Shown: piece by piece, positions 1 through 64,000 of the stretch | Layout: the number at the start of each line of letters is the position of its first letter | How positions within the stretch are numbered: position 1 is the first letter of the stretch | From: Candidatus Melainabacteria bacterium | GTDB taxonomy: Bacteria > Cyanobacteriota > Vampirovibrionia > Obscuribacterales > Obscuribacteraceae | Reading direction: 5' to 3' | NCBI GenBank assembly: GCA_013288645.1 | Contig: JABDBL010000003.1 | Location: 62,001-126,000 of the forward strand | Length of the DNA stretch: 64,000 bases | Notes under the pieces: generated by a model | The model's input: only the letters and a program-made list of their open reading frames with translations | Database searches by the model: none | Told to the model about the DNA's origin: nothing | Made by a program: the position numbers and the translations under genes

Positions 1-1
1 G

Positions 2-550
2 GTTACTGCAAAAATAGTGGTGACTAAAGTAAATCCAACTTCTTTTGCACTGAGCGATAAAGTAATCATAGAAGGACGCAATTTTAGTGATCATCCTGAT
101 GTTACACAAGTTGTTATAGGAGATAAACAGGCGACTGTAGTTTCGGCAAAAAGTAAAACCATACAGATAAAACCCCCCAGCGGATTAATGGGAGGCAAGA
201 CAAAACTTTATGTGATGATTGGTAACCAGAAGAGTAATCCTATCGAAGTAACTATAAAAGGCGCGCCAGAGATTGGGAGTGTAAGTATGATTTCGACTGC
301 ACCGGGACAGCCGCTAACTATTACGGGAACAGGCTTTTCTGATGTAGCGGGTGAAAATGAGGTAACGATAGGTGGTTATCCGGCCGAAATTAGATCTGTC
401 AGCTCTACGTCTATTACGGTTGAAGTGCCTTTGGGTCTGGATGCGATTAATCCCTCCTGGGGTGTTCCTATTACAGTGAAAACAAACAATATGGAAGCAA
501 CAGATCCAACCAACAGCGCTAAAATCAATATCCAATTGCGAGTTTTTTAA
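2..550 (+). CDS. IPT/TIG-repeat protein, 3' part (5' end outside window)
   Basis: The reading frame is open from the first bases of the window (VTAKIV precedes the GTG at base 17), so the gene very likely starts upstream. The visible part contains two Ig-like IPT/TIG units of about 80 residues: one around SDKVIIEGRNFSD and one around GQPLTITGTGFSD, each with the family pattern of a hydrophobic strand, G-x-G/R-F and a later VxVP strand. IPT/TIG domains are found in surface-exposed or periplasmic bacterial proteins and usually mediate binding; no enzymatic motif is visible. Its TAA stop overlaps the ATG of prfB by one base (TAATG), suggesting translational coupling or at least co-transcription, although the functional link is not obvious. 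Confidence 0.75.
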   Translation, partial: VTAKIVVTKVNPTSFALSDKVIIEGRNFSDHPDVTQVVIGDKQATVVSAKSKTIQIKPPSGLMGGKTKLYVMIGNQKSNPIEVTIKGAPEIGSVSMISTAPGQPLTITGTGFSDVAGENEVTIGGYPAEIRSVSSTSITVEVPLGLDAINPSWGVPITVKTNNMEATDPTNSAKINIQLRVF

Positions 551-1666
551 TGGCGATTGAGTTAAGCGAACTAAAGAACGAAATTGAACTTTTAGAGGAG
601 CGCCTGGCGAAAGTCAGCGAATTTCTTTGACCCAAATAGGATGCAAAAAGAGTTAGAAAAGCTAGAAAGCCAAACTCTTGAAAGTGATTTTTGGAAAGAT
701 CAAAGTCGCGCTCAGCAAACAACTCAAAAAATGAGTCGTCTAAAGCAACCGCTTGAACAATACCGTAAGTGGTGCCAAGAGGTTAGTGATTTTTCTGTTC
801 TTACACAAGTGGCATTAGAGGAAAAAGATGATTCTGTAACCGGTGAAATTGATAAAGGCTTAAAACGTATAAAATTTGAGCTCGAGCGTTTTGAGTTTAA
901 TAAGCTATTGTCAGGTGAATATGATAATTCGGCAGCTATTGTGACTATCAATGCCGGTGCCGGTGGTACTGATGCCCAAGACTGGGCTGAGATGATGCTG
1001 CGTATGTACTTTCGCTGGGCACAGAATAGGGGCTTCAAAACAGAGCTTATTGATCAATCGCCGGGGGAAGAGGCAGGCATAAAAAGCGCCACTTTTAAAG
1101 TAGACGGACCATATGCTTATGGCTATTTGTCCTGCGAAAAAGGTGTACACCGATTAGTACGCAAGTCGCCTTACAAGCAAGGAAATGATTCCCGTCAAAC
1201 AAGCTTTGCAGCAATAGAAGTAAGTCCTTTGCTCGACGATATTGATCATATTGTTGAAATTAAAGATGATGATATCGAAGTTGATACAATGCGTGCTGGT
1301 GGCGCTGGTGGACAAAACGTGAACAAAGTAGAAACAGCTGTGCGTATTGTGCATAAACCATCGGGAATTGTCGTTAAATGTCAGCAAGAACGCAGTCAAT
1401 TACAGAATAAGGCGCTAGCTATGGATCTCTTGCGCTCAAAATTATTGGCGATAAAACAAGCGGAAAGGGAAGAAGAATTAGCGAAAATCAAAGGTGAAAC
1501 TGTACAGGCTACCTTTGGTAATGCCATTCGGTCCTATGTGCTTGATGATCGCATGGTTAAGGATAATCGCACCAAAGAAGAAACCACCAATGTAGAAGCG
1601 GTTTTGAATGGCGATTTAGACTCATTCATTGAAGCCTATTTGCGCTTTAAAGCGACAAAACGATAG
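550..1666 (+). CDS. prfB: Peptide chain release factor 2, with programmed +1 frameshift
   Basis: RF2 releases the finished peptide at UGA and UAA stops. A short frame begins at ATG 550 ([11 protein letters not shown]) and runs 26 codons to an in-frame TGA at 628-630 in the context CTT TGA C. Slipping +1 at CTT continues as [12 protein letters not shown] and reaches the stop at 1666, giving about 371 residues, the usual RF2 length. The GGQ motif that triggers hydrolysis lies at about residues 253-255 ([11 protein letters not shown]). The anticodon-like tripeptide is SPY (about residues 206-208) instead of the usual SPF. The purine-rich Shine-Dalgarno-like stretch normally placed just before CTT is not seen. 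The ORF track lists only the part after the shift. Confidence 0.96.
625..631 (+). promoter_or_regulatory. RF2 programmed frameshift site (CTT TGA C)
   Basis: CTTTGAC is the slippery CUU codon, the UGA stop and the C that weakens termination, as in most bacterial prfB genes. When RF2 is scarce the ribosome pauses at UGA and slips one base forward, so RF2 autoregulates. The usual AGGGGG-like stimulator three bases upstream is absent here; the bases are GAATTT. The nearest purine run (GAGGAG, 595-600) is too far away to act the same way. Confidence 0.9.
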
Positions 1667-1680
1667 AAAAAGGTGAAATA

Positions 1681-1721
1681 CCGGGATAAAGGCTGCTATA
1701 AAGCGAACGCCTTTATCCCGG
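1681..1721 (+). terminator. Hairpin after prfB
   Basis: A 13-bp perfect inverted repeat (CCGGGATAAAGGC and its complement) lies 15 bases after the prfB stop. There is no clear T-run behind it, so it may be a terminator of the less common kind or a 3' stabiliser. It also marks the boundary between AT-rich sequence and the first GC-rich island. Confidence 0.55.
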
Positions 1722-1784
1722 CATCTGCCTTCTGGGCTCCTTGGTCTGGGAGTGTCAAGTCTGGACCTTACGAGATTCTGAGGA

Positions 1785-1803
1785 GCGGTTGGCGGTCCCG
1801 CCC
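1785..1803 (+). repeat. 19-nt island repeat, copy A
   Basis: Sequence fits GCGGTyGGyrGTCyCGCCC. It lies 13 bases past the stop of the 211-aa minus-strand gene. Three copies occur in this island in the same orientation, each just downstream of a gene. Confidence 0.6.
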
Positions 1804-1815
1804 CGGGATTGCTCC

Positions 1816-2451
1816 TTAGTGTTCTTCATGTTCTGCCTCGGCGGCGCTCCCTTCGGGGCTGGTCAGTGCAATGTGGTGGAGCCAATCGTAGGCGGTGTGC
1901 AGAGTAGTCTCCTCAATAGGGGAAATCTCAATCTGGAACTCCTCCTGGACGTGTCTCAACAAGATGACTGGGTCGACTCTCAGGACGTTTGCAACATCAT
2001 CGTCGCAGCGAATGGACCTCATGTCCTTTGTGCCGAGGTCGGCGAGGATGGTGGCTAGAACATAAGCGTCACTGCTTAGAATCCAAAGTAGTGTGCCGTT
2101 TTCGCCCTGTCCGTCGCCATGGGATTGGTCCGAAATTCCGTGATTCAGCGGTTCGCCGTTAGACTCGACCGGGTCTTCCGGTGTTCCAGCGGATTGGGCC
2201 TCGACCAGGTCGATAAGGTCCTGCATGACCTTGGCATTCACGAGGTCGTCAGGTTGAAGCGAGGTCCTGAACTCGGCGTTGAGGTCGTGTGCCAGGTGTT
2301 CTCGGTCGGCGAACTCCAGGTCAGGCAAACGACTTCGTTCGGTAGGGACGAAGTCCAGCCAAAGGCTTTCAGAGGCTGTGGCCATGACGGCGTTTGCACG
2401 GGACCGTGAAGAAGGGACGTTAGCTGGGTCTTGGAATTCTGATGGGATCAT
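1816..2451 (-). CDS. Hypothetical protein with two degenerate acyl-carrier-protein-like domains
   Basis: Start ATG 2451 has a GGAG at suitable distance. No recognised named family. By eye, two stretches follow the acyl carrier protein pattern: about residues 38-90 (LPDLEFADREHLAHDLNAEF ... MQDLIDLV) and about residues 130-200 (DDVANVLRVDPVILLRHV, then EEFQIEI and an AYDWLHHI helix). In true ACPs the second helix begins with DSL, the serine carrying phosphopantetheine. Here the corresponding positions are D-P-V in the second unit and no serine in the first, so neither unit could be modified. Linker between them is Glu/Gly/Asn rich. Codon use is far more GC-rich than flanking genes. First from the 3' end in a three-gene minus-strand series; the fold assignment is inference. 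Confidence 0.6.
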   Translation of the reverse strand: MIPSEFQDPANVPSSRSRANAVMATASESLWLDFVPTERSRLPDLEFADREHLAHDLNAEFRTSLQPDDLVNAKVMQDLIDLVEAQSAGTPEDPVESNGEPLNHGISDQSHGDGQGENGTLLWILSSDAYVLATILADLGTKDMRSIRCDDDVANVLRVDPVILLRHVQEEFQIEISPIEETTLHTAYDWLHHIALTSPEGSAAEAEHEEH

Positions 2452-2505
2452 CTTTTCTTGTCTCCGTTAAATCTGTGATTTGTCGATGAGATTGGTTGCC
2501 TCTGG

Positions 2506-2524
2506 GCGGTCGGCAGTCCCGCCC
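2506..2524 (+). repeat. 19-nt island repeat, copy B
   Basis: GCGGTCGGCAGTCCCGCCC, able to fold into a short GGGCGG/CCGCCC hairpin with the preceding G's. It lies 28 bases beyond the stop of the 91-aa gene on the minus strand. Confidence 0.6.
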
Positions 2525-2552
2525 AATTATCGAATTTCTTAGCAAGTTCCAT

Positions 2553-2828
2553 TCAGGAACTGGGGTGTGACGATTCGATCCTGTCAGCAGGAATAAGGTC
2601 GAGCAAAACACCGACCGTAAGTTCCTCGGGGTCAAGGTTCCATATATCGGCGCCCAACCTCTCAGCCACTGCGTCGAGGAGATCGTTGAGAACTTGGAAC
2701 CAAGGCATGTGGAGATCTGCGACGAAATTCGTATCGTCGCTCAGACGAATGTCTTCCTTGCCGGTAACCCTGATTACGATCTCTTTCAGCCGGCCGCGCA
2801 GACTTTCTCGAGTTTGAACCGAAGGCAT
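2553..2828 (-). CDS. Small acyl-carrier-protein-like protein lacking the attachment serine
   Basis: A 91-residue protein, ACP-sized, with a clear AGGAGAA ribosome binding site before ATG 2828. The whole length follows the four-helix ACP plan: an amphipathic first helix (SLRGRLKEIVIRV), a loop ending in DDTNFVADL, matching the family pattern xxSFVEDL, helix two (FQVLNDLLDAVAERLGADI) and a last helix (LTVGVLLDLI). Where ACPs have G-A-D-S-L, this protein has H-M-P-W-F, so the phosphopantetheinyl serine is replaced by tryptophan. It would therefore not carry acyl groups by the normal chemistry. Role unknown; a structural or adaptor use of the fold is possible. Of the proteins in this island it is the most convincing ACP match. 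Confidence 0.7.
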   Translation of the reverse strand: MPSVQTRESLRGRLKEIVIRVTGKEDIRLSDDTNFVADLHMPWFQVLNDLLDAVAERLGADIWNLDPEELTVGVLLDLIPADRIESSHPSS

Positions 2829-2880
2829 GCTGATTCTCCTGATGATGTGAGAATGACCTGATCTGATGAATGTACGATAG

Positions 2881-2899
2881 GCGGTTGGTAGTCTCGCCC
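2881..2899 (+). repeat. 19-nt island repeat, copy C
   Basis: GCGGTTGGTAGTCTCGCCC, only 6 bases after the stop of the 136-aa gene (minus strand). Same orientation as copies A and B. Confidence 0.6.
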
Positions 2900-2905
2900 G
2901 GTGCT

Positions 2906-3316
2906 CTAGCTATTTTTCCTCCTGTGAAATGGACGACCCTTGCCCTTTCCGCCACTGTGATCGTCGACAGTGGGTGGTGACTGCTGCTGATTTTCAAGAA
3001 GGTTTAGCGGGGAAGGCCGGCGTTGAGCCGCGCAACTCAGCAGGTGCTCCGCCAGGCGAATGCAATTGAGACTGGCATCGGGCTCCGGCGGGAGGCCATC
3101 GTCATCGATCAACCAGCCGGCGGTAACATCGCAAAGGAAGTCCGACCAGACAAGTTCTCTGAACCCTGCGCGGCTGAAGGATGTAGTCTCATCGAACGGT
3201 TGTTCGGCGAGCTTTCCGCCTTCTACTTGAAGCTGTGCCTGTGCAAGACGCAAGAGCTCACCGATGAGTTTTTGTTTGCCCGGCAAGGGTTGTTTGGTGT
3301 ACGGAGATTTTGCCAT
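2906..3316 (-). CDS. Hypothetical protein, possible ACP-like core with basic tail
   Basis: The ORF track starts at 3337, but the ATG at 3316 (MAKSPYTK) has GGAG 9 bases upstream and is preferred, giving 136 residues. The middle (FSRAGFRELVWSDFLCDVTA, then a D-rich loop and SLNCIRLAEHLL) fits the helix pattern of the two neighbouring ACP-like proteins, again without a DSL serine; this match is weaker. The C-terminus is a Pro/Gln-rich then Gly/Lys/Arg-rich tail (GGKGKGRPFHRRKN), which could bind nucleic acid or acidic partners. It is the first gene of the minus-strand series that includes the 91-aa and 211-aa genes. Function unknown. Confidence 0.5.
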   Translation of the reverse strand: MAKSPYTKQPLPGKQKLIGELLRLAQAQLQVEGGKLAEQPFDETTSFSRAGFRELVWSDFLCDVTAGWLIDDDGLPPEPDASLNCIRLAEHLLSCAAQRRPSPLNLLENQQQSPPTVDDHSGGKGKGRPFHRRKNS

Positions 3317-3349
3317 CGCTTCATGCTCCATCCTCATGAGTTTGAGGAA

Positions 3350-4110
3350 AACGATCCGTTAAGGGTTTACTGGTGTCCCCGGCTGACAAGGCTAAAGCGT
3401 TACATTCCTGACAATGGTGAACAAGCTTCTGCAATAGCGTGTCCTCCATTTGCAAATAAATTTCCCTTATCCGCCTCGATCAGGAAGTTTATTTACAAGT
3501 TGGGTGGTCGTTGGTATAGAAGTCTGAGTATTATCCGGTTGTAAAGCATTAGTTACGATACTTTCATCTTGTCATTTTGGTTTTTCGCGGATCAAGCAAA
3601 GGACCAAAATGCAGCAATAAATTACCGTATTCAAGAAGCTCATGGAATCAGCCATTTGAGTTGCCGAATCAAGAGTGACAAGATTCTGCTAGAAAAATGA
3701 GACAAAAATTCTTTCAATTGAGAATATTTTCTAAATTAAATAGGCTTCGAGCTAGTTAGCGCAGCTAGCAGAGGTATGGAAACTATTCCATATGATGCTC
3801 TAATGACATCTTGTGCAGAATTTTTAACGCGCTAGCCGTGCTAAGCAAAATATGCAGGATTAATATTCGGATTTTTACTAATCTCTTATCATGTAATAGC
3901 TACTGCATGTCCCTTAAACACCACAAAACTCATGTTCTCATTGGTCCGCAGTTGTCAGAGGTCTTTTTGTCTTCAACCTTGAACCATCCTTATCTGCGTT
4001 GCTTTATAAAAGCAATTTTTGCTAGTGGTTAAGAGCCTCGTTTTAATGGATTTTTTGGTTTACAAGGAAGTTGTACAGTTTTTAGTTTGAATCCTTTTTC
4101 GCGCCAAGTG
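3350..4110. other. AT-rich intergenic stretch
   Basis: About 760 bases between two GC-rich islands. Composition drops sharply back to AT-rich after about 3550. The only ORF (73 codons at 3811) has no ribosome binding site and no protein-like composition, so no gene is called. Promoters for the divergent genes at 3316 and 4154 should lie here, but I cannot pick convincing boxes. Confidence 0.6.
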
Positions 4111-4153
4111 CGTGCGGGTTCAGACCACACATCGCTTCGGAGGTATGAGTCGA

Positions 4154-5113
4154 ATGAGGAAATGTGTTTGTGCGTTCGCCTTGATGCTCATGCTCTGCTT
4201 CGTGCCGAGCGCGAGCGCTCAACGGGGCAAAGCAACGAGATCCAAGTCGGAAACCGCCACAGTCACCAATTCGAAGGGTAAGACCGCCAAGGTTACCGGA
4301 AGCGGGAACACCACCGTTAATCGGCAGGGCGGCTCGACAACGGCCACTCGCGATGGTACCGTCACAGCGACAGGTTCTAAGGGCGAGACGAAAACCGCTA
4401 CTGGCAGCGAAACCGCCACCGTTAATCGGCAGGGCGGCTCGACAACGGCCACTCGCAACGGCACCGTCACAGCGACAGGTTCTAAGGGCGAGACGAAAAC
4501 CGCTACTGGCAGCGAAACCGCCACCGTTAATCGGCAGGGCGGCTCGACAACAGCCACTCGCGATGGTACCGTCACAGCGACAGGTTCTAAGGGCGAGACG
4601 AAAACCGCTACTGGCAGCGAAACCGCCACCGTTAATCGGCAGGGCGGCTCGACAACGGCCACTCGCAACGGCACCGTCACAGCGACAGGTTCCAAGGGCG
4701 GGACGACGACGGCCACCGAAAACCGTACTACCACGGTCAATCGGCAAGGTGGTCCAACGACGGTCAATGCTTACGAGGCCTTTGGGCTTCGGGCGCCGTC
4801 TTCGACAACGGTCAATCGCAACACCAACACCGTGGTGATTGGGGGTGTCCACCACACCCTTTACCCAACACCGTTCGGGTCGATCCCAGTTCCGTCGGCT
4901 CGGCTCGGCATTCAGCCGCCTGTTACTGCCGCTGTTGTCAACCAGTCGGCGACCTCGGTCGTGGTGGGTCAATCGGCCACCCCTCCTGTTCCAGGTGCCG
5001 TTGGCGCAGCGATTTTACGTAGGAGAGCAGCGGAGGCCCTAGCTCCGGCTGCCGATCCGGTCCCCGAGGTCGTCGACCGTCCGATTTTACGACGGCGCCG
5101 CGGCGGACAGTAA
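4154..5113 (+). CDS. Exported Thr/Gly-rich protein with 35-residue tandem repeats
   Basis: GGAGG lies 10 bases before ATG 4154, so this start (MRKCVCAFALML) is chosen over 4112; product about 319 residues. A signal peptide ends near PSASA-QRG. It is followed by four nearly identical 35-residue repeats of the type TVNRQGGSTTATRDGTVTAT, with a fifth degenerate unit. The DNA repeat period is exactly 105 bp (starts at about 4316, 4421, 4526, 4631), with alternate units carrying RDG or RNG, which suggests expansion by doubling of a 210-bp pair. The C-terminal half is Val/Thr/Ala/Pro-rich and contains two copies of AILRRR-like motifs (AAILRRRAAE and RPILRRRRG). The composition suggests a beta-structured surface or extracellular protein. 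GC-rich relative to the chromosome; family not recognised. Confidence 0.75.
   Translation: MRKCVCAFALMLMLCFVPSASAQRGKATRSKSETATVTNSKGKTAKVTGSGNTTVNRQGGSTTATRDGTVTATGSKGETKTATGSETATVNRQGGSTTATRNGTVTATGSKGETKTATGSETATVNRQGGSTTATRDGTVTATGSKGETKTATGSETATVNRQGGSTTATRNGTVTATGSKGGTTTATENRTTTVNRQGGPTTVNAYEAFGLRAPSSTTVNRNTNTVVIGGVHHTLYPTPFGSIPVPSARLGIQPPVTAAVVNQSATSVVVGQSATPPVPGAVGAAILRRRAAEALAPAADPVPEVVDRPILRRRRGGQ
4316..4735 (+). repeat. 105-bp tandem coding repeat, four copies
   Basis: In-frame direct repeat inside the exported protein gene; successive copies of GTTAATCGGCAGGGCGGC start every 105 bases. Copies 1 and 3 share GATGGTACC, copies 2 and 4 share AACGGCACC, so copy-pair duplication is likely. 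Confidence 0.9.
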
Positions 5114-5124
5114 CACCACTCCTA

Positions 5125-5154
5125 TTGCGGACGGAGTGAGCTCGCGGTCCGCAA
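5125..5154 (+). terminator. Hairpin shortly after the repeat-protein gene
   Basis: TTGCGGAC and GTCCGCAA form an 8-bp perfect stem 12 bases after the stop at 5113. No T-run follows; a second hairpin (AGCGCCGTG/CACGGCGCT, 5209-5242) and a stronger terminator follow downstream. Confidence 0.4.
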
Positions 5155-5208
5155 AGGAAGACTGAAACTGTAAATCCCTTGGTCGGTCACTGACCATAGA
5201 GATGAGCG

Positions 5209-5242
5209 AGCGCCGTGTGAAGCAGTGCTATTGCACGGCGCT
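5209..5242 (+). terminator. Second hairpin downstream of the repeat-protein gene
   Basis: 9-bp perfect stem AGCGCCGTG ... CACGGCGCT with a 16-base loop. Lies between the first hairpin and the T-rich terminator; may be part of a structured 3' UTR. Confidence 0.4.
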
Positions 5243-5260
5243 TTCGACAAGCTGTAACCA

Positions 5261-5315
5261 GAAAGTCCTGGGTAGGACGATCATTTCGTTGCTACCCCGG
5301 GCTTTCGGTTTTTTC
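5261..5315 (+). terminator. Rho-independent terminator
   Basis: GAAAGTCCTGGGTAG pairs, with two mismatched or wobble positions, with CTACCCCGGGCTTTC, followed by CGG and TTTTTT. It closes transcription of the exported repeat protein at 4154-5113. Confidence 0.75.
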
Positions 5316-5364
5316 GGCTCTTTTTATCACTTCATTTAGATGAGGCGGCTGGCTATTGTTTACG

Positions 5365-5628
5365 TTAATAAACTCTACGGCGGCACTCTTTGCAGAAAGC
5401 ACGTAAGCCTTTTGGGCGAAAATATTTTAGCTCTTGCCATTTTCTGTCATAGGACAAATAAAGACGGTCGTCACTCACACCTCTATAAGCAATATGTATT
5501 ATGTTGCTACAACAAGGGGGGGCATTTTCTTTGGTATTGCTTATAGACTGTGGGGACACAGCATGCTCGACTTTTGCAGAGCGTTTAGGGAATAACCAAT
5601 CAAATGGGTTATGAGGCATTATCGACAT
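5365..5628 (-). CDS. Small hypothetical protein with C-terminal Cys pair
   Basis: An 87-residue protein with a strong AAAGGAG site 5 bases before ATG 5628, which is the main reason to accept it. The C-terminal 30 residues are basic and contain FCKECRRRV, and an earlier PPCC lies near residue 38, so a zinc site is possible. The composition is protein-like and the codon use is that of the AT-rich chromosome, unlike the islands. It stands alone, convergent with the terminator region at 5315 and divergent from the membrane protein at 5791. No family recognised. Confidence 0.5.
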   Translation of the reverse strand: MSIMPHNPFDWLFPKRSAKVEHAVSPQSISNTKENAPPCCSNIIHIAYRGVSDDRLYLSYDRKWQELKYFRPKGLRAFCKECRRRVY

Positions 5629-5790
5629 GTTTACTCCTTTACTGCCCTTGTTTTTGCTAAATCTGAGGCTTATTCAATTGTGTCATAATGTTTTCCTTGA
5701 CCGTAGGCCGCAAAATAATCCGACTGTTGCCAGCGGAGAAAATTGTGGTCTATTCTATTTTAGACTCTAATTATTACCAAAAGGAATTAT

Positions 5791-7089
5791 ATGACACAGT
5801 CGAGCGCCGAACTTTCTATTCGGCCATTGAGAGAGAAGGTTGTTCGTCTGGCGATATTTGGCTATATAAGTCTTCTGCTCATGTGGACAATTTGCCTTTT
5901 TGGAACGCTACTGTTCCTTTATTTTGCACACAGTCTTTCTTTGCCGCCACGTATCGATGCGAAAGGAGGCAGCTCGCTTGAATTTACTGATTTTGTGCAT
6001 TTCTATGTTGCGGGCAAAATAACTTTGTCGCCATTAAGGCACCTGTTTTATTCCTGGGACATACAAAAGCAGTTTTTGGAGAATATAACGCAGTGTGTGA
6101 TTGCTAATGAAGACTTTTACACTCAATATGTGCCCATTGTATTTTTACTAATGGCTCCTTATGCATTATTGCCGATAGATTCAGCGCATTTACTTTTTGA
6201 TTTTACTAACTTGTGTTTGGGTCTTGCAGGATATTGGTTTGCTGTAAAACGGATTCCACAAATAAATAACAAAATGCCTTGGCTAATATTGATTGGTGCT
6301 TTAGCATCAATGCCTTCATGGAATACTCTGATGTTGGGACAAATTTCTTGGCTGTATTTAGGCATACTTTGCTTATATTTTGCTTCTTTGCTTAAGGGCA
6401 ATGATATGCAAATGGGGCTGGCCCTTGCTTTATGCATTATTAAGCCCCAATATTTTCCATTTTTGTTGATCCCTGTTTTGTGTTTGGCACGCTATCGTGC
6501 CCTCCTTATCACCTTTGCCTGGGGTGCTTTATTTTTTATTATTAGCGTACTGGTTTTTGGGTTGAAGGCCATACTTGCTTATCCTTTCGCTCTTATCCAA
6601 TGTGAATCGGTATTCAAATCCACACATACTTATGCGATGTACTGTCTAGGAGCATTTTTTTCAAGCTTTGAATCACAACAATCGTTATACCGTTTGTCTT
6701 TAATGCTCCTATTATTGACTTTAATTGCAACTGCAATAATTATTATTCGCAAATTCAGAAAAGGATCAAAATCAAATAAAGCCGTTAATTGGATGATTGC
6801 TTCAGTAGTTTTAGGGGCGTTATTGTTTAGCCCACATACTCATTCGCACGATTGCCTTTTGCTTGTGGTGCCGGCTCTATGGACTTTGCCTTTTTATTCA
6901 CCTTCCAGAAACCAATCATTCAGCCTTAATTTATGGCAATGGACTTTTTATCTCATGCCAGTTATCACCTGGATTGCTCATTGGTTAGTCTATTTTTTCC
7001 ATCTTCCAGGAAATCTATTCTTCGCAATTTTAATGACCGTTCTTTTCGTTTGCGCTCTAAAGCAATTCTGGAAGGAAAGCCAAGTTTAG
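5791..7089 (+). CDS. GT87-type (DUF2029) multispanning membrane glycosyltransferase
   Basis: 432 residues with an AAGGA site before ATG. Hydrophobic segments occur throughout (roughly 10-12 helices). The first extracytoplasmic loop carries TDFVHFYVAGK, matching the DFxxYYxAG region of GT87/DUF2029 GT-C enzymes, in which the aspartate is the likely catalytic base. The KPQ motif (CIIKPQYFPF) and the late HTHSHDCLLL segment also match the family. GT87 enzymes transfer sugars, typically mannose, from a polyprenyl phosphate carrier to an acceptor outside the cytoplasmic membrane. A paralogue with the same three signatures lies at 17381-18577 next to a GT2 enzyme that could supply the lipid-linked sugar. 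Acceptor unknown. Confidence 0.75.
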   Translation: MTQSSAELSIRPLREKVVRLAIFGYISLLLMWTICLFGTLLFLYFAHSLSLPPRIDAKGGSSLEFTDFVHFYVAGKITLSPLRHLFYSWDIQKQFLENITQCVIANEDFYTQYVPIVFLLMAPYALLPIDSAHLLFDFTNLCLGLAGYWFAVKRIPQINNKMPWLILIGALASMPSWNTLMLGQISWLYLGILCLYFASLLKGNDMQMGLALALCIIKPQYFPFLLIPVLCLARYRALLITFAWGALFFIISVLVFGLKAILAYPFALIQCESVFKSTHTYAMYCLGAFFSSFESQQSLYRLSLMLLLLTLIATAIIIIRKFRKGSKSNKAVNWMIASVVLGALLFSPHTHSHDCLLLVVPALWTLPFYSPSRNQSFSLNLWQWTFYLMPVITWIAHWLVYFFHLPGNLFFAILMTVLFVCALKQFWKESQV

Positions 7090-7110
7090 TAAGAATTATT
7101 GTATAGTATT

Positions 7111-8655
7111 TTATTCCTGATTTACGCTAGCAAAAGCAGGTAAAAAGACGGGCAAACTAATTATAAAGACCGAACCCTTACCCAAAGTGGAGTCCACTTC
7201 TATAGTGCCATGATGACGAGCGACGATTTCCCGAGTGATAGCTAAACCTAGTCCAGTGCCACCGCTAGTTCTGCTACGAGCTTTATCAGCACGATAAAAG
7301 CGTTCGAAAATATGAGGCAAATCCCCCGGTTCAATGCCAGGACCTGTATCCTCGATTTTTATTTGTATTTGTTCATGCTCAGCCATTTCCAGAGTTATTT
7401 TGACTAAGCCTTCTTCGCGATTGTAGTTAATGGCATTAGTCAGGACATTTATTAGAGCGCGTTGCAGTTGAAGATAATTGGCCAGCACTGAAAGTCCAGC
7501 CAGTTTATTACTATCACCACTCTCAATCAGCCACTGCACAGACAATTTGATTTTCTTTTTTTCTGCTTGGTCTTTTATTTGTTCGATTGTGTCCTGAATT
7601 AGTTGCTGAACACTTACTGTTTCATGTTGTCCGTCAGTATCGCCACGACCGTCTAAACGTGTAATGTCAAGCAAGTCTTGCAACAAACTGGACTGTCTTT
7701 CTACCAGCTTTTCAAGAGAATTTAAAAACTGTCTTCGCATGATTGGGTCTTCGGCAGCACCGGCTCTTAGAGCTTCTACTACAGATCCTATAGCCATGGT
7801 GGGTGTTTTTAATTCGTGGCTGGCGTTAGCAAGAAAGTCTTGCCTCATACGCTCTTGTTCGGCTAGTCGTCCTATCATTTGGTTAAAAGATAGTCCTAGC
7901 TCACCTATTTCGTCTCTTCTTAAAACAGGTACGAACTCAGAAATGTCGCCTGAAACGGCAATTTTTTTGGCCATGGCGCTCATTTCTTGCAGTGGTTTGT
8001 TAACACGCCTGGCTAGCCAGAGACTGATTAATACTGTCATGGCGCCAGTAGCCAAAATGATTTCAAGGAAAACAATTAAATCGTGTCTTAGCCTCTGCTC
8101 AACGCTAGTTAAAGGTACTCCTACTCTAATTACCCCACTGGTTTTAATTACTCCGCTAGTTCTCTCAGCTGAGCGTACTGGATATGCGACATAAAACCAA
8201 TTTGTTTTGGTGGATTGAGACTGACGTGTATAAAAGGCTACGATGCCGGCCAATGCGTCATTAATTTCAGACTGATTAGCAATATTTTCACCGCTGCCTT
8301 TTTGTAAGTTAGCGCTTGAGTCAGCTAATATATTGCCGCTTTCATTGACAACCGTGATAGCCACATTTAATTTGGAGGCATGGCGGTCGACAGCTTTTTT
8401 AATGCGCATTTTTGCTTGCAATGAATCAAGAGCTAAGTCATTATCGATTTCTAGAGCTAAATTGACTGCTTCAACTTCCAACGAATTGCGTAAATCAGTC
8501 ATCGATTCGGTCTTAATCATAAATAGTGCCCAGAGGCTGACAGCGAGCAAGGCAACAGTAATAATTAGCAAATAACTAAATAACAACTGATTGGCCAGAC
8601 TTCTGACAAACCAGCGGTATATAGTTTTGAATAGTACGAACTCGAATAAATTCAT
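7111..8655 (-). CDS. Membrane sensor histidine kinase with HAMP domain
   Basis: The tracked start is TTG; the adjacent ATG at 8655 is preferred (514 residues). Order: transmembrane helix about 24-47, an extracytoplasmic sensor region about 50-190 with a local duplication ([11 protein letters not shown]), a second helix about 193-215, HAMP about 216-268, HisKA with the phosphorylated histidine in NASHELKTP (H about 280), then the ATPase domain with N box ([10 protein letters not shown]), G1 ([12 protein letters not shown]), F box ([10 protein letters not shown]) and G2 (GGTGLGLAI). This layout is that of PhoR/ResE-type kinases. No response regulator is adjacent, so its partner is encoded elsewhere. 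It ends 22 bases from the convergent glycosyltransferase gene and diverges from trxA. Confidence 0.92.
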
Positions 8656-8730
8656 CAATATATTTTGTCTTTCTTCGACATAGAGCTTAAGATATGTGCA
8701 CCAATTTCAAAACAAGTTGACAAGTCTTAC

Positions 8731-8736
8731 TATAAT
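8731..8736 (+). promoter_or_regulatory. Possible -10 box of trxA
   Basis: TATAAT 55 bases before the trxA start codon, in the intergenic region between the histidine kinase and trxA. A TTGACA at 8717 is only 8 bases upstream, too close to be its -35, so the -35 is unclear. Confidence 0.35.
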
Positions 8737-8790
8737 GCCTTTTATGCGGGAAAGTTTAATTTAGCAAAAATAATTGGAGGTCCTTACACA

Positions 8791-9114
8791 ATGTCTTCTG
8801 TGGCAAATGTAACCGATAGTAGCTTTGAACAAGAAGTATTAAAAGCTGAAGTACCAGTTTTGGTAGACTTTTGGGCGCCTTGGTGTGGTCCTTGCAAAGC
8901 TGTTGCTCCTGTAGTCGAAGATTTATCTCAAGAATATGCTGGCCGTCTAAAAGTGGTTAAGCTAAATACAGATGAGAATCCTAAAACAGCGCAGGCTTAC
9001 ACTATTAGAGGTATACCTAGTCTTTATCTTTTTAAAAGCGGTCAAGTAGTCGAGCAAGTAGTTGGGGCTGTACCTAAAGCTACTTTAACTTCAGCCATCA
9101 ATAAGCATATGTAG
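8791..9114 (+). CDS. trxA: Thioredoxin
   Basis: ATG 8791 follows GGAGG at 10 bases and gives the standard 107-residue thioredoxin; the longer ORF from 8665 has no such support. The active site WCGPC lies at about residues 32-36, followed by [10 protein letters not shown], and the cis-proline loop GIPS precedes the fourth strand (LYLFKSGQ). It is a cytosolic disulfide reductase acting on ribonucleotide reductase, peroxiredoxins and others, recycled by thioredoxin reductase (not in the window). The stop TAG overlaps the GTG start of the following thioredoxin-like gene by one base, implying coupled translation. Confidence 0.96.
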
Positions 9115-9722
9115 TGCTTAGTAGCTTGAATTTTGCCCTGCTTGATATAGGACAGGTCAATAGTCAGGAGGATTCTTCATTAGTGCGCGAGCTTTTAATA
9201 GCATTCATTGTGGCCCTTATACTGGGTAGCATTATTAATGGCATACAACAAAAGCCTAATAATAACGAAAAGCCAAATAATAACGCTCAAGGCGGTACTG
9301 CCCAAAACAGTGTGGCTGCTAGCTCGCAAGAAGTCAGCGCCAATACTAACAGGCGTGATTTTCCAGATTTTGCTGCTTTTGCCAATTTAAATACGGATAA
9401 TTTTGAGCAATTGGTTTTGAACGGTTCAAAGCCCATTTTTATTGACTGCTACGTGCCGAACAACCAAGCTTGCGATCAAATGATACCTTTGGTGGCAGCG
9501 GTAGGCAAAAAGCATGAAGATTCAATTGTTATGGCAAAATTGAATGTAATGGACAATATTTTGCTCGCTCATCGCTATGAGGTTGGCAGTGTGCCCACAT
9601 TTTTGTTATTTGATCATGGTGAATTAAAAGGTAGGTTGACCGGAGTTTTACCGCAAGATCGACTTGAGTCTTTGATTAATACGTCATTGGTAAGTACCGC
9701 AATTAATGGGCAGCAGCAGTAG
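9114..9722 (+). CDS. Membrane-anchored thioredoxin-like protein without CXXC
   Basis: Starts at GTG 9114, overlapping the trxA stop. One N-terminal membrane helix (ELLIAFIVALILGSIING, about residues 24-42) is followed by an Asn/Gln/Ser-rich linker to about residue 80. Then comes a thioredoxin-fold domain: FEQLVLNGSKPIFIDCY aligns with the strand before the active site, and VGSVPTFLLFDHGEL matches the cis-proline loop and next strand. The WCGPC position reads CYVPNNQAC, with two cysteines six residues apart, so normal dithiol exchange is unlikely. The domain could bind or position thioredoxin substrates, or use a single cysteine. Topology suggests the domain is outside the membrane if the helix is a signal anchor. 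No close named family. Confidence 0.75.
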   Translation: MLSSLNFALLDIGQVNSQEDSSLVRELLIAFIVALILGSIINGIQQKPNNNEKPNNNAQGGTAQNSVAASSQEVSANTNRRDFPDFAAFANLNTDNFEQLVLNGSKPIFIDCYVPNNQACDQMIPLVAAVGKKHEDSIVMAKLNVMDNILLAHRYEVGSVPTFLLFDHGELKGRLTGVLPQDRLESLINTSLVSTAINGQQQ

Positions 9723-9757
9723 AAGCAAGAAAAGGAGATAAAACCTTTTTGCTTCTA
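9720..9757 (+). terminator. Hairpin after the trx operon
   Basis: TAGAAGCAAGAAAAGG pairs with CCTTTTTGCTTCTA just after the stop at 9722. The arms are T- and A-rich, so it can act on the plus strand as a weak intrinsic terminator; no separate T-run follows. Confidence 0.5.
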
Positions 9758-9837
9758 CTAATATGCATAATATGTGGTGTTCTACTTTGCACCATATATG
9801 GTTGTACCTTTGGAAATTGAATAGACCTAAAATCAAG

Positions 9838-9905
9838 TAAAAAAAGAAAAATCCACAAAGGCGGCGAGTTTCAGGACGGTGGTCGGGCTAGCCGTCTTTG
9901 TGGAT
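9838..9905 (-). terminator. Rho-independent terminator closing the second GC-rich operon
   Basis: Read on the minus strand: a 15-bp stem (ATCCACAAAGACGGC with GCCGCCTTTGTGGAT, one wobble) followed by TTTTTCTTTTTTT. It lies 70 bases past the stop at 9976 and marks the end of the minus-strand island genes. Confidence 0.85.
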
Positions 9906-9975
9906 CTGGGTTATGGCACCGGTTCAATTGAGCCCAACCCTATTACCTTATGTCCTGCGCGATGATACGGTCGGG

Positions 9976-10332
9976 TCAGCTTTCAGGCGATTCGGTGGTT
10001 TGTCGAACGGATTCGATCTCCGACCTCCAGTCGACGGTAAACTCTGTCAGGGCGGCGCTATCATCGTCGTAGATGAGATATTCCACGGTGACCCGGTGGT
10101 TTTTTTGCGCAAACACCAGGTCGCCTTCTCCTGGGATGCTCTCGACGAGCCTGATAACAGTTTTGTTATCATCCAGGACAATAGCCAGGGCGATTTTGTC
10201 TCCGTCCTTGAGTCCTATGTAAACTTCACGCATCAGCACAGTGCCTGAAAATTTGGCCGTTTGCCGATGGTCCTTATGATTATTCGGGAAAAGAGGTTTC
10301 CACGGCAACCCTCTGCGTGGTGACACTGACAT
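9976..10332 (-). CDS. Hypothetical island protein, short paralogue
   Basis: The start at ATG 10332 (MSVSPRRGLPWK) is chosen because its paralogue at 12176 begins the same way and the upstream bases are also conserved between the two (AACTCCTTC, then an A/G-rich stretch). Product about 118 residues. The first 105 residues are related to the 215-aa protein: shared blocks include DHRQ-A-FSGTV, GL-DGDKIALAI, KT-VIRLVE-IP, VTAEYLI-like and LT-FTVDW. The pattern of short alternating strands suggests a mostly beta domain. It lacks the roughly 100-residue C-terminal extension of its paralogue. Last gene before the operon terminator. Family not recognised. Confidence 0.6.
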   Translation of the reverse strand: MSVSPRRGLPWKPLFPNNHKDHRQTAKFSGTVLMREVYIGLKDGDKIALAIVLDDNKTVIRLVESIPGEGDLVFAQKNHRVTVEYLIYDDDSAALTEFTVDWRSEIESVRQTTESPES

Positions 10333-10340
10333 GACAGCAT

Positions 10341-10779
10341 TCTCTTTCTGTGAAGGAGTTCTGATTTTGTACCCGCGGGTACCGTTACGCACTTCGGGGA
10401 AATTGCTGTAACTTCCATAGACAGTGTCCTGCGTTGATTTAAGGACACGATGGTAGCGAAGCACCTAAGAACGTCTTGATACTCATCGATGATCGCTGCT
10501 GTCCTCAAATTCCAAAGGTGCATGGCAACCGCATGCATCCAGTCAAACATCCATCCGTAGTGGGGCAAATCATAGGCCGGATTTGGATACATGCGCTTGT
10601 AGATGTCCACAGCACCAAAGGTGGTGAATCGCACCGCACTGTTATCTTGCCCTAAGACCGATTCGCCTTGTGCGTCTAAGGCCGTGCAAGAGCCTTGGTA
10701 TTGGCCTTCGCGTCTGCACTGCTCCGACCAAGACATCCAATGTCTTGGTTCCGAAAGCCGTGAGATCTGCGGTGGTCAT
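10341..10779 (-). pseudogene. Probable broken gene between the island paralogues
   Basis: A plausible start (MTTADLTAFGTKTLDVLVG, ATG 10779) lies after the stop of the 185-aa gene, but that frame soon runs into a stop after low-quality, Arg-rich sequence. Protein-like sequence resumes in another frame (LGQDNSAVRFTTFGAVDIYK, then WMFDWMHAVAMHLWNL and AAIIDEYQDVLRCFATIV). After about 10464 it probably shifts again, since the tracked frame runs on through the start of the downstream gene. The order suggests one gene of about 140 residues broken by at least one frameshift. Assembly error is an alternative. Product unknown. Confidence 0.4.
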
Positions 10780-10841
10780 TCACTCAAACAGGAGTAGGCA
10801 ATCCATTGCCCAAAACATCCGAACGCATCTGTCATGTGCTT

Positions 10842-11399
10842 TCAGTCTGCAGGGGTATTCTCCACCAGCCGCTGAAGGGGGTCCAGCAAGTCGAGTATCA
10901 AGAACGCTCCCGGCTTGGTGGCATTGGAGCCAGCTGCCTCAATCTGTCGCGTAATTTCTCTGCCCTCCTTCCTGATGATCCGCAAGAATTCGAGTTCCTC
11001 TGCGGTCGGAGATATTGAGGTGTCAGTTTCAGCGGGAATCTTGTATGCCTGAAACTGGCTGAATAGCTCGAACCAGTCTCTTGCCGAGGGCCTCTCAGCG
11101 CACCCAACTATCGGACGAGACACAGGCCACAACGCAATTCCTGCTTCTTTCATTGTTTGGATCAGACGATCTCCCTCCTCTCCTTCCTCCACCTCCAAAG
11201 TGACCACGCGGTTTTCCTCGCCATCATGAGTAGCACGAAGAATCCACCTAGTCTCTGAGCTTTGCGACTGTTGAATGAGTGTGTCGTTGCCCACAAGCAT
11301 GACCGAGTCATGCCCTGCTTTGAGAAGAGAACCAGCCAAACCCTCATATAGGTTATAGAGAGTGTTGGCGTCACAAACACCGATCAAAAACCTTCTCAT
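10842..11399 (-). CDS. Hypothetical island protein, 185 residues
   Basis: AAGGAG lies 7 bases before ATG 11399 (MRRFLIGVCDANTLYNLYEG), so this start is preferred over 11507. The N-terminus alternates a hydrophobic strand (FLIGVCD), a helix (LYEGLAGSLLKAGH) and another strand (SVMLVGND), the beginning of an alpha/beta Rossmann-like fold. A charged middle (VTLEVEEGEEGDR) follows, then a helical C-terminal half (AEELEFLRIIRKEGREITRQ). There are no cofactor motifs I can name. Second gene of the minus-strand series that starts at 12176. Codon use is GC-rich like the other island genes. Confidence 0.6.
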   Translation of the reverse strand: MRRFLIGVCDANTLYNLYEGLAGSLLKAGHDSVMLVGNDTLIQQSQSSETRWILRATHDGEENRVVTLEVEEGEEGDRLIQTMKEAGIALWPVSRPIVGCAERPSARDWFELFSQFQAYKIPAETDTSISPTAEELEFLRIIRKEGREITRQIEAAGSNATKPGAFLILDLLDPLQRLVENTPAD

Positions 11400-11468
11400 G
11401 AGAAGTCTCCTTGCATTGTTGTCGGAGTGGGTCTCAACAAATATCCCTGCTGCAAACGATGCAGCATG

Positions 11469-11502
11469 ATAACACCGCCCGGGAGCATCCGCAGCGGTGT
11501 TA
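11469..11502. terminator. Hairpin between island genes
   Basis: AACACCGC ... GCGGTGTT, 8-bp arms around a GC-rich loop, between the 215-aa gene and the 185-aa gene. It may attenuate read-through from the first gene; no T-run. Confidence 0.4.
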
Positions 11503-11528
11503 TTCACTTCTGAAGGAAATCGGTTGCA

Positions 11529-12176
11529 TTACTGTTCAGGTTGGCTTTCCTGTCCTTCGACGACATGCGAAGGTGCGGCTACCGCACCCAAGCCTGTGCG
11601 GCGGCGACCAGACAGCTTAACAATACGCTCCAGGGCAGCCAGGCGATTGCCTGTAGTGCCTGGCAGAGCTGTTTCCACGACGCCGGGTGGCAATTTGAGG
11701 TGATAGGTCACCAGACGGATCTTGAGCCGGAGCGCCGCATCTGTTGCTCCCCACAGCGTGCAGTCGCTAACTGCTTGGACGGTATGGAAAAGTTCTAACG
11801 GTGCCTGGTCTAAGGCGTCAGAGAGAGTGAGCGGACTGGTTCCTGGAATGGCCTTGATGGCCGGCCCCCAGTCGACGGTAAACTTTGTCAAGGTGGGACC
11901 ACCATCTGCGCAGATGAGATATTCTGCGGTCACCTGGTGGTGTTCTTGCACATGCATCAGGTCATCATGGTGCGTGGGGATTGTCTCGACGAGCCTGATG
12001 ACGGTCGTTTTATCACCCAGGGCAATAGCCAAAGCAATTTTGTCTCCATCCCTGAGTCCCAGGTAAAGTCGGCGACTGATGACAGTGCCCGAGAATGTAG
12101 CCTTTTGCCGATGATCGCTGGGATCCTCTGGATACAATTTTTTCCAGGGCAATGCTTCGCGGGGAGACAGTGACAT
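11529..12176 (-). CDS. Hypothetical island protein, long paralogue
   Basis: ATG 12176 has AAAAGGA 8 bases upstream. 215 residues. The first 110 residues are a paralogue of the 118-aa protein at 9976-10332 (same blocks: DHRQKATFSGTV, DGDKIALAI, KTTVIRLVETIP, FTVDWGPAI). The C-terminal half is Leu/Ala-rich with a possible helical part (ATDAALRLKIRLVTYHLK, then NRLAALERIVKL) and a disordered tail. First gene of a minus-strand run ending at the terminator at 9838. Function unknown. Confidence 0.65.
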   Translation of the reverse strand: MSLSPREALPWKKLYPEDPSDHRQKATFSGTVISRRLYLGLRDGDKIALAIALGDKTTVIRLVETIPTHHDDLMHVQEHHQVTAEYLICADGGPTLTKFTVDWGPAIKAIPGTSPLTLSDALDQAPLELFHTVQAVSDCTLWGATDAALRLKIRLVTYHLKLPPGVVETALPGTTGNRLAALERIVKLSGRRRTGLGAVAAPSHVVEGQESQPEQ

Positions 12177-12223
12177 GGCAGCATCCTTTTTCTGAAGGAG
12201 TTCCGACTTTCAGATAACGCTCC

Positions 12224-12246
12224 AACACCAACGCGGCGTTGGTGTT
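12224..12246. repeat. Perfect 11-bp inverted repeat upstream of the island operon
   Basis: AACACCAACGC G GCGTTGGTGTT, 48 bases before the start codon of the 215-aa gene. With a one-base spacer it is a near-perfect 23-bp palindrome, more like a protein-binding operator than a terminator; no T-run on either side. Confidence 0.55.
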
Positions 12247-12339
12247 ATCTGCTTGGAAGATTTGGGCCGTTTGCAAATCCGCAATGGTTACGATGCGCTA
12301 GATGGATTGCGGAAACGGCATGACGAAAGCCGCTTCACT

Positions 12340-12985
12340 AATGAACTTGCCGATTGACTGATTGTTTTTATCCTTTCGTTTAGTCATGCTCAGACCAGTT
12401 CACCACAACACATATTGTGGTAAATCATTAGATTACAAACCCCCTTTCTGCTGTAGCAGATTGAAAAAATCCTTTTGGGTTGCTTTCTATACTGGTTTGA
12501 GAACTTCCCTGTTAATCATCATGAGATATCTTTGTTTAGCAAATTCACCAAAGTGAAATCAATCCTGACATCCAAGAGACAATGCCATCTGATAGCGCAG
12601 TCAACTCAATAACGCTTATTCAGCTTTACGAATAAGCTATGTGATTTATTATTTAAATGAGTTTATAGGCACAATGCGGTTTACAAGTTGCCCTGTGACC
12701 ATTAGTTGCAAAGAAATTGTTTGTGCTTCAAGTCAAATTGACTTGGTCCGAATATCAAAGCTGCTTTTTCGCACTTTACTGCAAAATGGTGTTTTATAAA
12801 TCGTTTGGGATCTCAGTGATTGTAGTTCTATGAAGAAACTAAAGATGTAGATAAGTACATAATGGGTGTCTATAATTTGTCCATATTTGCGACGGAAGAA
12901 ACGCTGTAATTCGCTTCAACCATTATTTAATATACGTTGTCAACTTGTGTTGTATCGTAGTGTTTAGCCAATTTTTGGAGAAACG
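12340..12985. other. AT-rich intergenic stretch
   Basis: About 650 bases with AT-rich composition after the third GC-rich island. The only ORF (64 codons at 12362) lacks a ribosome binding site and protein-like composition. It contains a candidate site GTTGTCAACTTG... near 12938 upstream of the small two-gene unit but no promoter I would defend. Confidence 0.5.
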
Positions 12986-12987
12986 AC

Positions 12988-13194
12988 ATGGGAGCAATTC
13001 GGCTAACTCAAAAAGAGATTAGAGAAGACGCTGAGCTTATAGCTCGCGAAGAGTTCAATATGAGCATTGGCGAATTTATTGGGGCAGTGCAGTCCGGCAA
13101 GCTAGATTATTATGATCAGCGTGTACGGGAACTATTGTTGTGGGTAAAAGCATTGCCTGAGGGTAAAAAGTTGATTGGACGAGCAAACAAATGA
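12988..13194 (+). CDS. Small hypothetical protein, first of a two-gene unit
   Basis: 68 residues, TTGGAG 9 bases before ATG. Predicted mostly helical and charged (QKEIREDAELIAREEFN, then GEFIGAVQSGKLDYY). It overlaps the next gene by 20 bases. Size, charge and the overlap resemble the antitoxin member of a toxin-antitoxin pair, but I do not recognise either family, so this is only a possibility. Confidence 0.6.
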   Translation: MGAIRLTQKEIREDAELIAREEFNMSIGEFIGAVQSGKLDYYDQRVRELLLWVKALPEGKKLIGRANK

Positions 13195-13447
13195 TATCTT
13201 TTTTGTTGATCAGACTGTAAAAATATTGGTAAAAAGAGCGTCCGAGGGTGGACAGTATAACCCAAGAAATTCAGCTGAACTGATAGATAGACTGTTGAAA
13301 ATTACCCTATTAGAGAAGGGACATTCTGTCTCATATTTAAGATTGCTAGTGAATGACTTTGACATAGCGCCTAATAATCCTAATTGGCAACAAACCCTTA
13401 AATTTAGTGAAGACGACTTTATTAGGCGAAGTAAGTCAGCTTTTTGA
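13175..13447 (+). CDS. Small hypothetical protein, second of a two-gene unit
   Basis: 90 residues from TTG 13175, the only reasonable in-frame start, with GAGGG about 11 bases upstream. It overlaps the preceding gene by 20 bases, so the two are translationally linked. The sequence is soluble and helical (VDQTVKILVKRASEGG, then SAELIDRLLKITLLEKG) with a C-terminal WQQTLKFSEDDFIRR segment. No catalytic motif is evident. Normal AT-rich codon use. Confidence 0.55.
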   Translation: MDEQTNDIFFVDQTVKILVKRASEGGQYNPRNSAELIDRLLKITLLEKGHSVSYLRLLVNDFDIAPNNPNWQQTLKFSEDDFIRRSKSAF

Positions 13448-13635
13448 CAAGGATGAGGGTAGGATTTCTCAGGGGCGAATATGGCGAGGGCGCATGCTAG
13501 TGATTAGTAAGGGGAATGATTGTTTATAGATACTTTGAAAGGCGAAATTTAAGGGAAAAAGGGTTAGAATGAGCATATAATCTAGCTAGCGCTAGTTATT
13601 TTTAGCTTAAAGCAAGCCCAGCAGTTAGTAATTTC

Positions 13636-13890
13636 ATGAAGACTTACTTAATTATCCTCATATTGGCTCTTTGTTTCACTTGTTGGTTAGGTGATTCCGG
13701 TATGCCGCCCCAGGCAGTGCCGATTGGCATAAATCAAATGCAAGAAGGGGCCGCCGGTGTTGATAAGCAGGAAATGATGTATGCAGACTTTATGATTAGC
13801 GATAAGACACGAGACAGCGGTTATATTACAAAAATCGATGAAAAAAGCCCAGGTGATGGAATGGATTTTCCTTGGGGTACAGCACGATGA
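13636..13890 (+). CDS. Small exported or membrane-anchored hypothetical protein
   Basis: 84 residues: an N-terminal hydrophobic segment (YLIILILALCFTCWLG, residues 4-19) and a short hydrophilic tail rich in Met, Asp and Gly. A cysteine at the end of the hydrophobic run could be a lipid site but the lipobox is poor. Lies 68 bases before the giant AAA protease gene on the same strand and may be co-transcribed. No strong ribosome binding site. Confidence 0.45.
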   Translation: MKTYLIILILALCFTCWLGDSGMPPQAVPIGINQMQEGAAGVDKQEMMYADFMISDKTRDSGYITKIDEKSPGDGMDFPWGTAR

Positions 13891-13957
13891 ATAGTTGTAG
13901 AATCAGGGCATAAGCCAGGATAAAGCAAGCTGCTTATAGAAGAGGCATAGCAATTAA

Positions 13958-16900
13958 ATGAAAACATGGGCAAAATGGACATTATTGGTACTGTGGGTGG
14001 TGCTGCTTCTTTGTACTGCTAGTTTCTGGAATCCCTTCGCCTCTTTTCCCGCTTTGCTTAAATATTCGGTGGTGTCTGTAATCGGAGCAGCTCTGTTTGG
14101 TGCTTTGGTCATACTGATGCAATTTTATATTCTTATGTCTATTATTTTTCCGTTGCCGCCCAGGGCCGATTCAAAAGCACCTAAACCTTTCGGTAGAAAG
14201 TTTTTTCCTTTTTTATATAAAAATCCGCCAATTAACCCCAAAGCGCCGACTACGCTGGAGGAGCTAATCGGTAATGATAGAGCGAAGATAGAAATTCGCG
14301 AAGTAGCAGAGATGCTTTCTGATCCGACCAAATATAAAGAAAGTGGCGCCCAAATACCAAAAGGGATGCTATTTATTGGCCCGCCGGGAGTGGGAAAAAC
14401 TTTATTTGCCCGTGCCATTGCCAACGAAATTGGTGTTCCTTTCTTCGTGCTTGAGGGTTCTAGCGTAAGCGGCATTATCATGGGTTTAGGAGTTCTCAAG
14501 CTAAAAACACTATTTGCTAAATTACGCAAATTCGATCGCTCCATCTTGTTTATTGATGAAATCGATTCCATGGCCGCTAGGCGTAGAGGAGATCGAGGCT
14601 TCGGTGGGGTCTCAGACATGAATATGACACTGAACGCACTGCTAACAGAAATGGATGGATTTTTTGGTAGCAGCATGATGGTCATCGGTGCTACAAATAA
14701 CGATGGTATTTTAGATCCGGCCATTATGCGTGCCGGACGTATGGATAGAAGAATTTATTTTGAAACTCCAAATCCGGAGGAGAGGATAGAACTATTTCGC
14801 TATTATTTGAAAAAGGTAAATTGCGATATAGCCGCTGTTGATTTGGATGAAATTTCCATGCTAACTGCGAACTATTCTCCAGCTGAAATAGCGGGGGTTG
14901 TAAACGAGGCAGCATTAATAGGGCATAGACCGAATGGTCCTGGCAAAGTTACCACCGAAGTAATCATTCAGGCATTAGAACGTGTTTCCGTTGGGCTGGA
15001 ACGTACGATGGTGGGATCGGGTATACAGATAGCTAGTCAGGATGCAACAGTCCGCTTAAGTGACGTTATTGGCATTGACGACGTCAAACAAGATTTAGTA
15101 GAGGTGGTTGATTTCTTGCGTCATGGAGATGATTTACGAAGGATAGGAGCCAAGATCCCTAAAGGTGTTTTGCTTATTGGACCGCCAGGTGTAGGTAAAA
15201 CGATGTTGGCCAAAGCCGTGGCGAATGAAGCCGGGGTGCCATTTTATGGACTATCCGGTAGCTATTTTGTAAATGCTTTTGCTGGAGAAGGTGCTGAACG
15301 CTTGCGCGGGTTATATACCCAAGCACGCAAGAGCCCGGCTGCCATTGTGTTTATAGATGAAATTGATTCCATTAGCGGCACTGTGACCCCTACGGGAAGT
15401 GACCGTACCAGTGTGCTGAATCAGCTTTTGGTTGAATTAGATGGGCTTGGGCGCAGTAATGTCATTACCATTGGAGCAACCAATGCTGAGGAGAATTTAG
15501 ACCCGGCCTTTATGCGTTCTGGGAGGTTCGATCGCAAGGCCTATGTTGGTTTGCCTGACATAGAAGGCAGAAAAATGATATTTCAAAAATACTTGAAAAA
15601 TATAAAGCTTGAATCAGAACTGAATTTAGAAAAACTAGGCAAAATATCGGTGAATTTTTCTGGTGCGGACATTGCTGCCTGTGTAAACGAAGCAGCTATA
15701 ATGGCTGTCCGCCGTGGTAGCAAGCATGTGGAAGAGGTTGACTTGGAGAAAGCAGCTGAGCGTGTATCCATTACAGCCGGTCATAAATTGAATACTGCCG
15801 GTATGAATTTGTCAAAAGTGCCAGATATTGACGTAATGCTCGAGGATGTTAAAGGGATGGATTCGGCTAAAGCCGAAGCGGCTGAGGTTGTAGCCTTGCT
15901 AAAAAATGCAGATAAGGTACTAGCTAGCGGACTAAAGGCACCTAAAGGTGTACTTTTTGTCGGACCCCCAGGCACCGGTAAAACAATGTTGGCAAAAGCT
16001 ATAGCTAACGAAGCTGGGGTACCTTTTTATTCTTTGTCGGGTGGAGATTTTCAATCTATGTGGCAAGGAGTTGGGGCAAACAGGATCAAGGCGGTTTATG
16101 AGCAGGCCCGTCGCGGCGGCAAGCCTTGTATTGTGTTCATAGATGAAATTGATTCGGTAGGGGGAAGGCGAGCCATCGACAGAGGTTTTGGTTCGGTTTC
16201 AGATTCTAATAAAACCGTAAATCAGTTGTTGACCGAGATGGATGGTTTTGGTAAACATAAGGTTTTGACAATAGGAGCTACAAATCATGCTGATTTGTTA
16301 GACTCTGCATTGCTGCGACCAGGCCGTTTCGACAGACGTATAGATATTCCATTGCCCAATCTTGAAGGGAGAGAAGCAATCATCAAGTCGCACTTAAAGA
16401 ATGTTCAGTGTGATGAAACTGTGAACCCGTTGGATATTGCCAGAATGACTGTTTACGAAGCGGGAGCCGATTTAGCTAATATTGCTAATGAAGCTGGTCT
16501 TATAGCAATTCGAAACGGACGGTTCAAAATAAGCCAATCAGATATAATCCAAGCAATTCAGCGGGTGATGTTTGGTGTATCTTACGCTGGAAACATTCTT
16601 AGCGATGAACTTTTGAAAACTGCTTATCATGAGGCGGGTCACGCTATTATTTGCTATTTCCGCAACGAGAAAGACCGCATACAAGTTTTAACTATCGTAC
16701 CTGCCGGCTCGGCAGCTGGTTATATGTGGCCGGTCAAAAAAGAAGACTATCATCACACTACCAAAGAAGAATATATGGTGCGTATGGAAGTCGGCTTGGG
16801 CGGCTATGTTGCAGAAGAAATGTTCATAGGAAGCACATCTGCAGGACCTTGCTCTGATTTGCATACAGTGGCTACTTACGCCAGATCTATGATTAGAGAA

Positions 16901-17371
16901 TGGGGTATGGGTTCGTTCAAATTCAATGTGGATAAGGCCTACAGTGAGGTTTATGATTTTTATAAATTTGATATTTCCAGCGACACAGCTAGAGAGATTG
17001 AACTAGAAATCAAGGCGCTCGTCGATCAATGTTTGAATAATGTTCGAGGACTTTTGTCTCAACATAAGGACAAAATGAAAAATTTGGCAGAAGCGTTGAT
17101 CGAAAAGGAAACATTGAATTTCCGTGATATCGCCAGGATTCTTGAACCACATCGCTCTGAAATGGAAATTGAACGGGACTTACTTGTGATGGCAGAGAAA
17201 AGACTTGTGGGTAAAGTGCCTGTGATTAATTTAGAAGCAATCAAAGGCTTAGCGGTGCCCGATCAAGGAAACGGCAAAAAGAACGGTAGTGGTGAAAAAT
17301 CAGAAGAAGCTGACAAAAAATTACCGGAGCCTAATAAGGATGCAGACTCTACCAATAAAGATGCAACTTAG
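13958..17371 (+). CDS. FtsH-like membrane protease with three tandem AAA modules and one M41 domain
   Basis: 1137 residues, nearly twice the usual FtsH length (about 610-650). Two transmembrane helices at about 7-22 and 35-62 have only a short loop between them, so the periplasmic domain of FtsH is missing. Three AAA modules follow. Walker A: GPPGVGKT (141-148), GPPGVGKT (408-415), GPPGTGKT (669-676). Walker B: FIDEID (about 198, 465, 727). Each has an arginine-finger region (GRMDRR, GRFDRK, GRFDRR). The pore loop is aromatic in modules 2 (FVNAFAG) and 3 (FQSMWQG) but not in module 1 (GIIMGLG). The M41 peptidase has HEAGH (891-895) and a third metal ligand in GPCSDL (D about 967). The acidic/Lys tail is disordered. 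Likely degrades or remodels membrane proteins; the triple arrangement is not the textbook FtsH layout. Confidence 0.93.
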   Translation: MKTWAKWTLLVLWVVLLLCTASFWNPFASFPALLKYSVVSVIGAALFGALVILMQFYILMSIIFPLPPRADSKAPKPFGRKFFPFLYKNPPINPKAPTTLEELIGNDRAKIEIREVAEMLSDPTKYKESGAQIPKGMLFIGPPGVGKTLFARAIANEIGVPFFVLEGSSVSGIIMGLGVLKLKTLFAKLRKFDRSILFIDEIDSMAARRRGDRGFGGVSDMNMTLNALLTEMDGFFGSSMMVIGATNNDGILDPAIMRAGRMDRRIYFETPNPEERIELFRYYLKKVNCDIAAVDLDEISMLTANYSPAEIAGVVNEAALIGHRPNGPGKVTTEVIIQALERVSVGLERTMVGSGIQIASQDATVRLSDVIGIDDVKQDLVEVVDFLRHGDDLRRIGAKIPKGVLLIGPPGVGKTMLAKAVANEAGVPFYGLSGSYFVNAFAGEGAERLRGLYTQARKSPAAIVFIDEIDSISGTVTPTGSDRTSVLNQLLVELDGLGRSNVITIGATNAEENLDPAFMRSGRFDRKAYVGLPDIEGRKMIFQKYLKNIKLESELNLEKLGKISVNFSGADIAACVNEAAIMAVRRGSKHVEEVDLEKAAERVSITAGHKLNTAGMNLSKVPDIDVMLEDVKGMDSAKAEAAEVVALLKNADKVLASGLKAPKGVLFVGPPGTGKTMLAKAIANEAGVPFYSLSGGDFQSMWQGVGANRIKAVYEQARRGGKPCIVFIDEIDSVGGRRAIDRGFGSVSDSNKTVNQLLTEMDGFGKHKVLTIGATNHADLLDSALLRPGRFDRRIDIPLPNLEGREAIIKSHLKNVQCDETVNPLDIARMTVYEAGADLANIANEAGLIAIRNGRFKISQSDIIQAIQRVMFGVSYAGNILSDELLKTAYHEAGHAIICYFRNEKDRIQVLTIVPAGSAAGYMWPVKKEDYHHTTKEEYMVRMEVGLGGYVAEEMFIGSTSAGPCSDLHTVATYARSMIREWGMGSFKFNVDKAYSEVYDFYKFDISSDTAREIELEIKALVDQCLNNVRGLLSQHKDKMKNLAEALIEKETLNFRDIARILEPHRSEMEIERDLLVMAEKRLVGKVPVINLEAIKGLAVPDQGNGKKNGSGEKSEEADKKLPEPNKDADSTNKDAT

Positions 17372-17380
17372 AGAAGGAAT

Positions 17381-18577
17381 GTGGCTGCTAAAATAATCGA
17401 AAAGTCGATTAGTACGCTTATTGTTGTTTGCGCCATTATTGTGCTGGCAGTTTTGCTCTCGTCTGCTCAAGACGCTGTATATAATTTTACTGATTTTCCT
17501 GAATATTATACTGCAGCAAAGTTAATAGTGGCAGGCAAAGGGGCAGCTGCTTATGTTCTCAGTGAAATGGCTCGGACACAACATGACCTTTTTCCCGCTT
17601 TAGGTAAACGTTTTATACCAATATATTTGCCGCCACCAGGGTTGATTCTATTCACACCAATAGCTTTATTCGGACTACCTATGGCTTTTTATGTGTGGAA
17701 AGTAGCCTCCATTGCTTGTTTAGTGGCATCAGTGTTCTTATTGGTTTGCACTTTCTCTTTGGATTATAAAAAAACTTGCTACCTTGTTGCGGGTTTGGCG
17801 CTCTGCCATGCTTTTTTTGAAATATTGCATATAGACCAAATAGGGACAATGCTTCTTTTATCTCTTTCTGCCGGGCTATATTTTTTACAAAAAGATGAAG
17901 ATATAAAAGCTGGTTTGGCTTTGTCCTTCATGATAGTAAAACCACAGCTCATTCTGCCCTTTTTGGTTTATTTGGTTGGTTTGCGACGTTGGCGCCCCGT
18001 GATTGTATTTATTAGTCTGGCGTTAGGCTTAACGGCTTTGGCATATTTGCTTATAGGGGAGATCGGTTTCAGTAATTATTTAACTCTTTTGCGAGCGCCC
18101 GAAAGCGCCTTTTATATGCAGGCTGAATTGATGCCCACGTTTCGCGGACAATTATTGCGACTTTGGCCAAGCTTGAGCAAAGAAATATTCTATATATCGG
18201 CAGCGGTTTTCTTTGCTGTAGCTTTTTGTTCCTGGTTTTGCGGCGCTGACAATCGCAAAAATGCAAAGGCTATTCTATGGGCATTTTTGCTTACGATACC
18301 ATTGACCCTGATTACTTCTTTGCATTGTCATAGCTATGATCTGATTTTGCTTGGGCCAACAATGGTTATTATTTTCACTGACGGGGTTGTGAGCTTTAGT
18401 CAGCGTTTTAAATTGATAATTATTGTCGGCAGCATAGTATTTATGATACCGCTCGCTATTTATATTCATTATTTTTACTTGCTTCAAGGTGGCCCAATTA
18501 ATATTTGGTTTATAGAGTTGCTAGTTATGGAAATGGCTATTATTATGAGGATAATGTTTAACAAGGAAATTGAATGA
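17381..18577 (+). CDS. GT87-type (DUF2029) membrane glycosyltransferase
   Basis: GTG start with AAGGAA 4 bases before; 398 residues and about 10 hydrophobic segments. TDFPEYYTAAK near residue 35 carries the GT87 aspartate, and the family signatures VKPQLILPF and LHCHSYDLILL are present. It begins only 9 bases after the AAA protease gene and its last four bases (ATGA) overlap the following GT2 gene, so the two enzymes are almost certainly made together. A GT2 of the dolichyl-phosphate-mannose type would load a sugar on polyprenyl phosphate and this enzyme would use it outside the membrane. Sugar and acceptor cannot be told from sequence. Confidence 0.75.
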   Translation: MAAKIIEKSISTLIVVCAIIVLAVLLSSAQDAVYNFTDFPEYYTAAKLIVAGKGAAAYVLSEMARTQHDLFPALGKRFIPIYLPPPGLILFTPIALFGLPMAFYVWKVASIACLVASVFLLVCTFSLDYKKTCYLVAGLALCHAFFEILHIDQIGTMLLLSLSAGLYFLQKDEDIKAGLALSFMIVKPQLILPFLVYLVGLRRWRPVIVFISLALGLTALAYLLIGEIGFSNYLTLLRAPESAFYMQAELMPTFRGQLLRLWPSLSKEIFYISAAVFFAVAFCSWFCGADNRKNAKAILWAFLLTIPLTLITSLHCHSYDLILLGPTMVIIFTDGVVSFSQRFKLIIIVGSIVFMIPLAIYIHYFYLLQGGPINIWFIELLVMEMAIIMRIMFNKEIE

Positions 18578-19275
18578 AGAAATTGTCGATTCTTATGCCC
18601 GTGTTTAATGAGAAGGCGACAATTATGTCTATTCTTGAGCAAGTTGTGGCAGCTGACACAATTGGCCTAGAAAAAGAATTGATAGTTGTGGATGATTTTT
18701 CTTCAGACGGCACTGGCGATATTTTGCGCCAGCTCGATGCCTCGAAATACAATGCCAAAATATTATTTCACGAAAAGAATATGGGCAAAGGAGCAGCTTT
18801 ACGAACAGCCCAAGCAGCTGTTACTGGCGATATTGTTATAATTCAAGATGCGGATCTTGAATACGATCCACGCGAATATATCAATCTGCTACCGCCTGTT
18901 ATGCAAGGACGGGCAGATGTTGTTTATGGTTCCAGGCTCTCTGGCGGAAAGATTACTCGCGCCTTTAAATTTCGGCACTTGCTAGGGAATAGAGTTTTGA
19001 GTTTACTGACTAATATTCTTTTTGACAGCACAATTACTGATATGGAGACTTGCTATAAAGTATTTCGGGCCGACTGTTTTAAAAGAATCACAATACGCTC
19101 CAATAGATTCGACTTTGAGCCGGAGATTACGGCCAAGGTATTGAAGCAGCATATGCGGCTTTATGAAATGCCGATAGCTTATTATGGACGTGATTATTCA
19201 GAAGGAAAAAAAATTACTTGGAAAGATGGCGTTATAGCTATCTGGACACTATTTAAATTCCGTTTTGTGGATTGA
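18574..19275 (+). CDS. GT2 family glycosyltransferase, polyprenyl-phosphate sugar synthase type
   Basis: 233 residues. The GT-A fold is indicated by the N-terminal ILMPVFNEKATI, the nucleotide site VVDDFSSDGTGD, the metal-binding IQDADLEYDP and the acceptor region VVYGSRLSGG. Length and motifs match soluble DPM1-like enzymes that transfer mannose or glucose from the nucleotide sugar to polyprenyl phosphate; no C-terminal membrane helices are present. It overlaps the upstream GT87 gene by four bases (ATGA). Followed by about 125 bases before the convergent TldD-like gene. Confidence 0.88.
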   Translation: MKKLSILMPVFNEKATIMSILEQVVAADTIGLEKELIVVDDFSSDGTGDILRQLDASKYNAKILFHEKNMGKGAALRTAQAAVTGDIVIIQDADLEYDPREYINLLPPVMQGRADVVYGSRLSGGKITRAFKFRHLLGNRVLSLLTNILFDSTITDMETCYKVFRADCFKRITIRSNRFDFEPEITAKVLKQHMRLYEMPIAYYGRDYSEGKKITWKDGVIAIWTLFKFRFVD

Positions 19276-19401
19276 TGATTTGACCGATTTTAATGTAGGG
19301 GCAGCCTGCAAAGCAAAATTGATATTTGAATAGATGAGTAAGATAGTTAGAAGAGATGGAAGGGCAGTCACTTTTATTTGTTTTTGAAAAGTCATGCAAA
19401 C

Positions 19402-21147
19402 TTATTTTTCGGCTAAAGGACTCGGTAAGATCGGCAGTTTATCTGTTTCTTTATCAGGTTCATGTAATTCAATTTCACTAAATAATAAAGAAGGGCAAAC
19501 TAAATGATAATAAGCCAATTCACCAGGATCTATAGCCAGAGTGAAATATGGTTTAGCGTCATTACCTGTACAGACAATGTCTCTTAATTTATCTATAGAA
19601 ATGGCGCTGAAAAGAGCCCCGCGTACTAATTCTTCATGTCCATCATCAACAGAAACAGAATATAGAAGTAATGGCGAGCGAACAAATAGTGAATTCGAAC
19701 TAGAGTTGGAGGCATTAGCTCTTATCTCAGCTGCTAAAGAAGAGGGGTTAAAGATGGCTGAATCATAGGTTGAAAGTCGTTTGGCTATCATTACTTGTTT
19801 CAATCCAGCTTTTTTGCCTAAATCGATAAGTTTTTCTTTCAATTCTTTTGCGCTTAATTGATTATCTGAGTTGACATAAAGAATGCTTGCTTCACCTATG
19901 TTTCCAATGGCGTGGCCGTTACTCTGCTTGGTATAGAGGGTTGGTGTGCGGCTGGTGCAAAATGTTTTAAGCACGCCTTTATCAACTAAAACAATCTTTT
20001 GTGCCGGTACCCCTTCTTCATCAATCTTGTAGCCACCGATTATTGGGCGACCATGGAATTTCTCACTTAAAGGATCATCTACTATACTTAAAAATGAGGG
20101 CATGATGGATTGTCCCAGCAAATTCTTTAGAGGATTGCGCTTAGACGAAGACGAATTCTCACTGGAGCTGAGAATTTCTTGAGCATGACCAAAATTATAA
20201 CGGAGTAATTCATTGACAAATTCTGCGGATGCTTGTCCCTCGAGCAAAATAGGTCCTCTGTATTCTTTTGCTAAGGGAGCCGATTTTAAAGCAATGAGAT
20301 TGTCAATCATGTCTTTAATAGCGTGTTTGATCTCTTCTTCTTTTGCTAGATCACTCAAAGAATTGCTACAAAATAGGCGATTGTCTGCTAATTGCATGCC
20401 GTTGTCTGCTTGCAAGCTGGCCATGACTATTAACGAATATTGGTTTTCGCTCTGCCGAACCTTAGTACCCTCGCTGTTAACAAGCCAATTAGTAACTTTA
20501 TTAGTAGTAAAAGTGGCGGTCGAACGTTGAATAGCGGGATATTGTCTGAAAATAGCTGAAAGTGACTTAGTGATAGATCGCCAATGAGTACAATCTTCTT
20601 CTTTAGTAGGTTTTTCTACTGATACTGTGGCCACCTCTTGTGAAAAATCATCTGGACGCTCTTGTATGTTATTTTGTTCTAAAAAATTTTTCTTGGCTTC
20701 GAAATTTTTAATTGCTGTTTTATAAGCAGTATCGGTATGTAACCAGAGTGCATTGCGGATGGCGTCGTAATCATTATCTATTGTTATTGCTCCACCGACA
20801 CTGCCCGAAAGAGCGGATAAAGCAGCAGTTGGGCGCATATTAAAGCCAGAACTATCGAGATGATAATTTCCTTCTCTTACGTCAACCCTGAGATTGCGCC
20901 AATGGGTATCTGTATTATCGGTAATTGCTCCACTTGCAGCAGCAAATCGCGCAGTGTCGTATTCGGTCACTCGATAAGAAATAAAATAAGGTCCTTCGTG
21001 TCCATTTAGTTTGAGATTCTTCATAGAACGGGCAATTTCGTCTTGCATAGCTTTAAAAACAACATCAGTTGTTTCAGCAAAACCGACGAGAGGATGAGCA
21101 AATAATAGAAAAACTATTGATATTGATTGAAAGATAGCTTTTTTCAT
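19402..21147 (-). CDS. Exported TldD/PmbA-family protein without the metal motif
   Basis: 581 residues, with a signal peptide ending near VGFAETT. The C-terminal half is collinear with the neighbouring TldD-like protein: SFLSIVDDPLSEKFHGRPI, GYKIDEEGVPAQKIVLVDKG, LKTFCTSRTP and the glycine-rich segment GHAIGN. Where active TldD proteins have HExxxH, this one reads RYNFGHAQEIL, so the zinc-binding pair is gone. The family works as a heterodimer of an active (TldD) and an inactive (TldE/PmbA) subunit, which fits this pair. Second gene of a two-gene minus-strand operon, 18 bases after its partner. Confidence 0.8.
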   Translation of the reverse strand: MKKAIFQSISIVFLLFAHPLVGFAETTDVVFKAMQDEIARSMKNLKLNGHEGPYFISYRVTEYDTARFAAASGAITDNTDTHWRNLRVDVREGNYHLDSSGFNMRPTAALSALSGSVGGAITIDNDYDAIRNALWLHTDTAYKTAIKNFEAKKNFLEQNNIQERPDDFSQEVATVSVEKPTKEEDCTHWRSITKSLSAIFRQYPAIQRSTATFTTNKVTNWLVNSEGTKVRQSENQYSLIVMASLQADNGMQLADNRLFCSNSLSDLAKEEEIKHAIKDMIDNLIALKSAPLAKEYRGPILLEGQASAEFVNELLRYNFGHAQEILSSSENSSSSKRNPLKNLLGQSIMPSFLSIVDDPLSEKFHGRPIIGGYKIDEEGVPAQKIVLVDKGVLKTFCTSRTPTLYTKQSNGHAIGNIGEASILYVNSDNQLSAKELKEKLIDLGKKAGLKQVMIAKRLSTYDSAIFNPSSLAAEIRANASNSSSNSLFVRSPLLLYSVSVDDGHEELVRGALFSAISIDKLRDIVCTGNDAKPYFTLAIDPGELAYYHLVCPSLLFSEIELHEPDKETDKLPILPSPLAEK

Positions 21148-21165
21148 AACCTTTGATATTGGCTC

Positions 21166-22905
21166 TTACTTTGTCTCGTTAGTCAGGGTTTTGTTCTCGG
21201 TCAGTGGTGCCGATAAAATGGGTGGTTTTTGTTGGAAATTGGCTTTTCGTTCTACTTCGATAGTTTTGATTAGCAAGCTAGGTGAGGAAGCTGACACAGG
21301 CACCCAGCCAGATTGTGCACCGCAGCTGCCGTTAAAAACATCTGTATCATCGGCTGCTTGCATAATATTTTCTAGTGATGTAAGCGGCGTGCCTACTAAA
21401 TCAGCACCGCGTATAAGCTCATCTGGCTTACCATCAACATAAACGCGCTTAACTAAAAGAGGCATTAACTTAAAGGTTTGGGGTGTAGCGGTTTGTGTGA
21501 AAGTAAAACCGCCGGCAATTTGATCGAAAACGAGTGCATAAGGCTTAGCTTGCTTTTTTGCTTCCGCTATTAGAGCCAAGCGCAAATCCGTAGCGGGGAT
21601 ATGTTTGTCTGCTATGACCATTAGATTGCCTTGACGGGCCATAGGAGCATAACCAGGGGCACAGCGGCCGTGTCCATTAGAATGGTTACAGCCTTTAACA
21701 GGCAAACGACTAGTTAGGAATGTTTTTAATATACCGTGATCAACAAGAGTTACCTTTTGCGCTGGTACTCCTTCATCATCGATTTTATAGAAGCCGTTTA
21801 AGCTTTTACCTGCGAATTCTCCACAAGTGGGGTCATCAAGGACTGAAATAAATGTGGGCAAAATTTGCTGGTCTAACTTCTTAGTAAAAGTGCGTCCCTC
21901 ATCCATATCTTTTTGTCGACTTCCTTCTAATCGATGTCCAAGTGTTTCGTGGAAATAGACGCCAGCTGCTTTAGGATTCAAAATAGCTGGGCCCGTGTAT
22001 GGTTCAGCCAAGGGGGCTTTACGCAATTTCTCCAGCGTATTGGCTACATCGCGTACGGTTTGAGCAAATTGTTCTTCCGGTGGTAATTTATCCAGTGTAT
22101 CCACTTCAGCACCATCATAGAGCCAAAGTTTCATACCGTCTGGAGCCAGAGTTTCAGCCCTTGTATAAAGACGATAGTGCAAATTTTTGTCTTCTACTTT
22201 GCTGCCCTCAGTATTGACAAAATAGCGGTGGGTTTTACTGGCTGAAAAGTCTACATAGGAATGTAAGATATTAGGATAATTCTTGTAAATGGCGGATAAA
22301 CGCTTTACCTTGTCTTCCCAGCTTTTTTGATCAACGGACAGAGACATTGATTGTCCATTCTCACCGGAATAAACACACTGTTTCTCGATAGAGAAATCTT
22401 CTGATGTGTCCTCTTCCTCAGTTTGCAAATCTTGATTGGCTTTTACTATTGCGTAATGCTTCTGAGCATTTTTAAAGCTACCGTCTGTTTTTACCCATAT
22501 AGCTTGTCGTACAGCTAATTCATCATCTTCAATTGGTATTGATGCCATAGCCTGCGAAATCAAAGCAGCAAGATTAGGCTTCAAATCATCGCGTATTTTG
22601 TGAGTGTTGTCCAATAGCGGGCTGCCCACTCGCAAATCTATATTGAGAGTACGGCTATGTTTTGGAGCTGCTTCTATACTTAGAGCACCGTAAGAAGCTG
22701 CTAAGTCTAATGTCTCTGTATCATACAATCTATAGCCGATGAAATATGCAGGAGCATCTTTAATTGATCTGAATTTGGAAAACGAACGATTTAGCTCCTT
22801 TTCCATAGCTGTCACTACGGCACTATCTTGTGCTCCAGCAGGAATAAGAGTCTGCAACAATAAAACGACAGTCAATAAAATGGAGGAATATTTTTCTTTT
22901 TGCAC
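21166..22905 (-). CDS. Exported TldD-like metallopeptidase
   Basis: 579 residues from GTG 22905. A signal peptide (SSILLTVVLLLQTLIPAGA) directs export, unlike cytosolic TldD of E. coli. The metal motif HETLGHRLEG matches HExxxH of the family, and the later segments (SVLDDPTCGEFAG, KIDDEGVPAQKVTLVDHG, FTQTATPQ and C-terminal NGSCGAQSGW with a cysteine ligand) are in the expected order. TldD/TldE process peptides such as microcin B17 precursor and degrade unfolded small proteins. A periplasmic version would act on exported peptides. First gene of the operon with the motif-less paralogue; ends 18 bases from it. Confidence 0.85.
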   Translation of the reverse strand: MQKEKYSSILLTVVLLLQTLIPAGAQDSAVVTAMEKELNRSFSKFRSIKDAPAYFIGYRLYDTETLDLAASYGALSIEAAPKHSRTLNIDLRVGSPLLDNTHKIRDDLKPNLAALISQAMASIPIEDDELAVRQAIWVKTDGSFKNAQKHYAIVKANQDLQTEEEDTSEDFSIEKQCVYSGENGQSMSLSVDQKSWEDKVKRLSAIYKNYPNILHSYVDFSASKTHRYFVNTEGSKVEDKNLHYRLYTRAETLAPDGMKLWLYDGAEVDTLDKLPPEEQFAQTVRDVANTLEKLRKAPLAEPYTGPAILNPKAAGVYFHETLGHRLEGSRQKDMDEGRTFTKKLDQQILPTFISVLDDPTCGEFAGKSLNGFYKIDDEGVPAQKVTLVDHGILKTFLTSRLPVKGCNHSNGHGRCAPGYAPMARQGNLMVIADKHIPATDLRLALIAEAKKQAKPYALVFDQIAGGFTFTQTATPQTFKLMPLLVKRVYVDGKPDELIRGADLVGTPLTSLENIMQAADDTDVFNGSCGAQSGWVPVSASSPSLLIKTIEVERKANFQQKPPILSAPLTENKTLTNETK

Positions 22906-22945
22906 TTGTAATTTCTATTTAATAAGAGAAAAAGTACTTAATATA

Positions 22946-23983
22946 TTATGGATTAAATGAAAACAAAAAAGTAGTGACAAAATTAAAACCAGCATGTCCA
23001 ATTATGGTTGTTGTTGTATTGGTGTAGCGCTTAACCAACCCCATAAAAGTTGACCAGATTGCCACTTGCAAAATGAAGATTGGAGCATGAGCAAATTGTC
23101 CATGCAACATACCGTGTAATATTGCAGCAGGCAGGATACCAAAAGCTGGTTGCAGAGCACCTCTTATAAGGGTTTCTTCTCCAATGCCGGCACAAAGGGC
23201 GGTTGCTAAAGCGAGGATAACAGAAGGGACAAAGCCACCAGCTACAGCGAACGTGCCAGAATTATAGAATGACAATTTGGTAGCCAAGTCTTGTCCACCT
23301 AGTTTGTGTGTATAAACTGCCCAAAGAGCATCATAAGTGAAGCTGGCGATTATTAAAGCAATGCCAATACCTATTTGTACTTTACTGGGTTTGACTAAGG
23401 CTAATCTTGTTAAAGCGTCTTTATAAGACCGGCTTATATAAATGCCAATGCCGCAGAAAGATAAAATGATTAAACCAATGCCATTGTAAGATAGTAATTG
23501 TCCTAAAATTAAAGGTATTGGCAAAGGCATATAGGGCAATTTGAAACCCTCAGGATCAATACATATAAGCAAATAGGCAGCTGTATTTATGTAAATGAAT
23601 AGAGCTATCAAATGTGGAACGGAGCTAGGGACAAATATTTTATATTGAGAAAAATACTCGAGCGCTTTCAATTTCCTTCTTATTAGAGGAAGAAAAATTT
23701 GACCGGTAACTGTTAGGTTTAATAAGGTCAAGATCCAAGAAAGGCAGCGACGAATCGGTATAAATAAGCAAAGTATGCTGGTCAGCATGGCTGAGTTTAG
23801 AACCGAAGTGATCCATGGATTGAAAAACAGTTCAGCACTGGCGCTAAAGACCGAAAGCCCTTCTAGCAGAGCGACAAGTATGATCAGCCCGCGTAAAACC
23901 ATTTCTAGCCAGCGTCTTGTTTGGGCGACATGAGCGAGGATGCCTAATAAGGCAAGAATCATAATAAGGAGAAAATCTAACAA
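22946..23983 (-). CDS. CPBP-family intramembrane metalloprotease
   Basis: 345 residues with about eight hydrophobic segments. CPBP (Abi/Rce1-like) signatures are in the C-terminal third: GIGEETLIRG (the EExxxR motif), HGMLHGQF and GHAGFNF supply the glutamates and histidines of the active site. Start is probably TTG 23983 with AGG upstream; the ATG eight codons in is the alternative. Bacterial members process or protect against small membrane peptides, and some handle prenylated substrates. It precedes the exported TldD-like pair on the same strand with about 40 bases between, so a joint role in peptide handling is possible but unproven. Confidence 0.85.
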   Translation of the reverse strand: MLDFLLIMILALLGILAHVAQTRRWLEMVLRGLIILVALLEGLSVFSASAELFFNPWITSVLNSAMLTSILCLFIPIRRCLSWILTLLNLTVTGQIFLPLIRRKLKALEYFSQYKIFVPSSVPHLIALFIYINTAAYLLICIDPEGFKLPYMPLPIPLILGQLLSYNGIGLIILSFCGIGIYISRSYKDALTRLALVKPSKVQIGIGIALIIASFTYDALWAVYTHKLGGQDLATKLSFYNSGTFAVAGGFVPSVILALATALCAGIGEETLIRGALQPAFGILPAAILHGMLHGQFAHAPIFILQVAIWSTFMGLVKRYTNTTTTIIGHAGFNFVTTFLFSFNP

Positions 23984-24150
23984 AGTTGCTACCTAAAAGG
24001 GATAATTTTATGTTTCAGTAGTTTACCTTTTGCATCTTCGTGCTATTATATTGTCAAGATTGCGCCAAGCTCTGGTTGATATCATACTTTAACTTGAATA
24101 TGAGCAACTAGATGATTTGGCAATACTAAAGTTCGGAGGTAAATCCAAGC

Positions 24151-24375
24151 ATGGTTACTAAAAAGAAAATATTACTAGCAGCTGTCGTTTTAGGCACGCT
24201 CGCGCTAGGTGCGTCTTCAAGTTTTGCCAGTGGTCCCATTGTGCTTAGTCCTGCTGCGCCAGTAATGCCAAAGATGGCTGCAACTGTGGCAGTGCATTCA
24301 ACAATGCAAACTAAGGCCTTATCTACATATAGGCAAATTCGTGAATTTTGGTTATCGAGAGCAATTGTTCGCTAA
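24151..24375 (+). CDS. Small exported protein
   Basis: 74 residues, GGAGG 11 bases before ATG 24151. Signal peptide (KKKILLAAVVLGTLALGASSSFA) and a mature part of about 46 residues rich in Ala, Met and Val, ending with REFWLSRAIVR. Mature peptide too short for a family assignment. Followed by a strong intrinsic terminator, so it is a single-gene unit, often a sign of a highly expressed envelope peptide. The TldD-like exported pair is nearby, making it conceivable that such a peptide is a substrate; this is speculation. Confidence 0.65.
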   Translation: MVTKKKILLAAVVLGTLALGASSSFASGPIVLSPAAPVMPKMAATVAVHSTMQTKALSTYRQIREFWLSRAIVR

Positions 24376-24414
24376 CCATTAGTTAATTAATTATATCTTC
24401 GAACTATGCGTTTT

Positions 24415-24450
24415 AGACGAGTCAGTTTATTTTGGCTCGTCTTCTTTTTG
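24415..24450 (+). terminator. Rho-independent terminator
   Basis: AGACGAG ... CTCGTCT stem followed by TCTTTTTG, 40 bases after the small exported protein gene. Confidence 0.75.
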
Positions 24451-24496
24451 TAGTCTAGCAACTTTATTATTTGGCTGGATTAGGCACACATTAAAT

Positions 24497-24778
24497 TTAT
24501 TTGCCTATGCGAATCATAATTTCATCTTTGCCGACTAGATTTAATCTTTCGCGAGCCAATCTTTCCAGTCCGGCGTCTGAGCTGTAATTATTTAGCCCAT
24601 CGGCCAAATCTCTATTGGCCTCTAAGGCCTGCTTTTGAGTAATCTTTAGGGCTTGTGTTTGCTCGTATAAGAACATTTGCCTTTCGACGCTACCATAAAT
24701 GGATTTCAAAGCGTGGTAACTGGCGAAACAAATAATTGCCATAATAAACAGCTCTTTTACTAATCGTTGTTTTGTCAT
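24497..24778 (-). CDS. FtsB/DivIC-like septum formation protein
   Basis: 93 residues: one membrane helix (ELFIMAIICFASYHAL), a coiled coil (RQMFLYEQTQALKITQKQALEANRDL) and the family's C-terminal globular end (LERLARERLNLVGKDEIMIRI). This is the bitopic FtsB/DivIC architecture that links FtsQ/DivIB and FtsL in the divisome. Start ATG 24778 shares one base with the stop of the upstream gene (TAATG), so it is translated together with the J-like gene. Confidence 0.82.
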   Translation of the reverse strand: MTKQRLVKELFIMAIICFASYHALKSIYGSVERQMFLYEQTQALKITQKQALEANRDLADGLNNYSSDAGLERLARERLNLVGKDEIMIRIGK

Positions 24779-25560
24779 TATTTAACTTCTGTCTCTAACC
24801 AACCCCTAATTTGTAGTGATTCTGCCATGCGTATGCCTGTATTTCGCTCATCATACATAGCTACCATAAATTGAGGCATCGTGATTTTGCCTTGTCTAAA
24901 CAAATATTCAGCGAATTGTAGAGACTTCAATTCTGTTTCGGTGACGTAGCCAGCACTTAAAATAAGATCTTCTATTGGCACTTCTGGAGCGAGTTTTGTT
25001 TGATTAGTAAGGGCAAGCACTTCCGGAGATCCTATTATTTGTGCTCTTTCCATTAAGTGAACCAGCTGCGGTAATTGAATTGGTTCAGTATCAAGCACAG
25101 GTTGCAATACTTTTTCTCGTACTGTTTCCAGAAAATCGATTGTGCCATCAATGGGGATAGCTGCGTTTTGAAGCAACCAATTTCTCACAACAACTAAATC
25201 ATGACTCAGCCTGAGTCTTGGTTTGCGCAAAATATAACCTGCATCAAGCAGCATTCGATATTCATCCGCTTTTTCATAAGCATTATAATTGTGCAAAAAA
25301 TTATTTATTGTCTGAAAATAGCAACTAACCACTACTTCTTGTGAGGCGTCGCAGCGCATACCAAAATAATCGTAAAGATTAGTTGGTTGATTGGCAAGAG
25401 ACGCTAAAGGGGTTATCAAGTCGGGGAAAAGCTCACAGAGTTGCTTTGCGACGACAATAACACCGTGAACATCATCCTGTGCCCAACTCTGACGCAAAGA
25501 AGCGCACAGAATCTGACTTTCTAATTCAATACGGTTTGGGCTAAGGCCCCCCTCAACCAT
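24778..25560 (-). CDS. Hypothetical protein with J-like domain lacking HPD
   Basis: 260 residues. Residues about 60-125 look like a J domain: NLYDYFGM, then EVVVSCYFQTINNFLHNYN, EKADEYRMLLDAGYIL and RLSHD, matching the DYY-L / A-Y--L / AY-VL-D pattern. The HPD loop that activates Hsp70 is absent (LHNYNA at that place). A C-terminal part (EDLILSAGYVTETELKSLQ, then YLFRQGKITMPQFMVAMYDE) resembles the short helical module found before secretion and pilus ATPases. It lies between an FHA protein and the FtsB-like protein, overlapping the latter by one base, which suggests a signalling or division link. Function unknown. Confidence 0.6.
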   Translation of the reverse strand: MVEGGLSPNRIELESQILCASLRQSWAQDDVHGVIVVAKQLCELFPDLITPLASLANQPTNLYDYFGMRCDASQEVVVSCYFQTINNFLHNYNAYEKADEYRMLLDAGYILRKPRLRLSHDLVVVRNWLLQNAAIPIDGTIDFLETVREKVLQPVLDTEPIQLPQLVHLMERAQIIGSPEVLALTNQTKLAPEVPIEDLILSAGYVTETELKSLQFAEYLFRQGKITMPQFMVAMYDERNTGIRMAESLQIRGWLETEVK

Positions 25561-25585
25561 ACTTCATCCTACCCGAATGTTTATG

Positions 25586-26047
25586 TCAATTATTTTCAAT
25601 TTGGAATGTGAGCTCTGTATGCCCCACCCTAATTTTATCTCCAGCGGACAACCTTTGTCTTCTCACAACTGGATGTCCGTTTAATAAAGTACCATTAGTA
25701 GAACCTAAATCTTCAATCCAAAAATCACCATCTTCATAAGTAATCCAGGCATGATGCCGAGAGGCATAAGTGTCTTCTTGCACGACCAATTGGTTGGAAG
25801 GATCCCGACCAATTTTCATCTTCATACTTCTCAAGGGCAATTTTTGTCCGGTTTTTTCAATTACTACTACTGAATGGGGAACCCCCTCTTCCTGTAAGTC
25901 AGCTTCTGGTGTTCGAATTTGGTCTAGCTGCAAATTTTGTAAATCCAAATCGTTCAAAGTCGAACAGTATATGCAACGAGTCCCTGCCGGCGTGGGTCGT
26001 CCGCAACTAGGGCAGGAGCTTATAGGGGAATTTGCTATTTCTGTCAT
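25586..26047 (-). CDS. FHA-domain protein with N-terminal zinc ribbon
   Basis: 153 residues. An N-terminal zinc ribbon (CPSCGRP ... CIYCS, residues 12-28), a short linker, then an FHA domain from about residue 60: GRDPSNQ, SRHHA, and GSTNGTLLNG are the phosphothreonine-binding loops. FHA proteins read Thr phosphorylation made by Ser/Thr kinases. It starts a three-gene minus-strand operon with the J-like and FtsB-like genes, 25 bases apart, so it may couple kinase signalling to cell division. No kinase is in the window. Confidence 0.88.
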   Translation of the reverse strand: MTEIANSPISSCPSCGRPTPAGTRCIYCSTLNDLDLQNLQLDQIRTPEADLQEEGVPHSVVVIEKTGQKLPLRSMKMKIGRDPSNQLVVQEDTYASRHHAWITYEDGDFWIEDLGSTNGTLLNGHPVVRRQRLSAGDKIRVGHTELTFQIENN

Positions 26048-26332
26048 TGTTTTATTGTTTCAAAAGGACTCTTTGAGTTAAGTTACAGAAAAATATTATA
26101 CGAGATAGAATTGTTAAACCCAAAGGTGGTTAGTAATTAACTTCAATCTTGAAGGAAATTTTCAATAGTTATTAGGTTCTTCTGCACAAAGCCAAGCGCT
26201 TAATTAACAACAATACAGAAGAATGAAGAAAAAAGTGCTTGATCTAACGTGATAAAAAGGTTCAGATGCTAAGCTGAAAAAGAGCATCATGCTGCAAAGG
26301 CAGAGCTAAAGAACCTACTTGTAGAAAACCAT
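26048..26332. other. Intergenic stretch, nothing recognised
   Basis: About 285 AT-rich bases between the FHA operon start and the stop of the zinc-ribbon gene. Must hold the promoter of the FHA operon (minus strand); no convincing boxes or hairpins. Confidence 0.5.
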
Positions 26333-26665
26333 CTAAATAGTTGCTACTTGTTGTATTTCTTTGTTGACAGCCTCAATTTCCAAAGATATTTTCTTGGATC
26401 GGAAACAGGCGCTGCAATAGACAGGTCTATAACCCTTTGGCTGAAAGGGTACCCGAGTAGGGATTCCACATTCTGCACAATTGACTTCGGCGGTTTGTTT
26501 TGGATCTTCGCCGTTTCTTTGCACACGCATCAGAATGCGACAATTTGCACAGCGCTTTGGTTCGTTGATTAACCCCTTGGCACTGAAAAATTCTTGCTCG
26601 CCGGCTGAAAATACAAAAGTTTTCTGGCAATCACGACAAATAAGATCTTTGTTCTTGAATGGCAT
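26333..26665 (-). CDS. Zinc-ribbon protein with repeated CXXC pairs
   Basis: Start at ATG 26665 (MPFKNKDLICRDC) is preferred over the GTG two codons earlier. 110 residues with four CXXC-type pairs: CRDC (near residue 11), CANC (near 40), CAEC (near 69) and CSAC (near 92), enough for two zinc sites. The first half (KDLICRDCQKTFVFSAGEQEFF, then FFSAKGL and PKRCANCR) is the family pattern of small bacterial zinc-ribbon proteins of the probable-zinc-ribbon type; the CAEC/CSAC half is a second ribbon. Such proteins probably bind nucleic acid or protein. Single gene. Confidence 0.8.
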   Translation of the reverse strand: MPFKNKDLICRDCQKTFVFSAGEQEFFSAKGLINEPKRCANCRILMRVQRNGEDPKQTAEVNCAECGIPTRVPFQPKGYRPVYCSACFRSKKISLEIEAVNKEIQQVATI

Positions 26666-26671
26666 AAGCAC

Positions 26672-26970
26672 AATACTTCAGAAAACAATTCCCTCAGTCC
26701 TTGCTTTCTAGAAAGCCTCCTGTTGCAAAAGTATCCAATATTACTAAATACCGGGGATGCCTATATGATCGATACATGCTAGCATGCAAAAGTAATTATA
26801 AAAAGATTGTTCATAAGTATGTAGATTAAATAGTACTTTAGGCTGCGAAACCCTTATCCAGTCAAGTTTCTCTTTTCAATAATCGTGAAGGATGATTTGG
26901 TAGTTATCAAACTATCGATTATTGCAGCCCTTGATGTCTAGCTAGTTTTAACCGTGCAAATTATGTTTGT
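26672..26970. other. Intergenic stretch, nothing recognised
   Basis: About 300 AT-rich bases between tsaD's 3' end and the zinc-ribbon gene start. Contains a CTTTCTAGAAAG palindrome near 26701 that could bind a regulator; no gene. Confidence 0.45.
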
Positions 26971-27969
26971 TTATTTTTGCTCTGAACAACTGCGTGAATA
27001 AGCCATCAGATCAGAGTAGGCATTACCTACAGCAGTTTTAATATTTTTCTGTTTGAAATAGGCCGCAGCAGCTACCATGGCAGCATTGTCTGTACAAAGG
27101 TGGTTCTGAGGAGACAAAACAGGTACAGTCGAAAGAGCTTGCATTTGCTCTTTTAAATAAGAATTAGCGGCTACTCCGCCTGCTAAAACGATTTTGGGTG
27201 CTTTAGTGTATTTCTGAGCTTGCAAAGTCTTTTTGACCAATGCATTTATGACGGCGAACTGAAAAGAAGCCGCCAAGTCCTCTAGTGGCCAAGGTTTTTC
27301 TAATTTTTCTAAGCAACGTAATACTGCCGTTTTAACTCCGCTAAAGCTAAAATTGAAACCCTCAACTGTTGCTTGAGGAAATTGAAACTTAGCACTGTTG
27401 CCCGTTTTAGCTAATTTATCAATAATAGGTCCGCCCGGATAGCCCAAGCCTAAAAGCCGTGCCACTTTATCGAAAGCTTCACCAGCTGCATCATCTATTG
27501 TTTGTCCAATAATCTTTGCTTCAACAAAATCAGTAAAATGCATCAATTGACTGTGTCCACCACTGACTAAAAGGGCTAGAAATGGTGGCTCTAGATCTGT
27601 CTCTAAGTAATTGGCGCATACATGGGCTGTTAAATGGTCAATGCCAATCAGTGGAAGGTCCCAGGCAAAAGATAGAGATTTTGCTGCTGATAAACCTACT
27701 AATAAAGTACCAATGAGCCCAGGTCCAGTGGTACAGGCAATAGCGCTTAAATCAGTTGCTTTAACCTTTGCTTCATTTAAGGCTAAATCGATTATCTGAT
27801 TGATTGACTCCAAGTGTTCGCGGGCTGCAACTTCAGGTACGACGCCGCCAAATTTTTGATGTAAATCTATTTGTGAAAGCAAGCAATTAGAGAGTATTTT
27901 TCGACCGTCAACTACCACTGCTGCTGCTGTTTCGTCACAGCTGGTTTCGATGCCTAAATAAGTAGCCAT
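26971..27969 (-). CDS. tsaD: tRNA N6-threonylcarbamoyladenosine transferase subunit
   Basis: 332 residues, usual length. N-terminal YLGIETSCDETAAAVV is the ATP/threonylcarbamoyl site, the metal-binding HLTAH motif is at about 110, followed by ALLVSGGHSQ, then DDAAGEAFDKVARLLGLGYPGG, FSFSGVKTA and LAGGVAANSYL. TsaD transfers the threonylcarbamoyl group to A37 of ANN-decoding tRNAs with TsaB and TsaE, which are not in this window. ATG 27969. Confidence 0.97.
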   Translation of the reverse strand: MATYLGIETSCDETAAAVVVDGRKILSNCLLSQIDLHQKFGGVVPEVAAREHLESINQIIDLALNEAKVKATDLSAIACTTGPGLIGTLLVGLSAAKSLSFAWDLPLIGIDHLTAHVCANYLETDLEPPFLALLVSGGHSQLMHFTDFVEAKIIGQTIDDAAGEAFDKVARLLGLGYPGGPIIDKLAKTGNSAKFQFPQATVEGFNFSFSGVKTAVLRCLEKLEKPWPLEDLAASFQFAVINALVKKTLQAQKYTKAPKIVLAGGVAANSYLKEQMQALSTVPVLSPQNHLCTDNAAMVAAAAYFKQKNIKTAVGNAYSDLMAYSRSCSEQK

Positions 27970-28161
27970 AGTGCTTCCTAGTTTTCGCCATGATTAAAAT
28001 GTTGTTGACAAGCCTACCGACGGGGAGTACCATTTTTCCACAAGGATAATGGCCAAATGCCCCAAATTAATAAATTCTCTTACCAGTAATTATTAATTCG
28101 GCTCAAGAAATATATTAATTTCACATTCTAATTCAATAGAATTCGGCTTACTAATTTTTAA

Positions 28162-28938
28162 ATGCAAAATCAATACTTCAGTCTAAAGAGTTCTAGATAT
28201 CCTTTATTTTTAAGGGTTAGCTTGTCGGCTGTTTATGCTTTAAATTTTAGTCTTTTGACTATGAATCCTTGCTTAGCGGCTAGCTATGACATGAGTGATA
28301 GTTCTAGTTCCTCGACAAATTCTAGTGCTGCCGGCTCTAGTTCTTCTATTCCAGGTTCAGTGAATGTAAATCTATCAGGGGGTACAGGGGTGGGACTGAA
28401 TGGAGCTACCAATAAAGGAAACACCAATTTAACGTTTAGTGATTTCGGTGTTGTTCCGGATTCTGATCCACGCTCTAATGATGCCCGTAATCCTGCAGAT
28501 TTGCTGCCTATCAGTCATCAAAACACAGTAACAACTAGCAATGGCGAACAACTGCAAATCGATAGTTATAATTCCAGTCAAATTAAACCAAGCGAATGGG
28601 CTCCCGGAGTGAGTGGTACAAGTTTTAATCAATTTCCTATGGGTAATCCAGGACAGGCTAACTTCTATCCTGGTTCAAGAGGCAGTTTGCCTCCTGTAAG
28701 TTCAGCATTGCAAGCTACTTTGATGCCTAACGCCTTTGTGCCGATAACTTCTGGAAAATCTACCGATTATCAGCATTATAGTTTTGGTTTTGGTTCCAGT
28801 CCTTATAATCTTTATCAGGGCCCCTATGGTCAGCCTATCCCGCTTCCTGGCCCCATAGGTTCAATCGGGCTTGGAAACAGCAATTCTCTTCCGCCGACTT
28901 CTTTAGGCTCGGTAGACTTTAATATACGGAGCAAGTGA
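28162..28938 (+). CDS. Exported Ser/Gly/Pro-rich protein
   Basis: 258 residues, signal peptide in the first 40 residues (SLSAVYALNFSLLTMNPCLAAS). Then a Ser-rich stretch, a Gly/Asn-rich part (NVNLSGGTGVGLNGATNKG) and a Pro/Gly/Ser-rich C-terminal half ending in LPPTSLGSVDFNIRSK. The low-complexity composition suggests an extracellular or cell-surface protein. The stop overlaps the next gene's GTG start (GTGA), and that gene's product also carries a GLPPTSL motif, so the two are probably a functional pair. They lie directly upstream of ridA and the prepilin peptidase of the Tad system. Family unknown. Confidence 0.6.
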   Translation: MQNQYFSLKSSRYPLFLRVSLSAVYALNFSLLTMNPCLAASYDMSDSSSSSTNSSAAGSSSSIPGSVNVNLSGGTGVGLNGATNKGNTNLTFSDFGVVPDSDPRSNDARNPADLLPISHQNTVTTSNGEQLQIDSYNSSQIKPSEWAPGVSGTSFNQFPMGNPGQANFYPGSRGSLPPVSSALQATLMPNAFVPITSGKSTDYQHYSFGFGSSPYNLYQGPYGQPIPLPGPIGSIGLGNSNSLPPTSLGSVDFNIRSK

Positions 28939-29570
28939 AAGAAATGAATAAGAGAATAATATTTAGCTTAGTAATACCCTGCATAATGACTGGACTTAGT
29001 GTGCCGGCAAGAGCTCAATGGGACTTGGGTAATAGTTCTGCAGTTGATTCTATCAATTCCGGTGGTACCGGTGATCTTGGGTCGACTAGTGGTCTTGGGT
29101 CACCGCATTCAAGCAATGGTGGACTAAGTATCAACCAAGCTTATAACACAGGATCTAATGCCATGATGCCTAACCAGACGCCAACTCAATATGATCAACG
29201 CGGAGGACAGCAAAACGTTTGGGTACAAAACCAAAATTGGGCAGCTCAGGCAGTAGGGCAGCAGCTTATGCCTGCATCCACACGAAGGCTGAGCCTTATG
29301 CAATATGGTGCACTACCAGGAGGCTTGAGGGGTGTTGTAAACGGCTTACCGCCGACAAGTTTAGATAGCTTTGTAAGAAATGCTGGTGGACATGCTGAGG
29401 CTATTTATGGTGATGAAGGAACTGATTCATGGCCTCGTTTAAGTGGTTTTGGTCGGGGAAATACGATCAATGCTGGCATTGTCGGACAAAGAAGTAAAAC
29501 CCTAACGACTGGACATAGTGGCGAGAAATTGCCGACAGCGTCTGGGAATGGTAACGAAAAGACTCGTTGA
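28935..29570 (+). CDS. Exported low-complexity protein, partner of preceding gene
   Basis: 211 residues starting GTG 28935 (or ATG 28944, MNKRIIFSLVI). Signal peptide ends near PARAQ-WD. The mature part is Gly/Ser/Asn-rich (SGGTGDLGSTSGLGSPHSSN), then Gln-rich (QQNVWVQNQNWAAQAVGQQL) and has NGLPPTSLDSF, shared with the C-terminus of the upstream protein. Translationally coupled to it by a four-base overlap. Followed by the first intergenic repeat array. No enzymatic motif. Confidence 0.6.
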   Translation: MKEMNKRIIFSLVIPCIMTGLSVPARAQWDLGNSSAVDSINSGGTGDLGSTSGLGSPHSSNGGLSINQAYNTGSNAMMPNQTPTQYDQRGGQQNVWVQNQNWAAQAVGQQLMPASTRRLSLMQYGALPGGLRGVVNGLPPTSLDSFVRNAGGHAEAIYGDEGTDSWPRLSGFGRGNTINAGIVGQRSKTLTTGHSGEKLPTASGNGNEKTR

Positions 29571-29600
29571 TACCATATTTGGTGCAGCTAGCATAGTCTT

Positions 29601-30026
29601 ATTAGTGTAGTGAAGGGCGACGGTGAGGCGTCCGAAGCGGAACGACCAAGGATACGCGCGTTGAGGCGAGGAACGAAGCCGAGGCAGCGCATAAATCAGG
29701 ACTGATACAAATTAGTGTAGTGAAGGGCGACGGTGAGGCGTCCGAAGCGGAACGACCAAGGATACGCGCGTTGAGGCGAGGAACGAAGCCGAGGCAGCGC
29801 ATAAATCAGGACTGATACAAATTAGTGTAGTGAAGGGCGACGGTGAGGCGTCCGAAGCGGAACGACCAAGGATACGCGCGTTGAGGCGAGGAACGAAGCC
29901 GAGGCAGCGCATAAATCAGGACTGATACAAATTAGTGTAGTGAAGGGCGACGGTGAGGCGTCCGAAGCGGAACGACCAAGGATACGCGCGTTGAGGCGAG
30001 GAACGAAGCCGAGGCAGCGCTTAAAT
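29601..30026 (+). repeat. Intergenic repeat array 1 (four copies, 110-bp period)
   Basis: Copies start at 29601, 29711, 29821 and 29931. Each has a GC-rich, purine-biased core of about 85 bp (AGTGTAGTGAAGGGCGACGG ... GAGGCAGCGC) and a 25-bp AT-rich spacer specific to this array. The same core recurs at 35.0-35.4 kb, 36.67 kb and, in half, at 41.2-41.5 kb. In every case the core points the same way as the gene upstream of it. The reverse-strand ORFs in the track are artefacts. Confidence 0.92.
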
Positions 30027-30083
30027 ATTGATCCTAAATAAGCCTCTTTGCTAGTTAAGTGTTGGTCTTGAGCTTTACTGAGT

Positions 30084-30089
30084 TATAAT
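30084..30089 (+). promoter_or_regulatory. Possible -10 box of ridA
   Basis: TATAAT with TTGGTC 16 bases upstream (30062-30067), 28 bases before the ridA start codon. Lies just after repeat array 1. Confidence 0.4.
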
Positions 30090-30116
30090 TGGCACATTTG
30101 GTTTTGGGAGATTTCT

Positions 30117-30494
30117 ATGATTCAAACAATTACGACGGATAAGGCACCAAAGGTGGTTGGTCCTTATTCTCAAGCAATATTAGCCAATGGACTGGTTTTT
30201 TTATCTGGGCAAGTAGCAATAGATCCCAAAACCAATCAATTTACTGGTGGTTCGATAGAAGAGCAAACGAAACTGGCTTTAGATAATCTTTCAGCTGTTC
30301 TGCAGTCAGTTGGCAGTAATTTAAATAAAGCTCTTAAGACGACAGTATTTTTAAAGGATTTGGCAGATTTTGAAGTTATGAATAAAGTCTATGGTGAATA
30401 TTTCCCTGACTATAAACCGGCGCGGTCTACAATACAGATAGCCCGATTACCAAAGGATGCATTAATAGAAATTGAGATGATAGCTTTGTCTTAA
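30117..30494 (+). CDS. ridA: RidA family enamine/imine deaminase
   Basis: 125 residues, GGGAG before ATG. Family landmarks: APKVVGPYSQAI at the N-terminus, VFLSGQVAIDP, LDNLSAVLQSVGSNL, and YKPARSTIQIARLP with the conserved arginine that binds the carboxylate of the substrate. RidA trimers hydrolyse reactive 2-aminoacrylate formed by PLP enzymes. Cytosolic. It shares the strand with the prepilin peptidase gene 40 bases downstream. Confidence 0.93.
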   Translation: MIQTITTDKAPKVVGPYSQAILANGLVFLSGQVAIDPKTNQFTGGSIEEQTKLALDNLSAVLQSVGSNLNKALKTTVFLKDLADFEVMNKVYGEYFPDYKPARSTIQIARLPKDALIEIEMIALS

Positions 30495-30533
30495 TCTTAA
30501 GGGTATATTGCAGATAAATAATTGGGGTCGTCT

Positions 30534-31106
30534 ATGGATATAGATCTTTTTAAGAATATTCTTCTGCTGCTGATAATTTTGATCGCTAATGTTATCGATT
30601 GGCGCACAACTAAAATACCTAATCTTTTGACGTTTCCAGCTGCTGCTTGTGGAATTGTATTAAATTACGTTATCGCTGATGGGCATGGTGCATTGATGGC
30701 TTGTGCGGGCTGGTTTTTGGCTGCTTTGATAGTGGTATTTTTAGGCAATTTGCCATTGGGTCCCGGCGGTGTTTCCAGTGGCATTGGAATGGGAGATGCA
30801 AAATTATTAGCAGCCGTAGGAGCATTTTTAGGTCCAAAAGCTGTACTGATAGTCATTCTTTATTTTTGCTTTTTCTTTGGTTTGATGTCTTGCATTGCTT
30901 TAGCAATGAAATTACCGTGGAAACAACTGGGAGTTTTAGTTTCAACAGCAATATTCGAGGGGGATACAAGTGGAGTAAGTATAGACACTACTAAGCTGGC
31001 GAAGCAGCTAAAGGCTCCAATGCCAATTAGTTTGGCTATTTTTGCCGGTACTCTAATAACTATATGCTTTGAGAAACAGACATTGGCGTTTTTCGGGTTT
31101 CAATAA
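30534..31106 (+). CDS. Prepilin peptidase of the Tad system (TadV/CpaA type)
   Basis: ATG 30534 is preferred over TTG 30522; about 190 residues, membrane protein with six hydrophobic segments. The two catalytic aspartates of the A24 family are in VIDWRTTKIPN (first) and GMGDAKLLAAVGA (GxGD). It lacks the N-methylase half of PilD, as TadV does. It would process the Flp prepilin at 38206-38403. A soluble insert (TSGVSIDTTKLAKQLK) sits before the last helix. Its 3' end overlaps the convergent DUF192 gene by 7 bases. Confidence 0.88.
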   Translation: MDIDLFKNILLLLIILIANVIDWRTTKIPNLLTFPAAACGIVLNYVIADGHGALMACAGWFLAALIVVFLGNLPLGPGGVSSGIGMGDAKLLAAVGAFLGPKAVLIVILYFCFFFGLMSCIALAMKLPWKQLGVLVSTAIFEGDTSGVSIDTTKLAKQLKAPMPISLAIFAGTLITICFEKQTLAFFGFQ

Positions 31107-31462
31107 TCGGTAAATTGCAATTGATCTCCAGGCATAGTGCCACTATTGGCTATGGTACCGGCGGGAAGTTCTAAGCAAGTACGGGCTTGCCAGTAAATTG
31201 ATGATAAGTGCCAAGGTTTTAGATTTGCTAAAGTGGCAATTACTAAGTTTTCTTTGTTGAGAAAAATTGCATCAATAGTATAAGTCATACCTATGGCGTG
31301 AATAGAATTGCAAGGCGTAATCAATAAACCTTGTCCGATGGGCAAAGAGTCAGTGAAGAGAAGTCCACGCAAACGCTTGAAAAAATTATCGGCCAGCAGA
31401 ACATGTTCAGCTAATAGCTGACGGCGGCTTATATTCATGGCTTGAATTTTTTGCACAGCCAC
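31100..31462 (-). CDS. DUF192 family protein
   Basis: 120 residues from GTG 31462, which follows the tadC stop directly; ATG eight codons in is the alternative. DUF192 landmarks: RLRGLLF, IHAIGMTYTIDAIFLN, LKPWHLSSIYWQARTCLELPAGT. The family is small, usually single-domain, of unknown role. Being the last gene of the minus-strand Tad cluster, abutting tadC, it may be co-expressed with the pilus machinery. Confidence 0.82.
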   Translation of the reverse strand: MAVQKIQAMNISRRQLLAEHVLLADNFFKRLRGLLFTDSLPIGQGLLITPCNSIHAIGMTYTIDAIFLNKENLVIATLANLKPWHLSSIYWQARTCLELPAGTIANSGTMPGDQLQFTDY

Positions 31463-32410
31463 TTACTTTGGTCCGCCACCCATCATTGGTGCTAAAGCTT
31501 GCGCAACTGTAATGACGGCTGGACCTAACATAGGACACATCAGCAAAGGCATTACGAAGACCATGATAACGGGAATCATCTTAACTGGAACTTTGGCAGC
31601 TTCCTCTTCTTTCTTGCGCTTTAATTTGTCAACAAGAGCTTCTCCTTGTTGTTTTAACGGATAGCTTATATCGGCACCTTTAGCTTCAGCAGCAATCAAT
31701 GCGCTAGCCATGCTGATCAAATCATCTACACCACAGCGTTCTCCCATCTCTCTCATAGCGATTGGCACCGATTTGGCAAATATTTTTACATCGTTGATTA
31801 GTTGTTCTAGTTCTACAGCAAGGGTGGGACAAGAATCTTTTGTCTCTTTTGATACCTTGTCTACTGCCATAAGCAATCCCAAACCGGCTTGAGCGCAAAC
31901 AATAAGTAAATCAATTATTGTCGGCAACTCTGATAATATAACTTCTTGTCTTTTCTTAGCTCGGCCAGCTAGAAAGAAATTGGGCATAAACCAAGCGCCG
32001 CCAACAGCAGGGATGCACATCAATAAAACCATAGGACTGCTGCCAGCAGCCATTAATCCCAAGCAGGCTATAAGTGCTACAAAGGTTGTTTTTATGCCCA
32101 TGTAAATGGCTAAGTGGGATGGAGTGCGATAATTTGCTTCAGTTAAGTACTGAATTGTGCGTCTGTCAGCAAGAGCGGGCATCATACTTAATACCAACTC
32201 ACCCACCGTGCGCATCAAGTTCAAAATAAGAGAATCATGTGGTTTTGCAGCCGAGGTTTCGTCGGTCACTTTTCGAGGGCGGACTCTTACAGCATAAGAA
32301 TCAACATAATGAGCAAAAACGGGACGCATTAACAAAAGCGCGAACCCTGTAACGCCTAAAAAAGTCAATAAACCAACAAAAAAGGATGATCCCAAGTTAT
32401 TAAACCTCAA
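31463..32410 (-). CDS. tadC: Tad pilus inner-membrane platform protein TadC
   Basis: 315 residues with a T2SF (GspF-like) domain: N-terminal helix, a pair of helices in the middle (TFVALIACLGLMAAG) and C-terminal helices (MIPVIMVFVMPLLMCPMLG). The cytoplasmic part has the family pattern LPTIIDLLIVCAQAGLGLLMAVDKVS, and EALVDKLKRKKEEEAAKVPVKM before the last helices. TTG 32410 overlaps the tadB stop by 11 bases. TadB and TadC form the platform on which TadA works. Confidence 0.92.
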   Translation of the reverse strand: MRFNNLGSSFFVGLLTFLGVTGFALLLMRPVFAHYVDSYAVRVRPRKVTDETSAAKPHDSLILNLMRTVGELVLSMMPALADRRTIQYLTEANYRTPSHLAIYMGIKTTFVALIACLGLMAAGSSPMVLLMCIPAVGGAWFMPNFFLAGRAKKRQEVILSELPTIIDLLIVCAQAGLGLLMAVDKVSKETKDSCPTLAVELEQLINDVKIFAKSVPIAMREMGERCGVDDLISMASALIAAEAKGADISYPLKQQGEALVDKLKRKKEEEAAKVPVKMIPVIMVFVMPLLMCPMLGPAVITVAQALAPMMGGGPK

Positions 32411-33332
32411 AAGTAGTCATTTTAATAAGAATCCACGCTCCTATTGCTTCCCAGATAATAAGAGCCAGGAGCACCATGCGAGCTATGGGGTGATTAAGAA
32501 ACGGAACGATATAACCAGGTGAAATTAAATAAGTCAAAAGTGTAACCAGATAAGGCAAAGAACCAATAAACATGGCGGTCATTTTACCTTGAGCAGTTAG
32601 AGCATTCATATAATCCCGGAGTTTGAAACGGTCTCTTATCGCTATTGCAATTGTTGCAACTACATCCGCTAAATTTCCACCTACGTCTTGGCTAATAAAA
32701 ATTGCTGTTGTGAGTAATTTAAAATCCGGTGTAGGGATGCGGGTCGCCATTTCAGCCATTACTTCACGAAAAGGTTTTCCTAGTTGAAGAGAAACCAGCC
32801 CTCTTTTAAACTCTGACTTAATTGGATCAACAGCAGTCTCGGCTAATACTTTCCAAACTTCTATAACTGGTGAACCGGCCCTAAGTGAGCTCACCATTGT
32901 CTCTAGAATTTGGGGTAATTGTTCCATAATTCTTGTTTGTCTTTGCTTAGCCAAGAAGCCTATGTATGCTACAAAACCCCCTGCTCCAACTATCAGACCA
33001 GCAATGAAGCCTATAACCATCAGTTCAGGCAAAGCAAGTAAAGCCAACCCGGCACCGGCAAAACCGCCTATGACTGTGGTTACTCCCCATTGCACCTTCA
33101 TTTGGTCGTACTTTGCCTCTAATCCGGCCTGGGCAAGCTTTTGTGCGAGAAAATTAGTGCGTTTAGTAAGAAATATATTTACTTCTTCGTCTTCATGATA
33201 TTTGGCCCTCATTTTCTTTTTATGCTTATCGAGGCGTATTAATTCTTCACCCCAGGGTTTCCGCATAAAAATGAGGACCGCTCCCCCGGCTAGGATAATC
33301 AAGAAAAAAATTAAAGCTCCAATCATTTCCAT
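32400..33332 (-). CDS. tadB: Tad pilus inner-membrane platform protein TadB
   Basis: 310 residues: N-terminal helix (ALIFFLIILAGGAVLIFM), a helix pair near 90-130, T2SF domain with QLPQILETMVSSLRAGSPVIEVWKVL and TAIFISQDVGGNLADVV, then C-terminal helices. ATG 33332. It follows tadA by 37 bases and overlaps tadC, the standard Tad gene order A-B-C. Confidence 0.92.
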   Translation of the reverse strand: MEMIGALIFFLIILAGGAVLIFMRKPWGEELIRLDKHKKKMRAKYHEDEEVNIFLTKRTNFLAQKLAQAGLEAKYDQMKVQWGVTTVIGGFAGAGLALLALPELMVIGFIAGLIVGAGGFVAYIGFLAKQRQTRIMEQLPQILETMVSSLRAGSPVIEVWKVLAETAVDPIKSEFKRGLVSLQLGKPFREVMAEMATRIPTPDFKLLTTAIFISQDVGGNLADVVATIAIAIRDRFKLRDYMNALTAQGKMTAMFIGSLPYLVTLLTYLISPGYIVPFLNHPIARMVLLALIIWEAIGAWILIKMTTFEV

Positions 33333-33369
33333 AAATAAATAATCTCAGTTTTCAAAGCAAAGCACTTAA

Positions 33370-35007
33370 TTATCTTAACCACTCTAGTTTAAACGGAATG
33401 GATTCTTGTTCAAGTTGTTCCAGGAATTTAGGCGGTAAGCCAGATCCAACGTGACGACATTTGAAAAATCCGCGGGCATCTCTGCCTTCTCTCTCTAAGT
33501 GGAATAGAGTACTGATGGCAATAATCTCGCCTTCCATCCCGGTTATCTCGGAAATTTCAGTTACTCTTCTAGTTCCATCTTCAAGACGACGAATTTGCAC
33601 GATTACTTGAATTGCAGAAGCAATTAATTCCCGTGCTGCCTTAGCGGGCATATCCATGCCTCCCATAAGAATCATATTTTCAAGACGTTTTGTACAGTCA
33701 CGTGGATTATTAGCGTGAATAGTTGTCATAGAACCAGAGTGACCCGTATTCATGGCCTGCAACATGTCGAATGCTTCTTCTCCCCGACATTCCCCCATTA
33801 TTATCCTATCGGGTCGCATACGGAGAGTATTTATAACTAACATGCGCTGTGTGATTTGACCTTTACCCTCAGTGTTGGCTGGTCTTGTTTCCATCCTCAC
33901 CCAGTGATCATGTTGTAGCCGCAATTCAGCTGCATCTTCGATTGTAATAATGCGTTCTCTTGGATTAATATGGGCAGATAGCGCATTAAGTAAGGTAGTT
34001 TTACCAGAACCTGTACCTCCAGAGATAATCAAGTTGATGCGTCCTTTTACGCAGGACTTGAGCACTTCAGCCATCTGTACAGACATGGCACCTTTTTCTA
34101 CCAATTGGCCAAGTGAGAGGGCATTAGCACCGAAACATCGTATGGTAATAGTCGGACCATCAATAGTTACAGGTGGAATGGTGGCATTAACACGGGAACC
34201 ATTCGGTAGGCGGGCATCCACCATTGGTGAGTTATCATCAAGTCTTCTGCCTAGAGGCTGAATAATTTTGTCGATTGTTTGGCGCAAGTGCTTTTCGTTT
34301 TCGAAAGCCACGCTGGTCTTCTCTAAGCGTCCATGACGTTCAACGTAAATGTTATTGACACCGTTAACACAAATATCACCTACGCTTGGATCACGAAGTA
34401 GTGGACCTAAGGGACCAAAACCAAATACTTCATCCAGTACATTCTGAAGCAATATACCTTTTTCCATCATGGTCAAAGGCGCTGGGTCAGAGTTTACAAT
34501 TTCACGAATACGGGCGCGTACCTGAGCTTGGGTATCTTCTGATATATTAGTCAGCCTTGAAGTGTCAAGTTCACGTCTTAATTGGTCAATAATAAACTTT
34601 TCTCGTTCACGAATCAGTCCTTGATTTGCTGAAAACTTGGCGTTTAAATCTCCACTTACGGCTGCGTTTTCCGCAGCACCGCCATGTCCGTATCCGCCTT
34701 CCTCTTTAGCATCAATGCGTTCGATATCTGATCTGCTAGGAGCAGCTGTGCTCTCTACCCCTGAGCCTGCAGCTTTGGCGCCACCAATACCGGTAGCAGG
34801 AGCACCTGGGCGTGCCATACCACTTTGTCCGGGTGGCGGAGCAGAAGAACGCCCACCCATACCGGTAGAACCTTGTTGTCCGGAAAGGCCCATTTGTTGC
34901 GGTTGCGCTGGTACAACATCAGCGCCTTGTCTTTGTCTGACCAACTGCCCCATCAATGAAGATGCTGGCTTAGCTGGAAGATTGGAATCTTTTCTATCGT
35001 CACCCAT
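33370..35007 (-). CDS. tadA: Tad pilus assembly ATPase (TadA/CpaF)
   Basis: 545 residues. The N-terminal 130 residues are low complexity (Gly/Pro/Gln-rich, with [16 protein letters not shown]) and longer than usual. The ATPase core follows: [17 protein letters not shown], Walker [17 protein letters not shown] (about 330), Asp box ITIEDAAEL, Walker [18 protein letters not shown] and the His box [15 protein letters not shown]. It powers assembly of Flp pili in place of PilB/PilT. The repeat array 2 lies directly upstream, in the transcript between tadZ and tadA. Confidence 0.95.
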
Positions 35008-35030
35008 GGCCCAAATTCACCATCCTTATT

Positions 35031-35430
35031 ATTAAACGCTGCTTCAGCTTCGTTCCTCGCTTCAACGCGTGTATCCTTGTTCGTTCCGTTTCGGACGCCT
35101 CACCGTCGCCCTTCACTGCACTAAGTTGTATTGTTCCTTCTATTAAACGCTGCTTCAGCTTCGTTCCTCGCTTCAACGCGTGTATCCTTGTTCGTTCCGT
35201 TTCGGACGCCTCACCGTCGCCCTTCACTGCACTAAGTTGTATTGTTCCTTCTATTAAACGCTGCTTCAGCTTCGTTCCTCGCTTCAACGCGTGTATCCTT
35301 GTTCGTTCCGTTTCGGACGCCTCACCGTCGCCCTTCACTGCACTAAGTTGTATTGTTCCTTCTATTAAATGCTGCTTCAGCTTTATTTATTGTTTCGACG
35401 CGCGTATCTTTAGAAGTTTTCTTCGACGCT
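35031..35430 (-). repeat. Intergenic repeat array 2 (three full copies and one decayed, 111-bp period)
   Basis: On the minus strand the same core as array 1 (AGTGCAGTGAAGGGCGACGG ...). Units begin at about 35031, 35142 and 35253; a fourth from 35364 is degenerate. The spacer (TAGTTGTATTGTTCCTTCTA) differs from array 1. It sits between tadZ and tadA, which are transcribed minus, so it is an intercistronic element. A 111-bp period keeps a 37-codon frame open, which explains the ORF at 35000-35338; I do not call that a gene. Confidence 0.9.
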
Positions 35431-35471
35431 TTTGGCAGTTGCCGTTAAATCTATATTACTCCTTGCTTTAA

Positions 35472-36653
35472 TTAGCGTTTGAAAAATGCAGGTAATTTGA
35501 ACCCTTTAGTAGCCGGCTCAGAATCTTTTTGTCCAATTAGAAGTTGTTCGCCTCCTCCTAATCTTCTTGCTAATGAATCAAGAGATTTGCCTAATGCTGA
35601 TTGCGGAGGAGAAATTTGTCCCTGGTTATTTGCCCATTTAGCTGTTTTTACATCATTAGGAATTTCGTGAAAAATAGGATAGTTTAAACTGGCGCGACAC
35701 TCACTTAATACATCTTGTGGCTGCCATTCCGAGCGGTTAATTATCAGCAATAATTTTTCTTGATTATAATGTGCCTTAAAAGTGTCAAGACATTTGCGAG
35801 CATTAACAATGGCGGCCCAGTTGTACTCCGTTACAACCAATACTTCGTCAGCTAAATCAAGGGTGGCGATTGCACGTTCATCTAGAAGATTTTTGGGTAA
35901 ATCAACCAAAGTAAATCGGAATTCTTGTTTGGCAGTGTATAAAATTTCTTGTACTTGGGCAGCGTAAATATCGCCAATATCTTCTAAGTCTGGTGGAGCG
36001 GCAAGAATACTTAGCTTTTCATCATATCTAGTCATCAAGTTACGCAAATAAGTGGCATCAAAATTAGTATGTGAAAAGTCTATAGTGCTAAGACTGAAAG
36101 AGGGTTCGAGATTTAAATATTGAGCTACCATGCCGAATTGCAGATCGAGATCCACTATGCATGCTTCGCCATATTTGCCTAAATAACCAGCTAAATTGGT
36201 GCAAATTGTTGTAGCACCGATACCGCCAGTGGGGCTAAAGGTAGCAATTACTTTACCGGCGGCTGTAGATATGGATTCACTTTGATGTTTCAGTTGGATA
36301 CTTTGGACAGCGGCGGGTAAATCTGTTCGCCAACGTTCGGCATCCAGGAAGTCCGAAGCCCCTAATCGATAGGCTGTCCTAATCAATTCAGGGTCTGGGA
36401 CTTCATAACTAACGAAAAAATAAACCTCAGGGAAGGTTTCTCTCAATTCGGCTAAAAGTGAAAGGCCACGGACGGGAGCAGGGCTAAGCTCGATCCATAC
36501 TAATTTAGGATGTAGGCTGCCTATCTGTTCTCGCGCCATGCTGCCTGAAACAGTACTTACCAAAGCTAAAGAAGGTTGACTGTGAATCAAGTCTTCAATT
36601 GTTTGGCGTTTGTCCAAACCAGCGTCACAAACTAATAATGTGGTCAGTTTCAT
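35472..36653 (-). CDS. cpaE: Tad pilus localisation protein TadZ/CpaE
   Basis: 393 residues. N-terminal receiver-like domain (LLVCDAGLDKRQTIEDL, then LHPKLVWIELSP and VYFFVSYEVPDPELI), followed by a MinD/ParA-like ATPase domain from about residue 130: a deviant Walker A SPTGGIGATTICTNLA, without the lysine pair of classic ParA, then VDLDLQFG, TLVDLPKNL and EVLVVTEY. This is the TadZ/CpaE type that places Tad machinery in the cell. AAAGGG before ATG 36653. Lies between the single repeat and array 2. Confidence 0.92.
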   Translation of the reverse strand: MKLTTLLVCDAGLDKRQTIEDLIHSQPSLALVSTVSGSMAREQIGSLHPKLVWIELSPAPVRGLSLLAELRETFPEVYFFVSYEVPDPELIRTAYRLGASDFLDAERWRTDLPAAVQSIQLKHQSESISTAAGKVIATFSPTGGIGATTICTNLAGYLGKYGEACIVDLDLQFGMVAQYLNLEPSFSLSTIDFSHTNFDATYLRNLMTRYDEKLSILAAPPDLEDIGDIYAAQVQEILYTAKQEFRFTLVDLPKNLLDERAIATLDLADEVLVVTEYNWAAIVNARKCLDTFKAHYNQEKLLLIINRSEWQPQDVLSECRASLNYPIFHEIPNDVKTAKWANNQGQISPPQSALGKSLDSLARRLGGGEQLLIGQKDSEPATKGFKLPAFFKR

Positions 36654-36666
36654 GCTTTACCCTTTA

Positions 36667-36770
36667 AATTAAACGCTGCTTCGGCTTCGTCCCTCGCCTC
36701 AACGCGCGTATCCTTGTTCGTTCCGTTTCGGCCGCCTCACTGTCGCCCTTCACTGCACTAATCCGTATTA
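36667..36770 (-). repeat. Single copy of the intergenic repeat
   Basis: One copy of the array 1/2 core between cpaB and cpaE, same orientation as these minus-strand genes. With substitutions spread over the core it is a sister copy, not part of array 2. Confidence 0.88.
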
Positions 36771-36856
36771 CCTCTTCCGGTATTAACTATTAATTTTGTA
36801 CCCAACCGGATAGAGATGAATCCCTTCCCTAAAGTCAACATTAATTAAGTCTATGC

Positions 36857-37804
36857 TTAGCTACTAGGTACGGATATCACATCCTTTTTGCTGCCTGACC
36901 ATATTTCTACTTCATGCAGTGGAGGTGGTGGAGGGGCAGCTGAATTCATAGCACCTGGCATACCGCCCATGTCTGGAGCACCAGGAAGAGGAGGAGGAGG
37001 TAATGAACTTGGTGGTTGAAGAGCGAGATCGTCCTTGCCACCTGGTCCGCCGCCACTAAACATAGAAGTTACATCGACAGTAGCAACAGGAGTGCGATCC
37101 TTGTCGTTTCTGAGTGTCAAATAAAGTTTGCTAGCGCTAATTGCTTTAATCAATTTAGTAGCATCGTCTGGTGACACACAAACGGTAACTGAGCTTGTTG
37201 GCATAGCAGCAGATTGTCCAGGAGCCTTTTGATAAAGTTGGCCTACAGCGATAACTTCAACGTCCGATAAAATCGGGGAAGCTTTTGTATCAGCTCCTGT
37301 ACCGACCATGGCGATGACATCAACATGGCTATCTGGGGTAACGAAACCAGCAACGCCGGAATTATTATCTATACCGAAAGTTACTGCTCTCATACCTTGT
37401 TTGAGCTTTGATTCGAAACCCAAAGAAATACCTTGTGGTGCCAAATCATGCTGAGAAACAATCTGTCCAGCCAAGATGCCGTATTTTGCAATGCGGCCAG
37501 TAGCAAGACTGGCAGAAGTAATAGCGTCTTGGGGGATTTTGCTTTGCTCAATTTCTTTTTCTTCAAGGGCATCCCCTGGGATGGGTTGTCCTTCTGCAAT
37601 GTCGTGGACTGTATAGACTACTTTACCTTTGGCATTAGCTTTTTGCTCTAATTCAGCCTTTCGGGCTTCATATGTTTTTTGTGACTCAGTAATAATGCTT
37701 GTCACACCCATAGCTATGACACCTGCCACAACCACGATAATAACTAATAGCAAAGCAATCGGTATTCTTGAGAGTTGTAATACCAGAGCTCGTAACGGAT
37801 TCAT
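36857..37804 (-). CDS. cpaB: Tad pilus protein CpaB/RcpC
   Basis: 315 residues. N-terminal membrane anchor (ALLLVIIVVVAGVIAMGVTSI), then the SAF-like domain typical of CpaB: KVVYTVHDIAEGQPIPGDAL, TGRIAKYGILAGQIVSQHDLAP, MRAVTFGIDNNSGVAGFVTPDSHVDVI and the VTVCVSPDDATKLIKAISASKLYLTLR end. A Pro/Gly-rich C-terminal tail of about 60 residues is disordered. It helps the outer-membrane secretin (RcpA, not here). GGGGGAAACC before ATG 37804. Confidence 0.92.
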   Translation of the reverse strand: MNPLRALVLQLSRIPIALLLVIIVVVAGVIAMGVTSIITESQKTYEARKAELEQKANAKGKVVYTVHDIAEGQPIPGDALEEKEIEQSKIPQDAITSASLATGRIAKYGILAGQIVSQHDLAPQGISLGFESKLKQGMRAVTFGIDNNSGVAGFVTPDSHVDVIAMVGTGADTKASPILSDVEVIAVGQLYQKAPGQSAAMPTSSVTVCVSPDDATKLIKAISASKLYLTLRNDKDRTPVATVDVTSMFSGGGPGGKDDLALQPPSSLPPPPLPGAPDMGGMPGAMNSAAPPPPPLHEVEIWSGSKKDVISVPSS

Positions 37805-38114
37805 TTAGGTTTCCCCCTTTTTTAAACTTCTTATCTATCAACAGCGATAAGTATTCTAGCCAACAAACCATATATCATAAATGTATTGCTTATATCATTC
37901 CCATTATGCCGCTAAATTAGTTTTCAAAGCAATTATGCAGCTTGGTAGACTAATTTTTCAAACCTTAATCTATATACCCAATCACTTCTTGCCACAGCAA
38001 CATAAATTTTATTCTCAACCAATGTATTTGCCGTTATGGATTTTGACTTCGTAAATATTGTTGTATGGAATAGAAGTATTATCAGTCAGATTGCTAATGC
38101 CTTGTCTTAAATAA

Positions 38115-38148
38115 CAATATAGGGAAGGTTTTCACCTTCCCTATATTG
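38115..38148 (-). terminator. Terminator of the flp pilin gene
   Basis: A perfect 14-bp stem (CAATATAGGGAAGG with its complement) and six-base loop 58 bases past the flp stop; TTATTT follows on the minus strand. It would limit read-through from the abundant pilin transcript into cpaB. Confidence 0.75.
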
Positions 38149-38205
38149 CCACCATAATTGGTTTGAGTTTCCCCAAATTGTTTATTACGCTGCAGATTAC
38201 GCAAA

Positions 38206-38403
38206 TTACGACGCTGCTGCCAATGCATTCAATTGAACAACTACAGTAGAGAACGCGTTGCTGATGGCATTTTTCAAACCACCTTGTGTCATTGCAAACA
38301 CTAGGGCAACTAGACAAGCAACGAACGCCAGAATGGCGCCGTATTCTGTAATACCTTGTCCTGATTCATCGGTTATAAATCGCTTTAGTGAACCTGTAAA
38401 CAT
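38206..38403 (-). CDS. flp: Flp/Fap-type pilin
   Basis: 65 residues with AGGAGG before ATG 38403. A short leader (FTGSLKRFITDESGQG) ends in Gly; the mature end ITEYGAILAFVACLVALVFA carries the Glu-Tyr pair of the Flp family and the hydrophobic core. Cut by the TadV-type peptidase and polymerised by TadA-B-C. Stands first in the minus-strand Tad cluster and has its own terminator. TadD, TadE/F and the secretin are not in the window. Confidence 0.92.
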   Translation of the reverse strand: MFTGSLKRFITDESGQGITEYGAILAFVACLVALVFAMTQGGLKNAISNAFSTVVVQLNALAAAS

Positions 38404-39159
38404 AGTAACCTCCTAAATAAATATCCGTTTTAAATAATTCGGATTTGCTCAACTACCAACCTAATTTTCAAAACCTGGTTCTAAATACAGGCTTGAGTTT
38501 GTGAAAACATTAAAATGAAATAGTAACTCTAACAGAACCAAAAAATAAAACGATTGTGTTCTCCCAAGCCTATTCATTACCTCCCGAATACCTCCCTATG
38601 GGAACCTAAGTATTTAAAACTAGCATTTGATAACAGGCTGCTTTCTTTATACTACCCGCTGAATCAGCAACCGCCAAGATAAGAACGGCAATTTTAATTT
38701 TCAAGAATCACCCTTTAGGTTGGTTTGTAGCCAAAAATAAGCCTTGATTACGGCAATGGGAATAATAAAACACCATCAAATTTTGTGATTCAGTAGGGGT
38801 TTTTTGTCCTTTCACCCCACAATAATACCACAAAGATTAATAAAAATTCATAAAATGGAAAATGAGGATGAAAGACACCTTTTGGAGCAAATACTTAATT
38901 CAGCGAACCTATTGCCGTCTTGTTGGAGAGAAATTTAGCCTAAATGTTAAAAAACGGAACCCACACACGAATGTGAGTTATAATTAACCGCGGTGTATTT
39001 TGAGGCAATAGTGGTCAAAAATATTTTTTTGCTTCAGATCTAAGCTTTACTAAATTATATTGATTCGTACATTTTCTACTATAGTTTCAACCTTGAACTC
39101 GTTGATAACAAGTTCTTAGTGGTGCACCTATTACGCTAAGTTCAGTTAAACTATTTAGT
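38404..39159. other. AT-rich intergenic region between divergent genes
   Basis: About 755 bases. It must contain the promoter of flp (minus) and of the terpene-cyclase-fold gene (plus). A 21-bp imperfect palindrome (GAACTCGTT GAT AACAAGTTC, 39095-39115) 45 bases before the latter start could be an operator. No gene or RNA recognised. Confidence 0.5.
39095..39115. promoter_or_regulatory. Imperfect palindrome, possible operator
   Basis: GAACTcGTT-GAT-AACaAGTTC: nine-base arms with one mismatch and a three-base spacer, 45 bases upstream of the ATG at 39160. Two-fold symmetry of this size is typical for dimeric regulators; which one is unknown. Confidence 0.35.
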
Positions 39160-40113
39160 ATGGTTGCAGAGCAGTTATCTAAAACTGAAATCTTTTTGGC
39201 TACTGCTCTCAGTGATGGTAGGTGTTCCTATTCTTTCTCCCCTGCTAACCTGTGTATGCAAGAAGCATCTACTGAAGCTACAGCTTGGGCTGCTATAGCA
39301 ATTTGTCATAGGCAGCCAAAATTAGCAAAAAAAGCAATTGATTTTTTAATTGCTAGCCAGAATAAGGATGGTGGTTGGTCTACCGGCCCCGATTTGGGGA
39401 AGTCAGACTGGACGTCTGGACCCGCCACATTAGCTATAAGGCTTGTTTGCTCATATCAAAAGCAATATTTTGACGCTGGACAAATAAAGCGAGTTTTGAC
39501 AGATGCTTTTCACTATTTAATAAATTCGCGCACAGATTTTTTATCTCCAGTAGCGCGACTTTTGCTTTTGTTATCGCAAGGAACTTCAAGTTTACATTAT
39601 GGTAGGGGCTGGCCGTGGACAGCAGGATGTTATAACTGGGTAGAACCCACAGCTTATAGTCTGATGGCTTTTAAATTGCCAGATTTGATAAAAGAGGATC
39701 TAAGCAAACGTGTTGTTTATCATGCCAATAAATTTTTGTTGGAACATTCTTGTCGTGGAGGCGGTTGGAATCATGGCTCCTTCTATTGTCTTGGACAATC
39801 TTACCCCCCTTATGTTGTTACTACGGCGGAGGCGCTTTTGGGACTTATTGATATACCCATGGATCATAGAGTGAAAGCTAGTTTGGATTATCTAAGTGAA
39901 GTTTCGCATAAAGAATCGTCTGCTATGTCCTTAGCCTGGACTATTTTAGCTCTGGACGCCCATAATTATAATTGCCAGAAAGAAATAGACTTATTGGTAA
40001 ATTTACAGAATAAAGATGGTGGCTTTGGCATGAATTATTTTGTAACAGCACTTTCTTTGCTAGCCCTTAATACCGTAAATGGTATTAACTATTTTAAGGT
40101 GGTATCAAAATAA
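39160..40113 (+). CDS. Prenyltransferase/squalene-cyclase-fold repeat protein
   Basis: 317 residues built of the alpha/alpha repeats of the terpene-cyclase fold: FLIASQNKDGGWS (about 65-77), WPWTAGCYNWVEPTAYSLMAF (about 150-170) and VNLQNKDGGFG at the end are QW-type motifs. The length is about half of squalene-hopene cyclase and the catalytic DXDD motif is not found, so cyclase activity is doubtful. Soluble, no signal peptide. It is one base ahead of a Tat-exported DUF362 protein and they surely form an operon. Role unknown. Confidence 0.75.
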   Translation: MVAEQLSKTEIFLATALSDGRCSYSFSPANLCMQEASTEATAWAAIAICHRQPKLAKKAIDFLIASQNKDGGWSTGPDLGKSDWTSGPATLAIRLVCSYQKQYFDAGQIKRVLTDAFHYLINSRTDFLSPVARLLLLLSQGTSSLHYGRGWPWTAGCYNWVEPTAYSLMAFKLPDLIKEDLSKRVVYHANKFLLEHSCRGGGWNHGSFYCLGQSYPPYVVTTAEALLGLIDIPMDHRVKASLDYLSEVSHKESSAMSLAWTILALDAHNYNCQKEIDLLVNLQNKDGGFGMNYFVTALSLLALNTVNGINYFKVVSK

Positions 40114-40114
40114 T

Positions 40115-41164
40115 ATGATTCAAAGACGCTCATTTCTCCAGGCCACCGTTGCCTCTTTAGCGCTAGGAAGTTGCGCCAATCCTCCGCCGCTGATAAAAAA
40201 ATTACCCGAACCTAGTCAGGTGCAAAAATCTGCACGACGATTGGCGCCTTCCTCCGTCGGTATTCTTAGAGCAAAGTCTTATGCGGACGATCTTTTTGCC
40301 ATCCTAAAAGAAAATATTGACCTTTTCAATACTGCTGATTTCAAAGGCAAATTTTTGATTTTGAAGCCTAATATGGTTGAATGCCCGGCAGGTAAACCAG
40401 TAACGACTAGTCCAGAAGTACTTAAAGCTGTTATTAAGTTGGTTGATTATTTGGGAGCTGCCAAAATAGCGGTTGCTGAAGGTCCTGGTCACATGCGGGA
40501 CACTGAGGCTATTTTGGCAGCTACTGGTATTGGAAAAGCCTGTGGCGAAATGGCGGTGCCTTTTATAGACTTAAATTTAGACGATGTAATTAAAGTACCT
40601 ATTAAAGAGAGCTTTGCTGAGGTTGATCATTATTTTTTGCCTAAAACGATTTTGGAAGCGGATGGTCTAATTAGTCTACCTAAGTTAAAGACACATCACT
40701 GGGTTGGTATGACTGCTGCGATGAAAAATCTTTTTGGGCTTGTACCAGGACGTAAGTATGGCTATCCTAAGAATTTTCTCCACTTTAAAGGTATTCCACA
40801 ATGTATTCTTGATCTAAATCGACTTGTGCAGACCAAATTATCGGTTGTCGATGCGATTGTTGCCATGGAAGGAGACGGTCCTATCAATGGTACACCGCGC
40901 GAAATGGGTTTGATGATCGTGGGACAAGATCCGGCTGCCGTAGATGCTACGTGTGCGAGAATTATCGGTTTTGAAATTGATGAATTAAATTATATTCAAG
41001 CAGCAGGACAAGTTATTGGCAATGTTGACCAATCGGAGATTAAACTGACAGGGGTGCCTCTGGATGAGGTGAAAACACAATTTAAACGGCCAATAACTTA
41101 TTTGAAAGATAAACAACTTTCGGCGAAGCTACTTTACGAAAGCGAAAGATCGGCTGGCAGCTAA
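40115..41164 (+). CDS. DUF362 protein with Tat signal
   Basis: ATG 40115 (MIQRRSFLQATVASLAL) is chosen over the earlier in-frame start because the Tat-type twin-arginine signal then sits at the N-terminus. 349 residues. DUF362 landmarks: FLILKPNMVE, VAVAEGPGH-like, LISLPKLKTHHWVGMTAAMKNLFG, and VVDAIVAMEGDGPINGTPR with DPAAVDATCAR. No Fe-S cysteine motif is attached, unlike some relatives. Exported folded, possibly as a lipoprotein (SCAN). Stop lies just before repeat array 3. Confidence 0.8.
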   Translation: MIQRRSFLQATVASLALGSCANPPPLIKKLPEPSQVQKSARRLAPSSVGILRAKSYADDLFAILKENIDLFNTADFKGKFLILKPNMVECPAGKPVTTSPEVLKAVIKLVDYLGAAKIAVAEGPGHMRDTEAILAATGIGKACGEMAVPFIDLNLDDVIKVPIKESFAEVDHYFLPKTILEADGLISLPKLKTHHWVGMTAAMKNLFGLVPGRKYGYPKNFLHFKGIPQCILDLNRLVQTKLSVVDAIVAMEGDGPINGTPREMGLMIVGQDPAAVDATCARIIGFEIDELNYIQAAGQVIGNVDQSEIKLTGVPLDEVKTQFKRPITYLKDKQLSAKLLYESERSAGS

Positions 41165-41180
41165 GATTGTGGGTCTGCGC

Positions 41181-41520
41181 TGAACTTCATTCCCATTATT
41201 AACATAAGCGCTGCCTCGCTCTCGCACTGCTCGGCTCAACGCGCGTATTAACGCTACACTACCGCCGCTTCCCCAGCGCCGTTCGTTACGCTGAACTTCA
41301 TTCCCATTATTAACATAAGCGCTGCCTCGCTCTCGCACTGCTCGGCTCAACGCGCGTATTAACGCTACACTACCGCCGCTTCCCCAGCGCCGTTCGTTAC
41401 GCTGAACTTCATTCCCATTATTAACATAAGCGCTGCCTCGCTCTCGCACTGCTCGGCTCAACGCGCGTATTAACGCTACACTACCGCCGCTTCCCCAGCG
41501 CCGTTCGTTACGCTGAACTT
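41181..41520 (-). repeat. Intergenic repeat array 3 (three copies, 111-bp period)
   Basis: Copies of TGAACTTCATTCCCATTATT start at 41181, 41292 and 41403; the same bases at 41514 run into the guaA stop. On the minus strand the core shares the second half with arrays 1 and 2 (ATACGCGCGTTGAG ... GCGAGGCAGCGC) but has a different first half (AACGAACGGCGCTGGGGAAG). The unit includes the last bases of guaA. Convergent position between DUF362 and guaA; orientation is that of guaA. Confidence 0.9.
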
Positions 41521-43127
41521 CATTCCCATTCTATAGTGGCGGGGGGTTTGGAGGTTATATCGTATACAACCCGGTTAATACCAGCTACTTCATTAACAAT
41601 GCGAGAAGAAATTTTTTCCAACAAATCGAAGGGTAGTCGGGCCCAATCTGCTGTCATACCATCTTCCGAAGTAACTGCTCTAATAACGATTTGATTTTGA
41701 TAGGTTCTTTGATCGCCCATTACACCGACTGACTTGGTAGGCAATAATACACCGAAAACTTGCCAGACTTTTCTGTATAATCCATGAGCTTTTATTTCTT
41801 CCCGAATAATCCAGTCTGCTTCGCGCAGAACTTTTAGCCTTTCTTTTGTTACTTCACCAAGCACGCGGATAGCCAGACCTGGTCCAGGGAATGGATGCCT
41901 TCCGCGAATGCTTTCCGGTACATCTAATTCTTTTGCTACTAGGCGCACTTCGTCTTTGAATAATTTAGCGAAGGGTTCGATGAGCTTAAATTTCAAATCT
42001 TTTGGTAATCCACCAACGTTGTGATGAGATTTGATTTTTACTGCTACGCGTTCACCTGTCTTAGGATCAATTTGAGTACCTGCTGATTCAATGACATCTG
42101 GATATAATGTGCCTTGAGCTAAATAATCAAAAGGACCTAGCCTCTTAGATTCTTCCTCAAATACACGAATAAATTCAGAGCCAATGGCTTTACGTTTTTC
42201 CTCTGGATCTATTACGCCGTCTAATTTGGCTAGAAAACGATCGCGAGCTTTAACGTAATGAACATGTATTTTGAAATCGCGTTCGAAAGTATCCACTAAC
42301 CATTCGGGCTCGTTTTTACGCATGAATCCTTGATCTATGAACATACAAACTAATTTGTCGCCAATAGCCTTATGTAATAGAAATGCTAAAGTTGAACTGT
42401 CAACTCCTCCAGAAAGAGCAAGCAATACTCTTTTATCTCCTGCTTTTTTGCGAACTTCAGCGATTGCCTCGTCTATAAATTCTTTCATTGTCCAATTTTG
42501 TTGACTACTGCAAATGTCGACAACAAAATTGCGCAGGATTTGTAAGCCTCCTTGTGTATGTGCTACTTCTGGATGGAATTGAACGCCGTAAAAATTCCTG
42601 TCTTCGTCAGCTATAGCAGCAACAGGGGTAACTCGTGTATTGCCAATAAGGCGAAAACCGACTGGCAAAGCAGCGACACTGTCGCCATGGCTCATCCAAC
42701 TTTCAATGCTGGCATCGAGGTTAGCGAATAATTTGCCATGGTGAACGATTGTCAGCAGGGCTCGGCCATATTCTTTTACTTGAGCTGCTTCAACCTGACC
42801 TTGAAGGTCTCTGGCCATTAATTGCATGCCATAACATATGCCTAATACCGGTACACCTAGCTTCCAGATTTCTGGGTCAACTTGTGGTGCTCCAGGATCA
42901 TAAACGCTATTAGGGCCACCCGATAAAATTATGCCCTTAACTTTCATTTCACGAAGCTTCTTAGCAGTCGTATTATAAGGAAGAAGCTCTGAGTATGTTT
43001 TTAGCTCCCGAACCCTTCTAGCGATTAATTGCGAGTATTGGGCGCCAAAGTCAAGAATGGCAATTCTATCGGCATTAGTTACATGAGCAGAATTTGTTTC
43101 GGACAATTTCTCTTGTTCCTTGATCAT
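41520..43127 (-). CDS. guaA: GMP synthase (glutamine-hydrolysing)
   Basis: 535 residues. N-terminal class I glutamine amidotransferase: [18 protein letters not shown] with the catalytic cysteine, [14 protein letters not shown]. Then the ATP pyrophosphatase domain with the P-loop [15 protein letters not shown] and the dimerisation domain ending [16 protein letters not shown]. It makes GMP from XMP, ATP and glutamine in the cytosol. The last codons (GAA TGG GAA TGA) are also present in each unit of repeat array 3 just downstream. Confidence 0.97.
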
Positions 43128-43330
43128 TAATAAGTACCTATAATTGAGTAGAATTACAAATCAAGTGCTAACTAGTTGTCTTAACTGATAGTTATAGAGA
43201 ATTACTTGATAAAAAAGACATTGCGTAAAGCATAATTGCTAAAGAATTAAACACAATTAGCCCTAAAGACACCAATATCGGGCAAAAATATAAAGGAATT
43301 AGTGGCATCCGGTTATATGGGATTAAGGCT

Positions 43331-45634
43331 TTGAGGCAATATTTTCTATTCAGCTTTTTTTTGGCGATCGTATTCTGTAGTGGCTGTGTCAGAGAAAATC
43401 AGAAACCCATAAGTAACCTAACCTATAATCAGCAATTATCGACATTGCCTTCAGAGTTACAAAAAGAGCATGTTTATCTCAATGAACTGCTGAATGACTA
43501 CGATAATCTTAATGGCGAGCAGCGGGCCGTGGCTTTAGAGCATGTATTGACACAAGCAAATCTGCCCAACGTAGAGCAGTCAGAAGCCGCTTATATGCTC
43601 GGAAGAATTTATCAACAGTGGCTAGAGAAAAACAAAGACAAACAGGTCGATCAGCTAGTAAAAAAACAAAAATGCAAGGAAGCTCTCGCGTTATTTGACA
43701 AGGCCAAGACAAATCCCGCCTTAAGAAATAATTCACTTTGGCATATAAGTGAGATTGCAACTATATATGGTGAAGAAAAGATTGTGCGGCAAGCGTTAAA
43801 TGATTTGCTCAGCGGAGCAAGCAATCCAAATGTTATAGCTGCTGCTCGATATGGGCTTGCTCAGTCCTATTTAAGAGCAAATCAAATGGATAATGCTGCT
43901 GATGCTTTCAAAAAAATACGTGTTGAGTTTCCTGATACTAACTATGCCCTTGGAGCAATGTATTACCTAGGTACTTTGGCCTACACACAATTTGATCAAG
44001 AATATAAACTGCGAAATAGCCAACAACAAAACAGTCTGAAAACCCAAGATTATCGGGTCCAATTAAAAATAGCCTTACAGTATTATTTGGAATATCTGCA
44101 AAAAAGCCCTTCTGGCCGCTTTGCTACAGATATATTGGCCAAACTGGAAATTATATACAAACTCGACAAAGATTTTATCAATGCAGACAAATTAGCAATA
44201 ATTGCCAACGCTTATTTTGTTAATAGTCAATACAAAGCAGCGCTCAATTATTGGCTAAAGGTGGATGCTGATAAACATATTTTTGAGATAGCTGACTGTT
44301 TTATGGAACTTGGCCAAATTAAGCTTGCTCAAGAAAAGTTGTTTCAAAGTATCGAGAAGTATCCAACGGATAAGCGTTATTTGACTCTCTCCAAGGCTAT
44401 ATGCGAAAAACTAAATAAGCAAGATGCTTATGAGTTATGGCAAAAATTGTCTAAATCAAAAATTTGTAATAAGGATGAAGTTATTTGGAATTTGGCCAAA
44501 AGAACGAGTCTGCCTCAAGCGCTCAATTATTACCAACAAATCGTGACTTATTATCCTACTTCGGTTTATGCAGCGGAAGCACAGTGGCGTATGTTCTGGC
44601 AGCGGATTAGACAAAGCAAAGGCAAATCGGTGATTGCGATTGGCAATTGGTGCTCCGCTGCGGCTAAAAAATATAGCCATTCAAGGTTAGCCCCGCGCTT
44701 TTTGTTTTGGGCTGGCAAACTGAGTGAAGTTGCCTCTAACAAGCAGCAAGCAGCAATCTATTATCAACAGAATCAAGAATTGTACCCGACAGACTATTAT
44801 GGACAAAGAGCAAAAGCTCGATATGCTTACATAAAAAATGGCAATAAAGATAATTATTTTGAATTGCAATTACCTGTGCGAATGAATAATCAACAGTGGG
44901 ATTGGCCATTGCCAACAAATATTGTAGAAAGCCTACAAATGAAAGAGAAAGATACCATCAAAGAGCTTATCTATTTAAAACAATATGATGAAATATTGGC
45001 GCAAAATTTAGATTTACCGGTTGAAGTGCTTGCTTGGCTAAAAGGCAAAACAAAACAAGCAATGGAGGCGATAAATATGGCAGCCAAATGGTTGCAAGAG
45101 GAAGGCTCAAACAAAGAATCATCCAAGCTTTCTGATGATAACTTACTTTGGCAGTATTCCTACCCGTTGCTGTATAACAGAGAAATTATCACTTATTGCC
45201 AAGGCGCGGGTATTGTTGATCCATTCTTTTTGCATGCTCTAATTAGAGAAGAATCGCGTTACGAAATACGTGCGGTGAGCAGTGCCAAGGCACTTGGACT
45301 ATGTCAATTGATGCCTGCTACCGCTACGGGTGTTGCTAAAAGTCTAGGCATAAATATAATTGATTCTAGCCAGCTCTTTGATCCAGACCTCAATATTAAA
45401 TTGGGGAGCTTATACTTGTCTTCTGTGTTGAAAACCTTTAACGGTAATGGGCTTTTGGCGATTGCAAGCTATAATGCTGGTTCCAATGCAGTAAAAGGAC
45501 AAATTCAGAATCAGCAGGGACTATTAACGGGAGATCCTGATTATTTTGTGGAAGATTTTCCTTATAGAGAGACGCGGGATTATATTCGCAAAGTATTTAG
45601 CAGCTACTATCGATACAGACAGATCTATCATTGA
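43331..45634 (+). CDS. Soluble-lytic-transglycosylase-like lipoprotein
   Basis: 767 residues from TTG 43331. Signal sequence ends FCSGC, so it is probably lipidated though the lipobox is imperfect. Most of the protein (about 60-600) is a superhelix of TPR-like alpha repeats, as in Slt70. The C-terminal 150 residues are the GH23 catalytic domain: ALIREESRYE with the catalytic glutamate, AKALGLCQLMPATATGVA, LGSLYLSSVL and IASYNAGSNAV. It cleaves peptidoglycan to 1,6-anhydro products in the periplasm. Single gene, divergent from guaA. Confidence 0.9.
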   Translation: MRQYFLFSFFLAIVFCSGCVRENQKPISNLTYNQQLSTLPSELQKEHVYLNELLNDYDNLNGEQRAVALEHVLTQANLPNVEQSEAAYMLGRIYQQWLEKNKDKQVDQLVKKQKCKEALALFDKAKTNPALRNNSLWHISEIATIYGEEKIVRQALNDLLSGASNPNVIAAARYGLAQSYLRANQMDNAADAFKKIRVEFPDTNYALGAMYYLGTLAYTQFDQEYKLRNSQQQNSLKTQDYRVQLKIALQYYLEYLQKSPSGRFATDILAKLEIIYKLDKDFINADKLAIIANAYFVNSQYKAALNYWLKVDADKHIFEIADCFMELGQIKLAQEKLFQSIEKYPTDKRYLTLSKAICEKLNKQDAYELWQKLSKSKICNKDEVIWNLAKRTSLPQALNYYQQIVTYYPTSVYAAEAQWRMFWQRIRQSKGKSVIAIGNWCSAAAKKYSHSRLAPRFLFWAGKLSEVASNKQQAAIYYQQNQELYPTDYYGQRAKARYAYIKNGNKDNYFELQLPVRMNNQQWDWPLPTNIVESLQMKEKDTIKELIYLKQYDEILAQNLDLPVEVLAWLKGKTKQAMEAINMAAKWLQEEGSNKESSKLSDDNLLWQYSYPLLYNREIITYCQGAGIVDPFFLHALIREESRYEIRAVSSAKALGLCQLMPATATGVAKSLGINIIDSSQLFDPDLNIKLGSLYLSSVLKTFNGNGLLAIASYNAGSNAVKGQIQNQQGLLTGDPDYFVEDFPYRETRDYIRKVFSSYYRYRQIYH

Positions 45635-45665
45635 AGTTACATTTTGCGATCTTGAGCTGCAAATG

Positions 45666-46286
45666 CTAGCGCCAATGGTAGACAGGTTCAAAGCTGTTTG
45701 TTAATTTTTGCCGTCGTGTTGATCCAATAAAATAGCTAGCTAGCCAACTGGGCATTATTTTTATTTGTTTGCGCAATTCCTGCCTATCGTCTCTAATGAA
45801 TGGGCAAAGAGAGTCGCAAATTAATTGGGCAGAGCACATTGGTTTTCCTAGATGCCAGAGAGCCCTTATAGTTAGACCAGCTAAGCTATTTCCTAAACTT
45901 ATTTTTCTTGGACTTGAGCTGGTGAAGCGGATACGAATGTTGCCAAAACGGAAAGAACTGGAAGCGCCGCTGCAAGCAAAAACCGGTTCGCCGTCTGTAT
46001 TTGTAGAGAGTCTCAGTTGATAGGCAGCTTGCGATCCATGTGTGACTAGCATTTTACCAAAAGCCGTGGCTTTGACTAAAGCAACATCTAAAATTGAAGG
46101 CATAGGGGAAGTATCCTTTATGAATAGCCCTCTTGCGACACGTATAATTTGGTGTGATTTAACAAGTCGGTGAAATACTTGGTCGACAGCATTGCGAGAA
46201 CCATAATTTAGAAAATCCCTTATAGAGAAGGGTTTATCTTCTTTAAGCTGGTTAATGTGGCGGCGGATTAAAGTGGCGGTATACAT
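45666..46286 (-). CDS. DUF6088/AbiEi-like regulator, no partner seen
   Basis: The start at ATG 46286 (MYTATLIRRHIN) has AAGGAG 8 bases upstream, so 206 residues rather than 232. The N-terminal winged-helix-like part (FSIRDFLNYGSRNAVDQVFHRLVKSHQIIRVARGLFI) and the following domain (FGKMLVTHGSQAAYQLRLS, then NIRIRFTSSSPRKI) match the DUF6088/AbiEi antitoxin-like family. In type IV toxin-antitoxin loci a nucleotidyltransferase toxin follows; none is present here. An inverted repeat directly upstream suggests self-repression. Confidence 0.7.
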   Translation of the reverse strand: MYTATLIRRHINQLKEDKPFSIRDFLNYGSRNAVDQVFHRLVKSHQIIRVARGLFIKDTSPMPSILDVALVKATAFGKMLVTHGSQAAYQLRLSTNTDGEPVFACSGASSSFRFGNIRIRFTSSSPRKISLGNSLAGLTIRALWHLGKPMCSAQLICDSLCPFIRDDRQELRKQIKIMPSWLASYFIGSTRRQKLTNSFEPVYHWR

Positions 46287-46308
46287 ATGTGTTTTCTCCT
46301 TTTTCATC

Positions 46309-46338
46309 ATATAAGAAATTCTCTTGTTTTTCTTATAT
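46309..46338. promoter_or_regulatory. Inverted repeat upstream of the AbiEi-like gene, likely operator
   Basis: ATATAAGAAA and TTTCTTATAT, perfect 10-base arms separated by 10 bases, 22 bases ahead of the start codon. Position and symmetry fit autoregulation by a DNA-binding antitoxin-like dimer. Confidence 0.55.
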
Positions 46339-46550
46339 ACGAAAAAAGTGCCGGAATAGTTCAAGCAAGAGAGTTTAAATTATCTGATGCGGCGCTGGTG
46401 GAATTAGACAATTGAGCTCAAGCTACGCCAGAGGACACTCAAAGCCCTGGTAAGAAGTTGATAAACCCTCTATTAGGGTTCTGCAAATAAAAGGCGTGCC
46501 AGCAAAAAAAGGCCGATTAAAGCGTTCGGAATTTCACCTTGGTCAATAAT

Positions 46551-47408
46551 TTAACCGGTAAATTTATTCTTTGGCGCTGAAGAAGTTTTGAAATTAGCAA
46601 AAATTCCAGCATAAGAGGCTCGAGTGAATAATTCGACCAGAGCTTGTTGTCCCTCTTCGCCATAGGCGAGAGTGAACTTGTTAACATAGCGCCCAATAAA
46701 CTTCAATGCTTGTTCTTCGGACATATCCTGTGCGAAACGCATGGCGTATTTAACTGTTTGCGGACGATTGTCGAGGGCATATTGAATAGATTTTCTGAAA
46801 ATAGTAGTTAGATTGTCGATTATTTTTTCTGGTAAATCTTTTCTGACGATATTGCCGCCTAAAGGCAAAGGCAGCTTAGTTGTTTCATACCACCATTCTC
46901 CTAAATCAACAATTTTTTGTAAGCCGTGTTGACTAAAGGTCATTTGACTACCGTCAATGATGAGACCTGCATCAACAGCGCCGTCTTTGATGGCATCAAT
47001 AATTTCATTACTGGGAATAACTTTTGTGTTTACTGCCGGACAGAATATTTTAAGCAGCCAATAAGCGGTAGTTAATAGGCCGGGTATGGCGATTGTTTTT
47101 TGCATAATTTGGCTTTCAGTAATTGGTTTTTTAGCCACTAAGATTGGTCCAAACTTATACCCCATGCAGGCCCCGCAGTCCATGAGATCATATCGGTCAG
47201 ATATGTGGGGGTAGGCGGCAAATGAAATTGCTGACATTTCATATTTTCCTGTTAGAGCGGCATCGTTAAGATTTTGCATACTGGTCAATTCATGCTTTAT
47301 TGAATAGCCTACTGGCTTAACTATGCCCGTTGTCAGCGCATAAAACATAAAAGCATCGTCAGCATCTGGTGTGTGGGCAATAGTAATCTGAGAGAATTTA
47401 CCTGGCAT
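46551..47408 (-). CDS. mqnD: MqnD-type 1,4-dihydroxy-6-naphthoate synthase
   Basis: 285 residues with the MqnD-like periplasmic-binding fold: N-terminal TIAHTPDADDAFMFYAL (the family has SPCPNDT-F), MSAISFAAYPHISDRYDLMDCGACMGYKFGPILVAKK, then LPLGGNIVRKDL and a helical C-terminus. MqnD converts cyclic dehypoxanthine futalosine to 1,4-dihydroxy-6-naphthoate in the futalosine route to menaquinone. Variation at the first motif leaves the MqnA-type paralogue or a related activity possible. It lies 39 bases downstream of the site-2 protease gene. Confidence 0.75.
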   Translation of the reverse strand: MPGKFSQITIAHTPDADDAFMFYALTTGIVKPVGYSIKHELTSMQNLNDAALTGKYEMSAISFAAYPHISDRYDLMDCGACMGYKFGPILVAKKPITESQIMQKTIAIPGLLTTAYWLLKIFCPAVNTKVIPSNEIIDAIKDGAVDAGLIIDGSQMTFSQHGLQKIVDLGEWWYETTKLPLPLGGNIVRKDLPEKIIDNLTTIFRKSIQYALDNRPQTVKYAMRFAQDMSEEQALKFIGRYVNKFTLAYGEEGQQALVELFTRASYAGIFANFKTSSAPKNKFTG

Positions 47409-47447
47409 GTTGGCGGTTCAGCTGGTGGTATCTATTTTGTCTTGGTA

Positions 47448-48398
47448 TCATTTATGGTGCGGCAGAAAGACTATCAATTCATTATTGGAAAGCCAATATA
47501 AATATGCCAGCATGCCTGCTAAGCTAAAGTAAGCTATAGCAATTAAAATACGCTGTTCGAGGGTAGCTGGTTTTTGATCAGACAGTGTGGTTACAGTGTT
47601 TAGCGGTTTGGGGGTAAGAATGGACCCAGTAAGTGCTAAGGCTGGATCAGAAGCCTTTGGCGATGTGTCAAAAGGTCCTGAGGGGGACTTTTCAACTTCG
47701 TATCCATATCTATCAGCTAGGCTTTTTTGCTCAGCTCGGATGGACCGTTCTCTGGAAAGCTGACCGAATAATGACACAACTGAGATAACTGAGATGATCA
47801 ACAAAAGAATTGAGTGAAAGAGATATGTTAAGACAAATAACAGGGCTGTGCCAGGAATTAGAAGCCATTTATAAACGGCTTGAATAATGAAACCACCGTC
47901 AAAAGGTTTTGCTGGGACAAGTTGAAAAAGATTGAGAAAAAAGCCCGTGCTGCCTGCTGCCATAAGCCAGGCATTGGAATAATTGACGCCAAACCAAAAA
48001 AGAGCCCCACTGGTTAATCCGCCAATCAGAGGTCCGGCAAGAGCTACCCAAGCGTGAGTAGCTTCATCAGCAGGTAATTTTGTCATAGCAACGTAAGCGC
48101 CAATACCTGGGATGAAGACAGGTGCCTTTGGCTCCAATCCCAGAGCTTTCATCCAGACCCAATGACCCATTTCATGGGTCAACAATAAGATAAAAACGGC
48201 TATGGCGTATGGCAAACCGAAGAGCATTGCATAGACGCCAATAGTAATTAGAGGGCTTATTACCCAGCCCATCTTGATTAAGGCCACGGCTTTCCAAGCT
48301 GCGAGTAAATAGGCTTTTCCTTTAAGCAAAATTATGCCTAAAACACCCAGACTACCCAAAAGAGTTTTTTTGTTTGATTTATCTTTGTTTAAAGCCAT
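47448..48398 (-). CDS. Site-2-protease-family membrane metalloprotease
   Basis: 316 residues with several helices. Zinc-binding HEMGH (about residue 76-80) in LLLTHEMGHWVWMKALG and the second motif LFQLVPAKPFDGG with the aspartate ligand define the M50 family. A soluble segment (residues about 215-275) and a last C-terminal helix follow. M50 proteins cut membrane-anchored regulators; the substrate is unknown. Start ATG 48398 is only 24 bases from the divergent permease gene start, so its promoter must overlap coding sequence or the start may be further in. Confidence 0.87.
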   Translation of the reverse strand: MALNKDKSNKKTLLGSLGVLGIILLKGKAYLLAAWKAVALIKMGWVISPLITIGVYAMLFGLPYAIAVFILLLTHEMGHWVWMKALGLEPKAPVFIPGIGAYVAMTKLPADEATHAWVALAGPLIGGLTSGALFWFGVNYSNAWLMAAGSTGFFLNLFQLVPAKPFDGGFIIQAVYKWLLIPGTALLFVLTYLFHSILLLIISVISVVSLFGQLSRERSIRAEQKSLADRYGYEVEKSPSGPFDTSPKASDPALALTGSILTPKPLNTVTTLSDQKPATLEQRILIAIAYFSLAGMLAYLYWLSNNELIVFLPHHK

Positions 48399-48422
48399 TG
48401 TTTTGTCGTTTAGAATAAGGCA

Positions 48423-49241
48423 ATGACGTTTTCATTTCCCCGTAAATCTTTAGCTAAGATTCACTTATCTCCTTGGTCCTTTATAGAGGAGCAATTTGGT
48501 AGTGGGGTGGAGCTTATCGGGCAGTGCATCATACTATTCTGCCAGACTCTTTACTACATAGCAAGAGCAGAAATAGACTGGCGCGAAGTATTTAGGCAAT
48601 GTTATATGATTGGCGTTAAATCTTTTGTGGTTGTCAGTGTGACTGCATTATTTGTCGGCTTTGCCATGTCATTGCAAATAGCGCGCGAACTGGTTCTTTT
48701 TGGTGCTGATACCGCTATTGGTGGCGTTGTTTCATTGGCATTGGTAAGAGAGATTGGACCGATTACAGCTGGTGTAATTGTAGCAGGTAGAGTAGGCTCG
48801 GCTATTTCTGCAGAATTAACTACCATGATGATCACTGAACAAATTGATGCTCTCAAAATAATGAGAATTGACCCGGTACAATTTCTGGTAGTGCCTAGAT
48901 ACTTGGCTGGATTTCTTATGATGCCAATATTGTCTATTTATGCCATGTTTATCGGTTTATTGGCAGGCATAATGATTGCCCACAGTGCAGCCAATGTTCC
49001 CCCAGCAACATTTTTAGATTCGGTTAAGCAGACTATCTTAGATCGCGATTTCTTTGTACATTTTCTAAAGGCTGTTTTGAATGCCACGATTGTAATTATT
49101 TTTTCTTGCGCTATTGGTCTGCATACACGGGGCGGGGCGGAAGATGTTGGACTTGCTACCACCCGTTCTATTGTTTGGACAATGACTGTAATTTTTATTG
49201 TTAACTATATTGTTACTTCACTCACATACGCACCAAGATGA
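48423..49241 (+). CDS. mlaE: MlaE-type ABC transporter permease
   Basis: 272 residues. Permease of the MlaE/YrbE (DUF140) family: FVVVSVTALFVGFAMSLQIARELVLFGAD, LVREIGPITAGVIVAGRVGSAISAELTTM, EQIDALKIMRIDPVQFLVVPRYLAG and GLHTRGGAEDVGLATTRSIVW are in family order. It works with the ATPase and MCE protein encoded next, moving phospholipid between the membranes. Its end overlaps the ATPase start by four bases (ATGA). Confidence 0.92.
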   Translation: MTFSFPRKSLAKIHLSPWSFIEEQFGSGVELIGQCIILFCQTLYYIARAEIDWREVFRQCYMIGVKSFVVVSVTALFVGFAMSLQIARELVLFGADTAIGGVVSLALVREIGPITAGVIVAGRVGSAISAELTTMMITEQIDALKIMRIDPVQFLVVPRYLAGFLMMPILSIYAMFIGLLAGIMIAHSAANVPPATFLDSVKQTILDRDFFVHFLKAVLNATIVIIFSCAIGLHTRGGAEDVGLATTRSIVWTMTVIFIVNYIVTSLTYAPR

Positions 49242-49999
49242 TAAGACGACGGAAACCCATTAGTCCTGAGCGCAGAGCTGAAGCTGGCGAGCTTATGATA
49301 GAGGTGAAAAATCTCTCTAAGCGCTTTGATGACCGGCCTGTCCTAGACGGCTTGAGCTTTACAGTTAATGCCGGCGAAACACTAGGCATTATTGGACCCT
49401 CTGGTTGCGGCAAATCAACAATATTGAAATTAATATCCGGTTTAATTGTTCCGGATTCCGGTGAAATTATCGTTCACAGCAAAGAACTGGGATTGGTCTT
49501 TCAAGGATCTGCTTTGTTAAATTCATTGACTGTAAGAGAGAATATGTCCTTAGCTTTAAGGTCGAAAAGACTGGGGCGTAAAGAAGAAGAAAAAATAATT
49601 GCTGACAAACTCAAGCTTGTGGGCTTGGGTGATTATATGTATGCTTTTCCTACGCAATTATCAGGTGGTCAACAAAAGCGAACCGGCTTTGCTAGGGCAA
49701 TAGCCAACGATCCAAAGGTAGTTCTTTACGATGAGCCGACAACAGGATTAGATCCTGTGATGTCAACAGTGATAGAAGATTATATTATTGAAATGGCTGA
49801 CGAACTTAACCCGGCGTCAATTGTGGTAACACACCAGTTCTCTACGTGGCAACGTACTGCTGATCGCATTATTTTGTTACACGCAGGACAAATCCAGTGG
49901 CAGGGGACCCCAGAGGAAGCATTAGTTTCAGATAATCCGTATATGAAGCAATTTGCTCACGCTACTCGTGAAGGTCCGATGCTTATAGGTGAAATTTGA
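49238..49999 (+). CDS. mlaF: MlaF-type ABC transporter ATP-binding protein
   Basis: 253 residues: Walker A GPSGCGKSTI, Q-loop VFQGSALL, signature LSGGQQKRTGFARAIA, Walker B VVLYDEPTTGLDP and the H-loop VVTHQF. Sequence features around GSALLNSLTVRENM match the MlaF subfamily. Coupled to the permease (four-base overlap) and followed 30 bases later by the MCE gene. Confidence 0.93.
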   Translation: MIRRRKPISPERRAEAGELMIEVKNLSKRFDDRPVLDGLSFTVNAGETLGIIGPSGCGKSTILKLISGLIVPDSGEIIVHSKELGLVFQGSALLNSLTVRENMSLALRSKRLGRKEEEKIIADKLKLVGLGDYMYAFPTQLSGGQQKRTGFARAIANDPKVVLYDEPTTGLDPVMSTVIEDYIIEMADELNPASIVVTHQFSTWQRTADRIILLHAGQIQWQGTPEEALVSDNPYMKQFAHATREGPMLIGEI

Positions 50000-50029
50000 T
50001 CCCAAAAATAGATAAGAGGTTATTAAAAG

Positions 50030-51295
50030 TTGGAAGCAGCGAGTAAACCGAATATACCAAATTATGAATATAGAGTAGGACTATTCGTTGTCATTGCTCT
50101 TATATTACTTTGTTGGGGTTGGTCCTGGCTAAAGGGTTTCTCTTTCCATCAACCACAGCAATTTAAAGTGCAATTTCACGATATTGCTGGATTGACAAAA
50201 AACGCGCCAGTGCAAGTTAATGGTGTGCGAGTCGGTACGGTAGAGAAAATTGAATTAAGTGGAGAAGGGCAAGTACTTTGTTCGTTAGCCATTCCAGTAG
50301 AAAACACAACCATTCCCCAGGGTTCAACAGTGACAATTCAAACTTTAGGCCTGGTCGGAGCAAAATATATAGAAATTTCTTTGCCTAAATTTAAGGCTGA
50401 CGAGCCTGCTCCACCTCCTATAGAGACGGATGCGATAATAGTTGGACAAGATCCAGTGAGAGTAGAATTGCACATGAATCGCATTGCGACAAATTTTAGT
50501 CGACTAAGTGATTGCTTTGGGGATGCAGAAGCTAATGACAGCATTACTAAAGCTGTACGTGAGGCTGGTCCTGCTATGAGCAATATCAAAGATGCAGCAT
50601 TTAAATTTAGAAATAATATGGATCGTTTATCGGAGGCTACAACCGACATTCGACAAGGGGCTGTTAGTGCTCGTGGATTTTTCAATCAAGGTCAATCAAC
50701 TATGGGACGCTTTTCTGAAGCTGCGAAAGAATGGCAATCGACTGGACATAAGATCAATCATTTAATTGACGAACCGACCTTTAATTCGAGTGTCAAACAA
50801 ACAGTGCAAATGGCCAAGGAAACTGCCTCTAAAATACAAGAAGCTATACACGAATTGAATGGGACGCTTGCCGATAAAGAAATGCGTGGCGATATTATAG
50901 CTATGCTAGGCAAGCTTACTGATTCTACAGAAAATATCAATAAGTCAATGCAGGTGGTCAGACAATTAGCAGATGATAAGGGTTTGCGAAGCGACCTCAA
51001 AGAGGCAATGACAAACGCCAAAGAGGCAATGAGCAAAGCAAATGAAGTCTTGTCCAATCCTAATTTGGTCACTGATGCGCGCGAGACGATGGCTCAACTT
51101 AGAACAGCGTCGGCAAAAGTGAGCAAGATGGCACAAACGATTGATAAACTACTTTCCAAAAAGCACCCTCTGATGAGAATGCTTTTCTCCAGTGCTTTTG
51201 ATGGTTCTGAAAAAACAAAAGTCGAAACGACTGTAGATAGTGTGGATGCACCACAGAATACGGAAGCGGTTCAAATGCATGGTGAAATAAAATAA
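50030..51295 (+). CDS. mlaD: MCE-domain lipid-binding protein (MlaD-like)
   Basis: 421 residues from TTG 50030, AGAGG upstream. N-terminal anchor (VGLFVVIALILLCWGWSWL), MCE domain from about 40 to 135 (FKVQFHDIAGLTKNAPVQVNGVRVGTV, IPQGSTVTIQTLGLVGAKYIEI), then a long helical, coiled-coil-like C-terminus of more than 250 residues (repeated KEAMSKANE-type and MAQLRTASAKV). The long helical tail resembles YebT/LetB or PqiB-type extensions and may span the periplasm. Third gene of the Mla-type operon. Confidence 0.88.
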   Translation: MEAASKPNIPNYEYRVGLFVVIALILLCWGWSWLKGFSFHQPQQFKVQFHDIAGLTKNAPVQVNGVRVGTVEKIELSGEGQVLCSLAIPVENTTIPQGSTVTIQTLGLVGAKYIEISLPKFKADEPAPPPIETDAIIVGQDPVRVELHMNRIATNFSRLSDCFGDAEANDSITKAVREAGPAMSNIKDAAFKFRNNMDRLSEATTDIRQGAVSARGFFNQGQSTMGRFSEAAKEWQSTGHKINHLIDEPTFNSSVKQTVQMAKETASKIQEAIHELNGTLADKEMRGDIIAMLGKLTDSTENINKSMQVVRQLADDKGLRSDLKEAMTNAKEAMSKANEVLSNPNLVTDARETMAQLRTASAKVSKMAQTIDKLLSKKHPLMRMLFSSAFDGSEKTKVETTVDSVDAPQNTEAVQMHGEIK

Positions 51296-51346
51296 GTAAC
51301 TCAAGAAATAATAGACAATATTGCATAAAGGAATTGATAGACTAAT

Positions 51347-52792
51347 ATGACTGAATACGAACCAGTAATTGGGCTTGAAGTACACGCTCATCTAAAAACT
51401 AAATCCAAAGCCTTTTGTGGCTGTCCCACTAGTTTTGGTGCCGAACCTAATACACAAGTATGTCCTGTTTGTCTTGGAATGCCAGGGGTTTTGCCTGTTG
51501 TAAACAAATCAATGGTAGCCTTTGCTATAAAAGTAGGATTGGCATTAGATTGCACCATCAGTAATACTACTAAATTTGACAGAAAGAATTACTTTTATCC
51601 AGATTTACCCAAAGGTTACCAAATTTCTCAATATGATGAACCTATTTGTAAGGCTGGACATATAACAATCAAGAACAAAAAAATCCGCGTTCATCGAGCG
51701 CATATGGAAGAAGATGCTGGTAAACTTGTGCATGCTGGTGCAGCGGGCTTGCATGGTTCGGACTATAGTCTTGTTGACTATAATCGCGGTGGTGTGCCGC
51801 TGTTAGAAATTGTTAGTGAACCTGATATAACCAGTCCAGAAGAAGCAAGGCTTTATTTGACAGAGCTACGTAATATTTTGCGATACATAGATGTTTGCGA
51901 TGGCAATTTAGAAGAAGGCAGTTTTCGCTGTGACGCTAATGTTTCTATACGTCCAGTTGGTACTAAAGAACTGGGCACACGCACAGAAATTAAAAATTTA
52001 AATAGTTTTAGAGCAGTGCAACGGGCGATCCAATATGAGATTGAGCGCCAAACCACTCTAGTAGAAAGCGGAGAAAAGGTAGTTCAACAAACAAGACTAT
52101 GGAATGATGGTGACGGGAAGACCCATCCTATGCGCTCAAAAGAAGAGGCGCATGATTATCGATATTTCCCAGAACCAGATCTGGTGCCATTAGTCATAGA
52201 TAAGGTTTGGATAGAAGAATTAGTTAAACAAATGCCTGAGTTGCCTGAAGCAAGGCGTCGACGTTATGTAACTGAATTAAAATTAGCGCCTGATGATGCC
52301 TATGTTTTAGTGGAATCTAAGGAAATGAGCGACTTTTTTGACCGGGCAATTAAATTGGGCGCATCAGCTAAAGAAACAGCCAATTGGTTAATTGGTCCAA
52401 CGCAAGCTTATTTAAAGGAACAAAAGTTAGGATTTGACGAGCTGCCACTAACGCCAGAAAATGTACGTGATTTGGCAACAGCAGTGTCTAGAGGCACAAT
52501 TAGCAATACTGCAGCTAAACAAGTGTTGAGCGAGTTGTTAGCTAAAAAATCAGATGTTGCAGCTTTAATAGAAAAGCTGGGCTTAACACAAGTCAGCGAT
52601 GAAGGCGATTTGCGCAAAGCGGTATCAGAAGTGTTAGCGGCTAATCCCAGCCAAGTAGCAGAATTTCATCAAGGACGAACAAAAGTAAGACAGTTTTTCT
52701 TTGGCGAAATAATGAAAGGAACAAAAGGCAAAGCCAATCCGCAAGTTGTAAATAAGCTATTAGATGAAATCTTGGCTACAGCCAAGATTTAA
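51347..52792 (+). CDS. gatB: Aspartyl/glutamyl-tRNA(Asn/Gln) amidotransferase subunit B
   Basis: 481 residues, full length. Family landmarks: YEPVIGLEVHAHLKTKSKAFCGC with the zinc cysteines, PVCLGMPGVLPVVNK, RKNYFYPDLPKGYQISQYD, HMEEDAGKLVH, DYNRGGVPLLEIVSEPDI, ANVSIRPVG and a C-terminal YqeY-like tail domain (LRKAVSEVLAANPSQV). With GatA and GatC it amidates Glu-tRNA(Gln) and/or Asp-tRNA(Asn). GatA and GatC are not adjacent here. Confidence 0.97.
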   Translation: MTEYEPVIGLEVHAHLKTKSKAFCGCPTSFGAEPNTQVCPVCLGMPGVLPVVNKSMVAFAIKVGLALDCTISNTTKFDRKNYFYPDLPKGYQISQYDEPICKAGHITIKNKKIRVHRAHMEEDAGKLVHAGAAGLHGSDYSLVDYNRGGVPLLEIVSEPDITSPEEARLYLTELRNILRYIDVCDGNLEEGSFRCDANVSIRPVGTKELGTRTEIKNLNSFRAVQRAIQYEIERQTTLVESGEKVVQQTRLWNDGDGKTHPMRSKEEAHDYRYFPEPDLVPLVIDKVWIEELVKQMPELPEARRRRYVTELKLAPDDAYVLVESKEMSDFFDRAIKLGASAKETANWLIGPTQAYLKEQKLGFDELPLTPENVRDLATAVSRGTISNTAAKQVLSELLAKKSDVAALIEKLGLTQVSDEGDLRKAVSEVLAANPSQVAEFHQGRTKVRQFFFGEIMKGTKGKANPQVVNKLLDEILATAKI

Positions 52793-53155
52793 ACATCACC
52801 TTTAACTGGTCCCATATCGACTAGAGATAGTAGATCCGCAAACAAAGGGGACGCCCATGCGCCCCCTTTGGGCAAAACCGATCATCGCCCTTAAGTGGTA
52901 TTTTTGGTTTATTAGCGATCATGTCTGATAATCAACTGTTATTTCATTGTCTTTTTATTTTACTGGAAAGGATCTACTTTATTGGTTTTGGTTCAGCTCC
53001 TTCTTGGTATAGGATTAATGGTGTGGGCGAAAAGCTATAAATTGCTTGTTCAAATTTTTAAATAAATCAGACTTGCGACAGCGGCTCTTATCCATTTTGA
53101 TAGACCGAGTATCATTTGTAGAAAAATAGTATTAAGTATAGAAGGTGATAAGTAT
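52793..53155. other. Intergenic stretch with one hairpin
   Basis: About 360 bases. A stem AAAGGGG-a-CGC / GCG-c-CCCCTTT (52844-52869) lies about 50 bases after gatB and could be its terminator, but there is no T-run. Further on is AT-rich sequence leading to the next gene. Confidence 0.5.
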
Positions 53156-54094
53156 ATGAAAATTAGAATAAGCCTGTTGGTGGCATGCCTGGCTATTGTG
53201 GGAATCGCAAGACCAATAGATGCTGAAATAATTAAAGATGCTTTGCCCTCTCAAGACTTAACAAAAGCGAAAAGCTTAGAGACAATTCTGCGTGATTCTG
53301 GACTATGTAAGCAATATCCTATTGCAATAAAAATTTTAAATGACAATACGGCCGAAATCGCAACCTATGCAGACAGACGACTTTCAGACGGAGAGACCAA
53401 ACTCTTAGCTCTCAATATAGCCAAGGTCATTTCGACTAATATCAATAAAATTGTGGAAGTAAAAGTGAGACTTTGTGATCCAGCCAGCATTAAGTATTGG
53501 AGGGACATAGTGCTAAGTGCAGCACAAATAGAAGGTGGTTTAAAATCTGGACCAGAACAAGAGGAAACCCTTAACTCTATCAAAATAGTGAATAATATGG
53601 GACTTATAGATAGTCCTAACTTAGAACCTAAGATTGGAGTGTATAAGCGTATTCTTAAGCTTAAGGCTGCAGGAGTTGATGTGCGTCCTTACCTTAAAAA
53701 GCTTGCAGGGATAGAAACGGCAGATAAAAAGAAAAAGAAGATTGCTACTCAATTGACTGAATTAAATGCCTCCCTTTCAGAGGTTGATGCAACATTCAAC
53801 AAGCCGATTTCGAGTCGCGTCAATGGCAATGACTTAGAAAGTACATTAAGGCAATCCTGGCAAGACGCATGTAACAGCGCGAACACCGCTCTGAAAGCAG
53901 TGGAAGAGGCAGAGCAAGAGCAAAATAATTTAACGTCACCATCAGTCTATGATAACGATGCTCAGGCACGTTATCAGAATGACTACGAAGGACGGCAACG
54001 GAAAATCGATGCGGCGCTAGCAGCTTGGCAGGAAGCTTGTCGATACCGTGAACTTACCCATGACCAGCTTAAGCAAGCTACGGAACACTATTGA
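53156..54094 (+). CDS. Exported coiled-coil hypothetical protein
   Basis: 312 residues with AAGGTGAT before ATG. Signal peptide (ISLLVACLAIVGIARPIDA). The N-terminal mature part (ETILRDSGLCKQYP, TAEIATYADRRLSDGETKLLALNIAKVI) is globular, and the last 120 residues are helical and Glu/Gln/Ala-rich with coiled-coil character (EEAEQEQNNLTS, then KIDAALAAWQEACRYRELTHDQ). Not recognised. Single gene, no operon partner; the convergent hydrolase gene follows. Confidence 0.65.
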   Translation: MKIRISLLVACLAIVGIARPIDAEIIKDALPSQDLTKAKSLETILRDSGLCKQYPIAIKILNDNTAEIATYADRRLSDGETKLLALNIAKVISTNINKIVEVKVRLCDPASIKYWRDIVLSAAQIEGGLKSGPEQEETLNSIKIVNNMGLIDSPNLEPKIGVYKRILKLKAAGVDVRPYLKKLAGIETADKKKKKIATQLTELNASLSEVDATFNKPISSRVNGNDLESTLRQSWQDACNSANTALKAVEEAEQEQNNLTSPSVYDNDAQARYQNDYEGRQRKIDAALAAWQEACRYRELTHDQLKQATEHY

Positions 54095-54118
54095 CCTGTT
54101 GTATTGAAATCTGAATGG

Positions 54119-54817
54119 TCAGTCTAAATATTTATGCAAGAAGGCGGCGCTGCGGGAATAAGCTAACATGGATGCCTGGCGGTTATATGTGCTTCTTTGA
54201 TCGCAATTGAAACCGTGATCAGCTTCATAAGTATGAATGGTGACATTGGATTTGTTAGCTAGAGCATTACGAATTTTTTCTACTGCTGCAGGAGTGATGT
54301 GTTTATCTAATGCGCCGAAATGCATTAATAGCGGGCGATTTAAACTTTTTGCTTCATCTAAAGCTTGGTCTATGCCTCCGCCATAGTAACTTACGGATGC
54401 ATCGACTAAACCTCGACATGCTAAATAATATGCAATGTATCCGCCTCGACAAAAACCAACTGCGCCTGTTTTGCCCGAAACGGATGGTAAATGATGAAGT
54501 GTATCAATAGCATCTTTTAGATCTGTCATGGACTGATCAATGTCTAATTTACTGGCGAGGGCTATCCCTTTAGCCATATCTTTTTCACCATAACCAAGTT
54601 CTACACCAGGCTCAGTGCGCCAAAAAAGATCAGGTGCTAAAACTACGAAACCTTCTTGGGCATATAATTCGGCAACATCTCTGATATGGCTATTAACACC
54701 AAAAATTTCCTGAACAAGGATCAATCCGGGACCCTCTTTGTCTTGAGGAGGCTTAGATAAATAACCCGAAAACTCTTTATTGTCCTTTGTCTTGATTTTT
54801 ATATATTCGCCTGGCAT
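54119..54817 (-). CDS. Dienelactone hydrolase family protein
   Basis: 232 residues, alpha/beta hydrolase. The nucleophile is the cysteine of GFCRGGY (about residue 122), as in dienelactone hydrolases rather than serine lipases; the aspartate is in the LLMHFGALDKHI strand and the histidine in YEADHGF. N-terminal GEYIKIKTKDNKEFSGYL is typical. True substrate unknown; the family hydrolyses lactones and esters. No signal peptide. ATG 54817. Confidence 0.9.
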   Translation of the reverse strand: MPGEYIKIKTKDNKEFSGYLSKPPQDKEGPGLILVQEIFGVNSHIRDVAELYAQEGFVVLAPDLFWRTEPGVELGYGEKDMAKGIALASKLDIDQSMTDLKDAIDTLHHLPSVSGKTGAVGFCRGGYIAYYLACRGLVDASVSYYGGGIDQALDEAKSLNRPLLMHFGALDKHITPAAVEKIRNALANKSNVTIHTYEADHGFNCDQRSTYNRQASMLAYSRSAAFLHKYLD

Positions 54818-54900
54818 GTTAAAACTCCATGAATTGACTGGACGTAATAGAATACTGATTATCCTTATTAGCGGTTAAAGAGCTTGCACTTGGTGTCTGA

Positions 54901-55572
54901 TTGTTAAGGTTGAAGTCTCCAATATCTATCGTTTTAGCAATGCTACTGGCAGTTTCTATGCCATGTGCTTCTGCTAATAATTTCCATGGTTATTTTTGTC
55001 CGGTTATAGAAATATCTCCTATGCATGACGATGTTATTTACACGCCAGCTGGTTTGGGAGTTGTTACGTCAAAAGCTGGTTTCCGTATTCATCCAGTTAC
55101 TGGTAGAGGCGATTTTCACAGCGGTGTTGATTTAGCGGCTAATTTGAACGATCGCGTATATTGCTTATTGGACGGCATAGTAACGAAAGTAGGTTGGCGC
55201 GGTGCTTTGGGAGTGGCGGTGGAGGTTTATCATCCTTATCCAAATATACGTACTATTTGTGGACACTTGAATGCGTATTCAGTTTTGCCGGGACAATGGG
55301 TGAAGCGCGGACAAGTGTTGGGTTTTGCTGGCACGACAGGCAGATCGACAGGTGTGCATGTGCATTATACGATTATAAAAGAGGACACAAAAGAGTATAT
55401 CGAGCCTATGTCGTTTTTAGTGGCGGTGCCAAAATATGTCGGTGCCTTAAGAACCGCTCGGGCAAGATCTATGCAAAGCGAGAATATAAAAAAACATAAG
55501 GAAAAAGCGGCTGAGGATAAGTTAGTAGATGAAAATCTGCCTGCTGAAAATGGTGAAGTAAAATCGCCCTAA
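54901..55572 (+). CDS. Exported M23 (LytM) peptidase
   Basis: 223 residues from TTG 54901 (start uncertain, ribosome binding site poor). Signal peptide (SPISIVLAMLLAVSMPCASA), then the LytM domain: HPVTGRGDFHSGVDLAA supplies the HxxxD zinc ligands, and GHLNAYSVLPGQWVKRGQVLG and STGVHVHYTII the HxH motif. All zinc ligands are present so the enzyme should be active on peptidoglycan cross-links. Lys-rich C-terminal tail. Followed by a hairpin terminator at 55674. Confidence 0.88.
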   Translation: MLRLKSPISIVLAMLLAVSMPCASANNFHGYFCPVIEISPMHDDVIYTPAGLGVVTSKAGFRIHPVTGRGDFHSGVDLAANLNDRVYCLLDGIVTKVGWRGALGVAVEVYHPYPNIRTICGHLNAYSVLPGQWVKRGQVLGFAGTTGRSTGVHVHYTIIKEDTKEYIEPMSFLVAVPKYVGALRTARARSMQSENIKKHKEKAAEDKLVDENLPAENGEVKSP

Positions 55573-55673
55573 TTTAAGCGTTGTGGTAGCGCTTAATACT
55601 TCAGCTCCTCGACAAGTTTCAATATTTGCTTTTTGACATCTGTATTTGCCGAAACTCATTTTAGGCAAAAAAG

Positions 55674-55707
55674 AGAGAATTGCGAACCAGGAGTGTCGCA
55701 ATTCTCT
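55674..55707. terminator. Hairpin between convergent genes
   Basis: 12-bp perfect stem AGAGAATTGCGA / TCGCAATTCTCT between the M23 gene (plus) and the WG-repeat gene (minus). It can serve both directions; AAAAAAG precedes it on the plus strand, which is a T-run on the minus strand. Confidence 0.65.
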
Positions 55708-55830
55708 AATACTTCTATTCCTTACTGCTGTGTATATACCCGGGGAAGTTGCTTTCTAGCGCATATTGCCAGGTAGAAAGATTAAATTTTATTAGCAGCT
55801 TGCCGAAGCTAGTCTGGTGTTTGGTCAAAG

Positions 55831-57003
55831 TTATTCTACAGCCACTCTAACGCCAGCAAACCCATCTGAAAAAGGACGTGCATTTTCAAATTGCAAATTG
55901 ATTACAACTTTTCCGTCTTTGTCGATATAGCCTTTTTTCAGCCCTGATCTTACACACGCTAAGCCGTCTGAGAACGATTCGACGGAATCATAAATGGGAT
56001 CAACGACAGTTTTTCCCTCTTCATTGACAAAACCCCAGCTGCTGTGACGTTCAAGCATTGCCATCCCTTCAACAAAGTTTTGTCGGGTATGAAGCTGGTC
56101 AACAAAAGTTACAATGCCATTTTTGTCAACCAAAGCATTCTTTACTCCGCTTTTAGGAATTGCCACTTCTACGTCCGCCAGACTATTTTTAAAGGAATAT
56201 GCCTTTAAAAATGCCGGTTTTATAATCATATTGCCTAGGTCGTCTATGAATCCCCAAGTATCTTTGACTTCTACTGGAGCTAAGTCTTCAGAAAAGTCAC
56301 CAACATCAGTATATGTGGGCTTGATGAGCATCGTGTTGCGCTCATCTATAAATCCCCAAGTTTGATCAGGCTTCACGGCAGCCTTGTGTTCTGAAAAAGG
56401 ATGTACTTCTACGTACTGAGTATTAACTACCATAAGATTATCTTTCCGGATAAAGCCCCAGTGATCACCCATAAGGACTGCGGCAAAACCGTTAACGAAT
56501 TTAGTTACATTGTCATAATGAGGCTTTATGACAATGTTGCCCTTTTTGTCGATGAAGCCCCAAAGCCTGTCTTTTTTTACGCCAGCTAAGCCTTCGGAGA
56601 AAGGCCGAACGTCTTCAAACTGTGGTTTGATAATTATGGTACCGGTTTTATCAATGAACCCCCAAGAGAACGTTTTAATTTTTTCTTCACCAGTGCCTAC
56701 CGCTGGAGAATTTCCCGGATTAGTAGTTTGTCCTGTGCTTGTTGTAGTCGAAGACTGGTTATTTGCTGAGGTGCCAGGAGCAGTGGCATTCGGAGCTATC
56801 GGCTGGCTACTACTGCCAGAAGCGGAAACAGGAGCTGTTGTTGGTGTATTTTGAGTTGCGCTGCCAGAGGTGGAAACAGGGGGAGGCGCTTGCGTAGTCG
56901 GAGCGCTGTTTGGCGCTTTTGTGCCACCACATCCGGTGAGCATCAAAATAAGAGAAAGTGTAGATAGTAAAGAGGAAAAACGTTTCGTGCTAAGAGTATC
57001 CAT
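55831..57003 (-). CDS. WG-repeat lipoprotein
   Basis: 390 residues. Lipobox LTGC at about residue 25; a Ser/Thr/Pro-rich linker to about 110; then at least seven WG (KWG/beta-propeller-like) repeats of about 45 residues: WGFIDKTGTIIIKPQF, LWGFIDKKGNIVIKPHY, HWGFIRKDNLMVVNTQY, TWGFIDERNTMLIKPTY, TWGFIDDLGNMIIKPAF, then a divergent unit, SWGFVNEEGKTVVDPIY and KGYIDKDGKVVINLQF. WG repeats are widespread in surface or periplasmic proteins but their function is unclear. Outer-membrane or periplasmic. Confidence 0.9.
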   Translation of the reverse strand: MDTLSTKRFSSLLSTLSLILMLTGCGGTKAPNSAPTTQAPPPVSTSGSATQNTPTTAPVSASGSSSQPIAPNATAPGTSANNQSSTTTSTGQTTNPGNSPAVGTGEEKIKTFSWGFIDKTGTIIIKPQFEDVRPFSEGLAGVKKDRLWGFIDKKGNIVIKPHYDNVTKFVNGFAAVLMGDHWGFIRKDNLMVVNTQYVEVHPFSEHKAAVKPDQTWGFIDERNTMLIKPTYTDVGDFSEDLAPVEVKDTWGFIDDLGNMIIKPAFLKAYSFKNSLADVEVAIPKSGVKNALVDKNGIVTFVDQLHTRQNFVEGMAMLERHSSWGFVNEEGKTVVDPIYDSVESFSDGLACVRSGLKKGYIDKDGKVVINLQFENARPFSDGFAGVRVAVE

Positions 57004-57080
57004 AAAAAATGCCTAATTAAATTTACGAACATAGTTAGTTTAACCGATAGAACCGATACTAAAATAGTATTATTTTCAGT

Positions 57081-57905
57081 CTACCTATTTTTTATTAAAT
57101 CAATTGTATTAGTAAAGGCACTTTTAAGTTCTCTCACGCGTTCTGCATCAACGGGATTGTCTATTACACCTTGACGTTTCAGAGAGCTACCAACAATTGC
57201 CCCATCAGCGACATTAAGGATTTGAACTATATTGTTTTTATCAACGCCGCTGCCAGCAAATATTGGGCATTCAGGCAATAGAGTACGCACAGAATTTAAA
57301 TCCTCTAATAGCGGTGGGTCGCCTGTGCTATGCCCGCTAATGATTAAAGCATCAGCCAAGGCCCGAGTTTTTGTGTCGTGCGCAATACGTCCTATGTCAT
57401 TGCTAAATGCTAAAGGGCTAGCATGTTTAACTAAAATGTCGGCAAAGATTTTGATAGATTTATTTGCTCCCAGATGCTGACGATATAAAAGCAGCTCGTG
57501 TGCAATGCCTTCTATTAGCCCTTGATCCGTAACCATAGCGCCGGTCAGAACATTCACTCTAATAAAATGAGCTTGCGTAGCTAAGGCGATTGCTAAGCTT
57601 GATAAACCATCATTACGTAAACAATTTATGCCAATTGGTTTATTAGTAAGAGCCATAACACGGCTAACGGCAAGGGTAAAACTACTTATAGTGGCTGGGT
57701 CAAGGCGCCCCTTGGTAAAAGGCGCATCAAAAAGATTTTCTATTATAATTCCGTCAATGCCACCGGTGGATAGAGCTATAGCTTCTTGTTCTGCACGTTC
57801 ATAGATAGGACTTAATTGCCCATCCCAGCGTACTGAGCCGGGTAAAGGGAGCAGGTGAATAACGCCAATAAGAGGCTTGTCAGTACCAAATAAATTTTTG
57901 AGCAT
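57081..57905 (-). CDS. BtpA/SgcQ family protein
   Basis: 274 residues with TIM-barrel pattern. BtpA family landmarks: LIGVIHLLPLPGSVRWDGQL at the N-terminus, GGIDGIIIENLFDAPF, PIGINCLRNDGLSS, HFIRVNVLTGAMVTDQGLI, FADILVKHASPL, ADALIISGHSTGDPP and PIFAGSGVDKNNI. BtpA of Synechocystis affects photosystem I accumulation; SgcQ-type members are metabolic proteins of unknown substrate. There is no photosynthesis gene nearby, so another role is more likely. Divergent from the deacetylase gene. Confidence 0.87.
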   Translation of the reverse strand: MLKNLFGTDKPLIGVIHLLPLPGSVRWDGQLSPIYERAEQEAIALSTGGIDGIIIENLFDAPFTKGRLDPATISSFTLAVSRVMALTNKPIGINCLRNDGLSSLAIALATQAHFIRVNVLTGAMVTDQGLIEGIAHELLLYRQHLGANKSIKIFADILVKHASPLAFSNDIGRIAHDTKTRALADALIISGHSTGDPPLLEDLNSVRTLLPECPIFAGSGVDKNNIVQILNVADGAIVGSSLKRQGVIDNPVDAERVRELKSAFTNTIDLIKNR

Positions 57906-57974
57906 ATTGTGCTGCTGTTTACATGTCCTTATGTATTATCTCTTAGCGCTGACCGAAGTATAAAATTTTACTCT

Positions 57975-59060
57975 ATGGGACTTATATCTTATTTAAATCA
58001 CAACAATTTCCGCCTGCATGAGAATCCTGTTATGCATCCAGAGAGCGCAGATAGGCTTAATGCCATTGATAAGGCTATCGCTGAATCAAATCTTTTATCT
58101 ACTCTAGTCAATGTTACACCGCGCACAGCGCAAAATGCAGATCTTTGTACTATTCATAGCCAATCTTATATTGAGCATATCGAGAAATCCGCCCATATGG
58201 CGCAAAGTGAAAATAAGCTCATTCAATTAGATGGTGATACATTTATGAGTCCAAGGACCTATGAAGTAGCAAAGTTGGCTGCTGGTGCTAGTTTTACTGC
58301 CATAGATAGTCTAGAGCAAGATAATATTTCCAGTGCCTTTGTGGCTGTAAGACCGCCTGGACATCATGCTATGGCTCAAAGACAGATGGGCTTTTGTATT
58401 TTCAATAATATTGCTTTAGCAGCTGATTATGCGCGCAAGCATTTGGGCCACAAGAAAGTGTTGATTATAGACTGGGATGTTCATCATGGCAATGGCACTC
58501 AAGATATTTTTTATAACGATCCAGAGGTATTTTTTATTTCCATGCATCAATATCCACATTGGCCTTATAAAACAGGCTGGCTAAGTGAAGATGGGGCAGG
58601 CGATGGTAAAGGCTTTAATTTAAACATTCCTTTGCCACCAGGAACGGGAGATAAAGGGCATTTGATGGCCTGGGATTCTATTGTTGCCCCAGTAAGTGCC
58701 GAGTATAAACCGGATATTATTCTTGTTTCGGCTGGCTATGACGCTCATCAAAGCGATTATATGAGTAATCAGAACGTGACCACAAATGGGTTTGGTTTGC
58801 TTGCCGGTCGTTTGCAAAATTTAGCCCAGAGTCTTGATGTGAAAACAGCATGCTTTTTAGAGGGTGGTTATAATACAGAAGCCTTGGCAGACTCAGTTGT
58901 AGCTACGCTAAATGCTTTAAGCAAAGATGCTAAAGATCAAAAGACAAAATCTGAACCAGAGCTGCAGCCGATTACAGACGATCAGTCACCAGAAGAATTA
59001 AAAAGCCGATTGTCTTTAGTACAAAAGCATTTTGCCAAATATTGGCAATCACTAAAATAA
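57975..59060 (+). CDS. Histone-deacetylase family protein
   Basis: The ATG at 57975 (MGLISYLNHNNFRLHENP) is preferred over 57909. 361 residues, HDAC/AcuC/APAH superfamily: HPESADRLNAID, VRPPGHHAMAQRQMGFCIFNNIALAA, DWDVHHGNGTQDIFY with the zinc aspartate and histidine, GFNLNIPLPPGTGD, LVSAGYDAHQSDYM and EGGYNTEAL. The HH pair and zinc ligands are complete, so it should be active on acetyl-lysine or acetylpolyamine-type substrates. Charged C-terminal tail of about 40 residues. Confidence 0.92.
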   Translation: MGLISYLNHNNFRLHENPVMHPESADRLNAIDKAIAESNLLSTLVNVTPRTAQNADLCTIHSQSYIEHIEKSAHMAQSENKLIQLDGDTFMSPRTYEVAKLAAGASFTAIDSLEQDNISSAFVAVRPPGHHAMAQRQMGFCIFNNIALAADYARKHLGHKKVLIIDWDVHHGNGTQDIFYNDPEVFFISMHQYPHWPYKTGWLSEDGAGDGKGFNLNIPLPPGTGDKGHLMAWDSIVAPVSAEYKPDIILVSAGYDAHQSDYMSNQNVTTNGFGLLAGRLQNLAQSLDVKTACFLEGGYNTEALADSVVATLNALSKDAKDQKTKSEPELQPITDDQSPEELKSRLSLVQKHFAKYWQSLK

Positions 59061-59276
59061 TAATAGTATCTTCATTACTTAGGTAATAGCTAAATGGTGC
59101 CAAGGCCAATTCGACTTTTCTTTTGAGTTATAGATCGTGGAGCAAAAGGGACGCACTCTAACTGGTCGCCTTTCCCGCAGACCATTTAACCCTCTTGAAT
59201 GAAAGGGTATCGCACCTGACAGATTAGCAAAGTGTAATCTGTTACGATCTTGGTTGTTTCGATCGGAGGAAGATTC

Positions 59277-59795
59277 ATGTCCGCTTTAGCGCGAATAGAT
59301 GATGGTCTGAAGACAATAAATCGGGTGGTTGTATCTTGTATGGAGCGAAATCTTTCCAAACCAAAATGGTATTGGATCACTTTGTCTTTATTGCAGTCAG
59401 TGATTTGTTCATTCTTGTTTGGTTTATTGTTTGAGACGGTAACATTTGAAGATTGGCGTATAGCGGTGCTTAGAGGAATTCCCCTCGGCTTTCTCTTCGG
59501 TTGTTTTTTGCAGGCTTTCAGTCTGCATTATAGCCGCATAGCTCTTGATGGCTTAGAGAAGGGGAAAGTAACTTTGAATGATTATTTCAGCCCTTCTGCA
59601 AGTCTCATTAAATTGCTAAAAGTTTTTGCGGCTAGTCTCATAGCGATGATTCTATCAGAGCTTTTTCTTAGCTTTGGTTTTCCATGTTCAGATATTCAGG
59701 GATTGTGGATTGTGATTGTAGTTTGCACATTGATTATCGTGACCGGCATATTTGCAACGCCCGTTTCACTAAATTTTTTCCTTCGTTCTAAATAG
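59277..59795 (+). CDS. Small membrane protein
   Basis: ATG 59277 has GGAGGA 4-6 bases upstream and is preferred over TTG 59250. 172 residues with about four hydrophobic segments (ITLSLLQSVICSFLFGLLF, GIPLGFLFGCFLQAF, LKVFAASLIAMILSELFL, WIVIVVCTLIIVTGIF) and a soluble N-terminus. No recognised motif. Single gene; 3' end meets the TonB-like gene 12 bases away. Confidence 0.6.
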   Translation: MSALARIDDGLKTINRVVVSCMERNLSKPKWYWITLSLLQSVICSFLFGLLFETVTFEDWRIAVLRGIPLGFLFGCFLQAFSLHYSRIALDGLEKGKVTLNDYFSPSASLIKLLKVFAASLIAMILSELFLSFGFPCSDIQGLWIVIVVCTLIIVTGIFATPVSLNFFLRSK

Positions 59796-59807
59796 TATTT
59801 TGTGACA

Positions 59808-60212
59808 CTATTCCACTTCAAATTCGACTTTTATTTTGCGTGATGAATCGACTGCCTGTCCATCTAAAGTGGCTGGTTTAAACTTCCAATGGCGTAAAGT
59901 ATTTAGAGCAATATCATCAACTTCCTGACTGCCAGAGGAGCTAAGCAAAGAAACAGATGTCTGACCATCTTTTTTAATGACAAATTTTGCTACACAGCTG
60001 GACTTAAAACATTGCTCGTGCAATTCAGGGCTAATTTCTGGTTCAGGGTGATAGGTTGGTTCGGCGATCTTATAAGTAGAGGCATATTCAGTCCCTAAAG
60101 TTAGTGTGGTTGCGCCGGCGCCATGAACACTGACTGTAAGGAATAGCGCCATTATCGCAAAGCTCGCTAAAACTTTTGCCCGAATTTTTTGCAGATGCGG
60201 AATTATTCTCAT
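59808..60212 (-). CDS. TonB C-terminal domain protein, short form
   Basis: 134 residues. Signal or anchor sequence (KVLASFAIMALFLTVSVHGAGA), a short spacer, then the TonB C-terminal domain: CVAKFVIKKDGQTSVSLLSSSG, EVDDIALNTLRHWKFKPATLDGQAV and KIKVEFEVE. A usual TonB has a long Pro-rich spacer that crosses the periplasm; here only about 30 residues separate anchor and domain, too few. It may be a free periplasmic domain rather than a true energy transducer. It is the next gene after the TonB-dependent receptor on the same strand, about 110 bases away. Confidence 0.8.
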   Translation of the reverse strand: MRIIPHLQKIRAKVLASFAIMALFLTVSVHGAGATTLTLGTEYASTYKIAEPTYHPEPEISPELHEQCFKSSCVAKFVIKKDGQTSVSLLSSSGSQEVDDIALNTLRHWKFKPATLDGQAVDSSRKIKVEFEVE

Positions 60213-60321
60213 AATGGACTAGACCCAAGCTAAAGAAATTAATCAGAAAAAATATGAGGAGCATAATAACATGTCAAGGTTTTTAAATTCAGTGATTTTA
60301 GTTAAGGTTGAATAGGTATTT

Positions 60322-63108
60322 CTAAATTTTTGCATCTGTTGTTTTAGTGTTGTTTACTAGAACCGGCTCTTTGCCCAAAGTCCAATTGCAGCCAATAAGA
60401 AAGCGAAAAGGCAATAAAAACCGGGTGCCTTGGAAGGGGCTGCCGGCGTTAGTAGCTGCTCTTGTATCTAGCAAGTTTTGTATTCTGAGGTCGAAAGCCT
60501 CAGGCATAAAAGCAAATCTTCGTTTTATCTTTTGCGGCACGCGGAAGCCAGTGCTGATATTGAACAAAGCGATATTCGGAGTGCGCAAAGGGTAAGCGTA
60601 AAACATTGCTATAGCAGTCTCGTTTTGCAAGCCGGTCATAAATTGCATGTCTGCTAAAACCCAGAAATTCTTTTTTGTTTTATAGCCTAAGCCAGCGACG
60701 AGCGAAACACGGCGGTCGTGGTCAGGGTATTTGTCTTCTACTGGGGTGCCCTGAATATCGTAAATGCCGCCGGAGACTTGCTTGGAGCCTCGTAAATAAG
60801 CAACAGAAACAGTATTAGAAACAAATCCATAAAAGCCTTTGCCTTCTTTGCCGGGTTTAAGATCCAATCTTGTCTCTACACCATAGGCTTCTTGAGCAGC
60901 TACGCTCTGGCGATTGTAAAGGGTAGAATTGCCAATAACACCCGAGTCGCCATAATTTGTCAACGTTTTATAGAAGAGGTTGTTTCTAGCAACGAAACGC
61001 GGTCCTATCTGTTGTTCCAGGCTAACGTCGATAAGTCTGCCACGGGCGGCTCTCATAGGTCTGACAGTGCCGTTATAAATGCCATTGGCGATACCGTTGA
61101 AGGGTCCATTAATAAAGCCACCAGCGACAAAGGGAGGGGTGGAGAATACGTCAGTCTGCGGTGGTTCAAATATATCTGAATAAGAGGCGCGTAACACTGT
61201 GGTTTTGGTGAGGACGAATGAGGCACCGAAACGGCCATTGACTGCTGCATCTGTAACTTGCTGGGCTAAAAATGGTTGGATATTAAAGGGAGACGCACCA
61301 GGTATAGTGGCAATGGCATTAGCCACTGGCAAAGTATTGCCAAAATAGCCGTGATAAACATCGAGTCGTACTCCAGTATCCAAAGTAAGTCTTTTTAGAA
61401 CACCCTTTTGAGGACGCCAGCTATCCTGCAAGTAGGCGCTTTGCAAATAACGAGATGAATGCAGTTTGCCCATAGCAGAAGTAAACTGAGGTCCGCTTGT
61501 TGTGCCAGTAAAAGGACTGATAACGGCACCATAGGGCACACCAGGAGTATTTGGATTATTGTTATAATATGTGCCACCAAAATCAGTATAACAAGGACGG
61601 AATTCACTTAAGAAACCAGCTTTCAAAAAGTGAGTATGCCAGAGGATTTTGCTAATATCACCTTGAGCGGAAAAAACATAATCGAAACGTAAAGCATTAG
61701 GGGCAATTGACCATAATGGCTGCCCACCATTGATTACTGGATTGGGGTCGAAGACATTGTTGCTGTGGAAATTTGTATAGTAAAAGGCATTGAGAATGTG
61801 CAAATTGCCTTCGTCGAAAAAATGGGCGAACTTGTGTTTGTAATTCAAAATAATGTAATCCTGAGCATCGTGCTGATGTTCGTCTACCCCAGCTGCTGCG
61901 GATTGCGGTGAAGTGGGAACGCGCATAAATGATTCATTGATCCCTAAAGTCACATTGACACGGTCACGCTCAGTGATTAGATATTCTAATTTGCTTAGAA
62001 GATTAAGCTGACAGCGATTATTATCGACATAGTTTTTTATTGGGGGAGCATTGCCCATAGATGTGCCGACCACAGAGCCGGAAGACTCAACCCGTAGCTT
62101 ATATAGAGGACTGTCTGGATTTTGACTAAAAGCCGTACTGCCGCTATACCAGAAACTGCCAGCAATAGGACTGCCCATTTGCATGCCACTGGTAAAATAT
62201 GGTTGGGGTTGGATAGGTAAAGACTTCATGTGGACAACAGCACCCATAGGACCGCCACCGTCTTCGGCTTGATAACCGCCAATGTCTACCTTCATTGATT
62301 GTAAAGAACGTGGACTAACAAATTGGCTTTGTTGCAGGACACCTGCTGCTTCTGGAAGCACAACGTCGTCCAATACGTAATTAATTGAGTTGTGTTCGCC
62401 GCGTGTAATAATATTGCCGTATGTATCGCTGACGACTCCAGGAGTGCTTTTTATAAGTGATTGCAAGTCGTTGACTGATTGATACTGATTGATTATGTCG
62501 TGATCTAAATTTGTTTCGCTACCGATATTGTGCGGATGGATTAGAGTTCTTTTGCCTGTCACGCGCAAAATATCTGTACCTTCTAGCTCCTCTAATTTAA
62601 AGTCTAATGTTTCAGTTGTTCCGGAGGCTACAGTAACATTGCGTGTTTCGGAAAGTTTATCGGTAGCCGAAACTGTCACTGTATATTGGCCTGGTGCAAT
62701 ATTGGTAAAGGCGTAAATGCCATTTTTTAGGCTTTCTGTCTGATATCTTTTGTGTTCTTCACCGACTTTTGATAAAACAATATAAGCGTTTAGTAAGGGT
62801 TGATCAGTGAGAAGCTCGATAATTTTTCCGCGAATTTCCCCCAGAGTGATAGATTGTGCGACACTGTAAGTGGTGTCAGTATTTTGGGCCAATAATCTGG
62901 GAAGATGCTCTTGCGGGTCGAGTTTGATTACCTCTATTGATGAGAGTGGCGCTTGATCATCGGCAATAACTGGAGGCAAGGCATTTGCGGCAGATGCAGA
63001 ATATTGAGCAGTGTTTGATGAACCAATCAAGGCGTAAGATACTAATAGCCAAATTGCCACCTTGATTGCTAGGGCGGAGCTGTTTTTGGACCGAGGATAG
63101 ACTTGCAC
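60322..63108 (-). CDS. TonB-dependent receptor with N-terminal carboxypeptidase-regulatory-like domain
   Basis: 928 residues from GTG 63108 with AAGGTG upstream. Signal peptide (ALAIKVAIWLLVSYALIGSS), a beta-sandwich CarboxypepD_reg-like domain at about 85-175 (GEIRGKIIELLTDQPLLNAY, NGIYAFTNIAPGQYTVTV), then the plug (NDLQSLIKSTPGVVSDTYG, ITRGEHNSINYVLDDVVL) and a long beta-barrel. The C-terminal segments FRVPQKIKRRFAFMPEAFDL and RFLIGCNWTLG are typical barrel ends. It would import a bulky substrate across the outer membrane; nothing identifies the ligand. Barrel has no clear sign of inactivation. Confidence 0.9.
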   Translation of the reverse strand: MQVYPRSKNSSALAIKVAIWLLVSYALIGSSNTAQYSASAANALPPVIADDQAPLSSIEVIKLDPQEHLPRLLAQNTDTTYSVAQSITLGEIRGKIIELLTDQPLLNAYIVLSKVGEEHKRYQTESLKNGIYAFTNIAPGQYTVTVSATDKLSETRNVTVASGTTETLDFKLEELEGTDILRVTGKRTLIHPHNIGSETNLDHDIINQYQSVNDLQSLIKSTPGVVSDTYGNIITRGEHNSINYVLDDVVLPEAAGVLQQSQFVSPRSLQSMKVDIGGYQAEDGGGPMGAVVHMKSLPIQPQPYFTSGMQMGSPIAGSFWYSGSTAFSQNPDSPLYKLRVESSGSVVGTSMGNAPPIKNYVDNNRCQLNLLSKLEYLITERDRVNVTLGINESFMRVPTSPQSAAAGVDEHQHDAQDYIILNYKHKFAHFFDEGNLHILNAFYYTNFHSNNVFDPNPVINGGQPLWSIAPNALRFDYVFSAQGDISKILWHTHFLKAGFLSEFRPCYTDFGGTYYNNNPNTPGVPYGAVISPFTGTTSGPQFTSAMGKLHSSRYLQSAYLQDSWRPQKGVLKRLTLDTGVRLDVYHGYFGNTLPVANAIATIPGASPFNIQPFLAQQVTDAAVNGRFGASFVLTKTTVLRASYSDIFEPPQTDVFSTPPFVAGGFINGPFNGIANGIYNGTVRPMRAARGRLIDVSLEQQIGPRFVARNNLFYKTLTNYGDSGVIGNSTLYNRQSVAAQEAYGVETRLDLKPGKEGKGFYGFVSNTVSVAYLRGSKQVSGGIYDIQGTPVEDKYPDHDRRVSLVAGLGYKTKKNFWVLADMQFMTGLQNETAIAMFYAYPLRTPNIALFNISTGFRVPQKIKRRFAFMPEAFDLRIQNLLDTRAATNAGSPFQGTRFLLPFRFLIGCNWTLGKEPVLVNNTKTTDAKI

Positions 63109-63347
63109 AAGGCACCTTGCTTAGCTGAGCACAACAAAGTAATGGCACAGGTAGATCCCGGTGCCAATTTAGGAATCGATCTATAGATTAAGCCAATGGA
63201 AACCGTTAGAAAATGGCAACCGTTTTCATTGTAAAATATGTTAACAATATATGTGGAGGAAGCGAAAGTAACTTGAGGGCAACAAGTATAAAGCAATTAG
63301 ACTGGCAACAGTCTCTCAACGAATCGAATTATGGTATGAGAACGTAA

Positions 63348-63396
63348 AAACCCCGAGCTCAATGGCGTCTAAGTTATGCCGTTGAGCTCGGGGTTT
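63348..63396 (-). terminator. Intrinsic terminator after the dnaJ-like gene
   Basis: AAACCCCGAGCTCAA and its perfect complement form a 15-bp stem, extended by the inner TGGC/GCC(G) bases. The dnaJ-like gene ends at 63415, 19 bases away on the minus strand, so this is its terminator; TTTTTACG follows it. Confidence 0.85.
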
Positions 63397-63414
63397 AGAG
63401 ATTTATGTCGGTGA

Positions 63415-64000
63415 TTAATTGCGACTAGTTATATAAGCCAGATTCCCTTGTGAATTAGGTTGATCAGCTAATTCTCTTATTTTTTCGAAGAGGCGTATTT
63501 GTTCCGGGCTGAGCACTTGCGGCATATTGATCTCAATGGTCAATAATTGATCACCGCCACCTATGCCAAGTCCTCTCAGTCGGTATACAGTACCTGGTTG
63601 AGTTAGTGGTTGTAAGGTCATAATCACCTTACCATTGGCAGTTGGTACTTCAATCTCACTTCCTAGAGTGGCTTCATACAGCGATACTCTTAAAGTGCAT
63701 GTGACATTTTTACCTTCTATATTGAAATAAGGATGCTCGCTCACTTTAATTTTGACAGTCAAATCGCCATTTTTGCCGGAGCGAATATCATTAGCGCCTA
63801 AGCCTGGGTAGCGGACTTCTTGGCCGGTTGAAAGACCGGCATCTAAGCTTACTTCAACTTGTCGTTCATTGAGTGTATAGCCCAAACCTTTGCATTCCGG
63901 GCAGTGCAAGCGATTAATTGGTTTGGCATTTACACAACTAGTGCAAGCAGTCTGATCCTTAATAACAAATGAACGAGTTGTGCCTTTACAAGCTTCTTTA
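63415..64000 (-). CDS. dnaJ: DnaJ-like chaperone, C-terminal part (5' end outside window)
   Basis: The frame is open to the window edge, so the N-terminus with the J domain is not visible. Visible: an incomplete-looking zinc-finger region (ACKGTTRSF, CTSC, HCPECKGLGY) with two C-x2-C pairs, then the substrate-binding C-terminal domains (EVSLDAGLSTGQEVRYPGLG, GDLTVKIKVSEHPYF, VSLYEATLGSEIEVPTANGK, QPGTVYRLRGLGIGGGDQLL). It stimulates DnaK and binds unfolded proteins. The glycine pattern of the first two zinc-finger repeats (CXXCXGXG) differs from classical DnaJ, so a DnaJ variant is possible. Its terminator lies at 63348-63396. Confidence 0.85.
   Translation of the reverse strand, partial: KEACKGTTRSFVIKDQTACTSCVNAKPINRLHCPECKGLGYTLNERQVEVSLDAGLSTGQEVRYPGLGANDIRSGKNGDLTVKIKVSEHPYFNIEGKNVTCTLRVSLYEATLGSEIEVPTANGKVIMTLQPLTQPGTVYRLRGLGIGGGDQLLTIEINMPQVLSPEQIRLFEKIRELADQPNSQGNLAYITSRN

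Follow-up and report, generated by a model that had tools for sequence, protein, structure and literature searches.

The window analysed here is a stretch of 64,000 nucleotides from Candidatus Melainabacteria bacterium (assembly GCA_013288645.1, contig JABDBL010000003.1, positions 62,001 to 126,000), whose genome is 2.78 Mb in size and 72% complete. Read from the open reading frames, two genes, A and B, follow each other on its minus strand in the order A, an 18-bp gap, B (Table 1). Relatives were collected by scanning genome contigs with an alignment as query, which returned at least 542; the scan with a single-sequence query gave no match. Among the matches listed, the closest named relative is a Candidatus Melainabacteria MAG (L073, 70% identity in A), and further close loci belong to Candidatus Obscuribacterales, which places the window most likely in this order.

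Table 1. Genes A and B, their signal peptides and motifs, and nearby genes, in window coordinates
Feature	Position	Strand	Details
Gene A, predicted exported TldD-like subunit, metal site present	21166-22905	(-)	579 aa, GTG start
A signal peptide, predicted Sec	22831-22905	(-)	aa 1-25, cleavage between AGA and Q; by eye and by hydropathy in relatives
A HExxxH motif	21934-21951	(-)	aa 319-324, HETLGH; H, E and H invariant in relatives
A Cys528, third metal ligand by alignment	21322-21324	(-)	invariant in relatives; aligned with the E. coli TldD Cys
Gene B, predicted exported TldE-like inactive subunit	19402-21147	(-)	581 aa, ATG start
B signal peptide, predicted Sec	21076-21147	(-)	aa 1-24, cleavage between GFA and E; by eye and by hydropathy in relatives
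B degenerate counterpart of the HExxxH helix	20197-20214	(-)	aa 312-317, NELLRY; from the A/B family alignment
CPBP (PF02517) membrane protease	22946-23983	(-)	40 bp upstream of A, same strand
Small exported ORF	24151-24375	(+)	strand opposite to A/B
FtsH-like protein, three AAA modules	13958-17371	(+)	1137 aa

A and B are members of the TldD/TldE (PmbA) superfamily with the M103 fold, a predicted exported pair of which one protein is active-looking and the other inactive. The PmbA/TldD C-terminal domain (PF19289) scored 93.7 bits in A and 60.4 bits in B, with a Pfam cut-off of 22. The N-terminal domain (PF01523) had no match in either protein and the central domain (PF19290) fell under its cut-off; Foldseek alignments of both models covered TldD/TldE chains almost from end to end (TMt about 0.7-0.77). 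NCBIfam equivalog scores were below their cut-offs, with 53 of 513 for A (TldD), 17 of 438 for B (PmbA), and 75 bits for A with the archaeal TldD family (cut-off 635). The alignment of E. coli TldD to A runs through HExxxH and the C-terminal Cys. AF2 monomer models (pLDDT 87.9 for A and 86.3 for B) have the same predicted fold, and the significant PDB matches of both were TldD/TldE/PmbA chains only.

The sequence-only reading had assigned signal peptides to both proteins, and the N-termini agree with it. By eye, A starts with a Sec-type signal peptide, MQKEKYSSILLTVVLLLQTLIPAGA, followed by Q, and B with another, MKKAIFQSISIVFLLFAHPLVGFA, followed by E. Signal peptides were called by hydropathy and inspection; a hydrophobic segment at the N-terminus, directly ahead of the domain, was found in 96 of 106 A relatives and 97 of 101 B relatives. 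Several of the proteins lacking it have long linkers, and their signal peptides possibly lie outside the scanned stretch. E. coli TldD and TldE scored low in the same scan. From these N-termini we infer that A and B are both exported. An apparent export signal of another kind was observed in a TldD of the canonical clade from a Calditrichota MAG (L187:1197-2825, plus strand), whose N-terminus, RRDFLKKAG, is Tat-like; TldD apparently became an exported protein on more than one occasion.

Residues His319, Glu320, His324 and Cys528 of A are invariant, both in the family alignment (41/41 proteins) and in a cross-phylum set (79/79), the two sets partly overlapping. HExxxH is absent from every B checked, and the positions matching the site of A vary in B, which retains the structural residues D376, G379, N410-G411-H412, R400 and P552-S553 in the family alignment. 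The motifs quoted in the sequence-only reading, HETLGHRLEG in A and RYNFGHAQEIL in B, were both found, and its claim that the metal motif was lost in one partner only holds among these relatives. Part of the refuting case it had named was a homodimer of B with a full metal site built from another motif; the B family alignment contains no such site, with one invariant His and no invariant Cys.

A and B form an autonomous, conserved, near-obligate two-gene unit, and the two genes occur together both within the family and across phyla. A family survey covered 60 relatives, 35 of them same-family (Obscuribacterales) genomes; 40 A/B pairs were present in 22 of these 35, at most four per genome, and A was followed by B in all 40. 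Some genomes hold three or four diverged pairs. Among the best 80 of at least 542 relatives, drawn from many phyla, B adjoins A in 74 (73 loci passing the adjacency rule and L142, added in our count, with an overlapping long B ORF downstream), and one further locus, L129, carries an A-B fusion. Taxon labels among the matches listed include Planctomycetota, Acidobacteria, Myxococcaceae, Verrucomicrobiales, Gemmatimonadetes, Ignavibacteria, Zixibacteria, Calditrichaeota and others. At the remaining five loci no B lies adjacent; the contig of one (L111) stops 0.5 kb past A, and some of the genomes concerned have a B-like gene elsewhere. Two B-like fragments were seen alone, with no A near (G025:C9:18535-19629 and G012:C33:5552-6717), and are possible pseudogenes or assembly pieces.

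The fusion at L129 is a single 1132-aa ORF that passes from A straight into B, and its junction has no signal peptide. Because the contig truncates this ORF at the 5′ end, its own signal peptide region is not visible; three genomes related to L129 have two separate genes. This natural fusion argues strongly, if indirectly, for joint action of A and B within a single compartment. Divergence of the two proteins is also matched: the A and B distance matrices correlated with r=0.885 over 39 pairs, re-pairing within genomes gave a mean r of 0.333 and a maximum of 0.782, and 0 of 5000 shuffles reached the observed value. Shuffling within genomes controls for the species tree, but not for simple linkage. 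A/B pairs duplicate as units.

The sequence-only reading had seen in A and B the TldD/TldE heterodimer relocated to the periplasm, a claim that trees and AU tests do not support. In trees of exported and cytosolic proteins A groups with B, apart from TldD and TldE, and in a careful tree with the motif columns removed the split of A and B from TldD and TldE was recovered at 100/100. A single clade of B and TldE was rejected (p-AU 4.8e-9, lnL difference 172.6; AU test, 52 rows), as it was by the C-domain alone (p-AU 1.6e-8) and by the N-domain alone (p-AU 8.7e-5). A grouping of A with TldD and of B with TldE did not appear in the orthologue test. In profile comparison A matched B at 2e-112, far above the match of either to TldD or TldE. 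With A and B placed apart from TldD and TldE, the motif changes at least twice on the tree; and since A and B form a clade of their own and B with TldE is rejected, an inactive partner most likely evolved twice. The A/B duplication would then be separate from that of TldD and TldE, and the active site would have been lost in one partner on two occasions.

Another history could be imagined, in which A is the TldD orthologue and B the TldE orthologue, the two were exported together, with the function proposed below, and later gene conversion or shared periplasmic selection made them alike. Profile scores lean slightly this way, as B matched TldE at 1.8e-18 and TldD at 2.5e-12 and A favours TldD over TldE, a pairing expected as well from an ancient shared duplication. 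The top Foldseek match is TldD for A and TldE for B. However, the 33% identity of A and B extends over their whole length, B with TldE is rejected by each domain as well as by the full alignment, and gene conversion would have been needed over both domains, before the spread across phyla. We consider this history unlikely. A long branch (about 2 changes per column) leads to the exported clade and leaves room for model error or ancient gene conversion. Because of this branch between the groups, and of the profile scores, which favour B next to TldE and A next to TldD, an origin of the inactive partner independent of TldE is held to be likely rather than near certain. The composite picture is of an ancient, phylum-spanning exported branch in which a duplication of its own gave an active and an inactive subunit of a heterodimer, convergent with TldD/TldE, that would act as an enclosed periplasmic peptidase and has three to four diverged pairs in some lineages; we find it reasonably probable.

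As to function, A and B are probably the two subunits of a periplasmic TldD/E-type (MEROPS M103-like) heterodimer, with its own duplication and an enclosed site, that trims peptides. The pairing of A and B and the L129 fusion support the heterodimer indirectly; heterodimer formation, metal binding, peptidase activity and a periplasmic housekeeping role are all inferred. Sec signal peptides would carry both proteins across the inner membrane, and on the periplasmic side the two would join to form a hollow heterodimer. Metal would be bound by A only, through His319, His324 and Cys528, with Glu320 as the putative catalytic base, and B would complete the shell. Unfolded peptides or protein ends may thread in and be trimmed largely without sequence preference. 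In E. coli TldD/E the active site is enclosed, and unfolded peptides are trimmed from the N-terminus with no sequence preference (PMC5810440). By analogy with that enzyme, A/B most likely trims unfolded peptides in the periplasm.

The same fold and metal site could instead serve a non-peptide substrate, A/B being an exported amidase or N-deacetylase whose targets are small molecules or pieces of the cell wall. Members of the TldD/TldE family are said, in the title of a 2022 review by Vobruba et al. that PMC10885120 cites, to be N-deacetylases in antibiotic pathways. Such activity is open to TldD-fold enzymes, which makes a peptide substrate less than certain, and the three or four diverged pairs of some genomes would suit differing substrates. 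However, A/B shows no tie to biosynthetic clusters or to any conserved neighbour, and the best-studied family member is a peptidase (PMC5810440). A deacetylase is improbable, yet a serious rival. That B acts on its own as a homodimer with a separate activity, and not as a partner of A, is less credible still: E. coli TldE can homodimerise by itself (PMC5810440) and an adjacent B is missing at a few loci, but strict pairing, the A-B fusion and matched divergence of A and B speak against it, as does the lack of an alternative metal motif in B. A periplasmic heterodimer with one active subunit is the reading we prefer.

Across about 100 loci no shared neighbours of the pair were found; the genes around it were promiscuous or restricted to single lineages (kinases, histidine kinases). 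The sequence-only reading had placed a CPBP membrane protease gene before A and a small exported peptide gene close by; both are there, and both are also near the pair in a sister genome (L033). The small exported protein (MVTKKK...ASSSFASGPIVL), which has no Pfam match, is kept in the genus (in the sister genome at L033:5908-6165, minus strand). In that genome a PemK/MazF-like toxin gene with an adjacent small ORF lies between CPBP and A (L033:7550-8202, minus strand), apparently a genus-internal insertion. In a few Acidobacteria an M48 CAAX-type protease lies upstream of the pair.

The suggestion that CPBP, the small exported protein and A/B act jointly as a peptide-processing locus, for which the closeness and shared strand of CPBP and A and the retention of all three in the sister genome might be cited, is largely refuted: CPBP is order-wide but adjoins the pair only within this genus, is present in at least 10 genomes of the family that lack A/B and missing from two that have it (G005 and G013), and is parted from A by the toxin gene in the sister genome, while the small ORF lies on the other strand. 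CPBP was rejected as a partner on its neighbourhood and its genome-wide presence. Elsewhere CPBP repeatedly neighbours a triple-AAA FtsH, found within 10 kb of it in 12 genomes of the order, and this suggests that the conserved neighbours are CPBP and the triple-AAA FtsH rather than CPBP and the TldD-like pair. The triple-AAA FtsH has Walker A motifs at aa 141, 408 and 669, followed by one M41 protease domain (HEAGH, aa 891). It is full-length in about 20 genomes of the order; elsewhere in the class, the families showed only FtsH of the ordinary kind, about 640-690 aa long, and a quick literature search found no description of the triple-AAA form.

Most genomes of the family have both canonical TldD and the exported pair, or canonical TldD only. 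No canonical N-terminal TldD domain was found in the genus of the window, including the 96%-complete sister genome (G001), or in some other family genomes, so that the exported pair may be the sole TldD/E system there. TldD/E has been described as an intracellular enzyme, and its inactive half as derived from a TldD copy through loss of the site. A literature search on exported or secreted TldD returned no description of such a pair, its matches being lists or exoproteomes (e.g., a Leptospira exoproteome naming tldD); the Vobruba et al. 2022 review may possibly mention one. If our interpretation is correct, an exported branch repeating the active/inactive split would be a natural replicate in which the reason for this fold's preference for an inactive partner could be tested, and many environmental phyla would contain a so far unstudied, self-compartmentalised cell-envelope peptidase. 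The natural fusion at L129 is a ready construct for structure work.

Among known systems, the CPBP/Rce1-like intramembrane proteases (PF02517) have an unrelated fold and occur upstream of A in this genus only. The Calditrichota protein with the Tat-like signal resembles A in being of TldD type and in apparently carrying an export signal, and differs in belonging to the canonical TldD clade and in a signal that is not Sec-like, so that it represents a separate case of export. The archaeal and Thermotoga TldD-TldE proteins (6J6A, T. kodakarensis TldE; 1VL4, T. maritima TM0727) have the same fold as A/B, as lower-ranked Foldseek matches, and belong to another sequence subfamily. E. coli TldD/TldE (PmbA) of family M103 (PDB 5NJ5-5NJF; PMC5810440) is like A/B in the fold of both subunits and in that just one of the two has HExxxH and the C-terminal Cys. 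The likeness in operon order that the sequence-only reading had drawn applies to many bacteria, where the cytosolic genes are paired as A and B are, but not to E. coli itself, where tldD and tldE are unlinked, about 1 Mb apart. Unlike the E. coli products, which lack signal peptides, A and B carry them and are about 100 aa longer; their N-terminal domain goes unrecognised by Pfam, and in trees they group with each other, separate from TldD as well as TldE.
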